The notes beneath the pieces are model-generated. The model did no database searches. It was not told where the DNA came from and saw only the letters and a list, made by a program, of their open reading frames with translations. DNA of 44,983 nucleotides from a virus: positions 1 through 44,983 of the IMG/VR virus record IMGVR_UViG_3300040793_000026. One strand, given 5' to 3'. Below are positions 1-44,983 of the stretch, one piece after another (positions within the stretch are counted from its first letter, which is position 1; each line of letters opens with the position of its first letter). Both the position numbers and the translations under genes were made by a program.

Positions 1-56
1 AGCAACCCGGGGTCAAGCTAATCCGCGATGCTAGGCTATCGTCGGTTCTTTACGCC

Positions 57-818
57 GTGAGATCAATGCCAGGGTTGGCAAAAGACGACAAGGGCGTCAA
101 GGCGGCGTTTGCTCGCCGTAGACGGATGCGTGAACAGGCGAAATGGCTTGCTGAAAAGCTATTGAATAAAGAGCCTGATATTCACACTGTGAAGCTGACA
201 GGGCAAAACCACAATTTCGCCGACATCACTTGCTACGGCAGCGGGGGACGCGAAGTACCGTGCTCGGTCAAGCACAACAGCCGCGAAGTGGCGGGGCACC
301 GAATACGTCAAGAGAACATTGATTATCTCCCGTTCCCTGGCGAGTTGGAAACCAGCCCCCAATATCGAAACGACATACAGTCGATTCTCTGGTTCTTGGA
401 AGACCAAAAGGGGCGCTACTCCAAAAACGTCCCGCCCCAACGCACGATAGCGGAGATCGTAGCGGTCACTATCATAGAGAAAGAACTGAGGAGGCGCCAA
501 GACCTCATTCAGATATTCCGTGCCGCGTTAGGGCATACCGACCACTACCTACTCATAGGGGGAAGCGACGGCGCTATGATAGACGGGTACAACTTTCACG
601 GCTCCCTCAACTGCCGCAAAATCCCCCTGCCGCAACAGGACGTAGTTATAGAGACGCGCGGCAGCGTTCAGAAGCCGTTGCACATTATCTCTTTGACCTC
701 CTCTGGGTTTACGTTGCAGTGGCGTAGCCACATGAAAAGCAATATAAAACCCGGCGCGTTTGGTGGGTCGCTGACAGTTAGGAGCGTACCGACAGGGTTC
801 TATCGAGAGCAACAATGA
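57..818 (+). CDS. HaeIII-family restriction endonuclease-like protein
   Basis: Predicted DNA endonuclease of the PD-(D/E)xK fold. D56 followed by the strand S70-V71-K72-H73-N74 matches the 'D...SIKHN' catalytic signature I know from HaeIII-type enzymes, and family-like blocks follow in the expected order: a helical middle part, the 'GYNFHGSLN' segment near residue 178, and a C-terminal block (residues about 215-250) resembling the family's 'FRIHNA...' end. The GTG at 57 is listed; ATG at 66 is an alternative. The frame stays open to the left edge of the window with no clear Shine-Dalgarno site, so the N-terminus may lie further upstream. At 253 aa it is somewhat short for the family. Its stop overlaps the ATG of the Mom-like gene by 4 nt (ATGA), so the two are probably translationally coupled. 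No methyltransferase gene is seen nearby. The family call is from motif memory; the recognition site is unknown. Confidence 0.68.
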   Translation: MRSMPGLAKDDKGVKAAFARRRRMREQAKWLAEKLLNKEPDIHTVKLTGQNHNFADITCYGSGGREVPCSVKHNSREVAGHRIRQENIDYLPFPGELETSPQYRNDIQSILWFLEDQKGRYSKNVPPQRTIAEIVAVTIIEKELRRRQDLIQIFRAALGHTDHYLLIGGSDGAMIDGYNFHGSLNCRKIPLPQQDVVIETRGSVQKPLHIISLTSSGFTLQWRSHMKSNIKPGAFGGSLTVRSVPTGFYREQQ

Positions 819-1516
819 TTGAACTTGAATGTGTTAAGCGCACCGACCCGCGCTATAAGTCGATCCGAGACCGACACTACATCCCTAACAGCGGATGCCA
901 CGGTCAGCAACTGCATTACCTGGCGTTTGACAGCGGCGAGCTGGTCGGCATCATCAGCGGCGCCAGCGCAACGTACGACGTCGGTCCGCGCGATCGTTTT
1001 TTCGGTCTCAGCAAAAGCAAAGCGGTCAAGCAAGTGCAGCTGAACGGGATCATCAGTAACAACGTTTTCAGGCTCGAGGTGCCCGCGCCAAACAGAGCCA
1101 CGCGCATCTTGTCCGCTTGGCGCAAGCGGATCGCGTGGGACTGGGAGTACCTTTACGGCGTGAAGGTCGCCGGGTTCGAGACCTTCATTATTGAGGAACG
1201 CCGCGACGGGCAATCCGATCGACTAGGTACGCTCTACCTCGCGGACAACTGGACCTTTCTCGGGGTCACCAAGGGGAACACGAAACAACACGCCCAGGAG
1301 AAAGGGAGCGGCGGGCTAAAAGCTAAGCACACGCGCAAGACAGTGGTTCCGAAGCTGATTTACGCCATAAAGGTCAAAAAAGCCCGTTTGCCGGAGAGCT
1401 ACGAATCCTCCTGGAAAGGCAACCCTGGCTTAGCGCGCGAGCGTTCAAACAAACGTAAGTCCATGATTGGGCAGCGCAGGTCAACGCCAGCGGCCTCTCC
1501 GATTAGCCGCCGCTGA
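815..1516 (+). CDS. mom: Mom-family DNA adenine modification protein
   Basis: Looks like the phage Mu Mom family, GNAT-fold enzymes that convert adenine in DNA to N6-carbamoylmethyl-adenine and so block restriction. Conserved-looking blocks run in order: 'RHYIP...GQQLHYL' (residues 20-35), 'GIISGASATYDVGPRD' (45-60), 'NGIISNNVFRLE' (77-88), a Trp-rich 'LSAWRKRIAWDWEYLYG' (99-115) and 'FETFI' (121-125), then 'LADNWTFLGVTKGNTKQH'. Length (233 aa) fits the family. The ATG overlaps the endonuclease stop, forming a two-gene unit. In Mu, Mom protects phage DNA from host restriction; here the partner upstream is itself a predicted endonuclease, which suggests self-protection (inference). The C-terminal tail after about residue 195 is basic and poorly conserved-looking. 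Confidence 0.8.
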   Translation: MIELECVKRTDPRYKSIRDRHYIPNSGCHGQQLHYLAFDSGELVGIISGASATYDVGPRDRFFGLSKSKAVKQVQLNGIISNNVFRLEVPAPNRATRILSAWRKRIAWDWEYLYGVKVAGFETFIIEERRDGQSDRLGTLYLADNWTFLGVTKGNTKQHAQEKGSGGLKAKHTRKTVVPKLIYAIKVKKARLPESYESSWKGNPGLARERSNKRKSMIGQRRSTPAASPISRR

Positions 1517-1573
1517 TCGACGCCGAGATCCTGAACGCGGTTGGTATTGGGTACCGACCACACTAAACGGAAA

Positions 1574-1591
1574 CGCCGCCGAAAAGCGGCG
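1574..1591 (+). terminator. GC hairpin after the endonuclease-Mom pair
   Basis: CGCCGC (1574-1579) pairs with GCGGCG (1586-1591) around a CGAAAA loop, 58 nt after the Mom stop codon. There is no T-run downstream, so it is not a classical intrinsic terminator; it may protect the 3' end of the mRNA or end transcription weakly. The rest of the 1517-1715 gap holds the promoter and 5' leader listed next. Confidence 0.4.
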
Positions 1592-1624
1592 CAACAGGAA
1601 AGCAAAATAAATCGAAATAAACGC

Positions 1625-1652
1625 TTGACTGACACGTTAGCTACTGTATAAT
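1625..1652 (+). promoter_or_regulatory. sigma70-type promoter with shared TAGCTA block
   Basis: -35 TTGACT (1625-1630), 16-bp spacer, -10 TATAAT (1647-1652). The spacer contains TGACAC-GT-TAGCTA (1630-1643), a block that recurs at 11908 and 20601. Transcription would start near 1659 and run into the gene at 1716. Confidence 0.8.
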
Positions 1653-1659
1653 ACTTTCC

Positions 1660-1684
1660 ATGGTCAGGGAGCAACCCGGACCAT
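1660..1684 (+). promoter_or_regulatory. 5'-end mRNA hairpin
   Basis: ATGGTC (1660-1665) pairs with GACCAT (1679-1684), and GGG (1667-1669) with CCC (1675-1677) across an A/G mismatch, loop AGCAA. It sits exactly where transcripts from the promoter at 1625-1652 should begin, the usual position of a 5' stabilising hairpin. The function is inferred. Confidence 0.5.
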
Positions 1685-1715
1685 CAACCACAACCGCAAC
1701 CTGAGAGGAAAGACC

Positions 1716-2036
1716 ATGTTAAAGCTCCAATCCCCCGTCGTTTTTGATGTCACCACCGACGGCGACATCGCCGACAGCCTCGGCGAACTGCGCGCTAAGG
1801 CGAAAGCCATCGGAGACCGAATGAAGGAACTGGAAGGAATGCTCAAGGAGAAGCGCGTCAAGGTCGCCGAAGGCAAGCGCTTCCGGGTGGCGATCAGCTA
1901 CGATGTCGAGACGTCGCGAACCAATTGGAAGACGGTCGCCGAGTACCTCAAAGCGCCGCAGGATCTTATCGACGCCTGCACGACCGTTTCGGTCTCTGAC
2001 CGGGTGACCGTCAAGGCTCACACCAAGAAGGCGTAA
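1716..2036 (+). CDS. Conserved phage hypothetical protein (coiled coil plus C-terminal domain)
   Basis: 106 aa, function unknown. Residues about 15-50 form a charged amphipathic helix (coiled-coil-like), followed by a small beta-rich part ('KRFRVAISYDVETSR') and a helical part with 'NWKTVAEYL'. Phage proteins with this layout (an 'EGKxFR...DWKxVA' pattern) occur in early operons, but I know no function for them. It is the first gene behind the promoter at 1625-1652 and has a strong leader, AACCTGAGAGGA (1698-1709), 6 nt before the ATG. It is therefore likely well expressed early in infection. Confidence 0.8.
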   Translation: MLKLQSPVVFDVTTDGDIADSLGELRAKAKAIGDRMKELEGMLKEKRVKVAEGKRFRVAISYDVETSRTNWKTVAEYLKAPQDLIDACTTVSVSDRVTVKAHTKKA

Positions 2037-2045
2037 AACGATAAA

Positions 2046-2117
2046 GCGCAGCGCGGGCTCGGCTCCATCAGCCCGGCAGTACCAGAAAAGCCGTGATCAC
2101 TGCCTTTAGCGCTGCGC
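2046..2117 (+). ncRNA. Three-way-junction RNA fold in the 2037-2151 gap
   Basis: Perfect outer stem GCGCAGCGC (2046-2054) with GCGCTGCGC (2109-2117) encloses two hairpins: GGGCT/AGCCC (2055-2059 with 2070-2074) and GGCAGT/ACTGCC (2075-2080 with 2099-2104). A TTTA linker (2105-2108) completes the junction. The fold nearly fills the gap between two genes. It could be a structured 3'/5' UTR, a processing signal or a small RNA. It does not resemble a tRNA or any riboswitch I know, and no T-run follows. The pairing is seen directly; whether it is an RNA is inference. Confidence 0.45.
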
Positions 2118-2151
2118 CCTACTTTCAAAACCACCACACGAGACCACCACA

Positions 2152-2391
2152 ATGACAAACCTTCACGGCTTCATCGAAACCGACATCACTATCGCCCAAA
2201 AGGACGGGCGCCTGGATTTCACCGTCGATGTCGGCGTCACCCGAGTGGGCGCCGGGTCGATTGAGCTACCGGACCGTCCTACCCCGGAGCAGGTCGCCGA
2301 AGCGATCGGCGACATCGTCACCCGAGCGGTCAAGATCGCCCCGAACCCGAACTTCAGCATCGAGCTGCGCAGCGCTACGGTGCTGAAGTAG
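2152..2391 (+). CDS. Small hypothetical protein
   Basis: 79 aa, unrecognised. The predicted structure is two N-terminal beta strands ('ETDITIAQKDGRLDFTVDVG'), a helix ('TPEQVAEAIGDIVTRAV') and a final strand ('FSIELRSATVLK'), a compact alpha/beta fold. The ATG lies 14 nt behind a diverged leader (CACGAGACC at about 2136). It sits between the coiled-coil protein at 1716 and the 687-aa protein at 2428 and is probably co-transcribed with both. Confidence 0.7.
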   Translation: MTNLHGFIETDITIAQKDGRLDFTVDVGVTRVGAGSIELPDRPTPEQVAEAIGDIVTRAVKIAPNPNFSIELRSATVLK

Positions 2392-2427
2392 TCACCCATC
2401 AATTCCGCCAGACCTGAGAGGACTCCC

Positions 2428-4491
2428 ATGTCTACCGATCAATTCACGCTGTTCGCCGATAACGTCCGCCGATCCGCCGACCGCATTATGAGCGGTACGC
2501 CCTACGTCGCTGACGTGTCCGGTGACGATCTTTGGACCACCTACCTCGGTGCGTTCCCGCCCGGTACTGACCCGCTGTTCCGCGAGCGTACCGAGCACGA
2601 TTGCTCCTGCTGCAGGGGCTTCATCAAGCAGATGGGCAACGTTGTTGCGATCACGCCTGCCTTGACCCTGGAGACCATCTGGTCCGGCTACGATCGTCTG
2701 CCCGAGCCCTACCGTACCGTCGCGAAGGCGCTGCATGATCTCGTCTCCCAGGCGGCGATCCGCACGGTGTTCTTCTCGAAGGAGCGCAAGGCCGGCGCGG
2801 AGGTCACGTACGAGGCAGCCGACGGCGGCGAGATCGCATGGCATCACTTCCATTGTGAGATCCCGCGCGCACGGTTCGCGCCTATCCCGCGCAACAAGCA
2901 GGGGCCGATCGAGACCAATGCTGGAGTCATCGCGCGGACGCTGGCGGAGATCAACAGCACGCACATCCGCACGCTGCTCGAGCTGATCGACAACGGACTG
3001 TACCGTGGCGCACAGAACAGAGACTCTGTGCAGGCGCTACTCGACGCTAGCATCGCCTACGAGGCGTTGCCGTCGGGCTCTTGGCAGCGTGAGCGCTACG
3101 TCTGGAGCCGCGTGTTCGACCACCGTCTGCTACTGCGCAACAGCTCGATCGGCACGCTGCTCGTGAGCATCTCGGAAGCCGTGAACCTCGACGACGCCGT
3201 CCGGGTCTATGAGCGGATCGTCGCACCGGGCAACTATCAGCGCTCGTCGGCAGCGATCAGCGCAATGATGGTCAGCAAGGCGCAAGACACGATCACCGAG
3301 CTTGGCCTGCTGGATAGCCTGCCGCGCCGCCTAGCGACTGAGGCGGACCTGAGCGTCGCCGACGTGCTGTTCGTCAATCGCTCGACCGCGCCTAAGATGC
3401 GCCAGACGATCGATGACATTCTCGCCGGCGATATCGCTGCTCCGCGTCGGCGCCGCCCGACTGCCACGCACGGAGAGATCGTGCCGATCCAGCACCTGCC
3501 GCAGGTGCTCCAGGAGCGCGAGTGCCGGAAGCTGGAGGTGCTGTTCCAACCGCCGTTGGTCAGCAACCTGGTCACGTTGACCACCGCCCAGAACCCGGAG
3601 GCGCCGTCGCTGCTGGCATGGGGCTCGCCCATCGCGTGGTCCTACCGGGGCGGCGTCACGGACTCGATCAAGGAGCGCGTGAAGCGTGCCGGAGGTAACG
3701 TCACCGGCTGGGGACGGGTCAGCTTGTCGTGGCACAACACCGACGACCTGGACCTGCACGTTCTCTACTTTCCGGCGAATAATTCCGGGAGGCAAGAGCA
3801 CATCTTCTACCACGACAAGCGGGGGGAGTTGAGCAAAGGCGAGTTAGACGTCGACATGAACGTAGCCAAGCCCGTCAGGAATGCTGTCGAGAACGTCACT
3901 TGGCAGAAGGTCATGCCCGATGGCGACTACCGCATCGCGGTCGTCAACTTCACGCGTCGCGAGCGCATCGACTCCGGCTTCGAGATCGAGATCGAGATCG
4001 ATGGGCAGACGCGCCACCTGTCGATGGTCGAGTCGCCAAGGACGTCAGGAGCGACCGCCAAAGTAGCCGTGATGACCATCAAAGGCGGTGAGGTCACGGA
4101 CTTCCGGGTTGAGCGAGGCGTCTCCGAGACCAGTGGTCCGGCGGTAGCGGAACAGTGGGGTCTCGCCCTCGACGCCTACCACGAGGTCAACATCATCACG
4201 TTGAGCCCGAACTACTGGCGCGGGAAAGCCAGTGGCAACAAGCACTGGATGCTGCTGATCGACAAGTGCCGGACCGACGAGACCGTGCCGGGATTCTATA
4301 ACGAGTTCCTGCGCCCGGACCTCCGAGAGCATCGCAAGGTATTCGAGGTGCTCGCCGGGCGGATGGCGATCCAGCCCACTGCGGAGCAGCTTAGCGGACT
4401 GGGCTTCGCCGAGACGCGTGATGCGACGATCCACCTGCGGACCGATGGTCGACCGCTGACCGTCATTGTCGACCCGAAACAAGCGGTCTAG
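2428..4491 (+). CDS. Large phage protein with DUF2135-like beta domain
   Basis: 687 aa, function unknown. The N-terminal part carries 'RERTEHDCSCCRGFI' (residues about 53-67), a Cys/His cluster that may bind metal, seen in other phage hypotheticals of similar size. The long middle is helical. Residues about 426-560 resemble DUF2135/YfaP-type domains: 'LSWHNTDDLDLHV', then an 'HIFYHDKRG' strand, a 'VDMNVAKP' segment and 'PDGDYRIAVVNF'. The C-terminal part has 'ASGNKHWMLLIDKC'. The leader ACCTGAGAGGA (2412-2422) lies 5 nt before the ATG. Its position in the early block suggests a role in host takeover or DNA metabolism rather than structure, but nothing shows this directly. Confidence 0.75.
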   Translation: MSTDQFTLFADNVRRSADRIMSGTPYVADVSGDDLWTTYLGAFPPGTDPLFRERTEHDCSCCRGFIKQMGNVVAITPALTLETIWSGYDRLPEPYRTVAKALHDLVSQAAIRTVFFSKERKAGAEVTYEAADGGEIAWHHFHCEIPRARFAPIPRNKQGPIETNAGVIARTLAEINSTHIRTLLELIDNGLYRGAQNRDSVQALLDASIAYEALPSGSWQRERYVWSRVFDHRLLLRNSSIGTLLVSISEAVNLDDAVRVYERIVAPGNYQRSSAAISAMMVSKAQDTITELGLLDSLPRRLATEADLSVADVLFVNRSTAPKMRQTIDDILAGDIAAPRRRRPTATHGEIVPIQHLPQVLQERECRKLEVLFQPPLVSNLVTLTTAQNPEAPSLLAWGSPIAWSYRGGVTDSIKERVKRAGGNVTGWGRVSLSWHNTDDLDLHVLYFPANNSGRQEHIFYHDKRGELSKGELDVDMNVAKPVRNAVENVTWQKVMPDGDYRIAVVNFTRRERIDSGFEIEIEIDGQTRHLSMVESPRTSGATAKVAVMTIKGGEVTDFRVERGVSETSGPAVAEQWGLALDAYHEVNIITLSPNYWRGKASGNKHWMLLIDKCRTDETVPGFYNEFLRPDLREHRKVFEVLAGRMAIQPTAEQLSGLGFAETRDATIHLRTDGRPLTVIVDPKQAV

Positions 4492-4527
4492 CCCGCTACC
4501 TAACCACAACCACGAGAGACGAGAACG

Positions 4528-4914
4528 ATGAACTACGAAAACGCAATCCGCCGGCAATACCGCTTCATGGCCCCGGGCGTGGGCTCGGTCACCCTCGAGG
4601 ATCTCTGGCAACTGCAGCTGGAGACCCTGGACTCGACCGGTATCCGCCTGCGCAACGAGGTTGAGACCCTGAACGAGTCAAGCTTCCTGCGGCGCAAGCC
4701 GAACCCAAAGGCGGCGGAGGCTGCCGAGAAGCTGGAGATCGTCAAGCACATCATCGAGGTGCGCCTGGCTGAGCAGGACGCACGCACGCAAGCCGAGCTG
4801 CGCCGCAGCAAAGCCGCTGAGCTGCGCGAGATCCTGCGCGACAAGAAAGCCGAGGAGATGCGCGGCATGACCGCTGAGCAACTGGAAGCGCGGATCGCCG
4901 AGCTGGAGCAGTAA
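4528..4914 (+). CDS. Conserved phage coiled-coil protein
   Basis: 128 aa. A short N-terminal domain ('GSVTLEDLWQLQLE', residues about 19-32) is followed by a long charged helix from about residue 60 to the end, rich in Glu, Arg and Ala (coiled coil, 'EEMRGMTAEQLEARIAELEQ'). Proteins of this form are common next to replication genes in siphoviruses; I know no function. The leader is a diverged CACGAGAGACGAGA before the ATG. A GC hairpin follows the stop codon. Confidence 0.75.
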   Translation: MNYENAIRRQYRFMAPGVGSVTLEDLWQLQLETLDSTGIRLRNEVETLNESSFLRRKPNPKAAEAAEKLEIVKHIIEVRLAEQDARTQAELRRSKAAELREILRDKKAEEMRGMTAEQLEARIAELEQ

Positions 4915-4925
4915 TCAGCCCAACC

Positions 4926-4945
4926 CGTGCGCGGCAACGCGCACG
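4926..4945 (+). terminator. 8-bp hairpin with GCAA tetraloop
   Basis: CGTGCGCG (4926-4933) and CGCGCACG (4938-4945) pair perfectly around GCAA, a GNRA tetraloop. It lies 11 nt after a stop codon and 25 nt before the next ATG. No T-run follows. It is a likely RNA stability or processing element rather than a strong terminator. Confidence 0.5.
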
Positions 4946-4970
4946 CATTCAACCCCGAGAGGCTATTTCA

Positions 4971-5282
4971 ATGATGAACAAACTATTCAACAAATCAACG
5001 GATGCTGAGCCGGGCCGAGACTTTAAGTTCAAGCTGGGGCATGTCGTGCGAGACCAGATAACCGGGTTCGAAGGCGTCATCGTCTGCCGGTCGCAGTGGC
5101 TGACGAACTGCAACACATACGGCGTCAAACCGCAGAAGCTGAAGGACGACGGCACGCCAATGTCTACGGAGCACTTTGATGAGCCGAACCTGATCGAGGT
5201 AGAGCCCGAGCCCCGGTTCGAGGAGGAAAGGGACACCGGTGGACCCACCAGCATGCCGCCGAGAACCAACCTCCTTTCCTAG
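4971..5282 (+). CDS. Conserved small phage protein (TGFEG motif)
   Basis: 103 aa. The core 'FKLGHVVRDQITGFEGVIV' (residues about 19-38) followed by a Cys-Asn-Tyr segment and 'HFDEPNLIEV' matches a widespread small phage protein with an SH3-like beta-barrel look ('lG..V.D..TGf.G'); no function is established to my knowledge. The first 15 residues and the Pro-rich end are variable. The leader CCCCGAGAGG (4953-4962) precedes the ATG by 8 nt. Confidence 0.75.
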   Translation: MMNKLFNKSTDAEPGRDFKFKLGHVVRDQITGFEGVIVCRSQWLTNCNTYGVKPQKLKDDGTPMSTEHFDEPNLIEVEPEPRFEEERDTGGPTSMPPRTNLLS

Positions 5283-5337
5283 GCGCCGTTTCAGGGGGAA
5301 TGGACGCCCCGCACGTCCACTACTAGAAGACACCATC

Positions 5338-5652
5338 ATGAACAAGAGAGAAGACCATATCTCTGAAGAGCTTCTTCGCACAATCGACGGCATGGCGGAG
5401 GTCACCGTCACCGCGCTGGCGCAAGTCACCGCGCTGGCGCAAGTCGCCGCTATTTCCGAACTGCCTGTTGAGCAATCGGCCGGCGTCCTCTTGGAGCGTT
5501 ACCTTTTAGCTGTTGTTTCCAACGCGTGTGCATCCTGCCCCGCTTGCGCGTTGCGTGCTCTGGCGAGTAAAGCAGCGCAAGATAACTCGCGATGCTTGGT
5601 CTGCGCGTCGCGCACCTCGGCGGAATATCTCCCCGGTCTGGATTGGCAGTAG
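5338..5652 (+). CDS. Small Cys-rich hypothetical protein with internal repeat
   Basis: 104 aa, unrecognised. The frame is open from 5239, but ATG 5338 is chosen because it avoids overlap with the previous gene and follows a weak AGAAGA purine stretch. The N-terminal half contains an in-frame 18-nt perfect tandem duplication giving VTALAQ twice. The C-terminal half has a cysteine cluster ('CASCPAC' then 'CLVC') that could bind zinc. Codon use is similar to neighbouring small genes. Confidence 0.6.
   Translation: MNKREDHISEELLRTIDGMAEVTVTALAQVTALAQVAAISELPVEQSAGVLLERYLLAVVSNACASCPACALRALASKAAQDNSRCLVCASRTSAEYLPGLDWQ
5407..5442 (+). repeat. 18-bp perfect tandem duplication
   Basis: GTCACCGCGCTGGCGCAA occurs twice back to back (5407-5424, 5425-5442) inside the gene at 5338, keeping frame and adding one VTALAQ unit. 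It is probably a replication-slippage product. Confidence 0.9.
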
Positions 5653-5658
5653 AGCAGC

Positions 5659-5982
5659 ATGCTTGATACACCGTTCACCCTGGCTGGCGTTCACCTATAC
5701 GTCAGCGTCATGATCACAGTAATAGCTATCGCATTACTGTATCTTTCCATCAACCATAAGAGGTATGACCTTTCACTACTCATAATCGTGTTGTATGTTC
5801 TGCAACTAATATTCACACCGTTACGGTACGCCGAAATTAGGCCAGACCCGGCAGCATCGTGGCGGCAGCCTCTCACAGAAGAACCCCCCGTAGAACGCGT
5901 CCATGTGCCCGCCGGTAAAGACCGGATGAAGGCGCTGGAAGCCAAAACTGAAGAAAACTGGAGAATCATCAATGAGAATTAA
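5659..5982 (+). CDS. Small membrane protein with two transmembrane segments
   Basis: 107 aa. Two hydrophobic segments are visible, residues about 9-30 (ending 'IAIALLYLSI') and 38-55 ('LSLLIIVLYVLQLIFTPL'), then a charged C-terminal tail ending in 'KALEAKTEENWRIINEN', probably helical and cytoplasmic. No family is recognised. Its end overlaps the start of the SPFH lipoprotein gene by 11 nt, so the two are probably coupled and may work together at the inner membrane. A holin role is unlikely given the early location, though not excluded. Confidence 0.7.
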   Translation: MLDTPFTLAGVHLYVSVMITVIAIALLYLSINHKRYDLSLLIIVLYVLQLIFTPLRYAEIRPDPAASWRQPLTEEPPVERVHVPAGKDRMKALEAKTEENWRIINEN

Positions 5983-6838
5983 AGCGGTCCTGTTGTGCTG
6001 CGCGGCAGCATTTACCTTGCAAGGGTGCGGCGAAGTCGTTCAGCCTGGATTCCAGGCGAAAGTCCTGACGCCTGGTGGGTACACCGAGGAGATCCTCGGG
6101 GTCGGGCGGCATTGGCCTGGATGGCGCGGCAAGCTGGTCTTCCTGGAGACCAGTACGAACACCGTGACGGAAGACATCCCGGCAAAGCTCAGCGACGGTC
6201 AAGACCTCACCGTGGACGTCCGCACCCGTGGGCGAATCGAAGGCAGTGAGGACGTGCTCAATGCCATGTTCAATACGATCAGCTTGCCCGACAACGACGT
6301 GCTGAGTTACGACCAAATCTACAGCATTTACATGCTGCCGGAGATACGCGAAGGCACGCGCGCCGCCGTCTCGAAGTTCAACGCGATGGAGGTGCCGGCG
6401 AATTACCAAGCCCTCGCCGCGTCTGTGACCGAAGAGATCAAGGCTCGCACCGAAAACTTGCCGATCGTTCTGGAATCGGTCTCTGTCGGAAAAATGGACT
6501 ACCCCCAGGTGGTGAAGGACGCCATCGACAAGGCGTCCGCGCGGCAGATGCAGGTAGCGGAGGCATTGGCGCAAGCTGAGATTGACGTGACCAAAGCAGA
6601 AGCACGGGAAAAAGTCGCGGCGGCTGAATATAAAGCCAAGATCGCCGAGGCTAACGCCATTGCCGACGGCAACAAGATCATCGCAGAATCGCTGACACCA
6701 TTGCTGCTGGAACATCGGCGATTGCAGGTAGCCGAAAGCACGATGAACAACATCAGACCGGACGAGACCGACGTGGTCTACATGCCGTTTCAGACCCTGT
6801 CTACGCCCATGAATATGGGCCACATCACCAACCCGTAG
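5972..6838 (+). CDS. SPFH/band-7 (prohibitin-like) lipoprotein
   Basis: 288 aa. The N-terminus is a lipoprotein signal: a hydrophobic stretch then L-Q-G-C with the lipidated Cys at residue 19. The mature part fits the SPFH/band-7 fold: beta strands from about residue 25 ('KVLTPGGYTEEILGVGRHW'), 'DGQDLTVDVRTRGRI', then the long alanine/glutamate-rich helix (residues about 185-235, 'AEALAQAEIDVTKAEAREK') typical of stomatin/prohibitin oligomers. Such proteins form membrane-associated rings; host HflK/HflC of this family control FtsH. A phage copy could alter membrane organisation or protease control (inference). It overlaps the membrane protein gene at 5659. A hairpin follows its stop codon. 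Confidence 0.82.
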   Translation: MRIKAVLLCCAAAFTLQGCGEVVQPGFQAKVLTPGGYTEEILGVGRHWPGWRGKLVFLETSTNTVTEDIPAKLSDGQDLTVDVRTRGRIEGSEDVLNAMFNTISLPDNDVLSYDQIYSIYMLPEIREGTRAAVSKFNAMEVPANYQALAASVTEEIKARTENLPIVLESVSVGKMDYPQVVKDAIDKASARQMQVAEALAQAEIDVTKAEAREKVAAAEYKAKIAEANAIADGNKIIAESLTPLLLEHRRLQVAESTMNNIRPDETDVVYMPFQTLSTPMNMGHITNP

Positions 6839-6847
6839 TAGAGGAGC

Positions 6848-6871
6848 CTGGGCCGGCTCTAACCGGCCCAG
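6848..6871 (+). terminator. 9-bp hairpin after SPFH gene
   Basis: CTGGGCCGG (6848-6856) pairs perfectly with CCGGCCCAG (6863-6871), loop CTCTAA, 9 nt after the stop codon. No T-run follows within 10 nt (GCGCGCAAAA), so termination strength is uncertain. The gap 6839-7046 otherwise contains a 6-bp inverted repeat CGAGAG/CTCTCG (6941-6946, 6961-6966) and the promoter listed next; I see no gene in it. Confidence 0.5.
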
Positions 6872-6979
6872 CGCGCAAAACCAGGGCCGATGTTATCTCG
6901 GCAGTCGTTGCGGTTGCGTCGGCGGTATGGTCACGCACTACGAGAGACACGACCTCGCCACTCTCGACTAAATTTAAGC

Positions 6980-7007
6980 TTGCGTGTCAATCTAAGGCGC
7001 GTATAAT
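6980..7007 (+). promoter_or_regulatory. sigma70-type promoter
   Basis: -35 TTGCGT (6980-6985), 16-bp spacer, -10 TATAAT (7002-7007), placed 40 nt before the ATG at 7047. It lacks the TAGCTA block seen in three other promoters of this phage. Confidence 0.65.
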
Positions 7008-7046
7008 GACCTTCATCGCAGCGACGCAACCTAAGAGGACATCACG

Positions 7047-7490
7047 ATGACCGCCGAACTCACCAACTGCCGGGACGGGCTTGCCTACATGCTCGGCAAG
7101 AAGGCGACCTTCACCCTGGTCTCGCACGCCACGGGCGACCGTCGGACCTACCGCGTGATCGAGCGCGAGGGCCGCAATGGCGAAGCAATCTACTGGGTCA
7201 ACCGCCTGGTCGGACCCGAGAACGGAACCGACTACGAGTACGTTGGCAGCATCGTCCCCGGGCAGCCCCACGAGCACAAGTTCGCCTACCGGTGCGCGCG
7301 TGGTGGCGGCAGAGACGCGGTGATCGAGTGGCTCCTGGGCGTGTTACAGACACGCGAGCAACTGCCTGAAAAGTTGTCGTTTTATACCTCAGGCGAGTGT
7401 TCCTCTTGCGGGCGGCTGCTCACAGTGCCGGAATCGATTGCCGTCGGCATGGGTCCGAAGTGTCGCGCCAGGGCACTGAGCAAGCTTTAA
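7047..7490 (+). CDS. DUF6011-like zinc-binding protein
   Basis: 147 aa. The C-terminal end carries C118-x2-C121-G-R, then a 'TVPESIAVGMGPKC' segment ending at C139, the signature I associate with DUF6011, a small probable zinc-binding domain common at the end of phage and plasmid proteins. The N-terminal 110 residues are an unassigned alpha/beta region with another Cys pair (C8, C83). It has its own promoter (6980-7007) and leader ACCTAAGAGGA (7029-7039). Its role is unknown; the location just before the helicase suggests DNA metabolism. Confidence 0.75.
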   Translation: MTAELTNCRDGLAYMLGKKATFTLVSHATGDRRTYRVIEREGRNGEAIYWVNRLVGPENGTDYEYVGSIVPGQPHEHKFAYRCARGGGRDAVIEWLLGVLQTREQLPEKLSFYTSGECSSCGRLLTVPESIAVGMGPKCRARALSKL

Positions 7491-7505
7491 GCGACAAAAA
7501 ATCGC

Positions 7506-7545
7506 TTGACACCTTATTCGCAGGGATGCTTAAATACCTGCGAAT
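7506..7545 (+). promoter_or_regulatory. Promoter overlapped by a 9-bp-arm palindrome (possible operator)
   Basis: -35 TTGACA (7506-7511), 18-bp spacer, -10 TTAAAT (7530-7535). A perfect inverted repeat, ATTCGCAGG (7516-7524) and CCTGCGAAT (7537-7545), brackets the -10 box with a 12-bp AT-rich centre. This is the layout of a dimer-bound operator that would block the polymerase. As RNA it would lie mostly upstream of the start site, so DNA binding is the better reading. Confidence 0.6.
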
Positions 7546-7579
7546 CGAGATTAACGATTAAACCCTGAGAGGTCCGCCA

Positions 7580-9157
7580 ATGCCTTCTTTCGACTTTTCC
7601 GGCGTTTTCGACATTATTGACTCCCTCGATAACGCTGATGAGCGCCTTGTTGTGCCATTCGGTAAGCATCGCGGAACCGACGTTCGCGAGCTTGCGGAGA
7701 TCGCACCGGACTACCTCTCCTGGATGCTGTCCAACGCTGAGCACCCGTGGGTCGCCGATAACGCTGACGCGATCCGCGACGTCATCCAGGACGTGAAGTC
7801 TGGGAAGGCTGTTGAGGCGTCCCGTGCTCTTACCCTGACCCCGCACCAGCAGGGCGCGGTTGGCGAGGTGCTTTCCCACTTCGATGACGACAACCGCGTG
7901 GCAGCCCTCTACGGCGGCGCCGGCTATGGGAAGTCCTACGTGACCGCTGGTCTCGTTACCGAGCTGGCGAAGCTGGGCTACACCACCCGAGCCATGGCGG
8001 TCTCTTACGTCGCGAGCCAGGTGCTGGCGGCGCAACTCGATCCGTTCGGCGTCGAGACCGGGACCGTCGCCCGGACCGTGAAGCTGGAGAAGGTCTGGAA
8101 CGACGACCAGGAGGCCTACGTCTTCACCGGTGATAGCCAGGACCAGCTGAACGAACTGCTGACCGAGGGGCAGGCGCTCATCGTCGACGAAGCAAGTATG
8201 ATCGACGACGCCATGGCTGACCGTCTGATCTCGACCGCTGAGCGTCGCGGCGGGCGTCTGATCCTGGTCGGTGACGATCACCAGCTGCCCCCAGTCAAGC
8301 AGGCGACCATTAGCCGCTGCTGCAACATCGACCGGGCGGCGACCCTGACCGAACCGATGCGGTACTCCCGCGACAGTCACCTGTTCAGCTATGAACAAGC
8401 CGTGCGTAACAACCCGAACAGCGCCTGGGGCTGGTCCGCTGCCGACGTCAAGGAAAGCCCGGAGGTCCGCGCGGTAACCAGCGTCGACGCCCTGATCGAT
8501 GACTTCGTCATGCGGTTCAAGGCTGACCCTGGTGCTCTGCACCGCATGATGCTGTTCACGCGCGCCGGCGTGGTCCAGGCGAACAACTCGATCCGCGAGA
8601 AGCTGTTCGGCGCCGAGCAGGCAGCTGAGTCGGTCGTCATCGAGGACGAGCAGCTGATGATCCTCGCCACCACCGACTACCCTTCGGGCCTGTCCCGCGA
8701 GATGGGCGGGATTCGATACTACTCAGGGCAGAGCTTTCACGCCGCTGACGTCCAGCGCTCCACGCACCAGATCTACATCGGCGGCGAGACGTTCCAGATC
8801 CCGCACTACCAGGCGACCCTGAGAGAGGGCGAGATGCCGGTGCGTCTGATCTTCGGTGCCACTGAGTCCTCGCTCGATCAGTCCAAGCTAGGCGCCGCCG
8901 AGTTCGGCAAAGCACTCGCCGCTGCCCGTGCCTACGGCAAGGAGCACGGCGATTGGGGCTACTGGCGCCGTCTGCAAAACGACTATGTCCGCGTGGCCTA
9001 CACCTACGCGAGCACCGTGCATCGCTCGCAGGGGCAGACCTGCGACTACGCCTATTGCGCGCCGAAAAGCCTGCTCGCGACCAGAGGCATCATGGGACAG
9101 GCACTGACCTACGTCGCCATGACGCGGGCGAAGAAGCACCTGACCATCGTGCTGTAG
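7580..9157 (+). CDS. DUF3820-helicase fusion (Dda/RecD-like SF1B helicase)
   Basis: 525 aa. Residues about 23-55 ('PFGKHRGTDVREL', 'PDYLSWML') match the small DUF3820-type domain, usually seen as a separate protein or appended to nucleases. From about residue 85 it is an SF1B helicase: Q-motif region 'LTPHQQGAV', Walker A 'GGAGYGKS' (about 112-119), Walker B 'LIVDEASMID' (about 198-207), 'LVGDDHQLPPVK' (motif III), and a UvrD_C_2-type end with 'ASTVHRSQGQT' and 'YVAMTRAKKHLTIV'. It should unwind DNA 5'-3' during replication or recombination, as T4 Dda does. It has its own regulated promoter and leader CCCTGAGAGGT (7563-7573). Neighbours are replication proteins. Confidence 0.88.
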   Translation: MPSFDFSGVFDIIDSLDNADERLVVPFGKHRGTDVRELAEIAPDYLSWMLSNAEHPWVADNADAIRDVIQDVKSGKAVEASRALTLTPHQQGAVGEVLSHFDDDNRVAALYGGAGYGKSYVTAGLVTELAKLGYTTRAMAVSYVASQVLAAQLDPFGVETGTVARTVKLEKVWNDDQEAYVFTGDSQDQLNELLTEGQALIVDEASMIDDAMADRLISTAERRGGRLILVGDDHQLPPVKQATISRCCNIDRAATLTEPMRYSRDSHLFSYEQAVRNNPNSAWGWSAADVKESPEVRAVTSVDALIDDFVMRFKADPGALHRMMLFTRAGVVQANNSIREKLFGAEQAAESVVIEDEQLMILATTDYPSGLSREMGGIRYYSGQSFHAADVQRSTHQIYIGGETFQIPHYQATLREGEMPVRLIFGATESSLDQSKLGAAEFGKALAAARAYGKEHGDWGYWRRLQNDYVRVAYTYASTVHRSQGQTCDYAYCAPKSLLATRGIMGQALTYVAMTRAKKHLTIVL

Positions 9158-9164
9158 ACCAACC

Positions 9165-9180
9165 GGGGCGGCGACGCCCC
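9165..9180 (+). terminator. 6-bp hairpin with GCGA tetraloop
   Basis: GGGGCG (9165-9170) and CGCCCC (9175-9180) around GCGA (GNRA loop), 7 nt after the helicase stop codon. It is followed at 9181-9197 by a 17-nt segment that matches 15 of 17 positions of the segment after the three-way-junction fold at 2121-2137. Confidence 0.5.
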
Positions 9181-9211
9181 ACTTTCAAACCAACCACCCG
9201 ACGGGGTTCCT

Positions 9212-9694
9212 ATGATCAATCTCACTCCTGAACAGATTACCGATTTCGTCCAGCGCGTGACCGCCGCCAAGGTCGCCGAGGCGGAGGCTTACGTGGCGCT
9301 GCGCACCATGCTGACGTCCGCGCCAGCGCAGACCGAGACGCCCGCGCCGGTGGCTGAACAGCCTGTTGCCCCGCCCGCTGCCGCTGCCGAGCCCGCTGCT
9401 CCGCCGCCCCCGCCGCCGCCCGCTGAGCAACCTGCCCAGCAGACCGCGCCGCCCGCGCAACAGCCCGCTGGGCAGCTCAGCTTCGACCAGTTCAACGCGA
9501 CGGTGGTCAACGTGCTCGCAGGGCCGGCTGGCGCCTACCTGAAAACGCCTGGTCCTGATGGCGCGCCACCGATCAAGACGCTGATGCTGCGCTACACCGC
9601 CGGGAAAGGTGGTGCGGCGAATATCGACCCGGTTCAGTACGGCAACTTCCTGAATGAGCTGAACGCCCTCGCCGCTGCTGCTGGAGCCGCGTAA
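9212..9694 (+). CDS. Proline/alanine-rich linker protein
   Basis: 160 aa. An N-terminal helix ('TPEQITDFVQRVTAAKVAEAEAYVAL', shown only in part: residues about 5-30) is followed by about 55 residues made almost only of Pro, Ala, Gln and Glu (residues about 38-92, including a run of seven Pro), then a folded C-terminal domain ('LSFDQFNATVVNVLAG', 'LMLRYTAGKGG'). The Pro-rich linker resembles the tail of the ssDNA-binding protein at 11147, so the two may act in one replication complex. No family is recognised. The stop overlaps the next ATG (TAATG), so it is coupled to the DUF2800 gene. Confidence 0.75.
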   Translation: MINLTPEQITDFVQRVTAAKVAEAEAYVALRTMLTSAPAQTETPAPVAEQPVAPPAAAAEPAAPPPPPPPAEQPAQQTAPPAQQPAGQLSFDQFNATVVNVLAGPAGAYLKTPGPDGAPPIKTLMLRYTAGKGGAANIDPVQYGNFLNELNALAAAAGAA

Positions 9695-11100
9695 TGAGCG
9701 TTTTCGCCGATCAAGGCACGGCGGCGCACTGGGTGCTTGAGCAGTGCCTGCTGATGATCTACGAGTACGGGCTGGACGCCGCCGCGAGTGACTTCGAAGG
9801 GCAGATGATCAGGGTCGAGGATGGTCCGCACTCCCGGCGCAGTCCGTCCGGCGCCAAACGGTGGATGAACTGCGCACCGTCAGTCCGGATAGCCGAGGAG
9901 TACCCCGAGCCTGCGCTGCCGCCCCGCATGGTGCTCTTTACCGACAACGACGCAATCGCCGTGCAGGAGTGCCTCGACTACGTCGAGGAGCGAGTAGTCG
10001 CGCTGAAGGCGCAGACGATCAAGGACGGGGTGCCCAACGCCCAGGTAGATGTGCGAGCTGAACGCCCGGTCAGCCTGGAGCCGGTGCTGGGGCATACCGA
10101 GTGCGATGGCACCAGCGACATTGCGCTGCTGCTCTCCATCGGTGGCCGCGTGGTCTTCATCGAGCATGTGGATTACAAGCACGGCGCCGGCGTACCGGTG
10201 CCGCCGGAAGATCCTCAGAACGCGTTCTACCTGGTGGGCACCCTCTGCGCGGAAGGTCTTCACAGGGACTTCGACCTGAATACAGTGCAGTCCCGTCTGA
10301 CCATCGTCCAGCCCCGCTGCGACAAGGTCGACCCGCGCATCCGCTGGATCGAGATTCCCAACACAGCGGTCTGGATGGACCAGTTCCTGGCGGAGGTCGC
10401 GGAGGCGGAGTACCGAGTCGTGACCGACGACCCGGTGCTCGTCGCGGGCGACTGGTGTCGGTTCTGTCCGATCGGCGGGCAAGGTGGGTACGACGAGCGC
10501 CCGATCTGCGGGGAGTACAGCCGCAGTCAGCTCACCGCCATGGGCATCGTTGACGAGGGCGCGGACCTGCCTGCCACCACGCTAGAGATGGCGCAAGCCG
10601 CCTTCGACTTCGCGGCGCAGGATACCCGCACGCTGACAGACGGGCAGATCGTCGGGCTGCTGGACGCCCGTGAGGCGATCAGCGGAATGCTGCAGGCAGT
10701 TGAGGCGTATGCGCTCGCCAAGCTGCAGAGCGACTCGCCCCCGGACGAGATCGCTGCCCGGTACAAGGTGGTGCGCGGGCGCTCGAACCGTAAGTGGATG
10801 TACGACGACGAGGCGGACATGTTCGCCGAGTTGAAGAAGGTCAAGATCCACGACGCCGAGAAAGGGAAGGATCGGGGGCTGGGCAAGCGAGACCTCTATG
10901 AGGAGAAGCTCAAGAGCCCGACGCAGGTGGAGAAGATCCTGAAGAGCAACGGGGTGGATGCCATGAGCACGCGCTTTAAGGCGTTCCAGCGGTTGATCGT
11001 CAAACCACCCGGCAAAGTGACCATCGCGCCGATCGAAGACCCTCGTGAGGCAATCAAGAATCAGACCGCCAGCGCGGAAGATGCGTTCGGCGACCTGTAG
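9694..11100 (+). CDS. DUF2800-like PD-(D/E)xK nuclease with rearranged N-terminus
   Basis: 468 aa. Related to DUF2800, Cas4/RecB-like nucleases found beside DUF2815 in many siphoviruses. Visible parts: 'GTSDIALLLS' and 'HVDYKHGAGVPV' (catalytic D and D-x-K around residues 145-165), the substrate-side 'PQNAFYLVG', and a Cys group 'WCRFC' that with a later Cys may hold an iron-sulfur or zinc site. The order at the N-terminus is odd: in the family the block 'HSRLSPSSA.RWM.C.GS' comes first and 'ADEGTAAH..' follows it. Here 'FADQGTAAHWVLEQCL' is at residues 4-19 and 'HSRRSPSGAKRWMNCAPS' at 46-63. The likely job is exonuclease or end-processing in recombination. It is coupled to the gene before it (TAATG). 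Confidence 0.82.
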   Translation: MSVFADQGTAAHWVLEQCLLMIYEYGLDAAASDFEGQMIRVEDGPHSRRSPSGAKRWMNCAPSVRIAEEYPEPALPPRMVLFTDNDAIAVQECLDYVEERVVALKAQTIKDGVPNAQVDVRAERPVSLEPVLGHTECDGTSDIALLLSIGGRVVFIEHVDYKHGAGVPVPPEDPQNAFYLVGTLCAEGLHRDFDLNTVQSRLTIVQPRCDKVDPRIRWIEIPNTAVWMDQFLAEVAEAEYRVVTDDPVLVAGDWCRFCPIGGQGGYDERPICGEYSRSQLTAMGIVDEGADLPATTLEMAQAAFDFAAQDTRTLTDGQIVGLLDAREAISGMLQAVEAYALAKLQSDSPPDEIAARYKVVRGRSNRKWMYDDEADMFAELKKVKIHDAEKGKDRGLGKRDLYEEKLKSPTQVEKILKSNGVDAMSTRFKAFQRLIVKPPGKVTIAPIEDPREAIKNQTASAEDAFGDL

Positions 11101-11146
11101 AACGGCGAAAGCCAAAACTGTGAAACTGTGAAACTGGAGAAATCGA

Positions 11147-11860
11147 ATGCCGTACAAGAAGGCAAACCGTCAAATCAAGCGCACCAGCACACCGGTCCGC
11201 TTGAGCTTCCCCGAGCTGTTCGAGCCCCGCGTGCCGGTGATCAACGGGAAGCCGTCCGGTGATCCGAAGTTCTCGGCGCGGATCGTGATCCCGGCGAGCA
11301 ATACGCAACTGCTTGCCGAGATCAACCGCCTGATCGAGGAGGTCAAGAATGAGGCATGGGCCGACGGCGTCTTGCCGATGAAGTTCGAGACCCCGCTGAA
11401 GGACGCCAACCGGGCGTACCCGCAAGACGCGAACATCAAGGACTGCTTTGTGCTGAACGCCAAGAGCGCCGCGTCCTCGCCGCCGATCGTCGTCAAGGCG
11501 GGTCCGATCAAGGGCAAACCGATCCCCGTCGACCCACATACCGATCGGGCGCTGGTCTTCTCCGGCATGGAGGTCTACGCGTCGATCGCGCTGTACTCCT
11601 ACCTCAACACGCCCGCTGACGGCGGCATCGCGGTCGGGCTGAACGCGGTCTACGTGACGCAGCGCGATGTCGGGCGCTTCGATTCGCGCGTCTCGGCTGA
11701 GGGCGCGTTCGGTGATATCGCCGAGGCGGACGATGCCGCCAACCCGTTCGAGGGAATGTCCGCTGCGCCCCCGCCGCCCCCGCCCGGTGCCGTGGCTGCC
11801 CCGCCGCCGCCGCCCGCTGCTCCTCCTGCGGCAGCTGATGTGCCCTGGGACGCCTTCTAA
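11147..11860 (+). CDS. DUF2815 ssDNA-binding protein
   Basis: 237 aa. Residues 1-180 follow the DUF2815 layout ('VRLSFPELFEP', 'KFSARIVIP', 'IKDCFVLNAKS', 'GMEVYASIALY'), an OB-fold phage single-strand-binding family that pairs with DUF2800 nucleases. The C-terminus is a Pro/Ala-rich linker (two runs of Pro near residues 207 and 218) ending in 'DVPWDAF', an acidic aromatic tip as in bacterial SSB and T7 gp2.5, used to recruit replication partners. It should coat ssDNA at the fork and load the polymerase and nuclease. It sits directly between the nuclease and polymerase genes. Confidence 0.85.
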   Translation: MPYKKANRQIKRTSTPVRLSFPELFEPRVPVINGKPSGDPKFSARIVIPASNTQLLAEINRLIEEVKNEAWADGVLPMKFETPLKDANRAYPQDANIKDCFVLNAKSAASSPPIVVKAGPIKGKPIPVDPHTDRALVFSGMEVYASIALYSYLNTPADGGIAVGLNAVYVTQRDVGRFDSRVSAEGAFGDIAEADDAANPFEGMSAAPPPPPPGAVAAPPPPPAAPPAAADVPWDAF

Positions 11861-11906
11861 CGGCTAAGTATGTGCCAGGGACGGCACTATCGATCAATCA
11901 AAGCTG

Positions 11907-11930
11907 TTGACACCGTAGCTACGATATGCG
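11907..11930 (+). promoter_or_regulatory. Promoter/regulatory block with CGTAGCTACG palindrome
   Basis: TTGACA (11907-11912) overlaps TGACAC-CG-TAGCTA-C-GA-TAT (11908-11927), the block shared with the promoters at 1625 and 20595. Here its centre is a perfect 10-bp palindrome, CGTAGCTACG (11914-11923). A good -10 at 17-bp spacing is missing (GATGCT, 11930-11935), so the site may need an activator. It precedes the CsrA-like gene. Confidence 0.55.
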
Positions 11931-11975
11931 ATGCTGCAGCTTCTTACGAAACGACACACCTTAGAGGGTAAAACA

Positions 11976-12179
11976 ATGTTAAAGATTATGGCAAGCAAGG
12001 GTGACAAGATTCACCTGCAGATCCCCGGTCAGGAAGACATCGAGATCGAGATCGCCTTCCACTCCGCGTCTCGGTGCCAAGTCAACTTCACCTGTGCCAA
12101 ATCGGTGAAGATCATCCGCGACCCCCTGCCCGAAAACGAGAACCGGGAACGCCCGCGCGATAATCGCGGCAACCGGTAG
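11976..12179 (+). CDS. CsrA-like RNA-binding protein (probable)
   Basis: 67 aa. The pattern resembles CsrA/RsmE translational regulators: M-L at the start, G9-D10-K-I (CsrA 'GE.L/I'), a strand of alternating hydrophobics ('IEIEIAF', residues 22-28), 'CQVNF' (34-38; CsrA 'NQVRIG'), then 'KSVKIIRD' (42-49; CsrA 'KEVAVHRE') with R48 in the place of the RNA-contacting R44. The charged tail after residue 52 is typical. Differences: the central strands are less conserved and two residues are missing before the last strand. ATG 11976 is chosen over the in-frame 11931 because of the leader ACCTTAGAGGGT (11958-11969). If real, it may bind AGGA-type leaders of phage or host mRNAs. Confidence 0.5.
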   Translation: MLKIMASKGDKIHLQIPGQEDIEIEIAFHSASRCQVNFTCAKSVKIIRDPLPENENRERPRDNRGNR

Positions 12180-12212
12180 CCGACGCGAACCTACACCTGA
12201 GAGGACCACCAC

Positions 12213-12467
12213 ATGAAATCTCGACTTCTACCCGCCCTGGCGCTGTCCGTGGCGCTGGTCGGTTGCGCCACTGTGCCTGATGGCAACGGCGGCACCCGGA
12301 CCGAACTGACCGACGGCGGGCGAGCCGTCGTGGGCATCTTGTTCGCTGCCATTCTCGTCGGCGGGCTCGCCGCCCTCAGTGACGACGGCGATCGCCCTAC
12401 CAGCTCGCTGGTGACGACCTATCCGGACGGCAGCCAGTCTCGCACGGACTACTACTACAACCGATGA
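12213..12467 (+). CDS. Small lipoprotein with transmembrane segment
   Basis: 84 aa. Lipoprotein signal with the box L-V-G-C, Cys at residue 18. After a Gly/Thr-rich linker comes a hydrophobic segment ('VVGILFAAILVGGLAAL', residues about 39-55), then a polar tail ending in 'RTDYYYNR'. Small phage lipoproteins often block superinfection (as T5 Llp or Cor do), which is a possible role but not shown by sequence. The leader ACCTGAGAGGA (12195-12205) is strong. The stop overlaps the polymerase start by 4 nt (ATGA). Confidence 0.75.
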   Translation: MKSRLLPALALSVALVGCATVPDGNGGTRTELTDGGRAVVGILFAAILVGGLAALSDDGDRPTSSLVTTYPDGSQSRTDYYYNR

Positions 12468-14551
12468 GCCCGACCAACCTACCCCGCATACTCGTCGTGG
12501 ACATCGAGACGGGGTCTCCCTGCGACATCAAAAAGGAAGGTCAGTTCAGGTACTGGGACGACCCCGGCACGCGAGTCTTCATGACTGGCGTTGGTTGGCT
12601 CCACGGCACCGATGACGTCCACGTCTTCGACCACGAGGCGGCGGGTGAGCGCCTCCCGGCATGGGTCGAGGACGCCCTCACTGACCCGTCCGTCATGCTC
12701 GCCGCCGCCAACTGCGAGTTCGACCGCGCGGGACTGGCGCGCATGGGCTACCCGACGCCGTCGGAACGCTGGATCGACGTGCTCGTCTGCGCGTACCAGC
12801 TGGGCTTTGCCGGTCGCCTGGCGGACGTCCTGTCGCAGACCCCGCTGGAAGTCGAGAAGAACCCCAAGGGATCACTGTGCATCAGCACGTTCTCCTCCCT
12901 GAAAAAGGCGTGGCATGAATCCCCGGATCTGTGGGACGAGTTCGTCCGCTACTGCGGTAATGACGTGCGCGTTGAGCGCGACCTGCTGCGCTGGTGCATG
13001 CAGTGGTTGACTCAGGGATGGCGTGTGCCGAGCGTCCGGAAAGTCCTCGAGCAGGAGCTGATCTATCGTGAGATCAACCGCCGGGGCATCCCGATCGATA
13101 AGCAAGCGGTCACCGGCGCGCTGGAGATCATCGCGCAGGAGCAGGAAGAGCTGATGGAGACCCTGCGCCATAAGACGGGCCTGCCCAACCCGAACAGCCG
13201 CGATCAGATGCTGGGATGGGTCAACCAGAAGATGCCCTATGCGCCGCTCCCGGATCTGACCAAGGCAACGGTCCGCGACGCCGTCGATGATCCCGAGACG
13301 CCCGTTGCCGTCCGCGAGGTGCTTGAGCTGCGCCAAGCGCTGAACAAGTCCTCCGTCAAGAAGTACGCTGCATTGAACGCCGCCACCAGCGACGACGGGA
13401 ACCTGCGCGGCGGTTGGCAGTTCTACGGCGCCAGCCGCACCGGGCGCGTCGCCGGGCGAACGCTGAACCCGGCGAACCTGCCCAGGCCCGCAATACCTTA
13501 TCCGGAAGCCACCGCCGAATGGCTTCGGTTCGGCGACAAAGACTTGCTGGAGATCATGTTTCCAGGATCGGTGCTCGACACGCTGTCCAGCTGCATCCGG
13601 GCAATGCTTAAGGCACCCGAGGGTAAGTTGTGGTGTGTGGCTGACTTGTCGTCGATCGAGTCCGTGGGGGCGGCTTGGGTAGCGGGTTGTGACACGATCC
13701 TGGACATCTTCTTCGCTGGCAGGGATACCTACAAGAGCTTCGCCGCTGAAGCGGAAGGCATTGATTATGAAGAAGTGACCAAGGCGCAACGGACTTACTA
13801 TAAACCAAGTGTTCTCGGCGCATCTTATGGCCTCTCTGGGCGCGGGCTTGTCGGGTATGGCGCCGGCATGGGCGTTGAGATTGAACTAGAAGAAGCGGAA
13901 CGACAAATACGCACCTTCAGAACCCTCTACCACGAGATCCCGCACTATTGGAAACAACTCCAGAGCGCGGCCATTGCCGCCATCGAGAACCCCGGTCGAG
14001 AGTTCCACGCCCTCGCCGCAAAAGCGGTACGGGGGGAGACTGAAGGACGTTTCGGCGTTACCTATCGAGAGTATGACTATCACAGACACCGCTGCACGAC
14101 GTTCCGCTATGACGGTACTTTCCTGTTCATGAAGCTGCCGTCCGGGCGCTACCTCAGTTACTACCGGCCTGAGATTGAGTATGGGCGGGTCATCCACCTA
14201 CCCGACAAAGACCCGTTCACAGCGGATTCGATCAGCTACATGGGCATTGACCAGAACGCCCCGGGCAATGCTTGGCGGCGAGTAGATACCCGAGGGCCGA
14301 AATTTTTTGAGAATTTGGTTCAGGGGTTATGCCGAGACATTCTGTGGGTCGGTCTCAAACAGGCGAACGCCGATCCAGGTTTGGAGGTGGTCGGAGACTG
14401 CTACGATGAAATATTCTCAATGTGTGATGAAACAGACACTAAAGCACTTGACAGGCTAATCGGATACATGACAACATTACCTGACTGGCTTGATGACCGC
14501 TTCTTCTTGGGTGCATCGGGCTACACATCAAAGAGATATCGTAAGGATTGA
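12464..14551 (+). CDS. Family A DNA polymerase with 3'-5' exonuclease
   Basis: 695 aa, the replicative polymerase. The N-terminal DnaQ-like exonuclease has D13-I-E15 and 'NCEFD' (about residue 85). Polymerase motifs: motif A 'VADLSSIES' (about 390-398), motif B 'YYKPSVLGASYGL' (about 445-457) and motif C 'GDCYDEIFS' (about 644-652), where the usual His of 'HDE' is Tyr. Codon use changes: the first two thirds use GC-rich codons like the neighbours, while the last third (from about 13700) is clearly richer in A/T-ending codons, like the HNH gene that follows. The final residues 'TSKRYRKD' reappear as 'TSKRYKKD' at the end of that HNH gene, so the 3' part was probably replaced by co-conversion during homing. 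Confidence 0.9.
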   Translation: MSPTNLPRILVVDIETGSPCDIKKEGQFRYWDDPGTRVFMTGVGWLHGTDDVHVFDHEAAGERLPAWVEDALTDPSVMLAAANCEFDRAGLARMGYPTPSERWIDVLVCAYQLGFAGRLADVLSQTPLEVEKNPKGSLCISTFSSLKKAWHESPDLWDEFVRYCGNDVRVERDLLRWCMQWLTQGWRVPSVRKVLEQELIYREINRRGIPIDKQAVTGALEIIAQEQEELMETLRHKTGLPNPNSRDQMLGWVNQKMPYAPLPDLTKATVRDAVDDPETPVAVREVLELRQALNKSSVKKYAALNAATSDDGNLRGGWQFYGASRTGRVAGRTLNPANLPRPAIPYPEATAEWLRFGDKDLLEIMFPGSVLDTLSSCIRAMLKAPEGKLWCVADLSSIESVGAAWVAGCDTILDIFFAGRDTYKSFAAEAEGIDYEEVTKAQRTYYKPSVLGASYGLSGRGLVGYGAGMGVEIELEEAERQIRTFRTLYHEIPHYWKQLQSAAIAAIENPGREFHALAAKAVRGETEGRFGVTYREYDYHRHRCTTFRYDGTFLFMKLPSGRYLSYYRPEIEYGRVIHLPDKDPFTADSISYMGIDQNAPGNAWRRVDTRGPKFFENLVQGLCRDILWVGLKQANADPGLEVVGDCYDEIFSMCDETDTKALDRLIGYMTTLPDWLDDRFFLGASGYTSKRYRKD

Positions 14552-14553
14552 GC

Positions 14554-15192
14554 ATGGCTGAAGCTATTGACATTCTAGGACAAACATTCGGGCTATTAGC
14601 TGTTACCGAGAAAGTAGGCTCGTGTCCAAATGGGCAAGGCGTGTTGTGGCGGTGTACATGTCAATGTGGCGCTGAGGTAGTCAGGGCGGCGTCATATCTA
14701 CGGAATCACGAGAAAAAGGGGATAAAGGCGGCGTGTCCAGACTGCGCTCATGGTGCCAACAGTACGGCATCAACGCAAAAGAAACTCAGATGGGTGTGGA
14801 AACAGCTCAGGCAACGCTGTTTTAACCCAAATAACGCTCAGTTTGACGACTACGGTGGTAGGGGTATCAGTGTTTGCGCGCGGTGGTCTCATTTTGCGGA
14901 GTTCTTTACGGACATGGCCAGCTCTTACGAGGGCGGGATGACGATAGATAGGATCGACAATAACAAAGATTACTCTCCCGAGAACTGTAGGTGGGTGAGT
15001 CGACAGACGCAAAACAGGAACCGCCGCGACAATAATTTTCTTGATACCCCGAAAGGCCGTATGACGGTTACGGACGCCGCAAAAGCCTTCGGTATCAATG
15101 AGAAGACCCTGCGAACGCGGGTTAATCGGGGCTGGCCAACGCGCCGATGCTTAATACCTCCAACCACGTCAAAACGCTACAAGAAGGACTGA
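14554..15192 (+). CDS. HNH homing-type endonuclease fused to a displaced polymerase tail
   Basis: 212 aa from ATG 14554 (TTG 14548 is also in frame). N-terminal zinc-type cysteines: C34-x-C36-x-C38 and C61-x2-C64. The HNH-like core 'DRIDNNKDYSPENCRWV' (residues 132-148) is followed by 'QTQNRNRR'. Residues about 171-193 look like a helix-turn-helix DNA-binding end. This is the architecture of free-standing phage homing endonucleases. It begins 2 nt after the polymerase stop codon. The last eight residues, T-S-K-R-Y-K-K-D, copy the polymerase C-terminus, and codon use is AT-richer than in most genes here. The gene therefore probably inserted at the 3' end of the polymerase gene and took over its old tail. 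Confidence 0.8.
   Translation: MAEAIDILGQTFGLLAVTEKVGSCPNGQGVLWRCTCQCGAEVVRAASYLRNHEKKGIKAACPDCAHGANSTASTQKKLRWVWKQLRQRCFNPNNAQFDDYGGRGISVCARWSHFAEFFTDMASSYEGGMTIDRIDNNKDYSPENCRWVSRQTQNRNRRDNNFLDTPKGRMTVTDAAKAFGINEKTLRTRVNRGWPTRRCLIPPTTSKRYKKD
15166..15192 (+). other. Displaced remnant of the original polymerase 3' end
   Basis: These 27 nt encode TSKRYKKD-stop in the HNH frame; the polymerase now ends TSKRYRKD-stop at 14525-14551. Most of the differences between the two 27-mers are synonymous. The remnant also carries the AAGGA ribosome-binding site of the next gene (GTG at 15195), as expected if polymerase and that gene were once adjacent. Confidence 0.7.
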
Positions 15193-15194
15193 TC

Positions 15195-15371
15195 GTGACA
15201 CCGAAAGACCAAATCAGACTGTTTCTGCTAGCCTTAGTGCTGCTTCCTATCACGCTTCCGCTATCGGTAACGCTACTCGGCAACGGCCCGCACGACGCGA
15301 CTATACCGACGCTCGTCGTTACGCTGGTCGTGGTGGGCGCAGCGTCCATCAAGATGAGGAAGAAAAGGTGA
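15195..15371 (+). CDS. Small two-helix membrane protein
   Basis: 58 aa from GTG 15195, chosen over the upstream in-frame ATG 15147 because AAGAAGGA lies 6 nt before it and the longer form would overlap the HNH gene. Two hydrophobic segments are seen: 'IRLFLLALVLLPITLPLSVT' and 'IPTLVVTLVVVGAASI', ending in a basic 'KMRKKR'. Function unknown. The stop overlaps the next GTG start. Confidence 0.6.
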   Translation: MTPKDQIRLFLLALVLLPITLPLSVTLLGNGPHDATIPTLVVTLVVVGAASIKMRKKR

Positions 15372-15559
15372 AAAAGTCCGACCGACTCACAGAACGCGAG
15401 ATCGAACTGCTGGAAGGGATGATCTCCGTGCAGGAGCGCCACGCTGAGCGTTGCGACCGCATCGGAAACCGCCGCATGGCGGAGAAGCAACGGGGCTGGA
15501 ACATGGAGCGGATCGCCCTTCTAAACCGAATTCTGAAAGTGATGGGACCAGAAAAATGA
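15368..15559 (+). CDS. Small charged helical protein
   Basis: 63 aa, GTG start overlapping the previous stop (GTGA). The protein is almost entirely charged and helical ('LTEREIELLEGMISVQERHA'), with no recognised family. Its stop overlaps the thymidylate synthase ATG by 4 nt. Probably a small regulatory or accessory protein; no function can be given. Confidence 0.65.
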   Translation: MKKSDRLTEREIELLEGMISVQERHAERCDRIGNRRMAEKQRGWNMERIALLNRILKVMGPEK

Positions 15560-16428
15560 TCCACGTTCCCGTAGAACATCAATACCTGCATCTCGTTAAC
15601 CGAGTGCTCACCGAAGGGGTATGCACGACCAACCGCACCGGCGTCGACGCGCTAGAGGTTCATGGCGCCTACCTGACCGCCGACCTCGCCGCAGGCGCCC
15701 CGGTGCTGACTACCAAGCGGGTCGCGTGGATGTCCGCCTACGCCGAGATGATCGGCTTCATGCAGGGTCTCGACAACGCTGCCGACTTCCGCAAGCTGGG
15801 CTGCCAAGTCTGGAACGCCAACGCCAATGACAACCGAGAGTGGCTTTCCAATGAGCACCGGAAAGGACCGGACGATCTCGGACGCGTGTACGGAGTTCAG
15901 TGGCGCAATTGGCGGACTCAGTACGGCACGGCGATCGATCAACTACGCAGAGTCGTTGACAGCCTCTCCGCCGGCACCGGCTCCCGCCGCGAGATCGTCA
16001 CGGCATGGAACCCAGCGGAGCTTCACCTGATGTCGCTCCCGCCGTGCCACATGATGATGCAGTTCGGGGCGATTGGCGACATGCTGGATATGAGCGTCTA
16101 CATCCGTTCCAACGACCTGGGACTTGGCGCCCCGTTCAACCTGGCGCAGTACGGCATGCTGCTGCAGTTGATGGCGCAGATTACCGGGCACGTCCCCGGC
16201 ACGCTCCACTACTTCGCCTTCGACGCGCACGTCTACGAGAACCACATCGAAGCCCTTGAGGAACAGCTTAATCGGCTTCCGCTGTTGCCTCCGCAACTGA
16301 TCATCGATGACCGGATCAAGACCCTGGACGACATCGGGGATCTGCGGACCGCCGAAGACATCGCTCAGGCGTTCTCGCTTCAAGGGTACTCCCCGCACCC
16401 AGCAATCAAGATGGAGATGGCGGTATGA
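15556..16428 (+). CDS. thyA: Thymidylate synthase (ThyA family)
   Basis: 290 aa from ATG 15556 (ATGA overlap). Makes dTMP from dUMP with methylene-tetrahydrofolate. The catalytic Cys is C164 in 'LPPCHMM'; 'LGRVYGVQWRNW' is the folate/phosphate region; 'RSNDLGLGAPFNLAQY' holds N195, the Asn that selects dUMP over dCMP; and 'YFAFDAHVYENH' is the C-terminal substrate region. It belongs with the divergent phage ThyA type having 'VWNANAN'. A related phage enzyme class, dUMP hydroxymethylase, shares this fold, so hydroxymethyl-dUMP synthesis cannot be ruled out by eye. It works with the dNMP kinase and MazG-like proteins encoded downstream. Confidence 0.88.
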   Translation: MIHVPVEHQYLHLVNRVLTEGVCTTNRTGVDALEVHGAYLTADLAAGAPVLTTKRVAWMSAYAEMIGFMQGLDNAADFRKLGCQVWNANANDNREWLSNEHRKGPDDLGRVYGVQWRNWRTQYGTAIDQLRRVVDSLSAGTGSRREIVTAWNPAELHLMSLPPCHMMMQFGAIGDMLDMSVYIRSNDLGLGAPFNLAQYGMLLQLMAQITGHVPGTLHYFAFDAHVYENHIEALEEQLNRLPLLPPQLIIDDRIKTLDDIGDLRTAEDIAQAFSLQGYSPHPAIKMEMAV

Positions 16429-16619
16429 ACTACTGCGCCAAGCGTAACCGCCGTTGGGTCTGCACTGCCAACAGCGTCAAGAAGCAACGGGATTGCGACC
16501 ACTTCACCGAAGCCCCGAACCAGCTGTGGTGCGCCTGCACTGACGCAGTAGCCCGATGCAACAACCTAATCGCCCGCGCCAACTCGCGGGATAACCCCGA
16601 ACCGCTGGACGACGACTGA
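16425..16619 (+). CDS. Small Cys-rich hypothetical protein
   Basis: 64 aa with six cysteines (C4, C13, C24, C36, C38, C45) and several basic residues, possibly a zinc-binding or nucleic-acid-binding miniprotein. ATGA overlap with the thymidylate synthase stop; its own stop overlaps the next ATG. No family is recognised. Confidence 0.65.
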   Translation: MNYCAKRNRRWVCTANSVKKQRDCDHFTEAPNQLWCACTDAVARCNNLIARANSRDNPEPLDDD

Positions 16620-16828
16620 TGATTGTACATTTCGATAGTGACATCTACGCCGATCAACTGCGCGCCGCGCTGGCGGCGTCTGAGATCGATCTGGTGCCCA
16701 TCAAGAAGGGCGAGTATCGGGCCAAGCGGCGCGACCGATCCTGTGCCCACTGCGACATGCCGGCGGCGCTGCTGGTCGGCAACGAACCGGTCTGCGTGCG
16801 CCATTGGCGGGAGTTGGACAAGCAGTGA
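16619..16828 (+). CDS. Small zinc-finger-like protein
   Basis: 69 aa. Residues C42-x2-C45, C59 and H62 form a CxxC...CxxH pattern, a likely zinc site. The N-terminal 40 residues ('DIYADQLRAALAASEIDLV') are helical and acidic. TGATG and GTGA junctions tie it to both neighbours in one operon. Function unknown. Confidence 0.65.
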   Translation: MIVHFDSDIYADQLRAALAASEIDLVPIKKGEYRAKRRDRSCAHCDMPAALLVGNEPVCVRHWRELDKQ

Positions 16829-17028
16829 AACGCGGAACATATATTGGCTCAGATGAAGTCCTGAAAGGGGAAACGGCGCTGGTACGCTTCACGCCTACCC
16901 AGGGGGTAGTGCTGGCCCAATTCGATAATCTCGACCTTGATGGACCCAGGGGATGGTTATCGCACGACTGGACTGAATTCTTAGTCGAGTCTTTCTATTT
17001 CGAGGAGGACGACGATGCCTCCGCATAA
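16825..17028 (+). CDS. Small hypothetical beta-rich protein
   Basis: 67 aa from GTG 16825, chosen over the earlier in-frame ATG 16804 because of the 4-nt GTGA overlap typical of this operon. The middle strands 'TALVRFTPTQGVVLAQFD' and a conserved-looking 'GWLSHDWTEF' suggest a small beta-barrel (SH3-like), as in several phage proteins whose sequences contain a 'W..F...DF' end. The C-terminus is acidic. The 3' end overlaps the kinase gene by 14 nt. Confidence 0.6.
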   Translation: MKRGTYIGSDEVLKGETALVRFTPTQGVVLAQFDNLDLDGPRGWLSHDWTEFLVESFYFEEDDDASA

Positions 17029-17584
17029 AATCGTTTTCCTGAACGGTCCGCCGGGATGTGGCAAAGACACCGTCGGCAGGATGCTCGCCGAGCGGTACGG
17101 CGCGCAACTGTTTAAGGCAGCGACGCCGTTGCGTCAGGCGATGAGCGCCCTGATCGGCTGCGAGGACAGCGAGATCGAGCAGTTGAAGTCCACGCCCATT
17201 CGGCTGTGGGCATGGCGCTCCGCCCCCACCGGCACCACCGGGCGCGACCTGTTGATCGCCCTATCAGAAGACCTGATAAAGCCCCGCCTGGGCATGGACT
17301 GGTTTGGTCACATGCTGGGGCAATCGATCGCCACGGCGGCGCCCCGGCTCGCGGTCGTGACTGACGCCGGGTTCGTTTCTGAAGTCGAAGCGTGCTGTAA
17401 AAATCTGCCAGGCTGGGAGATCAATTTGTGGCACGTCACGCGTCCTGGATGCGACTTTTCGGGTGACTCGCGTTCTTGGATATCGCTGCGAGGCGTCCGC
17501 ACCCGCGTGGTCCTGAACGACGGTTCCCTGGACCAGCTCCAGCAGCGCGTGGTCTGCGCCTTCGACCGAGGGTACGTTCCCTAA
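17015..17584 (+). CDS. Deoxynucleoside monophosphate kinase-like P-loop protein
   Basis: 189 aa. Walker A 'GPPGCGKDT' (residues 11-19), a substrate region 'FKAATPLRQAMSAL' and 'AVVTDAGF' (Walker B-like, as in phage dNMP kinases 'iisD.Rf'). It should phosphorylate dNMPs to dNDPs for phage DNA synthesis. It lies two small genes after thymidylate synthase, which fits a dTMP-to-dTTP path. It overlaps the previous gene by 14 nt; a structured 93-nt gap follows. Confidence 0.75.
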   Translation: MPPHKIVFLNGPPGCGKDTVGRMLAERYGAQLFKAATPLRQAMSALIGCEDSEIEQLKSTPIRLWAWRSAPTGTTGRDLLIALSEDLIKPRLGMDWFGHMLGQSIATAAPRLAVVTDAGFVSEVEACCKNLPGWEINLWHVTRPGCDFSGDSRSWISLRGVRTRVVLNDGSLDQLQQRVVCAFDRGYVP

Positions 17585-17597
17585 CTACCTTTCCCAC

Positions 17598-17654
17598 GGC
17601 GCTCTAGGGGTTTGCACGATTAACAATCTGCGTACCGGAAGCACCTAGAGCGCC
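17598..17654 (+). terminator. 11-bp long-loop hairpin between operons
   Basis: GGCGCTCTAGG (17598-17608) pairs perfectly with CCTAGAGCGCC (17644-17654). The 35-nt loop has a smaller GATT/AATC stem (17618-17621 with 17625-17628). It fills the gap between the kinase and the gene at 17678; 'TATTTTG' follows. It could be a terminator, an RNA-processing site or a 5' regulatory structure; position alone does not decide. Confidence 0.5.
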
Positions 17655-17677
17655 ACCTATTTTGACCGGAGATCCCG

Positions 17678-17890
17678 ATGCCTGTAGCCCTGAGCGAGCC
17701 GTACCGCACCTTATTGGTCGGCGATTCAGAAGACGAGCTAGTCGAGGAAATGCTGCCTTTTGTCCGTGAAGACTTAAATCGCGCATTTGCCGCCGGTATC
17801 CGCCTTACGGGTAGAATCCAAGTCGGGCGGATTCTGTACAGAGCGACACTCGGCGCCGTTTTCAGACCAACAGCGGAGATGGACGCATGA
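17678..17890 (+). CDS. Small hypothetical protein
   Basis: 70 aa, unrecognised. An acidic helical middle ('DSEDELVEEMLPFVRED') is followed by a basic strand region ('RIQVGRILYRATL'). ATG 23 nt after the hairpin at 17598-17654; ATGA overlap with the next gene. No function can be given. Confidence 0.6.
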   Translation: MPVALSEPYRTLLVGDSEDELVEEMLPFVREDLNRAFAAGIRLTGRIQVGRILYRATLGAVFRPTAEMDA

Positions 17891-18264
17891 CACCCGAAAG
17901 AGAACAAGACTTGCTCAGTCAAATAGGCGGGCTAACCGACGAAAACTACCGCCTACGCCATGAGCTGCGGAAGATCGCGAGTGAAAACTACAGCCTACGC
18001 CAGGATCTGCGGAAGATCGCGATTGAACGCGCGCAACAAATCGCGTCCTTATGGGATCCGCCTGAGATAAGAGTATCGGCGCACCCCACTAGACCCTCGT
18101 CTATCGAAGTTCGGCTATCGCCGGTATATTCGAGGTTAGAGATACTCAACGATCTGTACTTCGAGTCTACAGAGGTGGCTAATCGCATGATCGCTGAAGA
18201 TATCGCCAAAAAGCTCGTACAAGAGATCGAAAAACAACTGAAAGTAAACGGAGACCCTGTATGA
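17887..18264 (+). CDS. Coiled-coil protein with 14-residue tandem repeat
   Basis: 125 aa. Residues about 19-46 hold two copies of a 14-residue unit (E-N-Y-x-L-R-x-x-L-R-K-I-A-x) encoded by a 42-nt tandem duplication. The unit is amphipathic and likely a coiled coil. The C-terminal half is mixed ('SSIEVRLSPVYSRLEI', then a helix to the end). No family is recognised; ATGA overlaps on both sides place it in the same operon as the MazG-like gene. Confidence 0.65.
   Translation: MTPEREQDLLSQIGGLTDENYRLRHELRKIASENYSLRQDLRKIAIERAQQIASLWDPPEIRVSAHPTRPSSIEVRLSPVYSRLEILNDLYFESTEVANRMIAEDIAKKLVQEIEKQLKVNGDPV
17941..18024 (+). repeat. 42-bp tandem duplication in the coiled-coil gene
   Basis: The segments 17941-17982 and 17983-18024 differ at only a few positions and encode ENYRLRHELRKIAS and ENYSLRQDLRKIAI. 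The duplication keeps the frame and the coiled-coil register. Confidence 0.9.
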
Positions 18265-18818
18265 ACTTCAACGACGAAACCAAGTCCACCGTCGACCAGC
18301 TCGCGGCGAACATCTACCGGATGAGCCAGGCGATGCTCGCCCGCGATGATAAGTCCTTCGAAGACGCCTTGCTGGATGTCGGACTGCTGGTCGGTCACCT
18401 GCGCGTGATGACCGGCGATAAAGAGGAGGAGTTCCTGCCCGCTTCTACGCTCACGGATAACCCTCCCGTGCAGCTGAGCGTCGCCAGGCAGTTTGTGAAC
18501 GCGTGGAACGATCTGTCGACCGTGATTTACGGCGGCAACATTGAGAAGGGGTTCTGGGGCGAAGGCGACGAGCGAAACAAAGGAGAGATGATCGCGCTGA
18601 TCCACTCTGAGCTGTCCGAGGCGCTGGAGTCGATGCGTCACGGCAATCCGCCGAGCGAGCATATCCCGGACTTCAGCGGCGTCGAGGAGGAGTTGGCGGA
18701 CGCAGTCATCCGCATCATGGACATGTCCGCTGGGTTCGTCTACGAGGTCGGCGAGGCGATCGAAGCCAAGCTCGCCTACAACGCCGAGCGCCCGCACAAG
18801 CACGGCAAGCGGTTCTGA
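18261..18818 (+). CDS. MazG-like nucleotide pyrophosphohydrolase
   Basis: 185 aa. The C-terminal half has the all-alpha NTP pyrophosphatase signature: E117-L-S-E120 and E144-L-A-D147 (ExxE...ExxD, magnesium ligands), with 'KGEMIALIHSELSEALE' and 'ADAVIRIMDM' around them. MazG-type enzymes hydrolyse (d)NTPs or ppGpp; phage copies are thought to clean nucleotide pools or alter the host stringent response. The N-terminal 90 residues are a helical extension that I do not recognise. ATGA overlap with the coiled-coil gene. Confidence 0.8.
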   Translation: MNFNDETKSTVDQLAANIYRMSQAMLARDDKSFEDALLDVGLLVGHLRVMTGDKEEEFLPASTLTDNPPVQLSVARQFVNAWNDLSTVIYGGNIEKGFWGEGDERNKGEMIALIHSELSEALESMRHGNPPSEHIPDFSGVEEELADAVIRIMDMSAGFVYEVGEAIEAKLAYNAERPHKHGKRF

Positions 18819-18820
18819 CC

Positions 18821-19141
18821 ATGGCGTTACCCGCGCCAAAGAAGCTCCGCGCCCCGGACAAGCGCCCCCTGGAGCGCTACATCGAGGCAGCCGTGTGCAT
18901 GTACGCCAGGAAGAAGGACTTCCTGGTCTACAAGTTCCAGTCGCCCAACCACCGCAGCGTGCCCGACCGGGTGTTCGTCAGCCCCGACGGCGTGGTGTTC
19001 TTCATCGAGTTCAAGCGGGAAGGCGAAAAACCGACCGACGCGCAGAACCGCGAGATCGCCAAGCTGCGCGGCTATGAGCAGGCAGTCTACGTCTGCGACT
19101 CGGTCGAGGACGGCAAGGGCATTATTGACCAGTATGAATAG
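18821..19141 (+). CDS. VRR-NUC domain nuclease
   Basis: 106 aa, a stand-alone VRR-NUC PD-(D/E)xK domain: E19-E22 region helix, 'SVPDRVFV' with D49, and 'FFIEFKREGEKPTDAQ' with E63-x-K65. These small phage nucleases commonly sit next to an SNF2-type helicase, as here, and are thought to cut branched or damaged DNA in replication or recombination. The 3' end overlaps the helicase start by 8 nt. Confidence 0.9.
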   Translation: MALPAPKKLRAPDKRPLERYIEAAVCMYARKKDFLVYKFQSPNHRSVPDRVFVSPDGVVFFIEFKREGEKPTDAQNREIAKLRGYEQAVYVCDSVEDGKGIIDQYE

Positions 19142-20588
19142 CGAAATCCGTCCGCGCTCCATGCTGCGCCCGTACCAAACTAAGGCGGCTGACTTCATTG
19201 TGGCGCATCCGGGTAGTATGCTGCAGGTCGATTTAGCCTTGGGCAAGACTAGCATCAGCCTAACCGCTATTACTGACCTCTTAGCCTGGGGCATGATCCG
19301 AGGCGTCCTGGTGATCGCCCCTCGGCGGGTGGCAGAGGCGGTCTGGCACATCGAGGCGCGGCAGTGGGCGCACACCCAGCACCTGAAGGTGTGCATCCTG
19401 CGCAGCTCGAACAAGAAGCTGCTGGCGCGCGAGCTGACCCGCCCCTACGACGTCTGGGTTACCAACTTCGAGTCCCTGCCGTGGCTCTACAACCACCTCA
19501 ACACGATGTTCCTGCACCAGGGACGATACCCGCCCTTCGACATGGTGATCTTTGACGAGATCACGCGGATCAAGAAGCCCACGGGCGCCAGGATCGGCCC
19601 GTGGCACGCCAAGACGGGCGGCGTCTGCATGCTGGATTATTCCCCGCGCCGCGTCGGGCTCACCGGCACGCCGGCGCCCAATGGCTACATCGACCTGTTC
19701 GGGCAGTACCTCGCGGTCGACGGCGGCAAGCGCCTCGGTGTCGACATTACCGACTACAAGCGCCAGTACTTCGAGGAAAACCAGTACGAGCGCCGCCTCT
19801 GGCTACGCCCTGGCGCCAAGGAGGAGATCGAGCAACGGATCGCCGACATCACCGTGTCGCTTACCTCGGACGACTACCTGGACCTGCCGCCCTACGTGAC
19901 CAACGACATCATGATCGACCTTCCGCCGAAGGCGCGGGCGCAGTACGACGAGCTAGAAGCGAACATGTTCGCCGAGTTCGACGAGATGGAACTGGAGGTC
20001 TTCAACGCTGCGGCACTGACGGCGAAGTGCCGCCAGGTAGCCAACGGCGTGGTGCGCCACCACGAGGAGCGCGAGACCCTGATCCCGGTCCACGACGCCA
20101 AGCTGGAGGCGCTCGACGAGATCCTGGAGGAGTCCGGGGGCAGTGGCGTGATCATCAGTTACGCATTCCGCCCCGACGCCGAGCGCATCCTGAAGCGCTA
20201 CAAGGGCAAGTTTCGCGTTGCCTACCTGGGTCCGGGCGTCAGTGACATCGACTCGCTGAAGATCATCGAGGACTGGAACGCGGGCGGGTATGACGGGCTA
20301 TGCACCAGTCCGCAATCGAGCGGGCATGGATTGAACCTCCAGTTCGGCGGGCACCAGCTGGTGCATTTCGGGCTGACCTACGACCTGGAGATGTACCTGC
20401 AGATCAACGGGCGCCTGCGCCGCCCCGGGCAGACCGCCAAGAGCGTCATCATTCACCGCATCCTCGCCCACGATACCGTGGACCTGCTGGTGCGTCGCGC
20501 GATCGACAACAAGAGCGCGGACCAAAAGTCACTGCGCGACGCGATGAAGGAATATCAGAAAGAACGCGGGTTTGGCACTAAGCAGTAA
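19134..20588 (+). CDS. SNF2-family DNA helicase/translocase
   Basis: 484 aa from ATG 19134 (the open frame begins earlier at 19074, inside the VRR-NUC gene). Motif I 'LALGKT' (residues 34-39), motif II 'FDEIT' in place of DEAH (about residue 140), 'LTGTPAPN' (motif III), and a C-terminal helicase domain with 'QSSGHGLNLQ' (motif V) and 'QINGRLRRPGQ' (motif VI, about 423-433). This phage SNF2 type is usual beside VRR-NUC and probably remodels forks or drives branch migration rather than chromatin. It is the last large early gene; a new promoter follows. Confidence 0.9.
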   Translation: MNSEIRPRSMLRPYQTKAADFIVAHPGSMLQVDLALGKTSISLTAITDLLAWGMIRGVLVIAPRRVAEAVWHIEARQWAHTQHLKVCILRSSNKKLLARELTRPYDVWVTNFESLPWLYNHLNTMFLHQGRYPPFDMVIFDEITRIKKPTGARIGPWHAKTGGVCMLDYSPRRVGLTGTPAPNGYIDLFGQYLAVDGGKRLGVDITDYKRQYFEENQYERRLWLRPGAKEEIEQRIADITVSLTSDDYLDLPPYVTNDIMIDLPPKARAQYDELEANMFAEFDEMELEVFNAAALTAKCRQVANGVVRHHEERETLIPVHDAKLEALDEILEESGGSGVIISYAFRPDAERILKRYKGKFRVAYLGPGVSDIDSLKIIEDWNAGGYDGLCTSPQSSGHGLNLQFGGHQLVHFGLTYDLEMYLQINGRLRRPGQTAKSVIIHRILAHDTVDLLVRRAIDNKSADQKSLRDAMKEYQKERGFGTKQ

Positions 20589-20594
20589 AACCAC

Positions 20595-20623
20595 TTGCAC
20601 TGACACGCTAGCTATCGTATAGT
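20595..20623 (+). promoter_or_regulatory. sigma70-type promoter with shared TAGCTA block
   Basis: -35 TTGCAC (20595-20600), 17-bp spacer, -10 TATAGT (20618-20623). The spacer carries TGACAC-GC-TAGCTA-T-CG (20601-20617), nearly the same as at 1630-1646. It drives the small genes at 20655-21987. Confidence 0.75.
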
Positions 20624-20654
20624 CTGGCTTCCAACAACCTGAGAGGACTTTCTG

Positions 20655-20834
20655 ATGACAGAACTTTCCCCGATCGAGGCGCTCCTCATGACCACCCTGA
20701 TGATCTCCGGGGTGCTACTCCTGCTTGGTGCCTTGGTACGCGTATCAGAGGTAGTCGAGAAATACCTCCGGCTTAGACGCACCCGCCGAAACATGATGAT
20801 GGAGGCCCTCAAGGCCCGGAGGATCGGAAAATGA
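20655..20834 (+). CDS. Small single-pass membrane protein
   Basis: 59 aa. One hydrophobic segment, residues about 9-28 ('LLMTTLMISGVLLLLGALV'), then a strongly basic helix ('LRLRRTRRNMMMEALKARR'), giving an inside-positive topology. First gene after the promoter at 20595-20623, with the leader ACCTGAGAGGA (20637-20647). ATGA overlap with the next gene. Function unknown; an early membrane-acting host-takeover or superinfection role is possible. Confidence 0.7.
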   Translation: MTELSPIEALLMTTLMISGVLLLLGALVRVSEVVEKYLRLRRTRRNMMMEALKARRIGK

Positions 20835-21013
20835 GCAACGTGATCAAGTTCCCGCCCCGGGTCGACTTTCCGATGCCGTGGCCCGAAGATGACTACCAAA
20901 GCCCGAAGGAGCCCGATGACCCAGACGAGACCGAAGAGCCCGCCGCCGCCCCGCAAAAGGTGGGTTCCATCTGGTTCTGGCTGGGGGCAGCCCTGGGTCT
21001 TTCGATCCTGTAA
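20831..21013 (+). CDS. Small Pro/Asp/Glu-rich tail-anchored protein
   Basis: 60 aa. The first 40 residues are rich in Pro, Asp and Glu; the last 16 ('SIWFWLGAALGLSIL') are hydrophobic and reach the C-terminus, as in a tail-anchored membrane protein. ATGA overlap with the previous membrane protein gene suggests that the two act together. No family is recognised. Confidence 0.65.
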   Translation: MSNVIKFPPRVDFPMPWPEDDYQSPKEPDDPDETEEPAAAPQKVGSIWFWLGAALGLSIL

Positions 21014-21024
21014 GGAGACCGGCA

Positions 21025-21360
21025 ATGATGCTAAGCGAATCAATAAGAAGAATGAGTAACTACTGCTCCGCACTAGGTGGGGTAGTGGTTGAACTGCAAC
21101 GTGAGCTGGAAGAGGCGAAGCAGTCTTGGCCCGACCACCAGGTGGTTGTTGGCGCCGAATGGCACGACCGTTCAGAAACTCCGCCAGCCGGGTACGTGTG
21201 GGCCAGTAACGGGACGCGTGTGTGGCTGATTCATTCAGACGGCACGCCGATCGGGAAGTACGCGACCGCCGTTCTGTATTGGACCACCGCATTTATCCCA
21301 GCACCGCCGGACTTCGTCAAACCCGAGAACAAAGAGTATCAAGATGAATACAACCAATGA
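21025..21360 (+). CDS. Hypothetical protein
   Basis: 111 aa. The N-terminal 35 residues are a helix ('VVVELQRELEEAKQSW'); the rest is beta-rich and aromatic ('AEWHDRSETPPAGYVWASNG', 'VLYWTTAFIPAPP'), resembling short phage proteins with a 'W..W.P.PP' end such as DUF551-like ones, though I cannot confirm that. AAGGAGACC lies before the ATG. Its end overlaps the next gene by 17 nt. Confidence 0.6.
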   Translation: MMLSESIRRMSNYCSALGGVVVELQRELEEAKQSWPDHQVVVGAEWHDRSETPPAGYVWASNGTRVWLIHSDGTPIGKYATAVLYWTTAFIPAPPDFVKPENKEYQDEYNQ

Positions 21361-21721
21361 CCTTAGAGACCTCATCCAGGCTGGTGAGCAAATAGCCTTC
21401 CAACTCGCCGACGGAAGAGAAGCGAAAGTCGTTGAATACGAAATCAACGTCGAGCCTTGGAGGACCGTTTTCGTTCTCAAAGGCGTAGTAGACGAATCCA
21501 GCAAAGAGAAGAACGCACCGATGGGAGGAGAGCTGACAATGCAAGAGATTATCAGCAGAAAACGCGATATGGAGAAACGGATCGCCGGGGAGCTGGAGGA
21601 ATTCGAGAAAGCGACCGGGTTAGCTGTTGCTGATTTGACCATAGAAAAATCTGGAATGCGGAGCATGAACGGCGACACCCTTGAAGAAACAGCTGTTGAT
21701 GCAGAAGTGGTGCTACTGTGA
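21344..21721 (+). CDS. Hypothetical protein
   Basis: 125 aa, unrecognised. A beta-rich N-terminal third ('IAFQLADGREAKVVEYEINV') is followed by a long helix (residues about 65-90, 'ISRKRDMEKRIAGELEEFEK') and a short beta end. Overlaps neighbours on both sides (17 nt and 4 nt). No function can be given. Confidence 0.6.
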   Translation: MNTTNDLRDLIQAGEQIAFQLADGREAKVVEYEINVEPWRTVFVLKGVVDESSKEKNAPMGGELTMQEIISRKRDMEKRIAGELEEFEKATGLAVADLTIEKSGMRSMNGDTLEETAVDAEVVLL

Positions 21722-21987
21722 CTGAACTGCCAAACGAATTATCGCTAGATCCGGGCTACCCAGGCTATGTCTGGAACGACAGCCACAGAGAGTACGCCGG
21801 ACTCATCGGGCGCATCAAGGTGTCACTGGATGACGAGCCCGTAGAAGATAACTGCGTCGCTTTCAACGTATCCGAGGGGTATGTCGTCGTTTACAGACGA
21901 GGCCCTGACGGCAGTTTCGTTGTAGAGAACGACGACATCAAGCTGCAAAAGCTGTACGGTAAAGTTGCCGTTAGCCTAGCCGATTAG
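21718..21987 (+). CDS. Hypothetical protein, last gene of the + strand block
   Basis: 89 aa with a GTG start overlapping the previous stop. The likely fold is beta-rich ('IGRIKVSLDD', 'EGYVVVYRRGPDGSFVV'). Its stop codon overlaps the stop of the opposite-strand late gene by 4 nt, marking the junction between the early and late blocks. Confidence 0.6.
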   Translation: MTELPNELSLDPGYPGYVWNDSHREYAGLIGRIKVSLDDEPVEDNCVAFNVSEGYVVVYRRGPDGSFVVENDDIKLQKLYGKVAVSLAD

Positions 21988-22004
21988 GATGCCGGTTCGG
22001 CAAC
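21964..22004. terminator. Nested inverted repeat at the convergent junction
   Basis: GTTGCCG (21964-21970) pairs with CGGCAAC (21998-22004); inside, CCTA...TAGG forms a second small stem. It lies exactly over the two converging stop codons and may act as a two-way terminator. There is no flanking T-run, so strength is uncertain. Confidence 0.4.
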
Positions 22005-22382
22005 GCCAACCTCCAAATCCACCGTAGCCTCATAATACTTGGGGCTATGGGGGTGAAAGACCATCTTGTAAATCCCCGCCCTATTCATCGGCAGCATAGA
22101 GTCTCCTGCTGTCATATTGACGGTTATCTCTTCAGTGCCAGTTATCGCCACCAGGCACGCGACTGGCAATCCGATCACCTGGCTCCCTTGTACGCTGAAG
22201 TTCATCTCTTCTTTTGGGTGCAGATTACCTTCAATAGAGTACAGCGCGTGCGGGTCGGCGTCTAACGGTACGTCCAGAATCGTTAGGCTCATCGATTCTG
22301 TGAAGTTAAACGGCTTGTCGTCGTTAATGCTGTGACCAGATCCTTGTATGCGGCCATTCTCATCAACTAGAAAAAAGTGCAT
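21984..22382 (-). CDS. Hypothetical late protein, probably tail-associated
   Basis: 132 aa, all beta in appearance ('SLTILDVPLDADPHALYSIE', 'ITVNMTAGDSML', 'YYEATVDLEVGV'), without signal peptide. It is the last gene of the late operon, after the tail tip and the tail fibre chaperone, where phages often keep accessory fibre or decoration proteins. I do not recognise a family. GAGGAGATAACC precedes the ATG, a good ribosome site. Confidence 0.65.
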   Translation of the reverse strand: MHFFLVDENGRIQGSGHSINDDKPFNFTESMSLTILDVPLDADPHALYSIEGNLHPKEEMNFSVQGSQVIGLPVACLVAITGTEEITVNMTAGDSMLPMNRAGIYKMVFHPHSPKYYEATVDLEVGVAEPAS

Positions 22383-22392
22383 GGTTATCTCC

Positions 22393-22827
22393 TCAAGGTT
22401 GTTCGGGCCAGTCTATGTCATTGGGCCAGCCGGGTTGTGCGGGTAAATCTCTCAATGCTTGTCTATAGGATATCCACTGTTCGCTAGTCTCAGACGGCAC
22501 GTCAGGAAGCTGCGTCCAGTCGCAGTCACCAAGCAGCCGGTTACGAAACAGCCTGTTGTTTACATCCATGAATTGTAAATCGGGAACCCACTCCATACTT
22601 TCTAGGCTGAACTCATACCCTTCTGTCGCCGGTGGTTCCGGTATACTGACGAGTTCGTTACCGATAACTCTCTTGGTGTACCGATCTGGCATAGAGTCAA
22701 CTTCTACCACTAACGAGTGTAGTTCTGGTGGAATCACATCGAGAAATGGGGTAACGCCTCTTTCATCCTCTAATACGTTAATAGAACGAATATACCCAAC
22801 ATCGTCGTAAAGTATGAGTATGTTCAT
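22393..22827 (-). CDS. Phage tail fibre assembly chaperone (Phage_tail_APC-like)
   Basis: 144 aa. The C-terminal part 'NRLLGDCDWTQLPDVPSETS' followed by 'WISYRQALRDLP', 'PGWPNDIDWPEQP' is the signature of the Phage_tail_APC family, thought to help tail fibre or tip assembly. The N-terminal part is a variable beta domain ('NILILYDDVGYIRSINV') that probably recognises its partner fibre. ATGA overlap with the large tip protein gene supports co-assembly with it. Confidence 0.82.
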   Translation of the reverse strand: MNILILYDDVGYIRSINVLEDERGVTPFLDVIPPELHSLVVEVDSMPDRYTKRVIGNELVSIPEPPATEGYEFSLESMEWVPDLQFMDVNNRLFRNRLLGDCDWTQLPDVPSETSEQWISYRQALRDLPAQPGWPNDIDWPEQP

Positions 22828-25800
22828 CGTTTTGCGCCTTGTACCGCTATTGAGTTCCAGTTGCTAGTCATGGAACCAGACTGTGTGTGTAGTTCCAATG
22901 TGTAGTAGTTAGCCCCATTTATAGGGGCCGGGTCTATCAGCATCACGGTTACCACGGCTCCAGTGTTAGCATTGAGCTGCGCGGATCTCGTCTTGGTGTA
23001 CCAGCCATCGTTCCGCCTGACACGCACTTCAGACTGCACAGTTTGAGTACCGCCCATACTGTACGACACTGTGATAACCACCGCTGAAGTTGAATCTTTG
23101 TCTTTCATGTCTATGCCGATACCAGAACCGTTCACCCACGCCGCGCTTGTGACAGTAAGTTGTCCCATATCTGCGAAATAAACAGACGTTACCGCTGCGC
23201 CTTTCACTTTCAATGTCTCGATTGCCGCTGTCGCAACCTTCGCAGCGGTTATCTGAGCGTCTTTTATTTTCGCGTTGGTTACAGCAGCGGTCCCTATCTT
23301 TGCCTCGGTTATGTTGGCGTCTTTTATTTTCGCAGTGGTTACAGCGAGGTTGGCTATTTTCGCTTCTGTTATCTGCGCATCACCGATCTTCACTGTAGTG
23401 ATAGCGCCATTCTGGATGACAGCATTCTTGATATAGCAAACACCACCTGTCACCACGAATGGGTAGTTGTTATCCGAGTTAGTTCCACTCAGATTTGAAT
23501 TGTTGTCCAGAATCGCGAACCGCTGAGCTTTTATGCGGAAGTCCGTCTCGTACTTACCAGTCGATGAATTGTAAAGCGCCGACATGCCGAAACCGGCTTG
23601 CGCCTCGCTGAACTGCGATCCAGCCCGGATCTTCATTACATAGGTTGCACCAGCATCAGTACTTCCGGTGCCTGTGCCTGATACTTTTTCCGCCCAGACC
23701 GTCATGGTCTCTTGGATAGCGGCGAACACCTCTGGGTCTCTACCAGCTGCCCATGGCGTAGGTTCAGACTGGTTGATGTCAGTCGCTTCTGACAACATAG
23801 GACGAACTATCTTCGCCGACCCAGAAGGTTCATTATTATTCAGTGCTGTGTAGCGCAGTTCTATGCTGACGAATTTAACATTGGACGGAGCCACCATGGG
23901 GCTAGTAGCTGATGCTCTTTTATAGGCGCTCAGCGACTGGAAATTGCTGTTGTAGTGCCTAGTTTCAGTGAAACTGGTGGAGTTCGCTATTTCTACCGTT
24001 CTTGAACTCCAGAACTTAATCCCGACTGTTACGGTAGCTGCAGACTGTGCACTATACGTTATCATGACGTGGGCAGACGCGATGTAGGCACGCCCTTCGG
24101 TAGCTGGCACCTTCTGCCTAAGACCCACACGTAAAGGCGCCCCTGTGGTGATGGCGTCTACCGCTTGATAAAATGTGCCCTCATTTTCGTAGCCATCCAA
24201 GCAACTGTACGGGTCTGTACTTTGCCTCAGAAATCGTAGGTCGCTGGCTTTATCGGTGCCGCTGCTATAAAATCGCTCCCATGGAGTGTTCGTACTAACG
24301 CCATTCATCGGTATTTCAGGCGGTGGATTAAGTTGGAACGTAGAGTCTTGTAGCAGGTTGCCACTAGGACCAACGCCAACTTGAAGCTGCGTTATTGACT
24401 GTGCATTCGCTTTTGACAGATTATCAGCAGCAGTAGCGGTCACCTTTACGCTGTCAACGTACTGCCCAAGAGGAGAACTCTGCCCACCTCCGCTACCGTT
24501 GTAGTCTACTTGGGCTTCTAGTGTAGTGACGTCTTGGGCAATCGCGCTGTCCGCAGCGGCATAAGCAATCTGAACCTTACGAATTTCAGCACTGACCGGT
24601 GCTTCGCCTGACGTCCAAAGTGGTGGCTCGGTAGCCGTGTCCGTCAACATCTCGTTGAACATCGGACGAACGAACTTCGCGGTGCCCACTCGCGTTGAGT
24701 CAGTCCCCGTGGCATATAAGCGAAGAGCGATTACTGCTTTAACAGCGTTAATGGGCGCTGTATCGAACACAAAGACGCGATCGAAGTCTTCCAACCTATT
24801 GCCGTTAAGGTTAGACTTAGTCGCAGAGGGAGTCCCCGACGCAAATATGTACGTGTTGGTCGCTGAATAGTATTTTATCAGAAGCCTGGCGTTTGCATAC
24901 TGGCCTATCGCGTAAACAGAAGCGCAATAGTGTTTGCCTGGAGTGACTGGTATAGATAGGCTGTAAAGCTCCCCATACGAGTTTACATCGCTACCTTGTG
25001 CACCATTAGTCGCTATAACGGCGGTTTGTTCTTCGCCGTCAGAAATCAGCGCGTACGAGCCGTCCCTGTAGAAATTCACAGTGACTGGCGTGTTGCCTGT
25101 TTCTGTCCACGAGTTGAACCCGGTTGAAAGGTTAGCGTCGGTAATTAGGTTGCCTGAACCAACCTGGGCTTCGACGACAGTGAGGCGCCCACCCATCGCG
25201 GTCAGCTCACCGTCGATCAGGGCGACGTCCGTGGTCAGCTGTTCTGTTACGCTAGCCAACGCGACATTGCCAGTCTCTCCATCGTAGACCAGTGACTCGA
25301 TGTCAGTGATCTTTCCGGAGTTGACCTGGATGTTACCTTCGTTCGTAGTGACGCGCGTACCGAGGGCGTCAACCGCGTTACCGAGCGCAGCGTTACCCGT
25401 GTCTGGGTCATCGACTTTGGCGAGTATGCTGGTTATCTGACTGGCGTTTGCCTCAATGCCAGCTTCGTTTTCTTGTATATCAGAAGTGTTCTGCGTGACG
25501 ACTGCGGTCAGCGCGGTCAAGTCACTAGCTAGGTAGTCGTAGTCGCCCAGCTTGAGCCACGAGTTTGAGTCGACATCCGCAGCAGACCCCGGCACCGGAG
25601 CTGGCGCCGTCATGTCTTTATTAGCGCGGAAAAGGAACCCGTTATAGACCACAAGATCGCCAGCTGTATAATCCCTAGCCGGGTCGTAGTCGCTGATTCC
25701 TTCCAGATCTCCGATCGAATTGTTCAGGTCATCGATCTGGTCTTGGAGGAACTTGTTAGAATCTTCTATCTCCTGTTGTATATCGTCGACCTCTTGCATT

Positions 25801-28800
25801 AGGTCTTCGATATTATCGATTCTGTCGTTTAGCTCTTCGGTCAACCACGACTCATCTAACTCACCTTGAAGGTCTTCCCAGGTGTAATAGGTCGTGCCAG
25901 TGATAACGGGAGCCGAGAACAGCCCACCCACGCCGTCTGTATTGACCGACTGCAACCAGACGAAATAGGTCGTGTTACTGGTAAGCCCATAGACCTCGAA
26001 GAAGCCCGGAGTGACGGGGTTCGCGTCCTGCTCGATTACGGTAGCCGTAGCAGTGGCGACAAACCACGCGGTATCAGGGTCGTCTATTGTATTGATCCAT
26101 ACGTTGACCCCTCTCAAATATTCTGAATCTGTGTCCACCCAGTGAGGCTCAAGGCCAGCAGCCAATGGACGAAACTGGAACCCTTCTATAGTCGCATCCA
26201 TGTCGACAGGCGTCGGCGGCTCCAATAGCGGCTTCGGCTCGTACCCGCCGCCTGGGGGCGTCGCGACGAACTTCAGTTCTTCCGGCTCTGTCCATGGACC
26301 CACGGTGGCTCCATAGGCACGCACGCGCACCCACACGCCGACGCCGTAGGTGTTCGGCACGGTCACACCACGCCGGGAGTCCTGCCACAAAATCGTCTCC
26401 CACTCTTCGTCCAAGATCGCATTCGGGTCGCTGGTGATCGTGTTCGCGATTTGGTAGTCGAACAGCGTCGCGCACTCTGGCGCACTGAACGCGATGTAGA
26501 GAACTGTGAAGTCGCGGTCGGTCGAGACACTTAGGTCGGTTACGACCGGCGCCAGGCACGGCTCCTGGATCGGCGGCGGTCCGGGGGGAGTCGGCGCGTC
26601 CACCGGCGGCAAGGTACGCACCATCAGACTATCGATCGTGGCGGAGATCTCGACCTCTTTCTCCGAGATCGGGCGAACGCCCGTAACGATAGCCAATCGG
26701 TCCAGCTTGTCGGTCGTACCGCCGGCAGCAAAATACGTGCGCTCGCGGTCTGTTCCCGTGTCGATGAACGACTGAGGCGCTTGGAGGACGGCATGATAGT
26801 CGGTGGCGCCTCTTGTAGCCTGCATCACGTTGCGCGGAACGCCGTCACGCTGCCGAAGCACGAGGAACTGCGTCGGGTTGGACGCCCAGTCCAGCGGCTC
26901 GCTCAGGATCAACGTGGCGTTGTTGTCCGGGTCGATACCCACAACCTCGCCTGATACGCCCCACGAGGGTAGCTCGTGGCTGACCGAGATCAGATCGCCG
27001 AGTGACGGGATGAAGCCCTCCATCTCGGTCCGGAACGAGATCAGGCGGCGGCGGAACCGGTTGGCACGCGCCAGGTAGTAGGCTTCGTTGTAGGCGTAGT
27101 CGCGGTTCACGACGCCGAACAAGTCGACCAAGACCTCGGTGTCGTCCGGGTCAACGGGATCTCCCGCGTTCCATGCAGCAGCAACGACGCGCGGCAGCCA
27201 CACATCCTCGTCTAGGTACTGGACAGCGACAATGTCAGCGGTCTCTTCGCCAGGCGGGACGAACTCCATGGAGAACGAATCCTTAATGATGTTGCGCATA
27301 CCGAACATCGCGACCGGAGTTGTCTGGTCACGGTCCTTCGCGATCCGCAGCACGCCGCCCTGAATGTACGGTTGCGCCCGTGCCGCCCGGAGTATCTGGG
27401 TAAGGACTTCCCACACCACGGTGGCATTGTCGAAGCGACCGTCGAATCGCCAGCCTTGGGCTTCCTGCGCCAGCTTTACAACGTCGTCAATGGAATACTC
27501 ATTCGGGCCCAGCCCTGCGCCGTAGGTGCCGTTGCGGACAGCGTCCGCGAACGCCCACGCAACACTTCTCGTGGCTTGTGGTTCCGACCACGTTCCGCTA
27601 CCCGAATCGTAGATCGGCACCCGGCGGGTCGCTATGACGGACACCTTCCGGTTCTGTTGTGGTGCTGACGTTTGATTAACGCCGGTGCTAGACCTGACAA
27701 CAAGCGTTGTCATGTCGTCGAACGCAGTAGCTTGCGCCGAGTCCTCTACGATGTAAGCTGTCGTGCTGACCCAAACGAGATCATTCATCATCGTCTGGTA
27801 AGTGTTCGATGTCTCCTGGAAAAAATTCAGGCGAATACGAGCGCGAGGCCAATTAGATGGTATTTCTACCTCGTGCGTAACACCGAGCCGGTCGCGTGTC
27901 TCCCCCCGGACTGATACCTTTTTCAACAAATCCCAGTCAGCTATTACCGTTCCATCGTCTGCTATACCCTGCCCTTGGATATCCCACCCCAAGGTTACTG
28001 CGCCTAGACCGCCAGCAGGAACACCATTCCAGTTACTCTCATAAATGTCATAGAGCCCGTTAGGGAACACCATATTGAGCACGACCCGACCAGACAGAAC
28101 AGTCCCGGGCGGGTTGGTCTCATAGGCGTTGGTCGGCGTTCCGTTCGGCAACGGAAGACCCGACTCATTGACTGACGTGAAAATGCGGTTAGTTGGAAAA
28201 GTGTCGACAGTCTCGCCTGGGTTGTATATGTAGTAATACACATTCCCTACTGACTGAACCGGTACGCCACCCAGCTGTATTTCTTCAATATCGTAGTATC
28301 CGCGACCGATCACGAATAGTTCGGTCAAGTTCATAGCCTGCCCGGTGTATTCAGAAATCGGCTTCGCACCGTAGTCCGGGAAGAATTTCATCCGCCCGTA
28401 CTGCACCGGGATTACCTGCCCGAGGCGGCTGTAGTTGCCCTGCGCATTGAGGTCATAGGTCGGGCTTGGCGCCGCGAGTGCGGCTTGCTGCTGCTGCCGA
28501 GGAAGCGACGGCGGGGGCAGGACCGCGTTGACCAGCACGGCGCCTGCCATTGTGGTCGCGGCAACGGCTGCGGAACTGAAAGCAGCAGCGCCCGCAGAGC
28601 CGAGACCGAGCTGAGTGCCTGCAAACGCTAAAGCCGCTGGACCGACAACGACCGCCGCCGCGATGGCGATGACGGCGATCGCGATGCCCGCCGCCTTGTT
28701 GCCCCCGCCCCCGCCACCGCCCGCCGGCAGGTAGACGCAATGGACGATATCGTCCTCGCACGCAACGAGATCATCCCACTGCTCGCGCAGGATCACCTCG

Positions 28801-28928
28801 CCGTTCAGGAACAGAATGAACGGCTGATGGGTCTCTGGCGCAAGCTCCGCCAGCGTCTGTCCGGCATCGTACAGAACGATCTCGCGCTCAGACGGGTTGA
28901 AGACGTTCGATTGCGTGATCAGTTGCAT
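22824..28928 (-). CDS. J-like tail tip/host-specificity protein
   Basis: 2034 aa, the central tail tip and receptor-contact protein. Layout: residues 1-70, an I-like ubiquitin-type domain; a Gly-run and hydrophobic region (about 70-140, 'GIAIAVIAIAAAVVVGPAAL'); J-type body with 'RLGQVIPVQYGRMKFFPDYG'; FN3-like domains (about 770-1000); a coiled coil (about 1016-1080); a CBM5/12-like 'YTAGDLVVYNGFLFRANKD' region; two related modules (about 1259-1459 and 1523-1743) each starting 'GNLL/I.D..' and ending 'KFVRPM' or 'KIVRPM'; near the end a run of about ten-residue repeats ('NAKIKDAQIT', about 1833-1923), probably a beta-helical or trimerising stalk, then a C-terminal beta domain. It comes after the NlpC/P60 gene as in lambda-type tails. 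Confidence 0.9.
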   Translation of the reverse strand: MQLITQSNVFNPSEREIVLYDAGQTLAELAPETHQPFILFLNGEVILREQWDDLVACEDDIVHCVYLPAGGGGGGGNKAAGIAIAVIAIAAAVVVGPAALAFAGTQLGLGSAGAAAFSSAAVAATTMAGAVLVNAVLPPPSLPRQQQQAALAAPSPTYDLNAQGNYSRLGQVIPVQYGRMKFFPDYGAKPISEYTGQAMNLTELFVIGRGYYDIEEIQLGGVPVQSVGNVYYYIYNPGETVDTFPTNRIFTSVNESGLPLPNGTPTNAYETNPPGTVLSGRVVLNMVFPNGLYDIYESNWNGVPAGGLGAVTLGWDIQGQGIADDGTVIADWDLLKKVSVRGETRDRLGVTHEVEIPSNWPRARIRLNFFQETSNTYQTMMNDLVWVSTTAYIVEDSAQATAFDDMTTLVVRSSTGVNQTSAPQQNRKVSVIATRRVPIYDSGSGTWSEPQATRSVAWAFADAVRNGTYGAGLGPNEYSIDDVVKLAQEAQGWRFDGRFDNATVVWEVLTQILRAARAQPYIQGGVLRIAKDRDQTTPVAMFGMRNIIKDSFSMEFVPPGEETADIVAVQYLDEDVWLPRVVAAAWNAGDPVDPDDTEVLVDLFGVVNRDYAYNEAYYLARANRFRRRLISFRTEMEGFIPSLGDLISVSHELPSWGVSGEVVGIDPDNNATLILSEPLDWASNPTQFLVLRQRDGVPRNVMQATRGATDYHAVLQAPQSFIDTGTDRERTYFAAGGTTDKLDRLAIVTGVRPISEKEVEISATIDSLMVRTLPPVDAPTPPGPPPIQEPCLAPVVTDLSVSTDRDFTVLYIAFSAPECATLFDYQIANTITSDPNAILDEEWETILWQDSRRGVTVPNTYGVGVWVRVRAYGATVGPWTEPEELKFVATPPGGGYEPKPLLEPPTPVDMDATIEGFQFRPLAAGLEPHWVDTDSEYLRGVNVWINTIDDPDTAWFVATATATVIEQDANPVTPGFFEVYGLTSNTTYFVWLQSVNTDGVGGLFSAPVITGTTYYTWEDLQGELDESWLTEELNDRIDNIEDLMQEVDDIQQEIEDSNKFLQDQIDDLNNSIGDLEGISDYDPARDYTAGDLVVYNGFLFRANKDMTAPAPVPGSAADVDSNSWLKLGDYDYLASDLTALTAVVTQNTSDIQENEAGIEANASQITSILAKVDDPDTGNAALGNAVDALGTRVTTNEGNIQVNSGKITDIESLVYDGETGNVALASVTEQLTTDVALIDGELTAMGGRLTVVEAQVGSGNLITDANLSTGFNSWTETGNTPVTVNFYRDGSYALISDGEEQTAVIATNGAQGSDVNSYGELYSLSIPVTPGKHYCASVYAIGQYANARLLIKYYSATNTYIFASGTPSATKSNLNGNRLEDFDRVFVFDTAPINAVKAVIALRLYATGTDSTRVGTAKFVRPMFNEMLTDTATEPPLWTSGEAPVSAEIRKVQIAYAAADSAIAQDVTTLEAQVDYNGSGGGQSSPLGQYVDSVKVTATAADNLSKANAQSITQLQVGVGPSGNLLQDSTFQLNPPPEIPMNGVSTNTPWERFYSSGTDKASDLRFLRQSTDPYSCLDGYENEGTFYQAVDAITTGAPLRVGLRQKVPATEGRAYIASAHVMITYSAQSAATVTVGIKFWSSRTVEIANSTSFTETRHYNSNFQSLSAYKRASATSPMVAPSNVKFVSIELRYTALNNNEPSGSAKIVRPMLSEATDINQSEPTPWAAGRDPEVFAAIQETMTVWAEKVSGTGTGSTDAGATYVMKIRAGSQFSEAQAGFGMSALYNSSTGKYETDFRIKAQRFAILDNNSNLSGTNSDNNYPFVVTGGVCYIKNAVIQNGAITTVKIGDAQITEAKIANLAVTTAKIKDANITEAKIGTAAVTNAKIKDAQITAAKVATAAIETLKVKGAAVTSVYFADMGQLTVTSAAWVNGSGIGIDMKDKDSTSAVVITVSYSMGGTQTVQSEVRVRRNDGWYTKTRSAQLNANTGAVVTVMLIDPAPINGANYYTLELHTQSGSMTSNWNSIAVQGAKR

Positions 28929-29299
28929 GGGGAGTACCAGTGGACGTGGTTCCAGCCGTTGAGGCGGAGGCTTGGTAGGTCTTGAAGTAGCGTGCCAGCT
29001 TTCTGGTCGCAGTGCAGGACTTTCCCGCCGTCGACCGCGACGAAGATGCCGACATGAGAGAGCCGGGCGCTACGCCCGAGCAGGACGCCGTCACCGTCCA
29101 TGGGAGTGCGGACCTCCGCCCACCGGGTGCGCTCCTCGTGATCGCGGATCGTGCGGATTACGGTCGGCAGGTGCAGGCTATCAACATCGATCTCCGGGAT
29201 GATCCTGCCGTACTGCTCCATCTGCACCTTGCGGAAGAACCACCAGCAGTCGGTCCGTTGCGACCACTGCTGATCGAGGTACTTCACCGCCCAGTGCAT
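28919..29299 (-). CDS. NlpC/P60 tail tip peptidase
   Basis: 126 aa from the ATG at 29299 (TAATG overlap with the gene before); the open frame begins earlier at 29347, but that start would lie inside the upstream gene. 'RTDCWWFFRKVQ' holds the catalytic Cys, 'LSHVGIFVAVDGG' the His, and 'VLHCDQ' the third site, as in phage K-type tail proteins. It should cut peptide cross-links of peptidoglycan as the tail tip passes the cell wall. Overlaps the J-like gene by 10 nt. Confidence 0.88.
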   Translation of the reverse strand: MHWAVKYLDQQWSQRTDCWWFFRKVQMEQYGRIIPEIDVDSLHLPTVIRTIRDHEERTRWAEVRTPMDGDGVLLGRSARLSHVGIFVAVDGGKVLHCDQKAGTLLQDLPSLRLNGWNHVHWYSPCN

Positions 29300-29793
29300 T
29301 AGATCAGTCCAGGGAACTGCTCGTCCCGGTAGACCCCGCGCGGCCATTTGCGGTTGGTGAAGTTGTAGAGCGAAGCGGTCGCCGTGATGACCGTCGGCGT
29401 CACGTTGATGGACCGCAGGTTGAGGGTGAGCGGAGGGTCGTTCTGCGCGCTACTGAGATCCGACGCCAGGAAGGCACGGTAGGTCACTCGGATCTGCTGC
29501 CCGGACTCGGCGGCGGAGTCGATCGCATCCATCAGGTCTCGCGAGACGTTGTCGACTGAGAGCTGGAGTTGCGGCGGTCCCGAGGGGGTTACCTCCGGCA
29601 ACGTCAGACTAAACGGGATGGCGGTCCAGGTGACCGCAGGGTTGCCTGTCGTGATGCTGTCGAAGCCCTGCACGACGTAGACCGGCGTGGGGAAGGTCGC
29701 GTGATAGAACTCGAGCGTGTGGTAGATGATGTCATCGACCGGGGCACTGGCATAGGCTTCTTTGATCGCTTGCGATAGTGTGGTGTCAGTCAC
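29299..29793 (-). CDS. DUF1833 minor tail protein
   Basis: 164 aa. 'IIYHTLEFYHATFPTPVYVV' near residue 23 and the end 'YNFTNRKWPRGVYRDEQFPG' match DUF1833, a minor tail protein family usually found between the tape measure and the NlpC/P60 peptidase, corresponding to the lambda L/M region. Overlaps its neighbours by 4 nt (upstream) and 1 nt (downstream). Confidence 0.85.
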   Translation of the reverse strand: MTDTTLSQAIKEAYASAPVDDIIYHTLEFYHATFPTPVYVVQGFDSITTGNPAVTWTAIPFSLTLPEVTPSGPPQLQLSVDNVSRDLMDAIDSAAESGQQIRVTYRAFLASDLSSAQNDPPLTLNLRSINVTPTVITATASLYNFTNRKWPRGVYRDEQFPGLI

Positions 29794-30161
29794 AAGTCTC
29801 GAACCTCAAGGTTAGCGGACAACTCGATGATATTGGACGCGCTCGCCGATGCCTCCCAGCCATCGATGAAGCGCACCTGCTGCGACGTGCCGCAGTCCCC
29901 GGACATACCGGTGTAGATCGTCATGATAATCCACTCGGCACCATCGCGCGCTGTTGCGCTATACCAAGCTCGGAAGTCTGCGAAAGCTTGCCGTGTTCCG
30001 AAAGTGAACGTAGCCGCTACGGTGTCATTACGCTGGGTAGAGACGCGCCTCACACGCGCCGCGCCGGACTCCATCTCGCTTCGAATGACCAAAGGCGCGG
30101 GAGACAGTCCCCAGCCTTCGACCCTTGCATCAGGAAACTCTACGGGCCATTGAACTGCCAT
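29790..30161 (-). CDS. Minor tail protein
   Basis: 123 aa. 'WPVEFPDARVEGWGLSPAP' at the start, 'VAATFTFGTRQAFADFRAWY' and a beta-rich end ending 'SANLEVRDL' fit the small distal tail protein family that follows the tape measure in siphoviruses. It starts with a 1-nt overlap with the tape measure stop. The family name cannot be fixed by eye. Confidence 0.7.
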   Translation of the reverse strand: MAVQWPVEFPDARVEGWGLSPAPLVIRSEMESGAARVRRVSTQRNDTVAATFTFGTRQAFADFRAWYSATARDGAEWIIMTIYTGMSGDCGTSQQVRFIDGWEASASASNIIELSANLEVRDL

Positions 30162-33100
30162 TAGAAAGCTCCGGGTATGCGGCTGAGCCCGTACTGGGCC
30201 TCTAACGCGGCGGCTACGCCCCTGCCACGGGCTATGTCTGAGTTCATGGAAGACTTCACCTGCGCAACCACGATATCGATGATGGATTCTCCGCCTTGCC
30301 CTTGTCGTTGCGAGACCGATCCTTGCTTCTGTTTATCGCTCGACTCGGTGATGTTGACCGTGACCGGCGGCGCGGACGTTGTCGCCCCCGACTTCGCGAA
30401 CGCCTCCGCCATCGCGGTCGTGTCCATGGTCGCCATGGGCACGGTGGTCGGCGTGCGCAGATAGCCTGAGCGGACCGCATCGGCGCTCGGCATCGCAAAG
30501 GTAGACGGTCCGCTGTACGCTTCAGGCGCCGGCGCTGCTACCATCCGGGGCATCATCGCCGCCGGCAACGGGGCGACCTGTACCGGGTCGAGCACGGCGT
30601 TGATGTGGACCGCCTGTGGCATCGGCGAGACCCGCACCGGGTCGAGGATGGTGGCGATGTGGATGTCCTTGGGAGCTTCGAAGGTCGGTGTCACGGGCGG
30701 CGGAGTGATCTCAGTCGGCTCCATGATGGCTTTCACATGAACGCTGTCCGGCAGCCCCGACATCGGCGCAACGTCCGGGATGGCGGAGAAGACCACGGGG
30801 TCGACCGTGGGCATGTTGATCTCAGGCGTCACTGAGAAGGGCGTGGGCTCCATCACCGCCCGGACGGAGACCTCTTCCGGCACATCGACTCGGATCGCTC
30901 GCGGCGATGCGAGCTTGTTCAGCGAGTCCACGGTAGCCGTCACGGACGCAGCATTTCCACTGACACCGAAGAAGCCACCGAGCCCGTTGGCCTTGAGCGT
31001 ATTGATCAAGGCAAGCTGGAGCATCACCTTGGTGATCTCCTTCAGCAAATCGACCAGCGCATCGCGAAGGTTGAAGGTGCCGTCGATGGCAGAATCGATC
31101 CACGAGCCGAATGCCGAGGTCAGCTCGCCGCCAATCGCCTGAGACAGCTTGTCCACCTCGGTCAGGGATTCGCCGACTGCCTTCCTCAGTTGTTCGGCGC
31201 GCCGTACGAACTCGTCGGGGGTAATCACCTCTTCATCAAGGTCAGCGATCAGCATCCTATACCCCTCGCGCAGCTTCTCTACCTCTGGCGAGATTTCTTC
31301 GAACTGCTCTAGCCATTCCGCCCACGCCTGCGCGGAGTCCCGAACCGCGTCATCGAGCTTCTTCTGCTGTTCGTTGATATCCTCATAGAAAGCCACCACC
31401 GGTTTCATGTCCTTGAGCAGGTTGGCGGCGTAGACGTCCGGGGTGATGGCGCCGGAGTCGAGGTCCGCTTGCAGCGACTTCATCTTCGCCGCGAAGACCT
31501 CTTCCTCGCTCATGGCGCGCTCGCGCAGCTTGAGCAGGCGTTCCTGCTCCGCCTCTCGATCGCGGAAAGCCTGCTCACGTTGTTTGTCGATGCCCTCCTG
31601 GATCGCCCCGACCATCATGGTCTCTTTGCCGAGGGCTTCCATGAGCTTGATCGACCGCTCGTACTGCATGTTCGCGTACTTGGTCCCTGTCAGCCCGCCG
31701 TTATTCCCGGTCGTGTAGTCCATCCCGTACTTATCGACTTTCCCTGACCCGAGGTAGTACCTGGCGACGGCCTCTTTTACATCCCCATTCGCCTCTTTCA
31801 TTTTTTCGGCGAAGTAAAGCGTCCCTGCCTTTATGTTCTCGACCCAGCCGTCCGCGCCGTTTCGGATAAGGTCGTAACTGAGCTTGTATTTCTCAGCGAG
31901 ATCTTTCGCAGTGCCCTCGATAATCTGCGCCGGACCCTTAGCACTGCTTTTCTTTCCAGCGTCGAAATTGGTGAAGTTCCCCGACTCGAAGCTGAACTTC
32001 GAGATCATCGTCTCTACCGCGACGCCTGCTTCTTTCGCAGACTGAATGATGAACGGCAGGAAATCCCTGAGGTTCTTCTCACCTTCCTTGGTCAGTTTTA
32101 TGACTTTGCCGATTCTATCGATGATCTCGTCGTAGCCGGTAAAGTTATTTTCATCAAAGAAAGATACCGCTGCCGCGCCGTACGGCTTATTCATCGCCGC
32201 TTCGGCGTCTGCGCGGGCTTTCGCTATCGTGTCTTGAATCTGCGATCGGGAGTAGTCGAACTCGACGGAGATAATGAGCGCCTGCGTCTTCTGGAGCAAA
32301 GCGATCTGCTCTTCCAGAACCTTAAGTTCGCGCGTATTGTTCTTGATAATCTGGTTTGACGATCTACCGCCTTTCTCCCTGGCAACGTCCAGCTCCGCCT
32401 GCAACTGCTGAACTTTCGGGATCAACTGGTCCAACTGAATCTGGGCTTGAGAGAACGCCTCGGAACGAACCGATGACGGCGCTGCCGCAACGGTGGCAAG
32501 GTCGGGCGCGTTAGCGACCGTGTTGATCTCAAGAGTAGCGGTCGCGCCCTCCAAGAACCTGGTCAGGAACTCCGTAGCACCGAGCTTCTTATCGATCGCG
32601 GAAATCGCATTCGTCCACGCGTTCTCGAATCGCTTGGCAGCCTGCGACAACAGCGGGGGCAGGGCGTTTATGCTCTTCTCAAGGTTCTTGAAGACCTTGT
32701 CGAACGCCTTCATGACGACTTCAGATGTCAGCTTGCCCGCTGACCCGAGTTCCTTGATGCCGTCGGTCGTGTTCAAGATCTCCTGCACAGCTTTTTCGAG
32801 CTGGAGCCCGAGCCCGCCGGCGTTCTCATTGAGAGACCGCAGCTCATCACCAGCCAGGTTCCCGGACCCGAGTGCTTGCGCCAGCTGAACCGTCACGATC
32901 TGCGCGCGCCGGGCGTCCGTGCCGAAGACGCGCAGGGATTGCGTTAGGTTCTCAGCGAAAGTGGCGACCTGCCCGAACGTCCCACCGACACGCTCGAACG
33001 CAGGCGAGAGCAGACCCACGTTGTCGGCGGCGTCCGCCAGCGACAGTCCGAGCTTGTCGGCAAGGTCCGCTGTCCGCGACAAGTTCGACGCACCCGCCCC

Positions 33101-33454
33101 CGTGCCCAAGCGGGAGAGCCTGGTCTGCATCAGGGTCAGTTGCTCGGTCGCCTGCGCCATGGATACCGCGAAGCGCACGGCGGCTTCCGCTGCCCGGTAG
33201 AGTTGCGTGACAAGGAAGATGATGCCGAAGCCCTTGATCGCCCGGGATGCTTTGGCGACGCTCGCTTCAAACCGGGCCAGGGACGATGCCGTCGCTTTTG
33301 CGGACCTCTCCACCGACGCCGTCGCCTTGTTGAGCTTGGTAAGCTCCGCCGCCGCTGCCGCCGTCGACTTGTCGATCTTGTTGAGCTGATCGATGAAGTC
33401 TTTGGTATCAGCCTTGACTTCGATGTAGCGAATGACGCGTTGTGTCTTTGCCAT
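30161..33454 (-). CDS. Tape measure protein with lytic transglycosylase domain
   Basis: 1097 aa. The N-terminal 300 residues show the tape-measure domain: helical, with hydrophobic 'GFGIIFLVTQLYRAAEAAV' and 'LAQALGSGNLAGDELRSLNE'. Residues about 465-605 are an SLT-type lysozyme-like domain: catalytic Glu in 'FSFESGNF' (about 489), then 'SSAKGPAQII' and 'ARYYLGSG'. Then long helices, a hydrophobic part ('LLKEITKVMLQLALI') and, about residues 830-1000, five or six degenerate Pro-rich repeats around 'VHxxAIMEPTxxxP'. It sets tail length and locally opens the cell wall during DNA entry. Confidence 0.9.
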   Translation of the reverse strand: MAKTQRVIRYIEVKADTKDFIDQLNKIDKSTAAAAAELTKLNKATASVERSAKATASSLARFEASVAKASRAIKGFGIIFLVTQLYRAAEAAVRFAVSMAQATEQLTLMQTRLSRLGTGAGASNLSRTADLADKLGLSLADAADNVGLLSPAFERVGGTFGQVATFAENLTQSLRVFGTDARRAQIVTVQLAQALGSGNLAGDELRSLNENAGGLGLQLEKAVQEILNTTDGIKELGSAGKLTSEVVMKAFDKVFKNLEKSINALPPLLSQAAKRFENAWTNAISAIDKKLGATEFLTRFLEGATATLEINTVANAPDLATVAAAPSSVRSEAFSQAQIQLDQLIPKVQQLQAELDVAREKGGRSSNQIIKNNTRELKVLEEQIALLQKTQALIISVEFDYSRSQIQDTIAKARADAEAAMNKPYGAAAVSFFDENNFTGYDEIIDRIGKVIKLTKEGEKNLRDFLPFIIQSAKEAGVAVETMISKFSFESGNFTNFDAGKKSSAKGPAQIIEGTAKDLAEKYKLSYDLIRNGADGWVENIKAGTLYFAEKMKEANGDVKEAVARYYLGSGKVDKYGMDYTTGNNGGLTGTKYANMQYERSIKLMEALGKETMMVGAIQEGIDKQREQAFRDREAEQERLLKLRERAMSEEEVFAAKMKSLQADLDSGAITPDVYAANLLKDMKPVVAFYEDINEQQKKLDDAVRDSAQAWAEWLEQFEEISPEVEKLREGYRMLIADLDEEVITPDEFVRRAEQLRKAVGESLTEVDKLSQAIGGELTSAFGSWIDSAIDGTFNLRDALVDLLKEITKVMLQLALINTLKANGLGGFFGVSGNAASVTATVDSLNKLASPRAIRVDVPEEVSVRAVMEPTPFSVTPEINMPTVDPVVFSAIPDVAPMSGLPDSVHVKAIMEPTEITPPPVTPTFEAPKDIHIATILDPVRVSPMPQAVHINAVLDPVQVAPLPAAMMPRMVAAPAPEAYSGPSTFAMPSADAVRSGYLRTPTTVPMATMDTTAMAEAFAKSGATTSAPPVTVNITESSDKQKQGSVSQRQGQGGESIIDIVVAQVKSSMNSDIARGRGVAAALEAQYGLSRIPGAF

Positions 33455-33460
33455 GGTCTG

Positions 33461-34285
33461 TTACCTTTTGCCGCCGCCGGCGAACTTCTTCCGGCGCTTG
33501 GTGCGGTGCTTCGCGTAGAGTTTGCCCGTGCGGCTCATGCTATTCAGTGGTCCAACCCAGATGATGGGCACCGCGTAGGGGCGGGGGCCAGTCTGACCGA
33601 CATCCGATCGACGCAGGAATACGCCCCACGGGGTGTAGACCCCCACACCTAGGTGGTCATAGGCGCCCTTGCGGATCATCTTGAGGCTGGAGCTGCCAAG
33701 GTAGCCGAAAGCGACGTCGTAGCGCCCCTTGGCCTGCTTGGAGATCGTGGGCCATGCCCTATTGTATGGCCTCGCCCAGCCAGGGTTCTCCAGCGTGGAG
33801 GCGTGCGGCGCCACGTTGGCGATACCGACCACGGTGAAATCGGCGGACGACGGCAGCGTGATGTACGCCTGGTCGCCGATGACGTAGCGGAAGCACTCCC
33901 GGTAGCGGTACGGGTTGTTCCGCTTCTGCTCTCCGCTCGACGGGGGGCTCGCGACCTTGAGGAACCGCATGATCGCCTCGGCCTGCACCCGGACGTTAAC
34001 GTCCTCCGCAGCGCCAGGACGCGCCATGTACGCGATCTTGCCCACGGGCATGTTCAGGCGGAACAGTTTGGCTACCTGGAGTCGTGGCGCGTTGTCGACC
34101 CGCTTGTTACCGATGACGCCACTCATGGTGTCCGGGAGTCCGTCCTCAATGGACTTCACGTCTTCGTAGACGACCTCGCGCCCGCTGTCCTGGAACCAAT
34201 TGTAGGCGGTCTCGCCGTCGAAAAACGCCCGCTGGAATGCCTTCGCGGTCGCGAAGTCCTTATTCGATAGGGGCTTGCGATTCAC
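33461..34285 (-). CDS. Hypothetical structural protein between chaperones and tape measure
   Basis: 274 aa from a GTG that overlaps the stop of the T-like frame (TAGTG). No family is recognised. The sequence is mixed alpha/beta, with 'YVIGDQAYITLPSSADFTVV' and a very basic C-terminus ('RTKRRKKFAGGGKR'). Between the tail chaperones and the tape measure one normally finds nothing or a small protein, so this is an extra gene of the tail module, perhaps a neck, tail-completion or DNA-contacting protein (inference from position and charge). Confidence 0.65.
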   Translation of the reverse strand: MNRKPLSNKDFATAKAFQRAFFDGETAYNWFQDSGREVVYEDVKSIEDGLPDTMSGVIGNKRVDNAPRLQVAKLFRLNMPVGKIAYMARPGAAEDVNVRVQAEAIMRFLKVASPPSSGEQKRNNPYRYRECFRYVIGDQAYITLPSSADFTVVGIANVAPHASTLENPGWARPYNRAWPTISKQAKGRYDVAFGYLGSSSLKMIRKGAYDHLGVGVYTPWGVFLRRSDVGQTGPRPYAVPIIWVGPLNSMSRTGKLYAKHRTKRRKKFAGGGKR

Positions 34286-34826
34286 TAGACGTCCGCGCCG
34301 AACCGGCGGGCGAAGTCCTCTGGCGAGATCCGCCCGGCGCCTTCACCGATTTCGGCTTCCCCACTTTCGCGCCTGGTCTTCTCTTTCATGAAAGCCGCCC
34401 ACCGGTAGTACTCACTGATCGGCATCTCCACGAGATCGCAGACCAGCATCTTCAGTTCCCAGCCGAGATAGTGCAAGAACTCCTCGCTGGGGTTTAGACG
34501 TTTGGGTCAGGCTCCTCGCCTGTCAGGGCGGCTTCTTCCTCCAACTCCTCGACGTCCTCGAGGAAGGTCTTCGGGAACAGCTCCGTCATGCGCGTCAGCA
34601 TCGGCACGGTCACGCTGGCGCCCCACGAGCGGATCTCCTCCGCCGAGAACTGTTGCCCATCCACCCACAACATCCAGCTCAGCCACACGAACTGTGAAGC
34701 CCGCCCGCCGCCCGCTGCCGCCGATTGCTCGTTGGCGTCGAAAAACTGATCGGCGTTCAGCTCCACCAGCTCGACGACTTTGCCGAGGTCAGGAAGGTCG
34801 AAGGTTATCTTTTTGATTTTGTACAT
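34285..34826 (-). CDS. GT-like tail assembly chaperone, made by -1 frameshift
   Basis: About 180 aa predicted: residues 1-109 as in the G-like protein, then a -1 slip at CCCAAAC and reading of the second frame ('RLNPSEEFLHYLGW', 'MPISEYYRWAAFMKEKT', ending 'FARRFGADV'). In lambda and many siphoviruses the longer GT form binds the tape measure and the short G form coats it, in a fixed ratio. The second frame has no good start of its own and is open back through the slip site, as required. Confidence 0.8.
34494..34826 (-). CDS. G-like tail assembly chaperone
   Basis: 110 aa. 'LVELNADQFFDANEQSAAAG', then a helical 'FVWLSWMLWVDGQQFSAEEI' and an acidic C-terminal tail ('LEDVEELEEEAALTGEEPDP'), the usual composition of G-type chaperones. 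It directly precedes the frameshift site and follows the tail tube gene. The main product ends at the TAA 4 nt after the slip heptamer. Confidence 0.8.
   Translation of the reverse strand: MYKIKKITFDLPDLGKVVELVELNADQFFDANEQSAAAGGGRASQFVWLSWMLWVDGQQFSAEEIRSWGASVTVPMLTRMTELFPKTFLEDVEELEEEAALTGEEPDPNV
34500..34506 (-). promoter_or_regulatory. Programmed -1 frameshift slippery site CCCAAAC
   Basis: On the - strand C-CCA-AAC fits X-XXY-YYZ: zero-frame codons CCA AAC re-pair as CCC AAA after the slip. The heptamer ends one codon (GTC) before the G-frame TAA. The downstream -1 frame is open to 34285. Confidence 0.85.
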
Positions 34827-34837
34827 TTTTATGCTCC

Positions 34838-34868
34838 AAAAAGCCGATCGGCGCGTCCGCCGGCGGCT
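34838..34868 (-). terminator. Stem-loop with T-run between tail tube and chaperone genes
   Basis: On the - strand AGCCG (34868-34864) pairs with CGGCT (34846-34842), followed directly by TTTT. It lies 12 nt before the chaperone start codon, so it would reduce chaperone expression relative to the abundant tail tube protein. It is a short stem, so only partial termination is likely. Confidence 0.4.
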
Positions 34869-34900
34869 CGCTCATGGTTGAGCGCAACTTGCGCTGTAGG

Positions 34901-35536
34901 TTACGGGCAGTTCGGGGCGTAGCTCGGCTTCGCTTTCACAACCGCACCACCGGTCCAGGTGCCGGCAGCGTTCAGCTCGAACGACTCGCTGTAGCTGTTG
35001 ATCTCGATGGGGATCGACATGCTGCCGGCGTCATTCGGGAACTCGACGTAGAAGATCGCCTCGCCGCCGTAGTCCAGCCAATCCTGCATCTCCTGGAAGC
35101 CGGCATCGCAGAAGTCGATCGGACCACCCCAGGTCAGTGTACCCGCACCTGCAGGAGCACCCGCGACCTGGGCGTCAGGGTTACAGAAAGTGGCGGTCGA
35201 GATCGTATCACCAGCGGGCACGTCACGGGCCAGGCTGTTGATGCAGAACCCGGCAAAGTCGGTCGATGGGCTGTACTCGTAAGCGCTGCCCGCCGTCGGG
35301 GACGCGGTCTCGTGGGTCGTGTTGGACCCGAGTAGCTGCCCCGTTGCGCCGACCTTGAATACCCGGTTGTCGATGGAGCCGAGCCCCGTGCCGGTGACTT
35401 TGACGATTGAGCCTTCCGCTGGGGCGGGGGCGATAGACGCGGGCTTGCCGACGGTCAGCGTGATGGGGTCAGCCGCCACGGTGACATCTTTGTGGAGTAG
35501 ATAGGTCTTGAGACCACGAGTCGAAAAAGCTGCCAT
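34901..35536 (-). CDS. Major tail (tube) protein
   Basis: 211 aa. The beta-rich sequence begins 'MAAFSTRGLKTYLLHKDVTV' and ends with 'SYSESFELNAAGTWTGGAVV', like siphovirus tail tube proteins that polymerise into the tail shaft. The position fits: after the completion protein and before the G/GT chaperones. Five cysteines are scattered, with no obvious metal site. The family assignment rests mainly on synteny and general appearance. Confidence 0.75.
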   Translation of the reverse strand: MAAFSTRGLKTYLLHKDVTVAADPITLTVGKPASIAPAPAEGSIVKVTGTGLGSIDNRVFKVGATGQLLGSNTTHETASPTAGSAYEYSPSTDFAGFCINSLARDVPAGDTISTATFCNPDAQVAGAPAGAGTLTWGGPIDFCDAGFQEMQDWLDYGGEAIFYVEFPNDAGSMSIPIEINSYSESFELNAAGTWTGGAVVKAKPSYAPNCP

Positions 35537-35557
35537 TTGATTGATCTCCAGGCTGAC

Positions 35558-35944
35558 TTAAGGGGCTGAAAGGGCGCCCGTTTCCCACAGTGTGAAGGAG
35601 CCGCTAACCCGGTACACCCTGGTCGTCGGTTCCCAATCTTCGAACACCGATTCCGGCATCATGTTTAGCGGCTCGAAGCCTGCGATGATGTCCGCCATCA
35701 TACGCCTCGCCTCCGCGTAATCGTAGGCAAGACAGTCGATCAGGTAGGACGCATTCAGGGTCTGCCCGCTAGCGGTGACGCAGAACGCCTGGAACTGCTG
35801 GTCGTCGTACAGCTCACGCGTGAACACGACCAACGGGACCTGCGAGGGGTGGTCGTCATCGAGCTGTGGCGCGTGCAGGCGGTAGACCGGTGCTGGCGCA
35901 ACGGCGGCGTTCATGGCGGCGATGATCTCGGTTTCGGTGCTCAT
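35558..35944 (-). CDS. Tail completion/terminator-like protein
   Basis: 128 aa. 'VPLVVFTRELYDDQQF' and 'RVYRVSGSFTLWETGAL' frame an alpha/beta protein of the size and position of tail terminator proteins (DUF3168/lambda U type) that cap the tube. ATGA overlap with the adaptor gene supports co-expression. Assigned by position. Confidence 0.65.
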   Translation of the reverse strand: MSTETEIIAAMNAAVAPAPVYRLHAPQLDDDHPSQVPLVVFTRELYDDQQFQAFCVTASGQTLNASYLIDCLAYDYAEARRMMADIIAGFEPLNMMPESVFEDWEPTTRVYRVSGSFTLWETGALSAP

Positions 35945-36291
35945 GAGTTTCTCGAACCACTCTTACACACCAGCGTCGCCATCGTGTCGGTGCGGTCGGG
36001 CAGTACGGCGACGATGTCGAACTCGGCTAGGTTGTCCACGTTGGTCAGCCGCATGGACGGGTCCAGGGCGATCGTCGGGTCGATGCGTACGTAGACGCGC
36101 ATGGTCGCCTCCGCCAAGTCACGCTCGCCCGCCGTGAACTCCCGACCGCTGACGTAGCTGATGTCGGCGGGCACTTCCGCGACGGTCTCCCAGACCTTGG
36201 TCGGCGCGCCGTAGGTATCGACAGATCGGATCGGGCGTTCGATGAGAACGCGATAGCGAAGCCGTCCCGCTTTCAAACCGAAGGCCTCCAC
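35941..36291 (-). CDS. Head-tail adaptor (head closure) protein
   Basis: 116 aa. 'AGRLRYRVLIERPIRSVDTY' at the N-terminus, 'VWETVAEVPADISYVSGREF' and 'RVYVRIDPTI' follow the SPP1 gp16-like Phage_H_T_join pattern, a small beta-barrel that closes the head and joins the tail. It overlaps the connector gene by 19 nt. Confidence 0.82.
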   Translation of the reverse strand: MEAFGLKAGRLRYRVLIERPIRSVDTYGAPTKVWETVAEVPADISYVSGREFTAGERDLAEATMRVYVRIDPTIALDPSMRLTNVDNLAEFDIVAVLPDRTDTMATLVCKSGSRNS

Positions 36292-36797
36292 AGACCGCTG
36301 AGCACCCGCTCGGACATGTCGGGCAGTTCTGAGTAGCTGCCCGTCTGGAGCGACTCGCGGTACTCGTAGAGCGTCGCGGCGCGCATCAGGATCGGATTGA
36401 TGACAGCGGGGGTGACGTCCGCTGCCTTCTCATAGCCGGCTTCGATGTAGAAGACGCCCCGGCGGTTGTCGGACGGCAAGGCCGCCTCGAACCCGAAGTA
36501 GTCCAGCTTGACGATCTGCTTGCCGCCGACGGCATCGATCTGGTAGACGCTGCGCACCGGCATCTTCGGGACGTGCCCGGTCTGCGCGTTCTCCCATCGC
36601 TCGTCCGTGGTGTCCCACTTCCATGTGGACGGGTTGATGCTGAGGTTGGTCAGCGTCTCGACCTCCGCGATAGCCCGCGCTGTTGCGTTGGTCAAGTACT
36701 CGTCGTCGCGGGTGAACTCCACCCTGCAGTGCGCCTTGACCTCCGGCAGCATCTGGGTCGGTAGCACGACGAGGTCGACTCTCACGAGTTCTAGCAT
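36273..36797 (-). CDS. Head-tail connector protein
   Basis: 174 aa. 'LPEVKAHCRVEFTRDDEYL' with the following helix 'ATARAIAEVETLTN' is the N-terminal pattern of gp6/gp15-type connector proteins ('...K.HLRV....D..I..LI.AA...IE..T'), and 'PVINPILMRAATLYEYRESL' fits their C-terminal helix. It should form the ring below the portal. The next gene in order is the adaptor. Confidence 0.8.
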   Translation of the reverse strand: MLELVRVDLVVLPTQMLPEVKAHCRVEFTRDDEYLTNATARAIAEVETLTNLSINPSTWKWDTTDERWENAQTGHVPKMPVRSVYQIDAVGGKQIVKLDYFGFEAALPSDNRRGVFYIEAGYEKAADVTPAVINPILMRAATLYEYRESLQTGSYSELPDMSERVLSGLWRPSV

Positions 36798-36809
36798 GGC
36801 GGTTTCCGG

Positions 36810-37658
36810 TTACGGGCAAGTTCCCCAGACGGGGAAGTTCTGCGCCTGCAGGGCGGACCCGGTGGCGAAATCAGTCGGCTCTACAGCGATGTTCGACACA
36901 CACCAGCCGGACAGATCTTGGTTAAATGCCGTAGCGTTCATGAACGCATAGTCCATATCCAAGACGGTGCTCGTGTCCCAGTTGCCTGCTTGCGGATTTG
37001 CCAACGAGCAGTCTTGGAACATCGAAGAGATGTCCGTTGCATGAGCCAGCGGATCGGTGGCACTGACGATTAAGTTGGAGCAGCCTCTCAACCCATTGCT
37101 CCACGAGTCCCGAATGCACTCGCCCCATTGGTGGATCTCAACGACCTTCAGGCGGTCTCCGCCCCCATCGAAGTTCGGTCCGGGGAGATTGCCGGTAATG
37201 CTGACCTGGTACGTTCCGGGGGCTGGGAACGTGTGGGCTGGAATCGCTTCCTTATGGAACTCAGAATCGCTGCCGTCGCCCCAGGTGATGAGGGCGTAGA
37301 ACCACCCTTGACGATTCGGCCACTGGAAACTCAAGTCGCCACCTGTCACCGTAACGGACATGATGAACGGGCGACGGCTGAAGATATCCGGTCCTCGCAG
37401 CGGTCCGTTATCGGACCAGATACCCTCGTTCTGCATCTCCCAGAGAGGGTAGTTAACCATGTCGTCCATCTCGCCCTGCTGGACAGCGTAGCCCTCGAGG
37501 AGCATCGCGTCTTGAAGACTCGGAAGCGTCACCACCTGTCGGGTCAGTCGGTTGACGACAACGTCGTCCATCTCCGGTGGCGTGCGAACGATCAGATACA
37601 GCGGAATTCTGGAAAGGTCCGCGCGTTGACCACGAAAACAGATTGAAATTGGCATCAC
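36810..37658 (-). CDS. BspA-like (DUF285) repeat protein with Ig/PKD-like part
   Basis: 282 aa from GTG 37658 (ATG at 37655 next in frame). Residues about 110-170 look like a PKD/Ig fold ('FYALITWGDGSDSEFHKEAI', 'FPAPGTYQVSI'). The C-terminal third has the DUF285/BspA leucine-rich-like units: 'DISSMFQDCSLANPQAGNWD', 'VLDMDYAFMNATAFNQDLSG', 'DFATGSAL', ending 'PVWGTCP'. Such repeats are usual in bacterial surface proteins and adhesins. In the virion operon it may be a head or neck decoration that binds cell surfaces or polysaccharides (inference). No signal peptide is seen, as expected for a virion protein. Confidence 0.78.
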   Translation of the reverse strand: MMPISICFRGQRADLSRIPLYLIVRTPPEMDDVVVNRLTRQVVTLPSLQDAMLLEGYAVQQGEMDDMVNYPLWEMQNEGIWSDNGPLRGPDIFSRRPFIMSVTVTGGDLSFQWPNRQGWFYALITWGDGSDSEFHKEAIPAHTFPAPGTYQVSITGNLPGPNFDGGGDRLKVVEIHQWGECIRDSWSNGLRGCSNLIVSATDPLAHATDISSMFQDCSLANPQAGNWDTSTVLDMDYAFMNATAFNQDLSGWCVSNIAVEPTDFATGSALQAQNFPVWGTCP

Positions 37659-37668
37659 CAGAACCCCA

Positions 37669-37743
37669 CTAGAATTTTGGCGCCCGGTCTACGCTACGCA
37701 CGACCAGACCACCACAGAATGTCGGACGGCGCAGACCAGGCAT
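37669..37743 (-). CDS. Possible 24-aa peptide ORF
   Basis: ATG at 37743 to TAG at 37671-37669 encodes 24 residues beginning 'MPGLRRPTFCGGLVV'. It fills the only gap between the genes at 37749 and 36810 and starts 6 nt after a stop codon. The composition is protein-like, but nothing else supports translation. Confidence 0.3.
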   Translation of the reverse strand: MPGLRRPTFCGGLVVRSVDRAPKF

Positions 37744-37748
37744 TGAAC

Positions 37749-38126
37749 TTAACGACGCGCGACGACTTCGTCGCTGTGGCGCAAAGGAACCAGCGTGATG
37801 GCGTTCGACTGAATAGCCGGTGTCACCAGGGTCTCACCTACTTCGACAACGTGGTCCTCGTAGTCCTCGGCTTCCGGATAAAGGAAGTGGTTGACTTCCT
37901 TGTACTCCCTGACCACCATGTCGCCGCTCAGTGGAGTGATGCCGACCATCGCGTCCTGGTTGGGCATGGAGCCGATACCGAAGGCGCCTTGCAAAGTGCC
38001 GCCCTTCTTCTCGTCATCGACCTCCTTTTCAACGGAGGAACCGGCCTGTAGAACCTCGGCGCCTTTAGCGGTAGTCAGGACGACACGCGCTGTTCCGGTC
38101 TCACAAATGAGTTTGTATTTCATCAT
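37749..38126 (-). CDS. Hypothetical protein
   Basis: 125 aa, no family recognised. A beta-rich N-terminus ('YKLICETGTARVVLTTAKGA') is followed by an acidic middle and 'GITPLSGDMVVREYKEVNHF'. No signal or membrane segment. It sits between the lysis-like genes and the BspA-like gene and overlaps the secreted protein gene by 4 nt. It may be a small virion or lysis-related protein; nothing decides. Confidence 0.6.
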   Translation of the reverse strand: MMKYKLICETGTARVVLTTAKGAEVLQAGSSVEKEVDDEKKGGTLQGAFGIGSMPNQDAMVGITPLSGDMVVREYKEVNHFLYPEAEDYEDHVVEVGETLVTPAIQSNAITLVPLRHSDEVVARR

Positions 38127-38458
38127 GGTTGTTCACTCTTACACAGTGGGCTGTGATACATCTCGCAATAAACAAAATCCGGGGAGCCTTGCACCTTCAG
38201 TTGACGACCGTTGGATAGATTGACGCGAGTGCATCCCTTATTCTCCGACGGAACCATCAGCTGGATGTCTTCAGGATTGACCCAAAAATAGCGCCCGGAC
38301 GTTTTCAGTGCCTCGCTGCCGTACAGCTGTGCAAGTGTTTCGTTGGACACGGCGTCGCACACCTTCAGCTTGACCAGTTCAGGCCAAGCCTGGCTGCTCA
38401 ACGCGAACAGCCCGATGGCGGCAGCGAGCCCGACCGGGAACAACATTTTAGTCATCAC
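38123..38458 (-). CDS. Secreted Cys-containing protein beside the endolysin
   Basis: About 111 aa from ATG 38458; ATG 38467 is an alternative start (3 codons longer) and the frame is open to 38509. A signal peptide or membrane anchor follows the start ('MLFPVGLAAAIGLFALSSQA'). The exported part has four Cys (in 'KVCDAV', 'KGCTRV', 'VYCEMY', 'PLCKSE'), possibly two disulfides. It starts inside the 3' end of the endolysin gene, so a lysis role (holin helper or spanin-like) is possible, but it matches no lysis family I know. Confidence 0.55.
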   Translation of the reverse strand: MMTKMLFPVGLAAAIGLFALSSQAWPELVKLKVCDAVSNETLAQLYGSEALKTSGRYFWVNPEDIQLMVPSENKGCTRVNLSNGRQLKVQGSPDFVYCEMYHSPLCKSEQP

Positions 38459-39236
38459 CGACATCAAGGAGTCGCTCCCATGTGGAACGCCCAACAATGC
38501 CGTCATCAACGAGACCTTGCTCGCGCTGAAAGCCTTTGGTGGCGTCGTTTACGATGTCGTCGAACTTCATCAGGTACTCCTTATCGCGGATCGGGAAGAG
38601 GGCGTCTTTGCTAGCACCGTAGCGTACCAGAAGTGCGCGCAAGACGATCACATGCGGATGATGATCGTGCAAACCGATCTGGGCGGCGGCGACCATGATG
38701 TCGACCATTGGGATGTGCGATTTCGGCGGCTCGCCCGGTGCTGCGGCGCCAGTCATGAAGCCAGCGGAATCGAGGCCGAGTTCTTTGCGGTAGTCAATGA
38801 CGGGGCATTCTTTAGCGGAAACTTCGCGGTGCCCGCGAAACTCCATCCTGCCACCGTAGGCACTGTTGATCTCGCCGCAAATCCAGCGAAGCTGGTCAAG
38901 CTGGTTCGGACCGAACTTGCTCAGAGTCAGACCATTCAACGAAATGGCGATAGTACCCTCGTTGTAGCCCGATTGGGATGCCGGGGTTCTCTCCAGGTCA
39001 CGTCCGTATTGAATCTGAACGCCGTCTTTGTACCCATCGCTGGTGATGATCATGTGGTAGCCAATCGCGCTCCAGCCGTTACTATCGACGTGAAGGTTGT
39101 GGCAAGCCTTTGCATCAAACGTTGGGTTATCAGTCGCGGTACAGTGGATGAACACGGTGTTCACGTCCCGCTTCGGCTTGATGAATTCGGTCACTACCCG
39201 CCCGAGATTGGGCGTGTAGGAATTAGGTGCCGCCAT
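38448..39236 (-). CDS. Endolysin: N-acetylmuramoyl-L-alanine amidase with C-terminal peptidoglycan-binding domain
   Basis: 262 aa. Amidase_2/T7-lysozyme type: zinc ligands H31 ('VFIHCTAT'), H136 and C144 ('GHREVSAKECP'), with Y60 ('IGYHMI') and K142 as the catalytic pair. Residues about 222-258 form a PG_binding_1 domain ('ATKGFQREQGLVDDGIVGRS'). It cuts the amide between MurNAc and the stem peptide at the end of infection. It lacks a signal peptide, so it needs a holin; no clear holin is seen here. Placement within the structural block, before the head-tail connector genes, is unusual. Confidence 0.9.
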   Translation of the reverse strand: MAAPNSYTPNLGRVVTEFIKPKRDVNTVFIHCTATDNPTFDAKACHNLHVDSNGWSAIGYHMIITSDGYKDGVQIQYGRDLERTPASQSGYNEGTIAISLNGLTLSKFGPNQLDQLRWICGEINSAYGGRMEFRGHREVSAKECPVIDYRKELGLDSAGFMTGAAAPGEPPKSHIPMVDIMVAAAQIGLHDHHPHVIVLRALLVRYGASKDALFPIRDKEYLMKFDDIVNDATKGFQREQGLVDDGIVGRSTWERLLDVGDD

Positions 39237-39269
39237 TATCGTTGTCTCTTGAATAATTGAAAGAATCGC

Positions 39270-39563
39270 TTAAAAGGCGACACGAAAGTTGGTGGGTGGA
39301 GCCGGTTCCTCGTCGACGATGGTGAGGAATACTTGATTACTCACATGTGACTCGCCGACCACGTTGAATGCTTTGACCACGAGCATGTGAACACCCACGC
39401 TCAGCCCGAGGTCGGCGAGTGGTACGCTGCGCTTTGCGGTGTCCATGATGGTCAAGCGCAGCTCGTTGTCGGCGTAGATGCGAAAACCATCGATGTAGGT
39501 TTCGTCAGTGTAATCCCACTCTAGGGCTACGGATGCGTTGGTTACGGTAGATTTTACGTTCAT
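39270..39563 (-). CDS. Fibronectin type III-like protein
   Basis: 97 aa, a single beta-sandwich of FN3 type ('VALEWDYTDETYIDGFRIYA', 'GVHMLVVKAFNVVGESHVSN'), ending with a Pro linker 'EEPAPPTNFRVAF'. Single FN3 proteins in phages decorate heads or fibres and bind carbohydrates weakly. CAGGAGATTTAG precedes the ATG (strong ribosome site). Confidence 0.72.
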   Translation of the reverse strand: MNVKSTVTNASVALEWDYTDETYIDGFRIYADNELRLTIMDTAKRSVPLADLGLSVGVHMLVVKAFNVVGESHVSNQVFLTIVDEEPAPPTNFRVAF

Positions 39564-39774
39564 CTAAATCTCCTGCATTTGTGCCCGCCGCTCGGCGGAC
39601 CATTGTGGGGGCTTTACCAGTCGTGACCGCAGTCAACCTAGACCTGCGGCGTGTAGCACAACACTCCGGCTTGTGCAGCGCAGGATAATGGTAGAAAAAC
39701 GCTTCATGAGATCGTACCTCGTCAGGTAAATGTCGCCAAGCGGGACGGTTAATCGGCAGTATTGCCAAATTCAA
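39505..39774 (-). pseudogene. Possible decayed small gene in the 39564-39770 gap
   Basis: From TTG 39774 one frame reads 'MNLAILPINRPAWRHLPDEV' and on, then becomes basic and unlike protein. Other frames read 'AGVLCYTPQV' (then a stop) and 'LVKPPQWSAERRAQMQEI' ending in a TAG that overlaps the FN3 start (TAGATG). The three pieces together look like one gene of about 70 codons broken by frameshifts. An undamaged but unusual ORF of 89 aa is the alternative. A short hairpin CCGCC/GGCGG lies near 39590. Confidence 0.3.
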
Positions 39775-40358
39775 TCCGGTGCTCTATTGATCAAAACAGC
39801 TATCATAGGGCAGTCTTCGTCAGGGTTTAGATTCGTCGAAGTCTTAGCGTTGGCTACTGGAGCCCACACACCAGGCGGAGGAACAGGAGCATTTGAAGCA
39901 TCTGCTACAGTGGTCTGCCCCAACATGCCTGGGACATTGTCACATCGAGCAATACGCGGCGCACTCGTACCCAGGTCAGCGATAACCATTGCACGAAATC
40001 GAACCGCTGCGTCTAGCAAGACAGGACGTTCTAGTACGAAGTCTGTACGCTGAAAAGACCGGCGAATTAACTTCACCTCAGTTTGTTCTAGAATCGTATT
40101 CCCAGTTGCGTCAGTCAGAATGCCACCGCAGTAACGCACTCCTTCTTCTGTACCGGCGGACAAATCGTCGATCTGCGCCACTATACGATTGACGTAGCAC
40201 CGGTACGGCGTTTCTAACAACCGAATAGCAAACATGTTTTCCAGCGTCCGCATAGTCGTCTGTGGTCCAAGTTCGGCGCCGCCGAGCAGGAATCCGCGAC
40301 CGCCCGTAGACGCATCCACGTCGGTACGAAGCATCGTAGCTTGAAAATAACCTAGCAT
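39771..40358 (-). CDS. Hypothetical protein following the collagen-like fibre
   Basis: 195 aa from ATG 40358 (TAATG overlap with the fibre stop; an in-frame start at 40391 would lie inside the fibre gene). No family is recognised. Beta-rich with 'LEQTEVKLIRRSFQRTDFVL' and a Pro linker near the end ('NAPVPPPGVWAPVAN'). Tight coupling suggests that it is a fibre-associated or attachment protein. Confidence 0.65.
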   Translation of the reverse strand: MLGYFQATMLRTDVDASTGGRGFLLGGAELGPQTTMRTLENMFAIRLLETPYRCYVNRIVAQIDDLSAGTEEGVRYCGGILTDATGNTILEQTEVKLIRRSFQRTDFVLERPVLLDAAVRFRAMVIADLGTSAPRIARCDNVPGMLGQTTVADASNAPVPPPGVWAPVANAKTSTNLNPDEDCPMIAVLINRAPD

Positions 40359-43300
40359 TACAATTCTCGCGCCGGGTACATGAGGAGCCACTCCAGTTCA
40401 ACAACATCCCAAATAGCGGTGACGATGTTGCGCCGACCAGGATCAATGTTGAACGGTGGTGGGTCGCCAGTCGGTGTCATCCAGACTGCGTTGCCGGTGA
40501 TCGTGGTGGCAAAGTTGTTCGGTACCACGATCACCACAAGAGACACACCGGCGTCCGTGTCGGTCGGGTCCGGTAGAATCACGTTAACGGCATCAGCCTG
40601 GCTAATACGATATTGCAGGGCAACATCCAGATCGATAGTCACATCGCCAGTAGCGTCAACAATAGAGACGACGGTCTCAACGCCGACCCCGCCCCCACCG
40701 CCCGTGCCGTCCGCGCCTTTCTGGGCCAGAATCTCCCACTCGGTTGCGCCGTCTTCCGGCTCGTTTCCGCCCGCTGCCCCAGTGTTGGCGACAATGCAAG
40801 TCCAAGAAGACCCGTTATGTGACACAACATCGTTGACCTCATAGACGACTGACGTTGCCCACGCACCACGCCACACAAGTCCTGGAGAGCCAGCCGGTCC
40901 AGTCGGGCCGACCCCGCCTTGCGGGCCACGGAATGGTCCAATATTGATCCACGCCGTACCGTTCCACGAGAGCCCGTCGCCTTCATTGGCGTTGCCATCC
41001 GTAACACTGACGATCCAGAGGTCACCTAGGTCTGCATCAACTATGGCAGTGATGTTGTCGTAGGTGTCCGTGCCTTTCAGGGTGATGCTCGCGCCATCAT
41101 CGCCATCGGCACCGGCTGGACCAGCAGACCCCGGATCACCCTGTGGGATGGTGAAATCAAAGACTGCCGCTGCACTGGTACCGCTGTTCGACACTGCCGC
41201 ATCGGTGCCTGCGGCGCCCGTGGTGGTCGTGCCCGCCGTAATCGTTGCGGCAGTACCAGCTGGACCGACTGGTCCAGCAGGACCACGTACAGGGCCAACA
41301 TTTATCCACGCAGTCCCGTTCCAAGAGATACCGTCTCCTAGCAAGACAGAGTCACCTGGGCTATCTTCACTTGCGAGCCATAGGTCGCCGGTATTGGCGT
41401 CCGTGATCGCAATGATGTTGGCGTAGGTGTCCGAGCCTTTAAGGGTTACGCGAGGTCCAGTTGGACCTTCTGGACCTTCTGGACCTTCTGGGCCACGGAT
41501 CGGTCCGACGTTGTTCCACTGCGCACCGTCCCACACCAAACCGTCACCAGCTAAAGCGTCCGGCGGGCTATCTACGCTGACGATCCACATATCACCAACC
41601 GCCGGGTCAGCGGTAGCAATGATGTTCGCATAGGTGTCCGTGCCTACGATTGTCACACCTGAGCCGGCGTCACCCTTATCACCTTTCGCACCCGTGTTGC
41701 CGCGCGGAATCGTGAAGTTGAAGACTGCCGCCGCGCTGGTGCCGCTATTCGCTACCGCCGCATCGCTACCGGCGGCGCCTGTCGTGGTCGTGCCTACCGC
41801 GATCGTCGCTGCGCTACCAGCAGGTCCAGCATCACCTTGGTCGCCTTTAACACCCGCGTCACCTGTGTCGCCCTTATCGCCGCGAGGTATGGTGAAGTCG
41901 AAAACTGCCGCCGCGCTGGTGCCACTGTTGGATACCGCTGCATCGCTTCCTGCAATGCCTGTGGTAGTAGTGCCCGCTGTGATCGTTGCCGCCGCACCTT
42001 CGGCGCCTTCGGGACCTTCAGGACCTTCCGGACCTTCCGGACCTTCCGGACCTTCCGGTCCAGTCTGCCCATCATCACCAGGATCGCCTTTTGCGCCAAC
42101 AGCTCCACGTGGGATTACGAAATTGAAGACGGCGGATGTAGAGGTTCCCGCATTCGTGACCGCTGCATCACTGCCGGGTGACCCCGTTGTGGTTGTCCCT
42201 ACTACAATGGTGGCGGCTGTTCCGTCAGACCCGTCAGACCCGTCAGCACCGTCAGCACCAGCAGGACCGGCAGGACCACGTACAGGGCCAACGTTTATCC
42301 ACGCAGTGCCGTTCCAGGAGATACCATCTCCTAGCAACACAGAATCACCAGGGCTATCCTCGCTGGCGAGCCACAGGTCGCCCGTATTGGCGTCCGTGAT
42401 CGCAATGATGTTGGCATAGGTGTCCGAACCTTTAAGAGTTACGCGAGGTCCAGTTGGACCTTCTGGACCTTTTGGACCTTCTGGTCCACGGATCGGTCCA
42501 ACGTTGTTCCACTGCGCACCGTCCCACACGATACCGTCACCCTCCATCGCGTCTGGCGGGCTGTCTGCGCTGACGATCCACATGTCACCAACGGTCGGGT
42601 CTACTACAGCGATGATGTTATCGTAGGTGTCTGTTCCTACGATCGTCACGCCGGAACCAGCATCGCCCTTGTCGCCTTTCGCACCGGTATTACCGCGAGG
42701 GATCGTGAAGTTAAAGACTGCAGCCGCACTGGTGCCACTATTCGAGACAGCTGCATCGCTACCAGCGGCGCCTGTCGTGGTCGTGCCTACCGTGATAGTC
42801 GCTGCGCTACCAGCAGGTCCAGCGTCGCCATCATCGCCCTTGTCACCCGTCTGCCCGCGAGGAATTGTAAAATTGAAGACGGCGGCGGAACTTGTGCCGC
42901 TATTGGTAACGGACGCATCAGACCCCGCGATACCCGTGTTTGTATTGCCAACCGCGATCGTAGCCGCCGTGCCGGTATCGCCTTTAACACCGGCGGCGCC
43001 GTCATCTCCACGAGGAATAGTGAAGTCGAAGACCGCCGCCGCGCTGGTGCCACTGTTCGAGACAGCTGCATCGCTACCAGCCGCGCCTGTAACGGTGGTG
43101 CCTACCGCGATCGTTGCAGCCACGCCAGCAGGGCCTTCTGGACCCTCTGGACCCTCTGGACCCTCTGGACCCTCTGGACCCTCTGGACCCTCTGAGCCTT
43201 CTGGTCCTATTGGTCCCTCCGGACCGCGAATAGGTCCGACGTTGTTCCACTGCGCCCCATCCCAGACCAGTCCGTCTCCCTCCAGCGCGTCCGGTGGGCT

Positions 43301-44371
43301 GTCTGCGCTAACTATCCACATGTCGCCTGGGTTCGCATCGCCGATTGCGATGATATTGGTGTAGGTATCCGTACCGATGATAGTGACACCAGAACCAGGG
43401 TCGCCCTTGTCACCACGAGGAATCGTAAAATCGAAGACAGCCGCAGCAGACGTACCGCTATTGGTGACGGCAGCGTCAGTGCCAGGGAGTCCTGTCGTGG
43501 TCGTACCTGCCGTGATCGTAGCAGCAGCACCGGGATCGCCTGGATCTCCCTTCGCGCCAGTGTTGCCCCGAGGAATCGTAAAGTCGAAAACCGCTGCTGA
43601 GCTGGTACCACTATTGGTGACGTCGGCATCGCTACCAGCGGCGCCTGTCGTGGTCGTGCCTGCTGTGATCGTTGCAGCCGCGCCAGCCGGGCCTTCCGGT
43701 CCTTCCGGACCAGGAGTACCAGCACCGCCGCCCGCTGCTGGGATGAAGACTGCGCCATCCCAAATGAGCAGCGTGTTTGCGGTGAGATCGCCACTGATGC
43801 CTACCGCTGCCCAAGATGGATCGGCGAGTCCGTCCGTGTCGACAAACCAAAACTCGCCGTCGGTGGACTCGGTTATGGCGAAGGGTTGCGTGACATCTAC
43901 TCGCCCGCGATAAGTAGCTGGCATGAAAGCGAGGAACGCCGGGTCCAACCTGCCGTTCTGGTCGATCTGTTGCAGAGTGACCCACGTGCTGTCAACGTAG
44001 ACGTTCAACCAGATGTTGGCGTCCGGCGGGAACGTCTGAATCCAAAAGCGTCCGTTGCAAACGGTCGGAGGGGCAACCTCGCCTACTGCGGTTTCACAAC
44101 CGGTCGTGCCAGCACTACCACTCAGTCCAGTCTTGATAAGTACAAACTTTGTGCCTTCCCAGAACAGCACGTCATCGATTGCGATGTTGCCAGCGACACC
44201 TACCGCCGCCCAAGACGCATCCGCCAATCCGGACACAGCTACAAGCCATGACTCACCTTGCGTGTTCCCACCCTCCGGCTCGACGTAGGGCACCGTCACG
44301 TCGATGCGCCCGCGATAGCACCCGCAGAAGGCTTCGGTAAGTGAAGACGTTGGCTTGTTCAAGATGGTCAT
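40358..44371 (-). CDS. Giant collagen-like repeat tail/virion fibre
   Basis: 1337 aa. N-terminal: two copies of a 'YRGRxDVTxP' to 'ADxSWAAVG' module (residues about 20-210). Main body: nine copies of a roughly 40-residue unit 'AATIxxGTTTTG...FTIPRG', six copies of a second unit 'GTDTYxNIIAxxD...GDxWxxS' to 'WNNVGPIRG', and Gly-x-y collagen-like stretches (mostly GPE, GPA, GDK) between them. C-terminal: a CBM5/12-like part ('VYEVNDVVSHNGSSWTCIV') and a beta-rich cap. Gly-x-y stretches form trimeric rods, so a long trimeric fibre is expected. The repeats are nearly identical at DNA level, which should favour length change by recombination. Confidence 0.85.
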   Translation of the reverse strand: MTILNKPTSSLTEAFCGCYRGRIDVTVPYVEPEGGNTQGESWLVAVSGLADASWAAVGVAGNIAIDDVLFWEGTKFVLIKTGLSGSAGTTGCETAVGEVAPPTVCNGRFWIQTFPPDANIWLNVYVDSTWVTLQQIDQNGRLDPAFLAFMPATYRGRVDVTQPFAITESTDGEFWFVDTDGLADPSWAAVGISGDLTANTLLIWDGAVFIPAAGGGAGTPGPEGPEGPAGAAATITAGTTTTGAAGSDADVTNSGTSSAAVFDFTIPRGNTGAKGDPGDPGAAATITAGTTTTGLPGTDAAVTNSGTSAAAVFDFTIPRGDKGDPGSGVTIIGTDTYTNIIAIGDANPGDMWIVSADSPPDALEGDGLVWDGAQWNNVGPIRGPEGPIGPEGSEGPEGPEGPEGPEGPEGPEGPAGVAATIAVGTTVTGAAGSDAAVSNSGTSAAAVFDFTIPRGDDGAAGVKGDTGTAATIAVGNTNTGIAGSDASVTNSGTSSAAVFNFTIPRGQTGDKGDDGDAGPAGSAATITVGTTTTGAAGSDAAVSNSGTSAAAVFNFTIPRGNTGAKGDKGDAGSGVTIVGTDTYDNIIAVVDPTVGDMWIVSADSPPDAMEGDGIVWDGAQWNNVGPIRGPEGPKGPEGPTGPRVTLKGSDTYANIIAITDANTGDLWLASEDSPGDSVLLGDGISWNGTAWINVGPVRGPAGPAGADGADGSDGSDGTAATIVVGTTTTGSPGSDAAVTNAGTSTSAVFNFVIPRGAVGAKGDPGDDGQTGPEGPEGPEGPEGPEGPEGAEGAAATITAGTTTTGIAGSDAAVSNSGTSAAAVFDFTIPRGDKGDTGDAGVKGDQGDAGPAGSAATIAVGTTTTGAAGSDAAVANSGTSAAAVFNFTIPRGNTGAKGDKGDAGSGVTIVGTDTYANIIATADPAVGDMWIVSVDSPPDALAGDGLVWDGAQWNNVGPIRGPEGPEGPEGPTGPRVTLKGSDTYANIIAITDANTGDLWLASEDSPGDSVLLGDGISWNGTAWINVGPVRGPAGPVGPAGTAATITAGTTTTGAAGTDAAVSNSGTSAAAVFDFTIPQGDPGSAGPAGADGDDGASITLKGTDTYDNITAIVDADLGDLWIVSVTDGNANEGDGLSWNGTAWINIGPFRGPQGGVGPTGPAGSPGLVWRGAWATSVVYEVNDVVSHNGSSWTCIVANTGAAGGNEPEDGATEWEILAQKGADGTGGGGGVGVETVVSIVDATGDVTIDLDVALQYRISQADAVNVILPDPTDTDAGVSLVVIVVPNNFATTITGNAVWMTPTGDPPPFNIDPGRRNIVTAIWDVVELEWLLMYPAREL
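40900..43730 (-). repeat. Tandem repeat array inside the fibre gene
   Basis: About 2.8 kb of near-identical coding modules (nine 'FTIPRG' units and six 'GTDTY/GSDTY' units), plus short runs of a 9-nt repeat coding for Gly-Pro-Glu (for example near 42000-42060 and 43135-43215). The long open frames on the + strand here come from this repeat composition and are not genes. Confidence 0.9.
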
Positions 44372-44388
44372 GTCTGGTTACCGAAGGA

Positions 44389-44983
44389 TTAGTAGATGTC
44401 TAGGATTTCGGTTTCGTTCAAGATCGGCGTAACTGAGTAATCGCCCGTTGCGATGTCGACTTCAGCAATCCCACAGACCGGTTCCGGCACCCATCCGCGT
44501 AGCGGAAGATTGCGTGTGAAGTCATCGTCGTATCGCATCGCGGATAACCCCACAAAAGCAGTGTCGCCGGCTATCAGCAGCCCGCGCGTAAAGCCTGGCA
44601 ACTCTGCGATAAACCCATGCTCCAATGACCGCAAAGCACCGTAGCCCGATTCGCAGAACAACAGGTCATCGCCATAGATGCGCGGTGAGTGTGGCATCGA
44701 TAGACCGCCGAGGATCACCTTTCCCTCCACATCAAATACGACACCACCGTTTTCGGTCTTCTGGCGCCACTCATGCGCTAGACGGCTGTTGGAGACCGCT
44801 GTTACGTAAACCAGCCGGTCGTCTTGAATGGCGGCGCCATTGACGTGCGAGCAGTCCGCATCGAGCTTCGCGTTCTTCCACACTACCATGCCATCATAAA
44901 CGACAGCGTCGCGCGTCGGGTCCGCCCACCACTTGCCTTGGATGTCCCGGCGCGAGTCGTTATCGAAAAAGCGAATATTGACG
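44389..44983 (-). CDS. TIGR03032/DUF4915-like protein, 5' end outside the window
   Basis: Partial: the frame is open to the right edge, and residues before the ATG at 44889 ('RRDIQGKWWADPTRDAVVYD') look coding. 'VILGGLSMPHSPRIYGDDLL', 'AELPGFTRGLL', 'AFVGLSAMRYDDDF' and 'CGIAEVDIATGDYSV' match the C-terminal beta-propeller-like pattern of the TIGR03032 family, found in bacteria near glycan and surface-polysaccharide genes; function is not established. As the first gene seen of the late operon, just before the fibre gene, it may be a virion protein handling surface glycans (inference). Confidence 0.7.
   Translation of the reverse strand, partial: VNIRFFDNDSRRDIQGKWWADPTRDAVVYDGMVVWKNAKLDADCSHVNGAAIQDDRLVYVTAVSNSRLAHEWRQKTENGGVVFDVEGKVILGGLSMPHSPRIYGDDLLFCESGYGALRSLEHGFIAELPGFTRGLLIAGDTAFVGLSAMRYDDDFTRNLPLRGWVPEPVCGIAEVDIATGDYSVTPILNETEILDIY

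What the first reader, a model, noticed from the sequence alone, without database searches (positions are those of the whole stretch)
57..1516. Phage-encoded restriction endonuclease coupled to a Mom-type DNA modifier, with no methyltransferase
Seen: a HaeIII-like PD-(D/E)xK signature (D56, SVKHN at 70-74) overlapping a Mom-like gene by 4 nt. Known: Mom makes N6-carbamoylmethyl-adenine and protects Mu DNA from host restriction; restriction enzymes normally pair with methyltransferases. Inference: this phage may use Mom marks to spare its own genome while its enzyme cuts host or competitor DNA, giving a restriction-modification system based on acetamido-type adenine instead of methylation. I know of no described example.
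Basis: partly seen in the sequence, partly recalled or inferred. Interest (0 to 1): 0.88.

Follow-up and report, generated by a model that had tools for sequence, protein, structure and literature searches.

The report
Phage HaeIII-like nuclease beside DruA/Mom acyltransferase
A fragment of a phage genome carries a distant cousin of the DNA-cutting enzyme HaeIII directly in front of a DNA-modifying enzyme of the DruA/Mom kind; both genes look real, but the piece of genome where the cutter's usual methylase partner would sit is missing, so there is no evidence yet that the two form a new methylation-free restriction system.

Summary
Both genes are real and the family guesses were good. ORF1 (open from base 3 to 818) is a full-length collinear relative of HaeIII-family endonucleases: profile score 55 against at most 28 for 1,019 controls, with catalytic D56, S70, K72 and N74 kept. 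ORF2 (815-1516) is a GNAT. Its sequence family is DruA (PF14236); its nearest solved structure is phage Mu Mom (Z 14.6), and Mom's Ser124 position is Thr96.

The proposed system is not shown. The record is a linear fragment whose left end cuts ORF1 itself. HaeIII-family genes had a C5-methyltransferase next door in 16 of 18 loci, in 13 on the upstream side, which is off this contig. So 'no methyltransferase' holds only for the 45 kb held. The closest relatives of ORF2 (seven viral contigs, 45-53% identity) have no HaeIII gene, and other phage DruA genes sit beside true mom genes, so ORF2 looks like a stand-alone DNA modifier. GGCC, HaeIII's site, holds no adenine. It is the most avoided tetramer here (73 seen, 268 expected), but some phages with ORF2-like genes and no HaeIII gene avoid it too. 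REase-plus-Mom systems were already predicted in jumbo phages (PMC7824862). Verdict: a new combination of known parts; function open.

The parts
3..818 (+). ORF1, 5'-truncated gene (runs off the left contig end) for a divergent HaeIII-family PD-(D/E)xK-type endonuclease; first in-frame GTG at 57
   Evidence: open frame; hhalign to HaeIII family score 55.4 vs at most 28 in controls; invariant D56, S70, K72, N74, R82, S100, G159, R223, H225 (GTG57 numbering)
815..1516 (+). ORF2, 233-aa DruA/Mom-superfamily GNAT acyltransferase (short phage type without the N-terminal domain of bacterial DruA)
   Evidence: PF14236 E 2.7e-14; AlphaFold model pLDDT 69.8 with GNAT topology; best PDB match phage Mu Mom 8bv8; phylogeny and motifs
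815..818 (+). ATGA overlap of ORF1 stop and ORF2 start
   Evidence: sequence
1625..1652 (+). sigma-70-like promoter (TTGACT-16-TATAAT, 11 of 12) after ORF2, opening the next transcription unit; ORF1-ORF2 are thus probably the 3' end of an operon that starts off the contig
   Evidence: consensus match only

Best explanation
ORF1 and ORF2 are the last two genes of an early operon of a tailed phage, cut at its 5' side by the contig end. ORF1 is a Type II endonuclease of the HaeIII superfamily (homology shown; activity and GGCC specificity inferred). Most likely it belongs to a phage-borne restriction unit whose cognate methylase lies just upstream, off the contig, and serves to exclude other DNA or to attack host DNA (inferred). 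ORF2 is a GNAT of the DruA/Mom superfamily (shown by profile and predicted fold) that attaches an acyl-derived group to bases of phage DNA and so shields it from host restriction, as Mom does (inferred from fold, conserved active-site positions and its co-occurrence with mom genes in other phages). The two are co-transcribed conflict genes, not necessarily two halves of one restriction-modification pair.
For: ORF1: hhalign E 1.9e-7 over 225 columns, far above all 1,019 controls, with catalytic positions kept. C5-methylase next to the HaeIII gene in 16 of 18 loci; in 12 it is directly upstream on the same strand and in one divergent upstream. Fragment: IMG/VR 'linear', no terminal repeat, no terminase/portal/capsid found. 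ORF2: PF14236, Mom is the best structural match, H21/Y22/Y141 are shared with all Mom and DruA proteins aligned, and T96 lines up with Mom S124. Close ORF2 relatives L159-L165 have no HaeIII gene; phage DruA genes next to mom in L118, L120 and L122, confirmed by Pfam in L118. GGCC is the rarest tetramer relative to expectation.
Against: The upstream methylase is not seen; its presence is inferred from relatives. ORF1 is only about 20% identical to HaeIII-family members, so it may have another specificity or role. The GGCC deficit may come from host restriction: L160, L162 and L163 lack a HaeIII gene in the sequence held yet are depleted too. DNA as ORF2's substrate is not tested.
Confidence: 0.5

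Rival explanations
1. One reading: ORF2 is the protective partner of ORF1, an acyl-type base mark (on adenine or another base with an exocyclic amine) replacing methylation in a two-gene phage restriction-modification system.
For: Adjacent, overlapping genes; no methylase in the 45 kb held; REase-Mom fusions with this predicted role exist in jumbo phages (PMC7824862).
Against: No HaeIII-like gene at any viral or bacterial DruA locus examined and no DruA at any of 18 HaeIII loci. Known HaeIII-family site GGCC has no adenine. The contig stops where the methylase is usually found. Full protection of GGCC would leave little reason for the genome to lose GGCC.
Confidence: 0.17
2. ORF1 is an orphan nuclease with no cognate modification in the phage; the phage tolerates it because GGCC is depleted from its genome or because the host's own GGCC methylase protects it, and uses it to degrade host or rival DNA.
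For: GGCC O/E 0.27 over the whole record, even in all five 9-kb parts; 60 sites against 273 in codon shuffles.
Against: 73 GGCC sites remain, enough to destroy the genome if unprotected. Depletion also occurs in phages without a HaeIII gene in the sequence held. Absence of a methylase is not established.
Confidence: 0.18
3. Chance neighbours: two independently acquired accessory genes in a variable early region, with ORF1 possibly a decaying remnant of an acquired restriction system.
For: The pair was found nowhere else. Short overlaps are common in this genome. ORF1 is very divergent.
Against: ORF1 is open for 271 codons and keeps its catalytic residues, which argues against simple decay.
Confidence: 0.15

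Closest known systems
HaeIII-family Type II endonucleases (Pfam PF09556, e.g. HaeIII, NgoPII)
   Same: Full-length collinear profile match; D...SxKxN core; FNxxGSLN-like and RxH motifs
   Different: About 20% identity, below Pfam's cut-off; cognate C5-methylase not seen because the contig ends; followed by a GNAT gene
DruA / DUF4338 (Pfam PF14236; one protein of the Druantia type I defence system, also found near transposases)
   Same: Significant Pfam match; HY, GxxL, RDRF.G, ETF, GTxYxAxNW motifs
   Different: Phage-borne, lacks the N-terminal domain of bacterial DruA, no other Druantia gene seen; sits in a separate phage clade with support 0.96
Phage Mu Mom (PF25680; solved structure 8bv8)
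   Same: Nearest solved structure; GNAT fold; H, Y, S/T and Y active-site positions conserved; similar small size
   Different: Below the Mom Pfam cut-off and outside the Mom clade (support 1.0); product and target base unknown
Predicted Mom-REase conflict modules of jumbo phages (Iyer et al. 2021, PMC7824862)
   Same: Same logic: a Mom-superfamily GNAT coupled to a restriction-type nuclease in a phage
   Different: There fused domains in jumbo phages with true Mom; here two separate genes, HaeIII-type nuclease and DruA-type GNAT, in a smaller phage fragment

Membership tests
HaeIII-family endonuclease | Full-length homology to the family | tested here: met
   hhalign prob 93.7, E 1.9e-7, 225 columns; best of 1,019 controls scored 28 vs 55
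HaeIII-family endonuclease | Catalytic core residues (D and SxKxN) | tested here: met
   D56, S70, K72, N74 invariant in A3
Pfam PF09556 as such | Score above the curated cut-off (25 bits) | tested here: not met
   no match at E up to 10; therefore filed as a divergent relative, not as a PF09556 member
HaeIII-type R-M system | Adjacent cognate methylase | tested here: inconclusive
   none in the window, but the contig ends inside ORF1, on the side where 13 of 18 relatives carry it
HaeIII-family endonuclease | Cleavage at GGCC | not testable with these tools
   indirect only: GGCC O/E 0.27, confounded
DruA (PF14236) domain | Score above the curated cut-off | tested here: met
   53.4 bits vs 27
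Druantia defence system | Further Druantia genes beside druA | tested here: not met
   ORF1 and ORF2 have no PADLOC match; neighbouring genes match phage replication and other phage families
GNAT superfamily | GNAT fold | tested here: met
   model topology; Z 12-15 to many GNATs
Mom family (PF25680) | Score above the curated cut-off and position inside the Mom clade | tested here: not met
   14.4 vs 27.1 bits; outside the Mom clade, support 1.0
Mom family | N6-carbamoylmethyl-adenine product | not testable with these tools
   needs LC-MS
Recurrent REase-GNAT restriction unit | The pair conserved in other genomes | tested here: not met
   no HaeIII-like gene at viral or bacterial DruA loci and no DruA at HaeIII loci; the searches cover close relatives only

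The most novel reading that the evidence does not exclude
A two-gene phage restriction-modification system in which a HaeIII-type nuclease is kept off self DNA by a DruA-type GNAT that acyl-modifies a base in or near the site (for example the cytosine or guanine amino group in GGCC), with no methyltransferase at all.
Probability: 0.12. Interest if true: 0.85.

Novelty: new variant of a known kind. Interest (0 to 1): 0.5.

Why it matters
If ORF2 proves to mark DNA, it would give a concrete chemistry to the DruA family, whose role in Druantia defence I do not know to be settled, by tying it to Mom through fold and active-site positions. If it also protects against ORF1, it would be a restriction-modification pair without methylation. 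Even in the ordinary reading it adds a HaeIII-type nuclease to the phage arsenal and a phage-specific DruA clade that often co-occurs with mom.

Tried and rejected
Single-sequence searches of ORF1 (Pfam, PHROGs, NCBIfam, PADLOC, PDB, phages, plasmids, viral and genome contigs) gave nothing. The weak plasmid hit of ORF1 is antisense to a transporter gene and was rejected. A degenerate DNA pattern for the SVKHN core found one chance contig. AlphaFold of ORF1 alone is poor (pLDDT 44.5), so it was not used in a fold search; its first 90 residues do form a helix followed by strands that carry D56 and SVK. GGCC depletion at first looked like independent proof of ORF1's specificity; controls showed depletion in ORF2-like phages with no HaeIII gene in the sequence held, so it is kept as suggestive only. 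Flank contexts of GGCC are all depleted (0.03-0.72), with no single longer site.

Full report
WHAT IS THERE. The window is a whole IMG/VR record of 44,983 bases, classed linear, without terminal repeat, 59% G+C. The frame of ORF1 is open from base 3 to 818 and ORF2 runs from 815 to 1516, overlapping by ATGA. A sigma-70-like promoter follows at 1625-1652, so the two genes probably close an operon that begins to the left of the contig (inference). 4-nt overlaps are common in this genome.

ORF1. Single-sequence searches were empty. I obtained HaeIII-family proteins through PF09556 from bacterial genomes and compared the profile of seven of them with ORF1: probability 93.7, E 1.9e-7, 225 aligned columns running through D56, SVKHN, the FNxxGSLN-like stretch and RxH. 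The same profile against 1,019 controls (70 other window frames, 200 shuffles and one reversal of ORF1, 748 unrelated frames) gave at most 28 bits, against 55 for ORF1. Invariant across ORF1 and the family are D56, S70, K72, N74, R82, S100, G159, I167, R223 and H225. PF09556 itself does not report ORF1, so it is a divergent relative. The family has about 50 residues before the region that ORF1 aligns to; the frame runs off the contig, so the gene is truncated and the GTG at 57 is not a convincing start.

THE MISSING METHYLASE. No methylase family match or motif set was found in the proteins searched from the record. Neither did I find terminase, portal or major capsid genes, so the record is incomplete. 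In 18 HaeIII-family loci (7 from genomes, 11 viral) a C5-methylase motif gene is adjacent in 16: directly upstream on the same strand in 12, divergent upstream in one, downstream in three. One of the other two, L097, has a downstream gene that by eye resembles a D12-type adenine methylase. In the window the downstream place is taken by ORF2 and the upstream place is off the contig. The claim 'no methyltransferase' therefore cannot be made.

ORF2. Pfam calls it DruA (53.4 bits, cut-off 27) and only weakly Mom (14.4, cut-off 27.1). An AlphaFold model with 19 DruA relatives (pLDDT 69.8) has GNAT topology; its best solved match is the Mom inactive mutant S124A (8bv8: Foldseek E 2.9e-6; Z 14.6, rmsd 3.4 over 161 residues), with general GNATs just below (Z 12-14). 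Profile comparison of DruA with Mom gives probability 92, E 6.9e-7. Mom S124 lines up with T96 of ORF2 and S or T in all relatives; H21, Y22 and Y141 are shared by all proteins aligned. An earlier comparative-genomics study had already called DUF4338 a GNAT (PMC10853773). ORF2 and seven viral relatives form one clade (support 0.999) inside a phage clade (0.96), apart from Mom (1.0).

CONTEXT IN OTHER GENOMES. The 80 bacterial DruA loci and the viral DruA loci (18, and about 75 more, some on the same contigs) contain no HaeIII-like gene; nor do 11 whole records around the closest relatives (where no positive control was included). The HaeIII loci contain no DruA. In L118 and L122 a short DruA gene is followed by one or two mom genes and a second DruA-like gene, and 11 of the newer viral loci also hold a mom gene. 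This points to ORF2-like proteins as DNA modifiers that work without ORF1.

GGCC. HaeIII-family enzymes are known to cut GGCC (established knowledge; ORF1 untested). GGCC is the most under-represented of all 256 tetramers in the window: 73 seen, 268 expected, z -11.9. In codon shuffles of 41 genes it is 60 against 273 (z -18), and it is even across the record (0.24-0.32). Phages of similar G+C give 0.88-1.10. However, 4 of 7 contigs of the ORF2 clade, without a HaeIII gene in the sequence held, are at or below 0.35, against 4 of 39 other viral loci. Site avoidance by phages is common (PMC6286503). The deficit is compatible with a GGCC nuclease in the phage but does not prove it, and GGCC lacks adenine, which does not fit the adenine-mark model.

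CONCLUSION. Shown: the homologies, the overlap, the truncation, the GGCC deficit and the absence of the pair elsewhere in what was searched. Inferred: ORF1 is a GGCC-type nuclease with an off-contig methylase; ORF2 modifies phage DNA. Not supported: a self-contained acetamido-adenine restriction system. The general idea was published for jumbo phages (PMC7824862). The particular pairing of a HaeIII-type nuclease with a DruA-type GNAT I did not find elsewhere, so I file it as a new variant of a known kind.

Noticed in passing
L118 5935-10132; L122 5863-9415: A 238-kb viral contig carries DruA-type GNAT, Mom, a 463-aa gene and a second DruA-like gene in a row; another contig has DruA, two Mom-like genes and a DruA-like gene. 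DruA and Mom travel together in large phages.
   Followed up: partly
window 1-44983: GGCC is depleted to 27% of expectation over the whole record; several ORF2-clade contigs without a HaeIII gene (L160, L162, L163) share the deficit.
   Followed up: partly
window 15451-18818: Thymidylate synthase (PF00303), dNMP kinase-like and pyrophosphatase-like genes in a row; such sets occur in phages with modified pyrimidines, not examined here.
   Followed up: no
L097 582-1430: A HaeIII-family gene without an adjacent C5-methylase; the downstream gene resembles a D12-type DNA adenine methylase by eye (YPGGKSKALKYILPNLP), not searched.
   Followed up: no
window 36810-37658: Protein with a DUF285 (Mycoplasma-type) repeat and a PKD-like domain among tail genes.
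   Followed up: no
window 5972-6838: SPFH/Band 7 protein encoded in a phage early region.
   Followed up: no
window 44389-44982: Second truncated gene at the right contig end, matching DUF4915 (E 2.8e-39).
   Followed up: no
L105 1510-2115: In Salmonella phage VSiA a mom gene sits between DUF2815 and DNA polymerase; the window has the same DUF2800, ssDNA-binding, DNA polymerase order with small unrelated ORFs in that place.
   Followed up: no

Follow-up and report, generated by a model that had tools for sequence, protein, structure and literature searches.

The window analyzed here (the whole 44,983-nucleotide stretch of IMG/VR virus record IMGVR_UViG_3300040793_000026) carries a DNA polymerase gene, an HNH endonuclease gene and a small ORF in direct succession, with the following features:

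12464..14551, plus strand: family-A DNA polymerase, the target gene (PF00476, E 3.5e-15; phrog_17, E 5.7e-89)
13490..14551 (left limit 13451-13763), plus strand: polymerase 3' segment of atypical codon usage, which probably came with the HNH gene (GC3 change point, codon residual)
14525..14551, plus strand: first gene-end copy (TSKRYRKD-stop), now the polymerase C-terminus (sequence; codon residual −0.99)
14543..14547, plus strand: AAGGA, ribosome-binding-like site for the HNH gene, within the first copy (direct reading)
14554..15165, plus strand: HNH endonuclease body with a C-terminal HTH-like part (phrog_374, phrog_3377; alignment of relatives)
15166..15192, plus strand: second gene-end copy (TSKRYKKD-stop), the HNH C-terminus (sequence; absent from aligned HNH relatives)
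15184..15188, plus strand: AAGGA, ribosome-binding-like site for the next gene, within the second copy (direct reading)
15195..15371, plus strand: next gene, 58 aa with a GTG start at 15195, presumed to be the original downstream neighbor of the polymerase (ORF reading)

The polymerase ORF (12464-14551, 695 aa) has the C-terminus ..ASGYTSKRYRKD followed by TGA, its last residues being TSKRYRKD, and the HNH ORF (14554-15192, 212 aa) ends ..IPPTTSKRYKKD and TGA, with TSKRYKKD as its last residues. An earlier note on this DNA had drawn attention to the double end, which direct reading confirmed (final 8 codons: identity of 7/8 aa and 15/24 nt), and had described the two ends as differing mostly at synonymous sites, which was also borne out: six codons differ, five synonymously and one by replacement. 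Under unconstrained drift of one copy, 9 nucleotide changes with at most one amino acid change would be improbable (P ~1e-4), which suggests that each end evolved as a working C-terminus of a polymerase. The conserved end of the polymerase family is a motif, [YF].K[DE], seen at the terminus of 152 out of 169 polymerase homologues (ORFs taken from bacterial, viral and phage loci, including some near-duplicates and a few mis-extended ORFs). The TSKRYKKD tail is absent from aligned relatives of the HNH protein, whose ends vary. The HNH gene of the window is flanked by two copies of the polymerase end, a feature of C-terminal-replacement homing elements, and the ribosome site of the next gene lies inside the second copy, ahead of the GTG, as previously noticed. 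The 58-aa gene had no family match in Pfam and PHROG-type profile searches.

Significance of the shared C-terminus

A scan of C-termini covered 85,976 same-strand ORF pairs from the window and the loci compared (both strands, duplicates included) and returned 12 rows in which 7 or 8 of the last 8 residues matched. Two were the polymerase/HNH pair itself (in the window and its copy, L001), four were small paralogous ORFs in L085, three lay in the 41-43 kb repeat region of the window virus (two in the window, one in L094), and one each came from L024, L227 and a masked run in L144. We discounted the L085 and L227 pairs, the ORFs involved being small paralogous or unexplained ones. In L085 (5987-8843), tandem small ORFs 3' of a polymerase have the common C-termini AAHNIKEGT and LFLLILAE.LADEGM. 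Within the window, plus-strand ORF ends repeat at 41064-43364, which suggests that the long gene on the opposite, minus strand there (40358-44371) is internally repetitive. Acidic C-terminal tails are common to neighboring replication genes in L024 (5885-8097; ADEDDLL) and L005 (ORFs ending at 1244 and 1898; ..DDL), where they are perhaps a common binding motif.

When C-termini of 139 distinct HNH ORFs were compared with those of their upstream genes, the outliers were Vibrio phage 1.133.O (score 42) and the window (35); 2,759 shuffled pairings reached at most 25. A larger, end-anchored comparison (204 distinct HNH ORFs, 182 of them testable, all frames around the HNH stop) ranked L303 first (59), 1.133.O second (43) and the window third (33), against a shuffled maximum of 29 of 3,624. 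A gapped local comparison, covering the 156 HNH ORFs that have an upstream gene, scored L303 at 79, L306 72, L379 57, 1.133.O 46, vB_EcoM_APEC 46, L195 43, L207 40, L342 39 and the window 39; the shuffled maximum was 49 of 1,550, so only L303, L306 and L379 pass in this comparison, and the window is not separated from the null. L379 was dropped, as its upstream ORF resembles another HNH. L268 was only suggestive, with a MazG end ENGQFLKDK and an HNH end TDGIYLKYK scoring 18-19, inside the null. In L294 and L270 MazG adjoins the HNH gene and a matching tail is absent.

Codon usage and history of the polymerase and HNH genes

The polymerase has a third-position GC of 0.83 in codons 1-400 and of 0.60 in the remainder. 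This difference of 0.23 is the largest among the homologues measured (next, 0.08; mean over 161 homologues including the window, −0.010; sd, 0.043), and the best change point is nt 13490 (permutation P ~5e-4), with positions 13451-13763 no more than 3 log units worse. Codon residuals, scored against the codon usage of 16 other window genes, were +0.091 for the 5' part of the polymerase (12464-13489), −0.355 for its 3' part (13490-14551) and −0.489 for the HNH body. The AT-richer codon use that the polymerase 3' third was said to have in common with the HNH gene was thus confirmed, with the break slightly upstream of the ~13700 first proposed. The polymerase tail scored −0.99, below every native 8-codon stretch, and the HNH tail −0.05, a score that 16% of foreign 8-codon stretches equaled or exceeded (8 codons only). 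Codon usage supports, on 8 codons each, a native-like HNH tail and a foreign-looking polymerase tail. Other small window ORFs were also odd (residuals −0.3 to −0.57), the next gene at 15195 scoring −0.33.

Identity of the window polymerase to Casjensviridae-type and other phage polymerases is 34-37%. Searches with its two parts returned top matches at ~33-37% identity to Paenibacillus-type, Ruegeria and Casjensviridae phage polymerases (N-part) and to Erythrobacter, Thiohalocapsa and Casjensviridae phage polymerases (C-part). Trees of residues 1-400 and 401-687 (23 rows each, chosen from 161 candidates, being 164 minus 3 dropped for gaps) agreed in having the window branch near the base, on the Casjensviridae side, and there was no supported conflict between them. 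The phylogenetic check proposed in the earlier note therefore gave no support for different histories of the 5' and 3' parts. Correlation of N- and C-part identities was lowest for the window at four cut points, with only 24-57 rows having enough partners and an undefined median, and was given no weight. Immunity through an altered GGKL site in the polymerase was considered and rejected, GPKF being common in the family (P in 72/163, F in 54/163). An extra stretch of ~25-30 residues at about 14000-14115 of the window is missing in five of six aligned relatives. In Thiohalocapsa phage LS06-2018-MD04 (L009:1989-3847) the polymerase is annotated as two overlapping ORFs.

The HNH protein matched phrog_374 across residues 1-189 (E 1.7e-50); Pfam gave only a sub-threshold HTH_psq match and NCBIfam none. 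The HNH gene does not look intron- or intein-borne: Rfam gave no match, group I intron included, up to E 1 within 12400-16500, the polymerase ORF is uninterrupted and the HNH gene lies outside it. In a tree of HNH proteins (45 rows, 38 different), a single branch (support 99) divided the four MazG-linked HNHs from the rest. The window HNH fell outside this MazG-linked clade, together (SH-aLRT 93) with HNHs that lie within intein-like inserts. Since the window HNH and the MazG-linked HNHs sit on separate branches, the arrangement appears to have arisen more than once. The inserts that hold the tree neighbors of the window HNH are in polymerases and helicase-like genes.

Nested HNH genes were also seen in their own right. 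Out-of-frame HNH genes of ~210-240 codons lie in intein-like inserts at L002:3914-4555 and L003:3968-4642, and likewise in L182, L184, L185, L186, L187, L191, L195, L208 and L230, in the same relative frame each time and with the host frame open throughout. The hosts are family-A polymerases and helicase-like genes, the latter so named from their sequence. The inserts have visible end blocks (..VLT..GW.., ..VHN|C) that are presumably of intein type; no Pfam intein domain was found in the two insert-bearing proteins scanned.

Queries by protein and alignment pattern, by a DNA pattern and by the exonuclease gene found no close HNH-less relative of the window phage among viral contigs, bacterial genomes and named phages. 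The sole near match, G001, belongs to this same virus: the two are 100% identical where compared from 15037 on, the contig ending at that position within the HNH gene. At its other end G001 runs ~9.85 kb beyond the window end (44983), so the genome is at least ~54.8 kb long.

Double gene ends at other target genes

The double-end arrangement recurs at three further target genes (MazG, DNA ligase and a phiKZ-like gene). An HNH orthologue (51-55%, the match including the tail) lies behind MazG in Acinetobacter phages and in Escherichia phage vB_EcoM_APEC; the Acinetobacter case was found via this orthology, outside the end-comparison detectors. Many HNH-less relatives of the Acinetobacter MazG exist, of which two were compared, BP10 (ending ..NGVFIKESDPVYAQVISEIEGNYNA) and MRABphi22 (..NGVFIKESDPAYASVVKSIEENYSA); both end ..FIKESDP.. 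and run into the next gene. The MazG of HNH-bearing phage YMC-13-01-C62 is 93-100% identical to that of BP10 (60-nt blocks) to ~nt 420, then 77% and 57%, and has a different end, ..KNGIFIKISDMTEIEREEYQKSINDRP. The HNH protein of the same phage ends FIKESDPYYAALVKSIEENYSA, matching the native MazG end of MRABphi22 at 19/22 aa and 52/66 nt, with the last 24 nt before the stop identical, and this HNH end continues into the next gene in DNA nearly identical to that of MRABphi22. In the Acinetobacter phages the target-gene end has been directly replaced, and the MazG-like end is now the HNH C-terminus, flush with the next gene. The vB_EcoM_APEC locus has the same look; Acinetobacter record Ab69, whose HNH region has many indels, was left out.

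Vibrio phage 1.133.O was compared with six relatives drawn from 46 matching records, and in all six the gene end leads straight into ATGAAAGCATCAAC. In 1.133.O it is the HNH C-terminus, INGSFVKEADL, that now precedes this ATGAAAGCATCAAC junction, and the MazG-like gene retains its own end (INGCYVKEADL) and stop. Only the last codon and stop set that MazG-like end apart from the one in L265, an empty relative; the divergent copy is the HNH tail, save near its end. As read from these sequences, the polarity in 1.133.O is different from that proposed for the window, so the identity of the original copy is not proved for the window. Presence of the HNH gene is optional among relatives at both the Vibrio and the Acinetobacter MazG sites. 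In Vibrio phage 1.239.O (L266:819-1664) an HNH domain is fused in frame to the N-terminus of a MazG-like protein.

In two further loci the second end lies behind the HNH gene, in another frame. The target in L303 is a phiKZ-like gene (phrog_3179; 40% to a PhiPA3 gene) ending DKESYYRHIKLTSSGV, and DKESFYRHIKLTSSGV-stop occurs within 46 nt past the HNH stop; the two ends agree at 15/16 aa, and of the codon changes between them 12 are synonymous and 1 is a replacement. The L306 target, an ATP-dependent DNA ligase, ends GVMNKPRFARYICIRD.. and is matched at 11/16 aa by GVKDAPRFARYICKRA.. past the HNH stop.

Interpretation and comparison with known systems

The window is best explained by a free-standing HNH homing endonuclease gene belonging to an element that entered the polymerase gene at its 3' end and also supplied a replacement for that end (probability roughly 0.7). 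The HNH protein would have cut a polymerase gene that lacked the HNH gene, and repair would have copied the donor's polymerase 3' third together with the HNH gene into the recipient, with a left crossover in the polymerase near nt 13490 and a right crossover in the last codons. The recipient's own gene end would have been left behind in frame with the HNH gene, so that the last 8 HNH residues would be its former polymerase end. Under this scheme the polymerase would retain a complete C-terminus and both following genes a ribosome site, and the two copies would have to differ in DNA, so as neither to rebuild the cut site nor to collapse by recombination. Homing with capture of the displaced end had been suggested in the earlier note; the anatomy and mechanism gained support, most strongly by analogy with the Acinetobacter phages, as did a foreign 3' segment by codon usage, and against them stand the search that yielded no HNH-less relative, the trees without supported conflict, the odd codon usage of other small window ORFs, the different polarity of 1.133.O, the shortness of an 8-codon tail and the gapped comparison, in which the window does not stand out.

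The HNH gene might instead have arrived already carrying a divergent copy of the polymerase end as a right homology arm, leaving the polymerase end native and nothing captured on this occasion. In 1.133.O the gene end is indeed native-like and most of the HNH tail divergent, but in the window it is the polymerase 3' third and tail that are atypical and the HNH tail that is closest to resident usage, and in Acinetobacter the target-gene end is the foreign one; we regard this account as unlikely for the window. A simple target-site duplication of the last codons of the resident polymerase, followed by drift, would place both copies directly at the flanks of the HNH gene and in frame, as observed, but becomes quite improbable in view of the 9/24 nucleotides that differ versus 1/8 residues (P ~1e-4 if unconstrained) and of the different codon usage of the copies, which two polymerase alleles fit better. 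Coincidence, or convergence of basic HNH tails with AAG GAY TGA kept as the ribosome site of the next gene, has in its favor that KD-stop holds AAGGA in both copies and that unrelated neighbors can have common tails (the acidic ones of L024), but is very improbable, as ribosome-site selection accounts for at most KD and not TSKRY, and end-anchored shuffled pairings reached only 29 versus 33 for the window.

Taken with the other loci, homing with replacement of the gene end may well represent a recurrent class in tailed phages, a view we hold with slightly better than even confidence: HNH homing elements that substitute a recoded end, a stop and the HNH gene for the original 3' end of their target, the displaced end serving as HNH C-terminus or persisting as an untranslated scar and acting as right homology arm. 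Such elements would have arisen separately on polymerase, MazG, DNA ligase and the phiKZ-like gene, and the window HNH may have moved from an intein-like insert to the end of the same polymerase-family gene. If so, a free-standing homing endonuclease can enter the coding region of an essential gene without splitting or splicing, a third route beside introns or inteins and gene fission, which would account for genes with chimeric 3' ends and for unusual C-termini among HNH proteins. Any phage genome could be searched for the signature of double ends alike in protein and divergent in DNA, and how HNH genes spread could be tested in nearly identical phage pairs that differ only by the element.

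No phage precedent was found in the available portions of the literature searched, which lay largely outside subscription journals and included PMC10448857, PMC12724721 and PMC2988022. Free-standing homing endonucleases of T4-like phages, as described in the accessible text of PMC2988022, likewise lie beside essential replication genes with co-conversion of flanks; however, the insertions it describes within coding sequence, mobE in nrdA and mobA in gene 60, break the host gene in two, whereas the window gene is whole and has a second end. In the part of PMC11855218 available to us, ShiLan (an HNH in a phage methylase) is similarly an HNH coupled to an unbroken host gene without a known splicing element, but it lies inside that gene, overlapping out of frame, and the window HNH is downstream and separate; the nested HNH inserts (in L002, L003 and others) differ from ShiLan (PMC11855218) in their visible intein-type end blocks. 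The closest likeness is to mobile ORF elements with carboxy-terminal duplication in fungal mitochondria (Allomyces atp6; Glomus atp6, atp9, cox2 and nad3), which, in the portion of PMC3630166 consulted, also have an endonuclease ORF just 3' of the target gene, a foreign C-terminus that completes the gene, a native C-terminus displaced behind the endonuclease, and copies similar in protein and divergent in DNA. According to the same text (PMC3630166), the fungal elements are mitochondrial and encode LAGLIDADG or GIY-YIG enzymes, whereas those described here are HNH elements of tailed phages and can carry the displaced end as an in-frame extension of the endonuclease. By this analogy, the best reading of the window element is as a phage counterpart of the fungal mitochondrial C-terminal-replacement elements.
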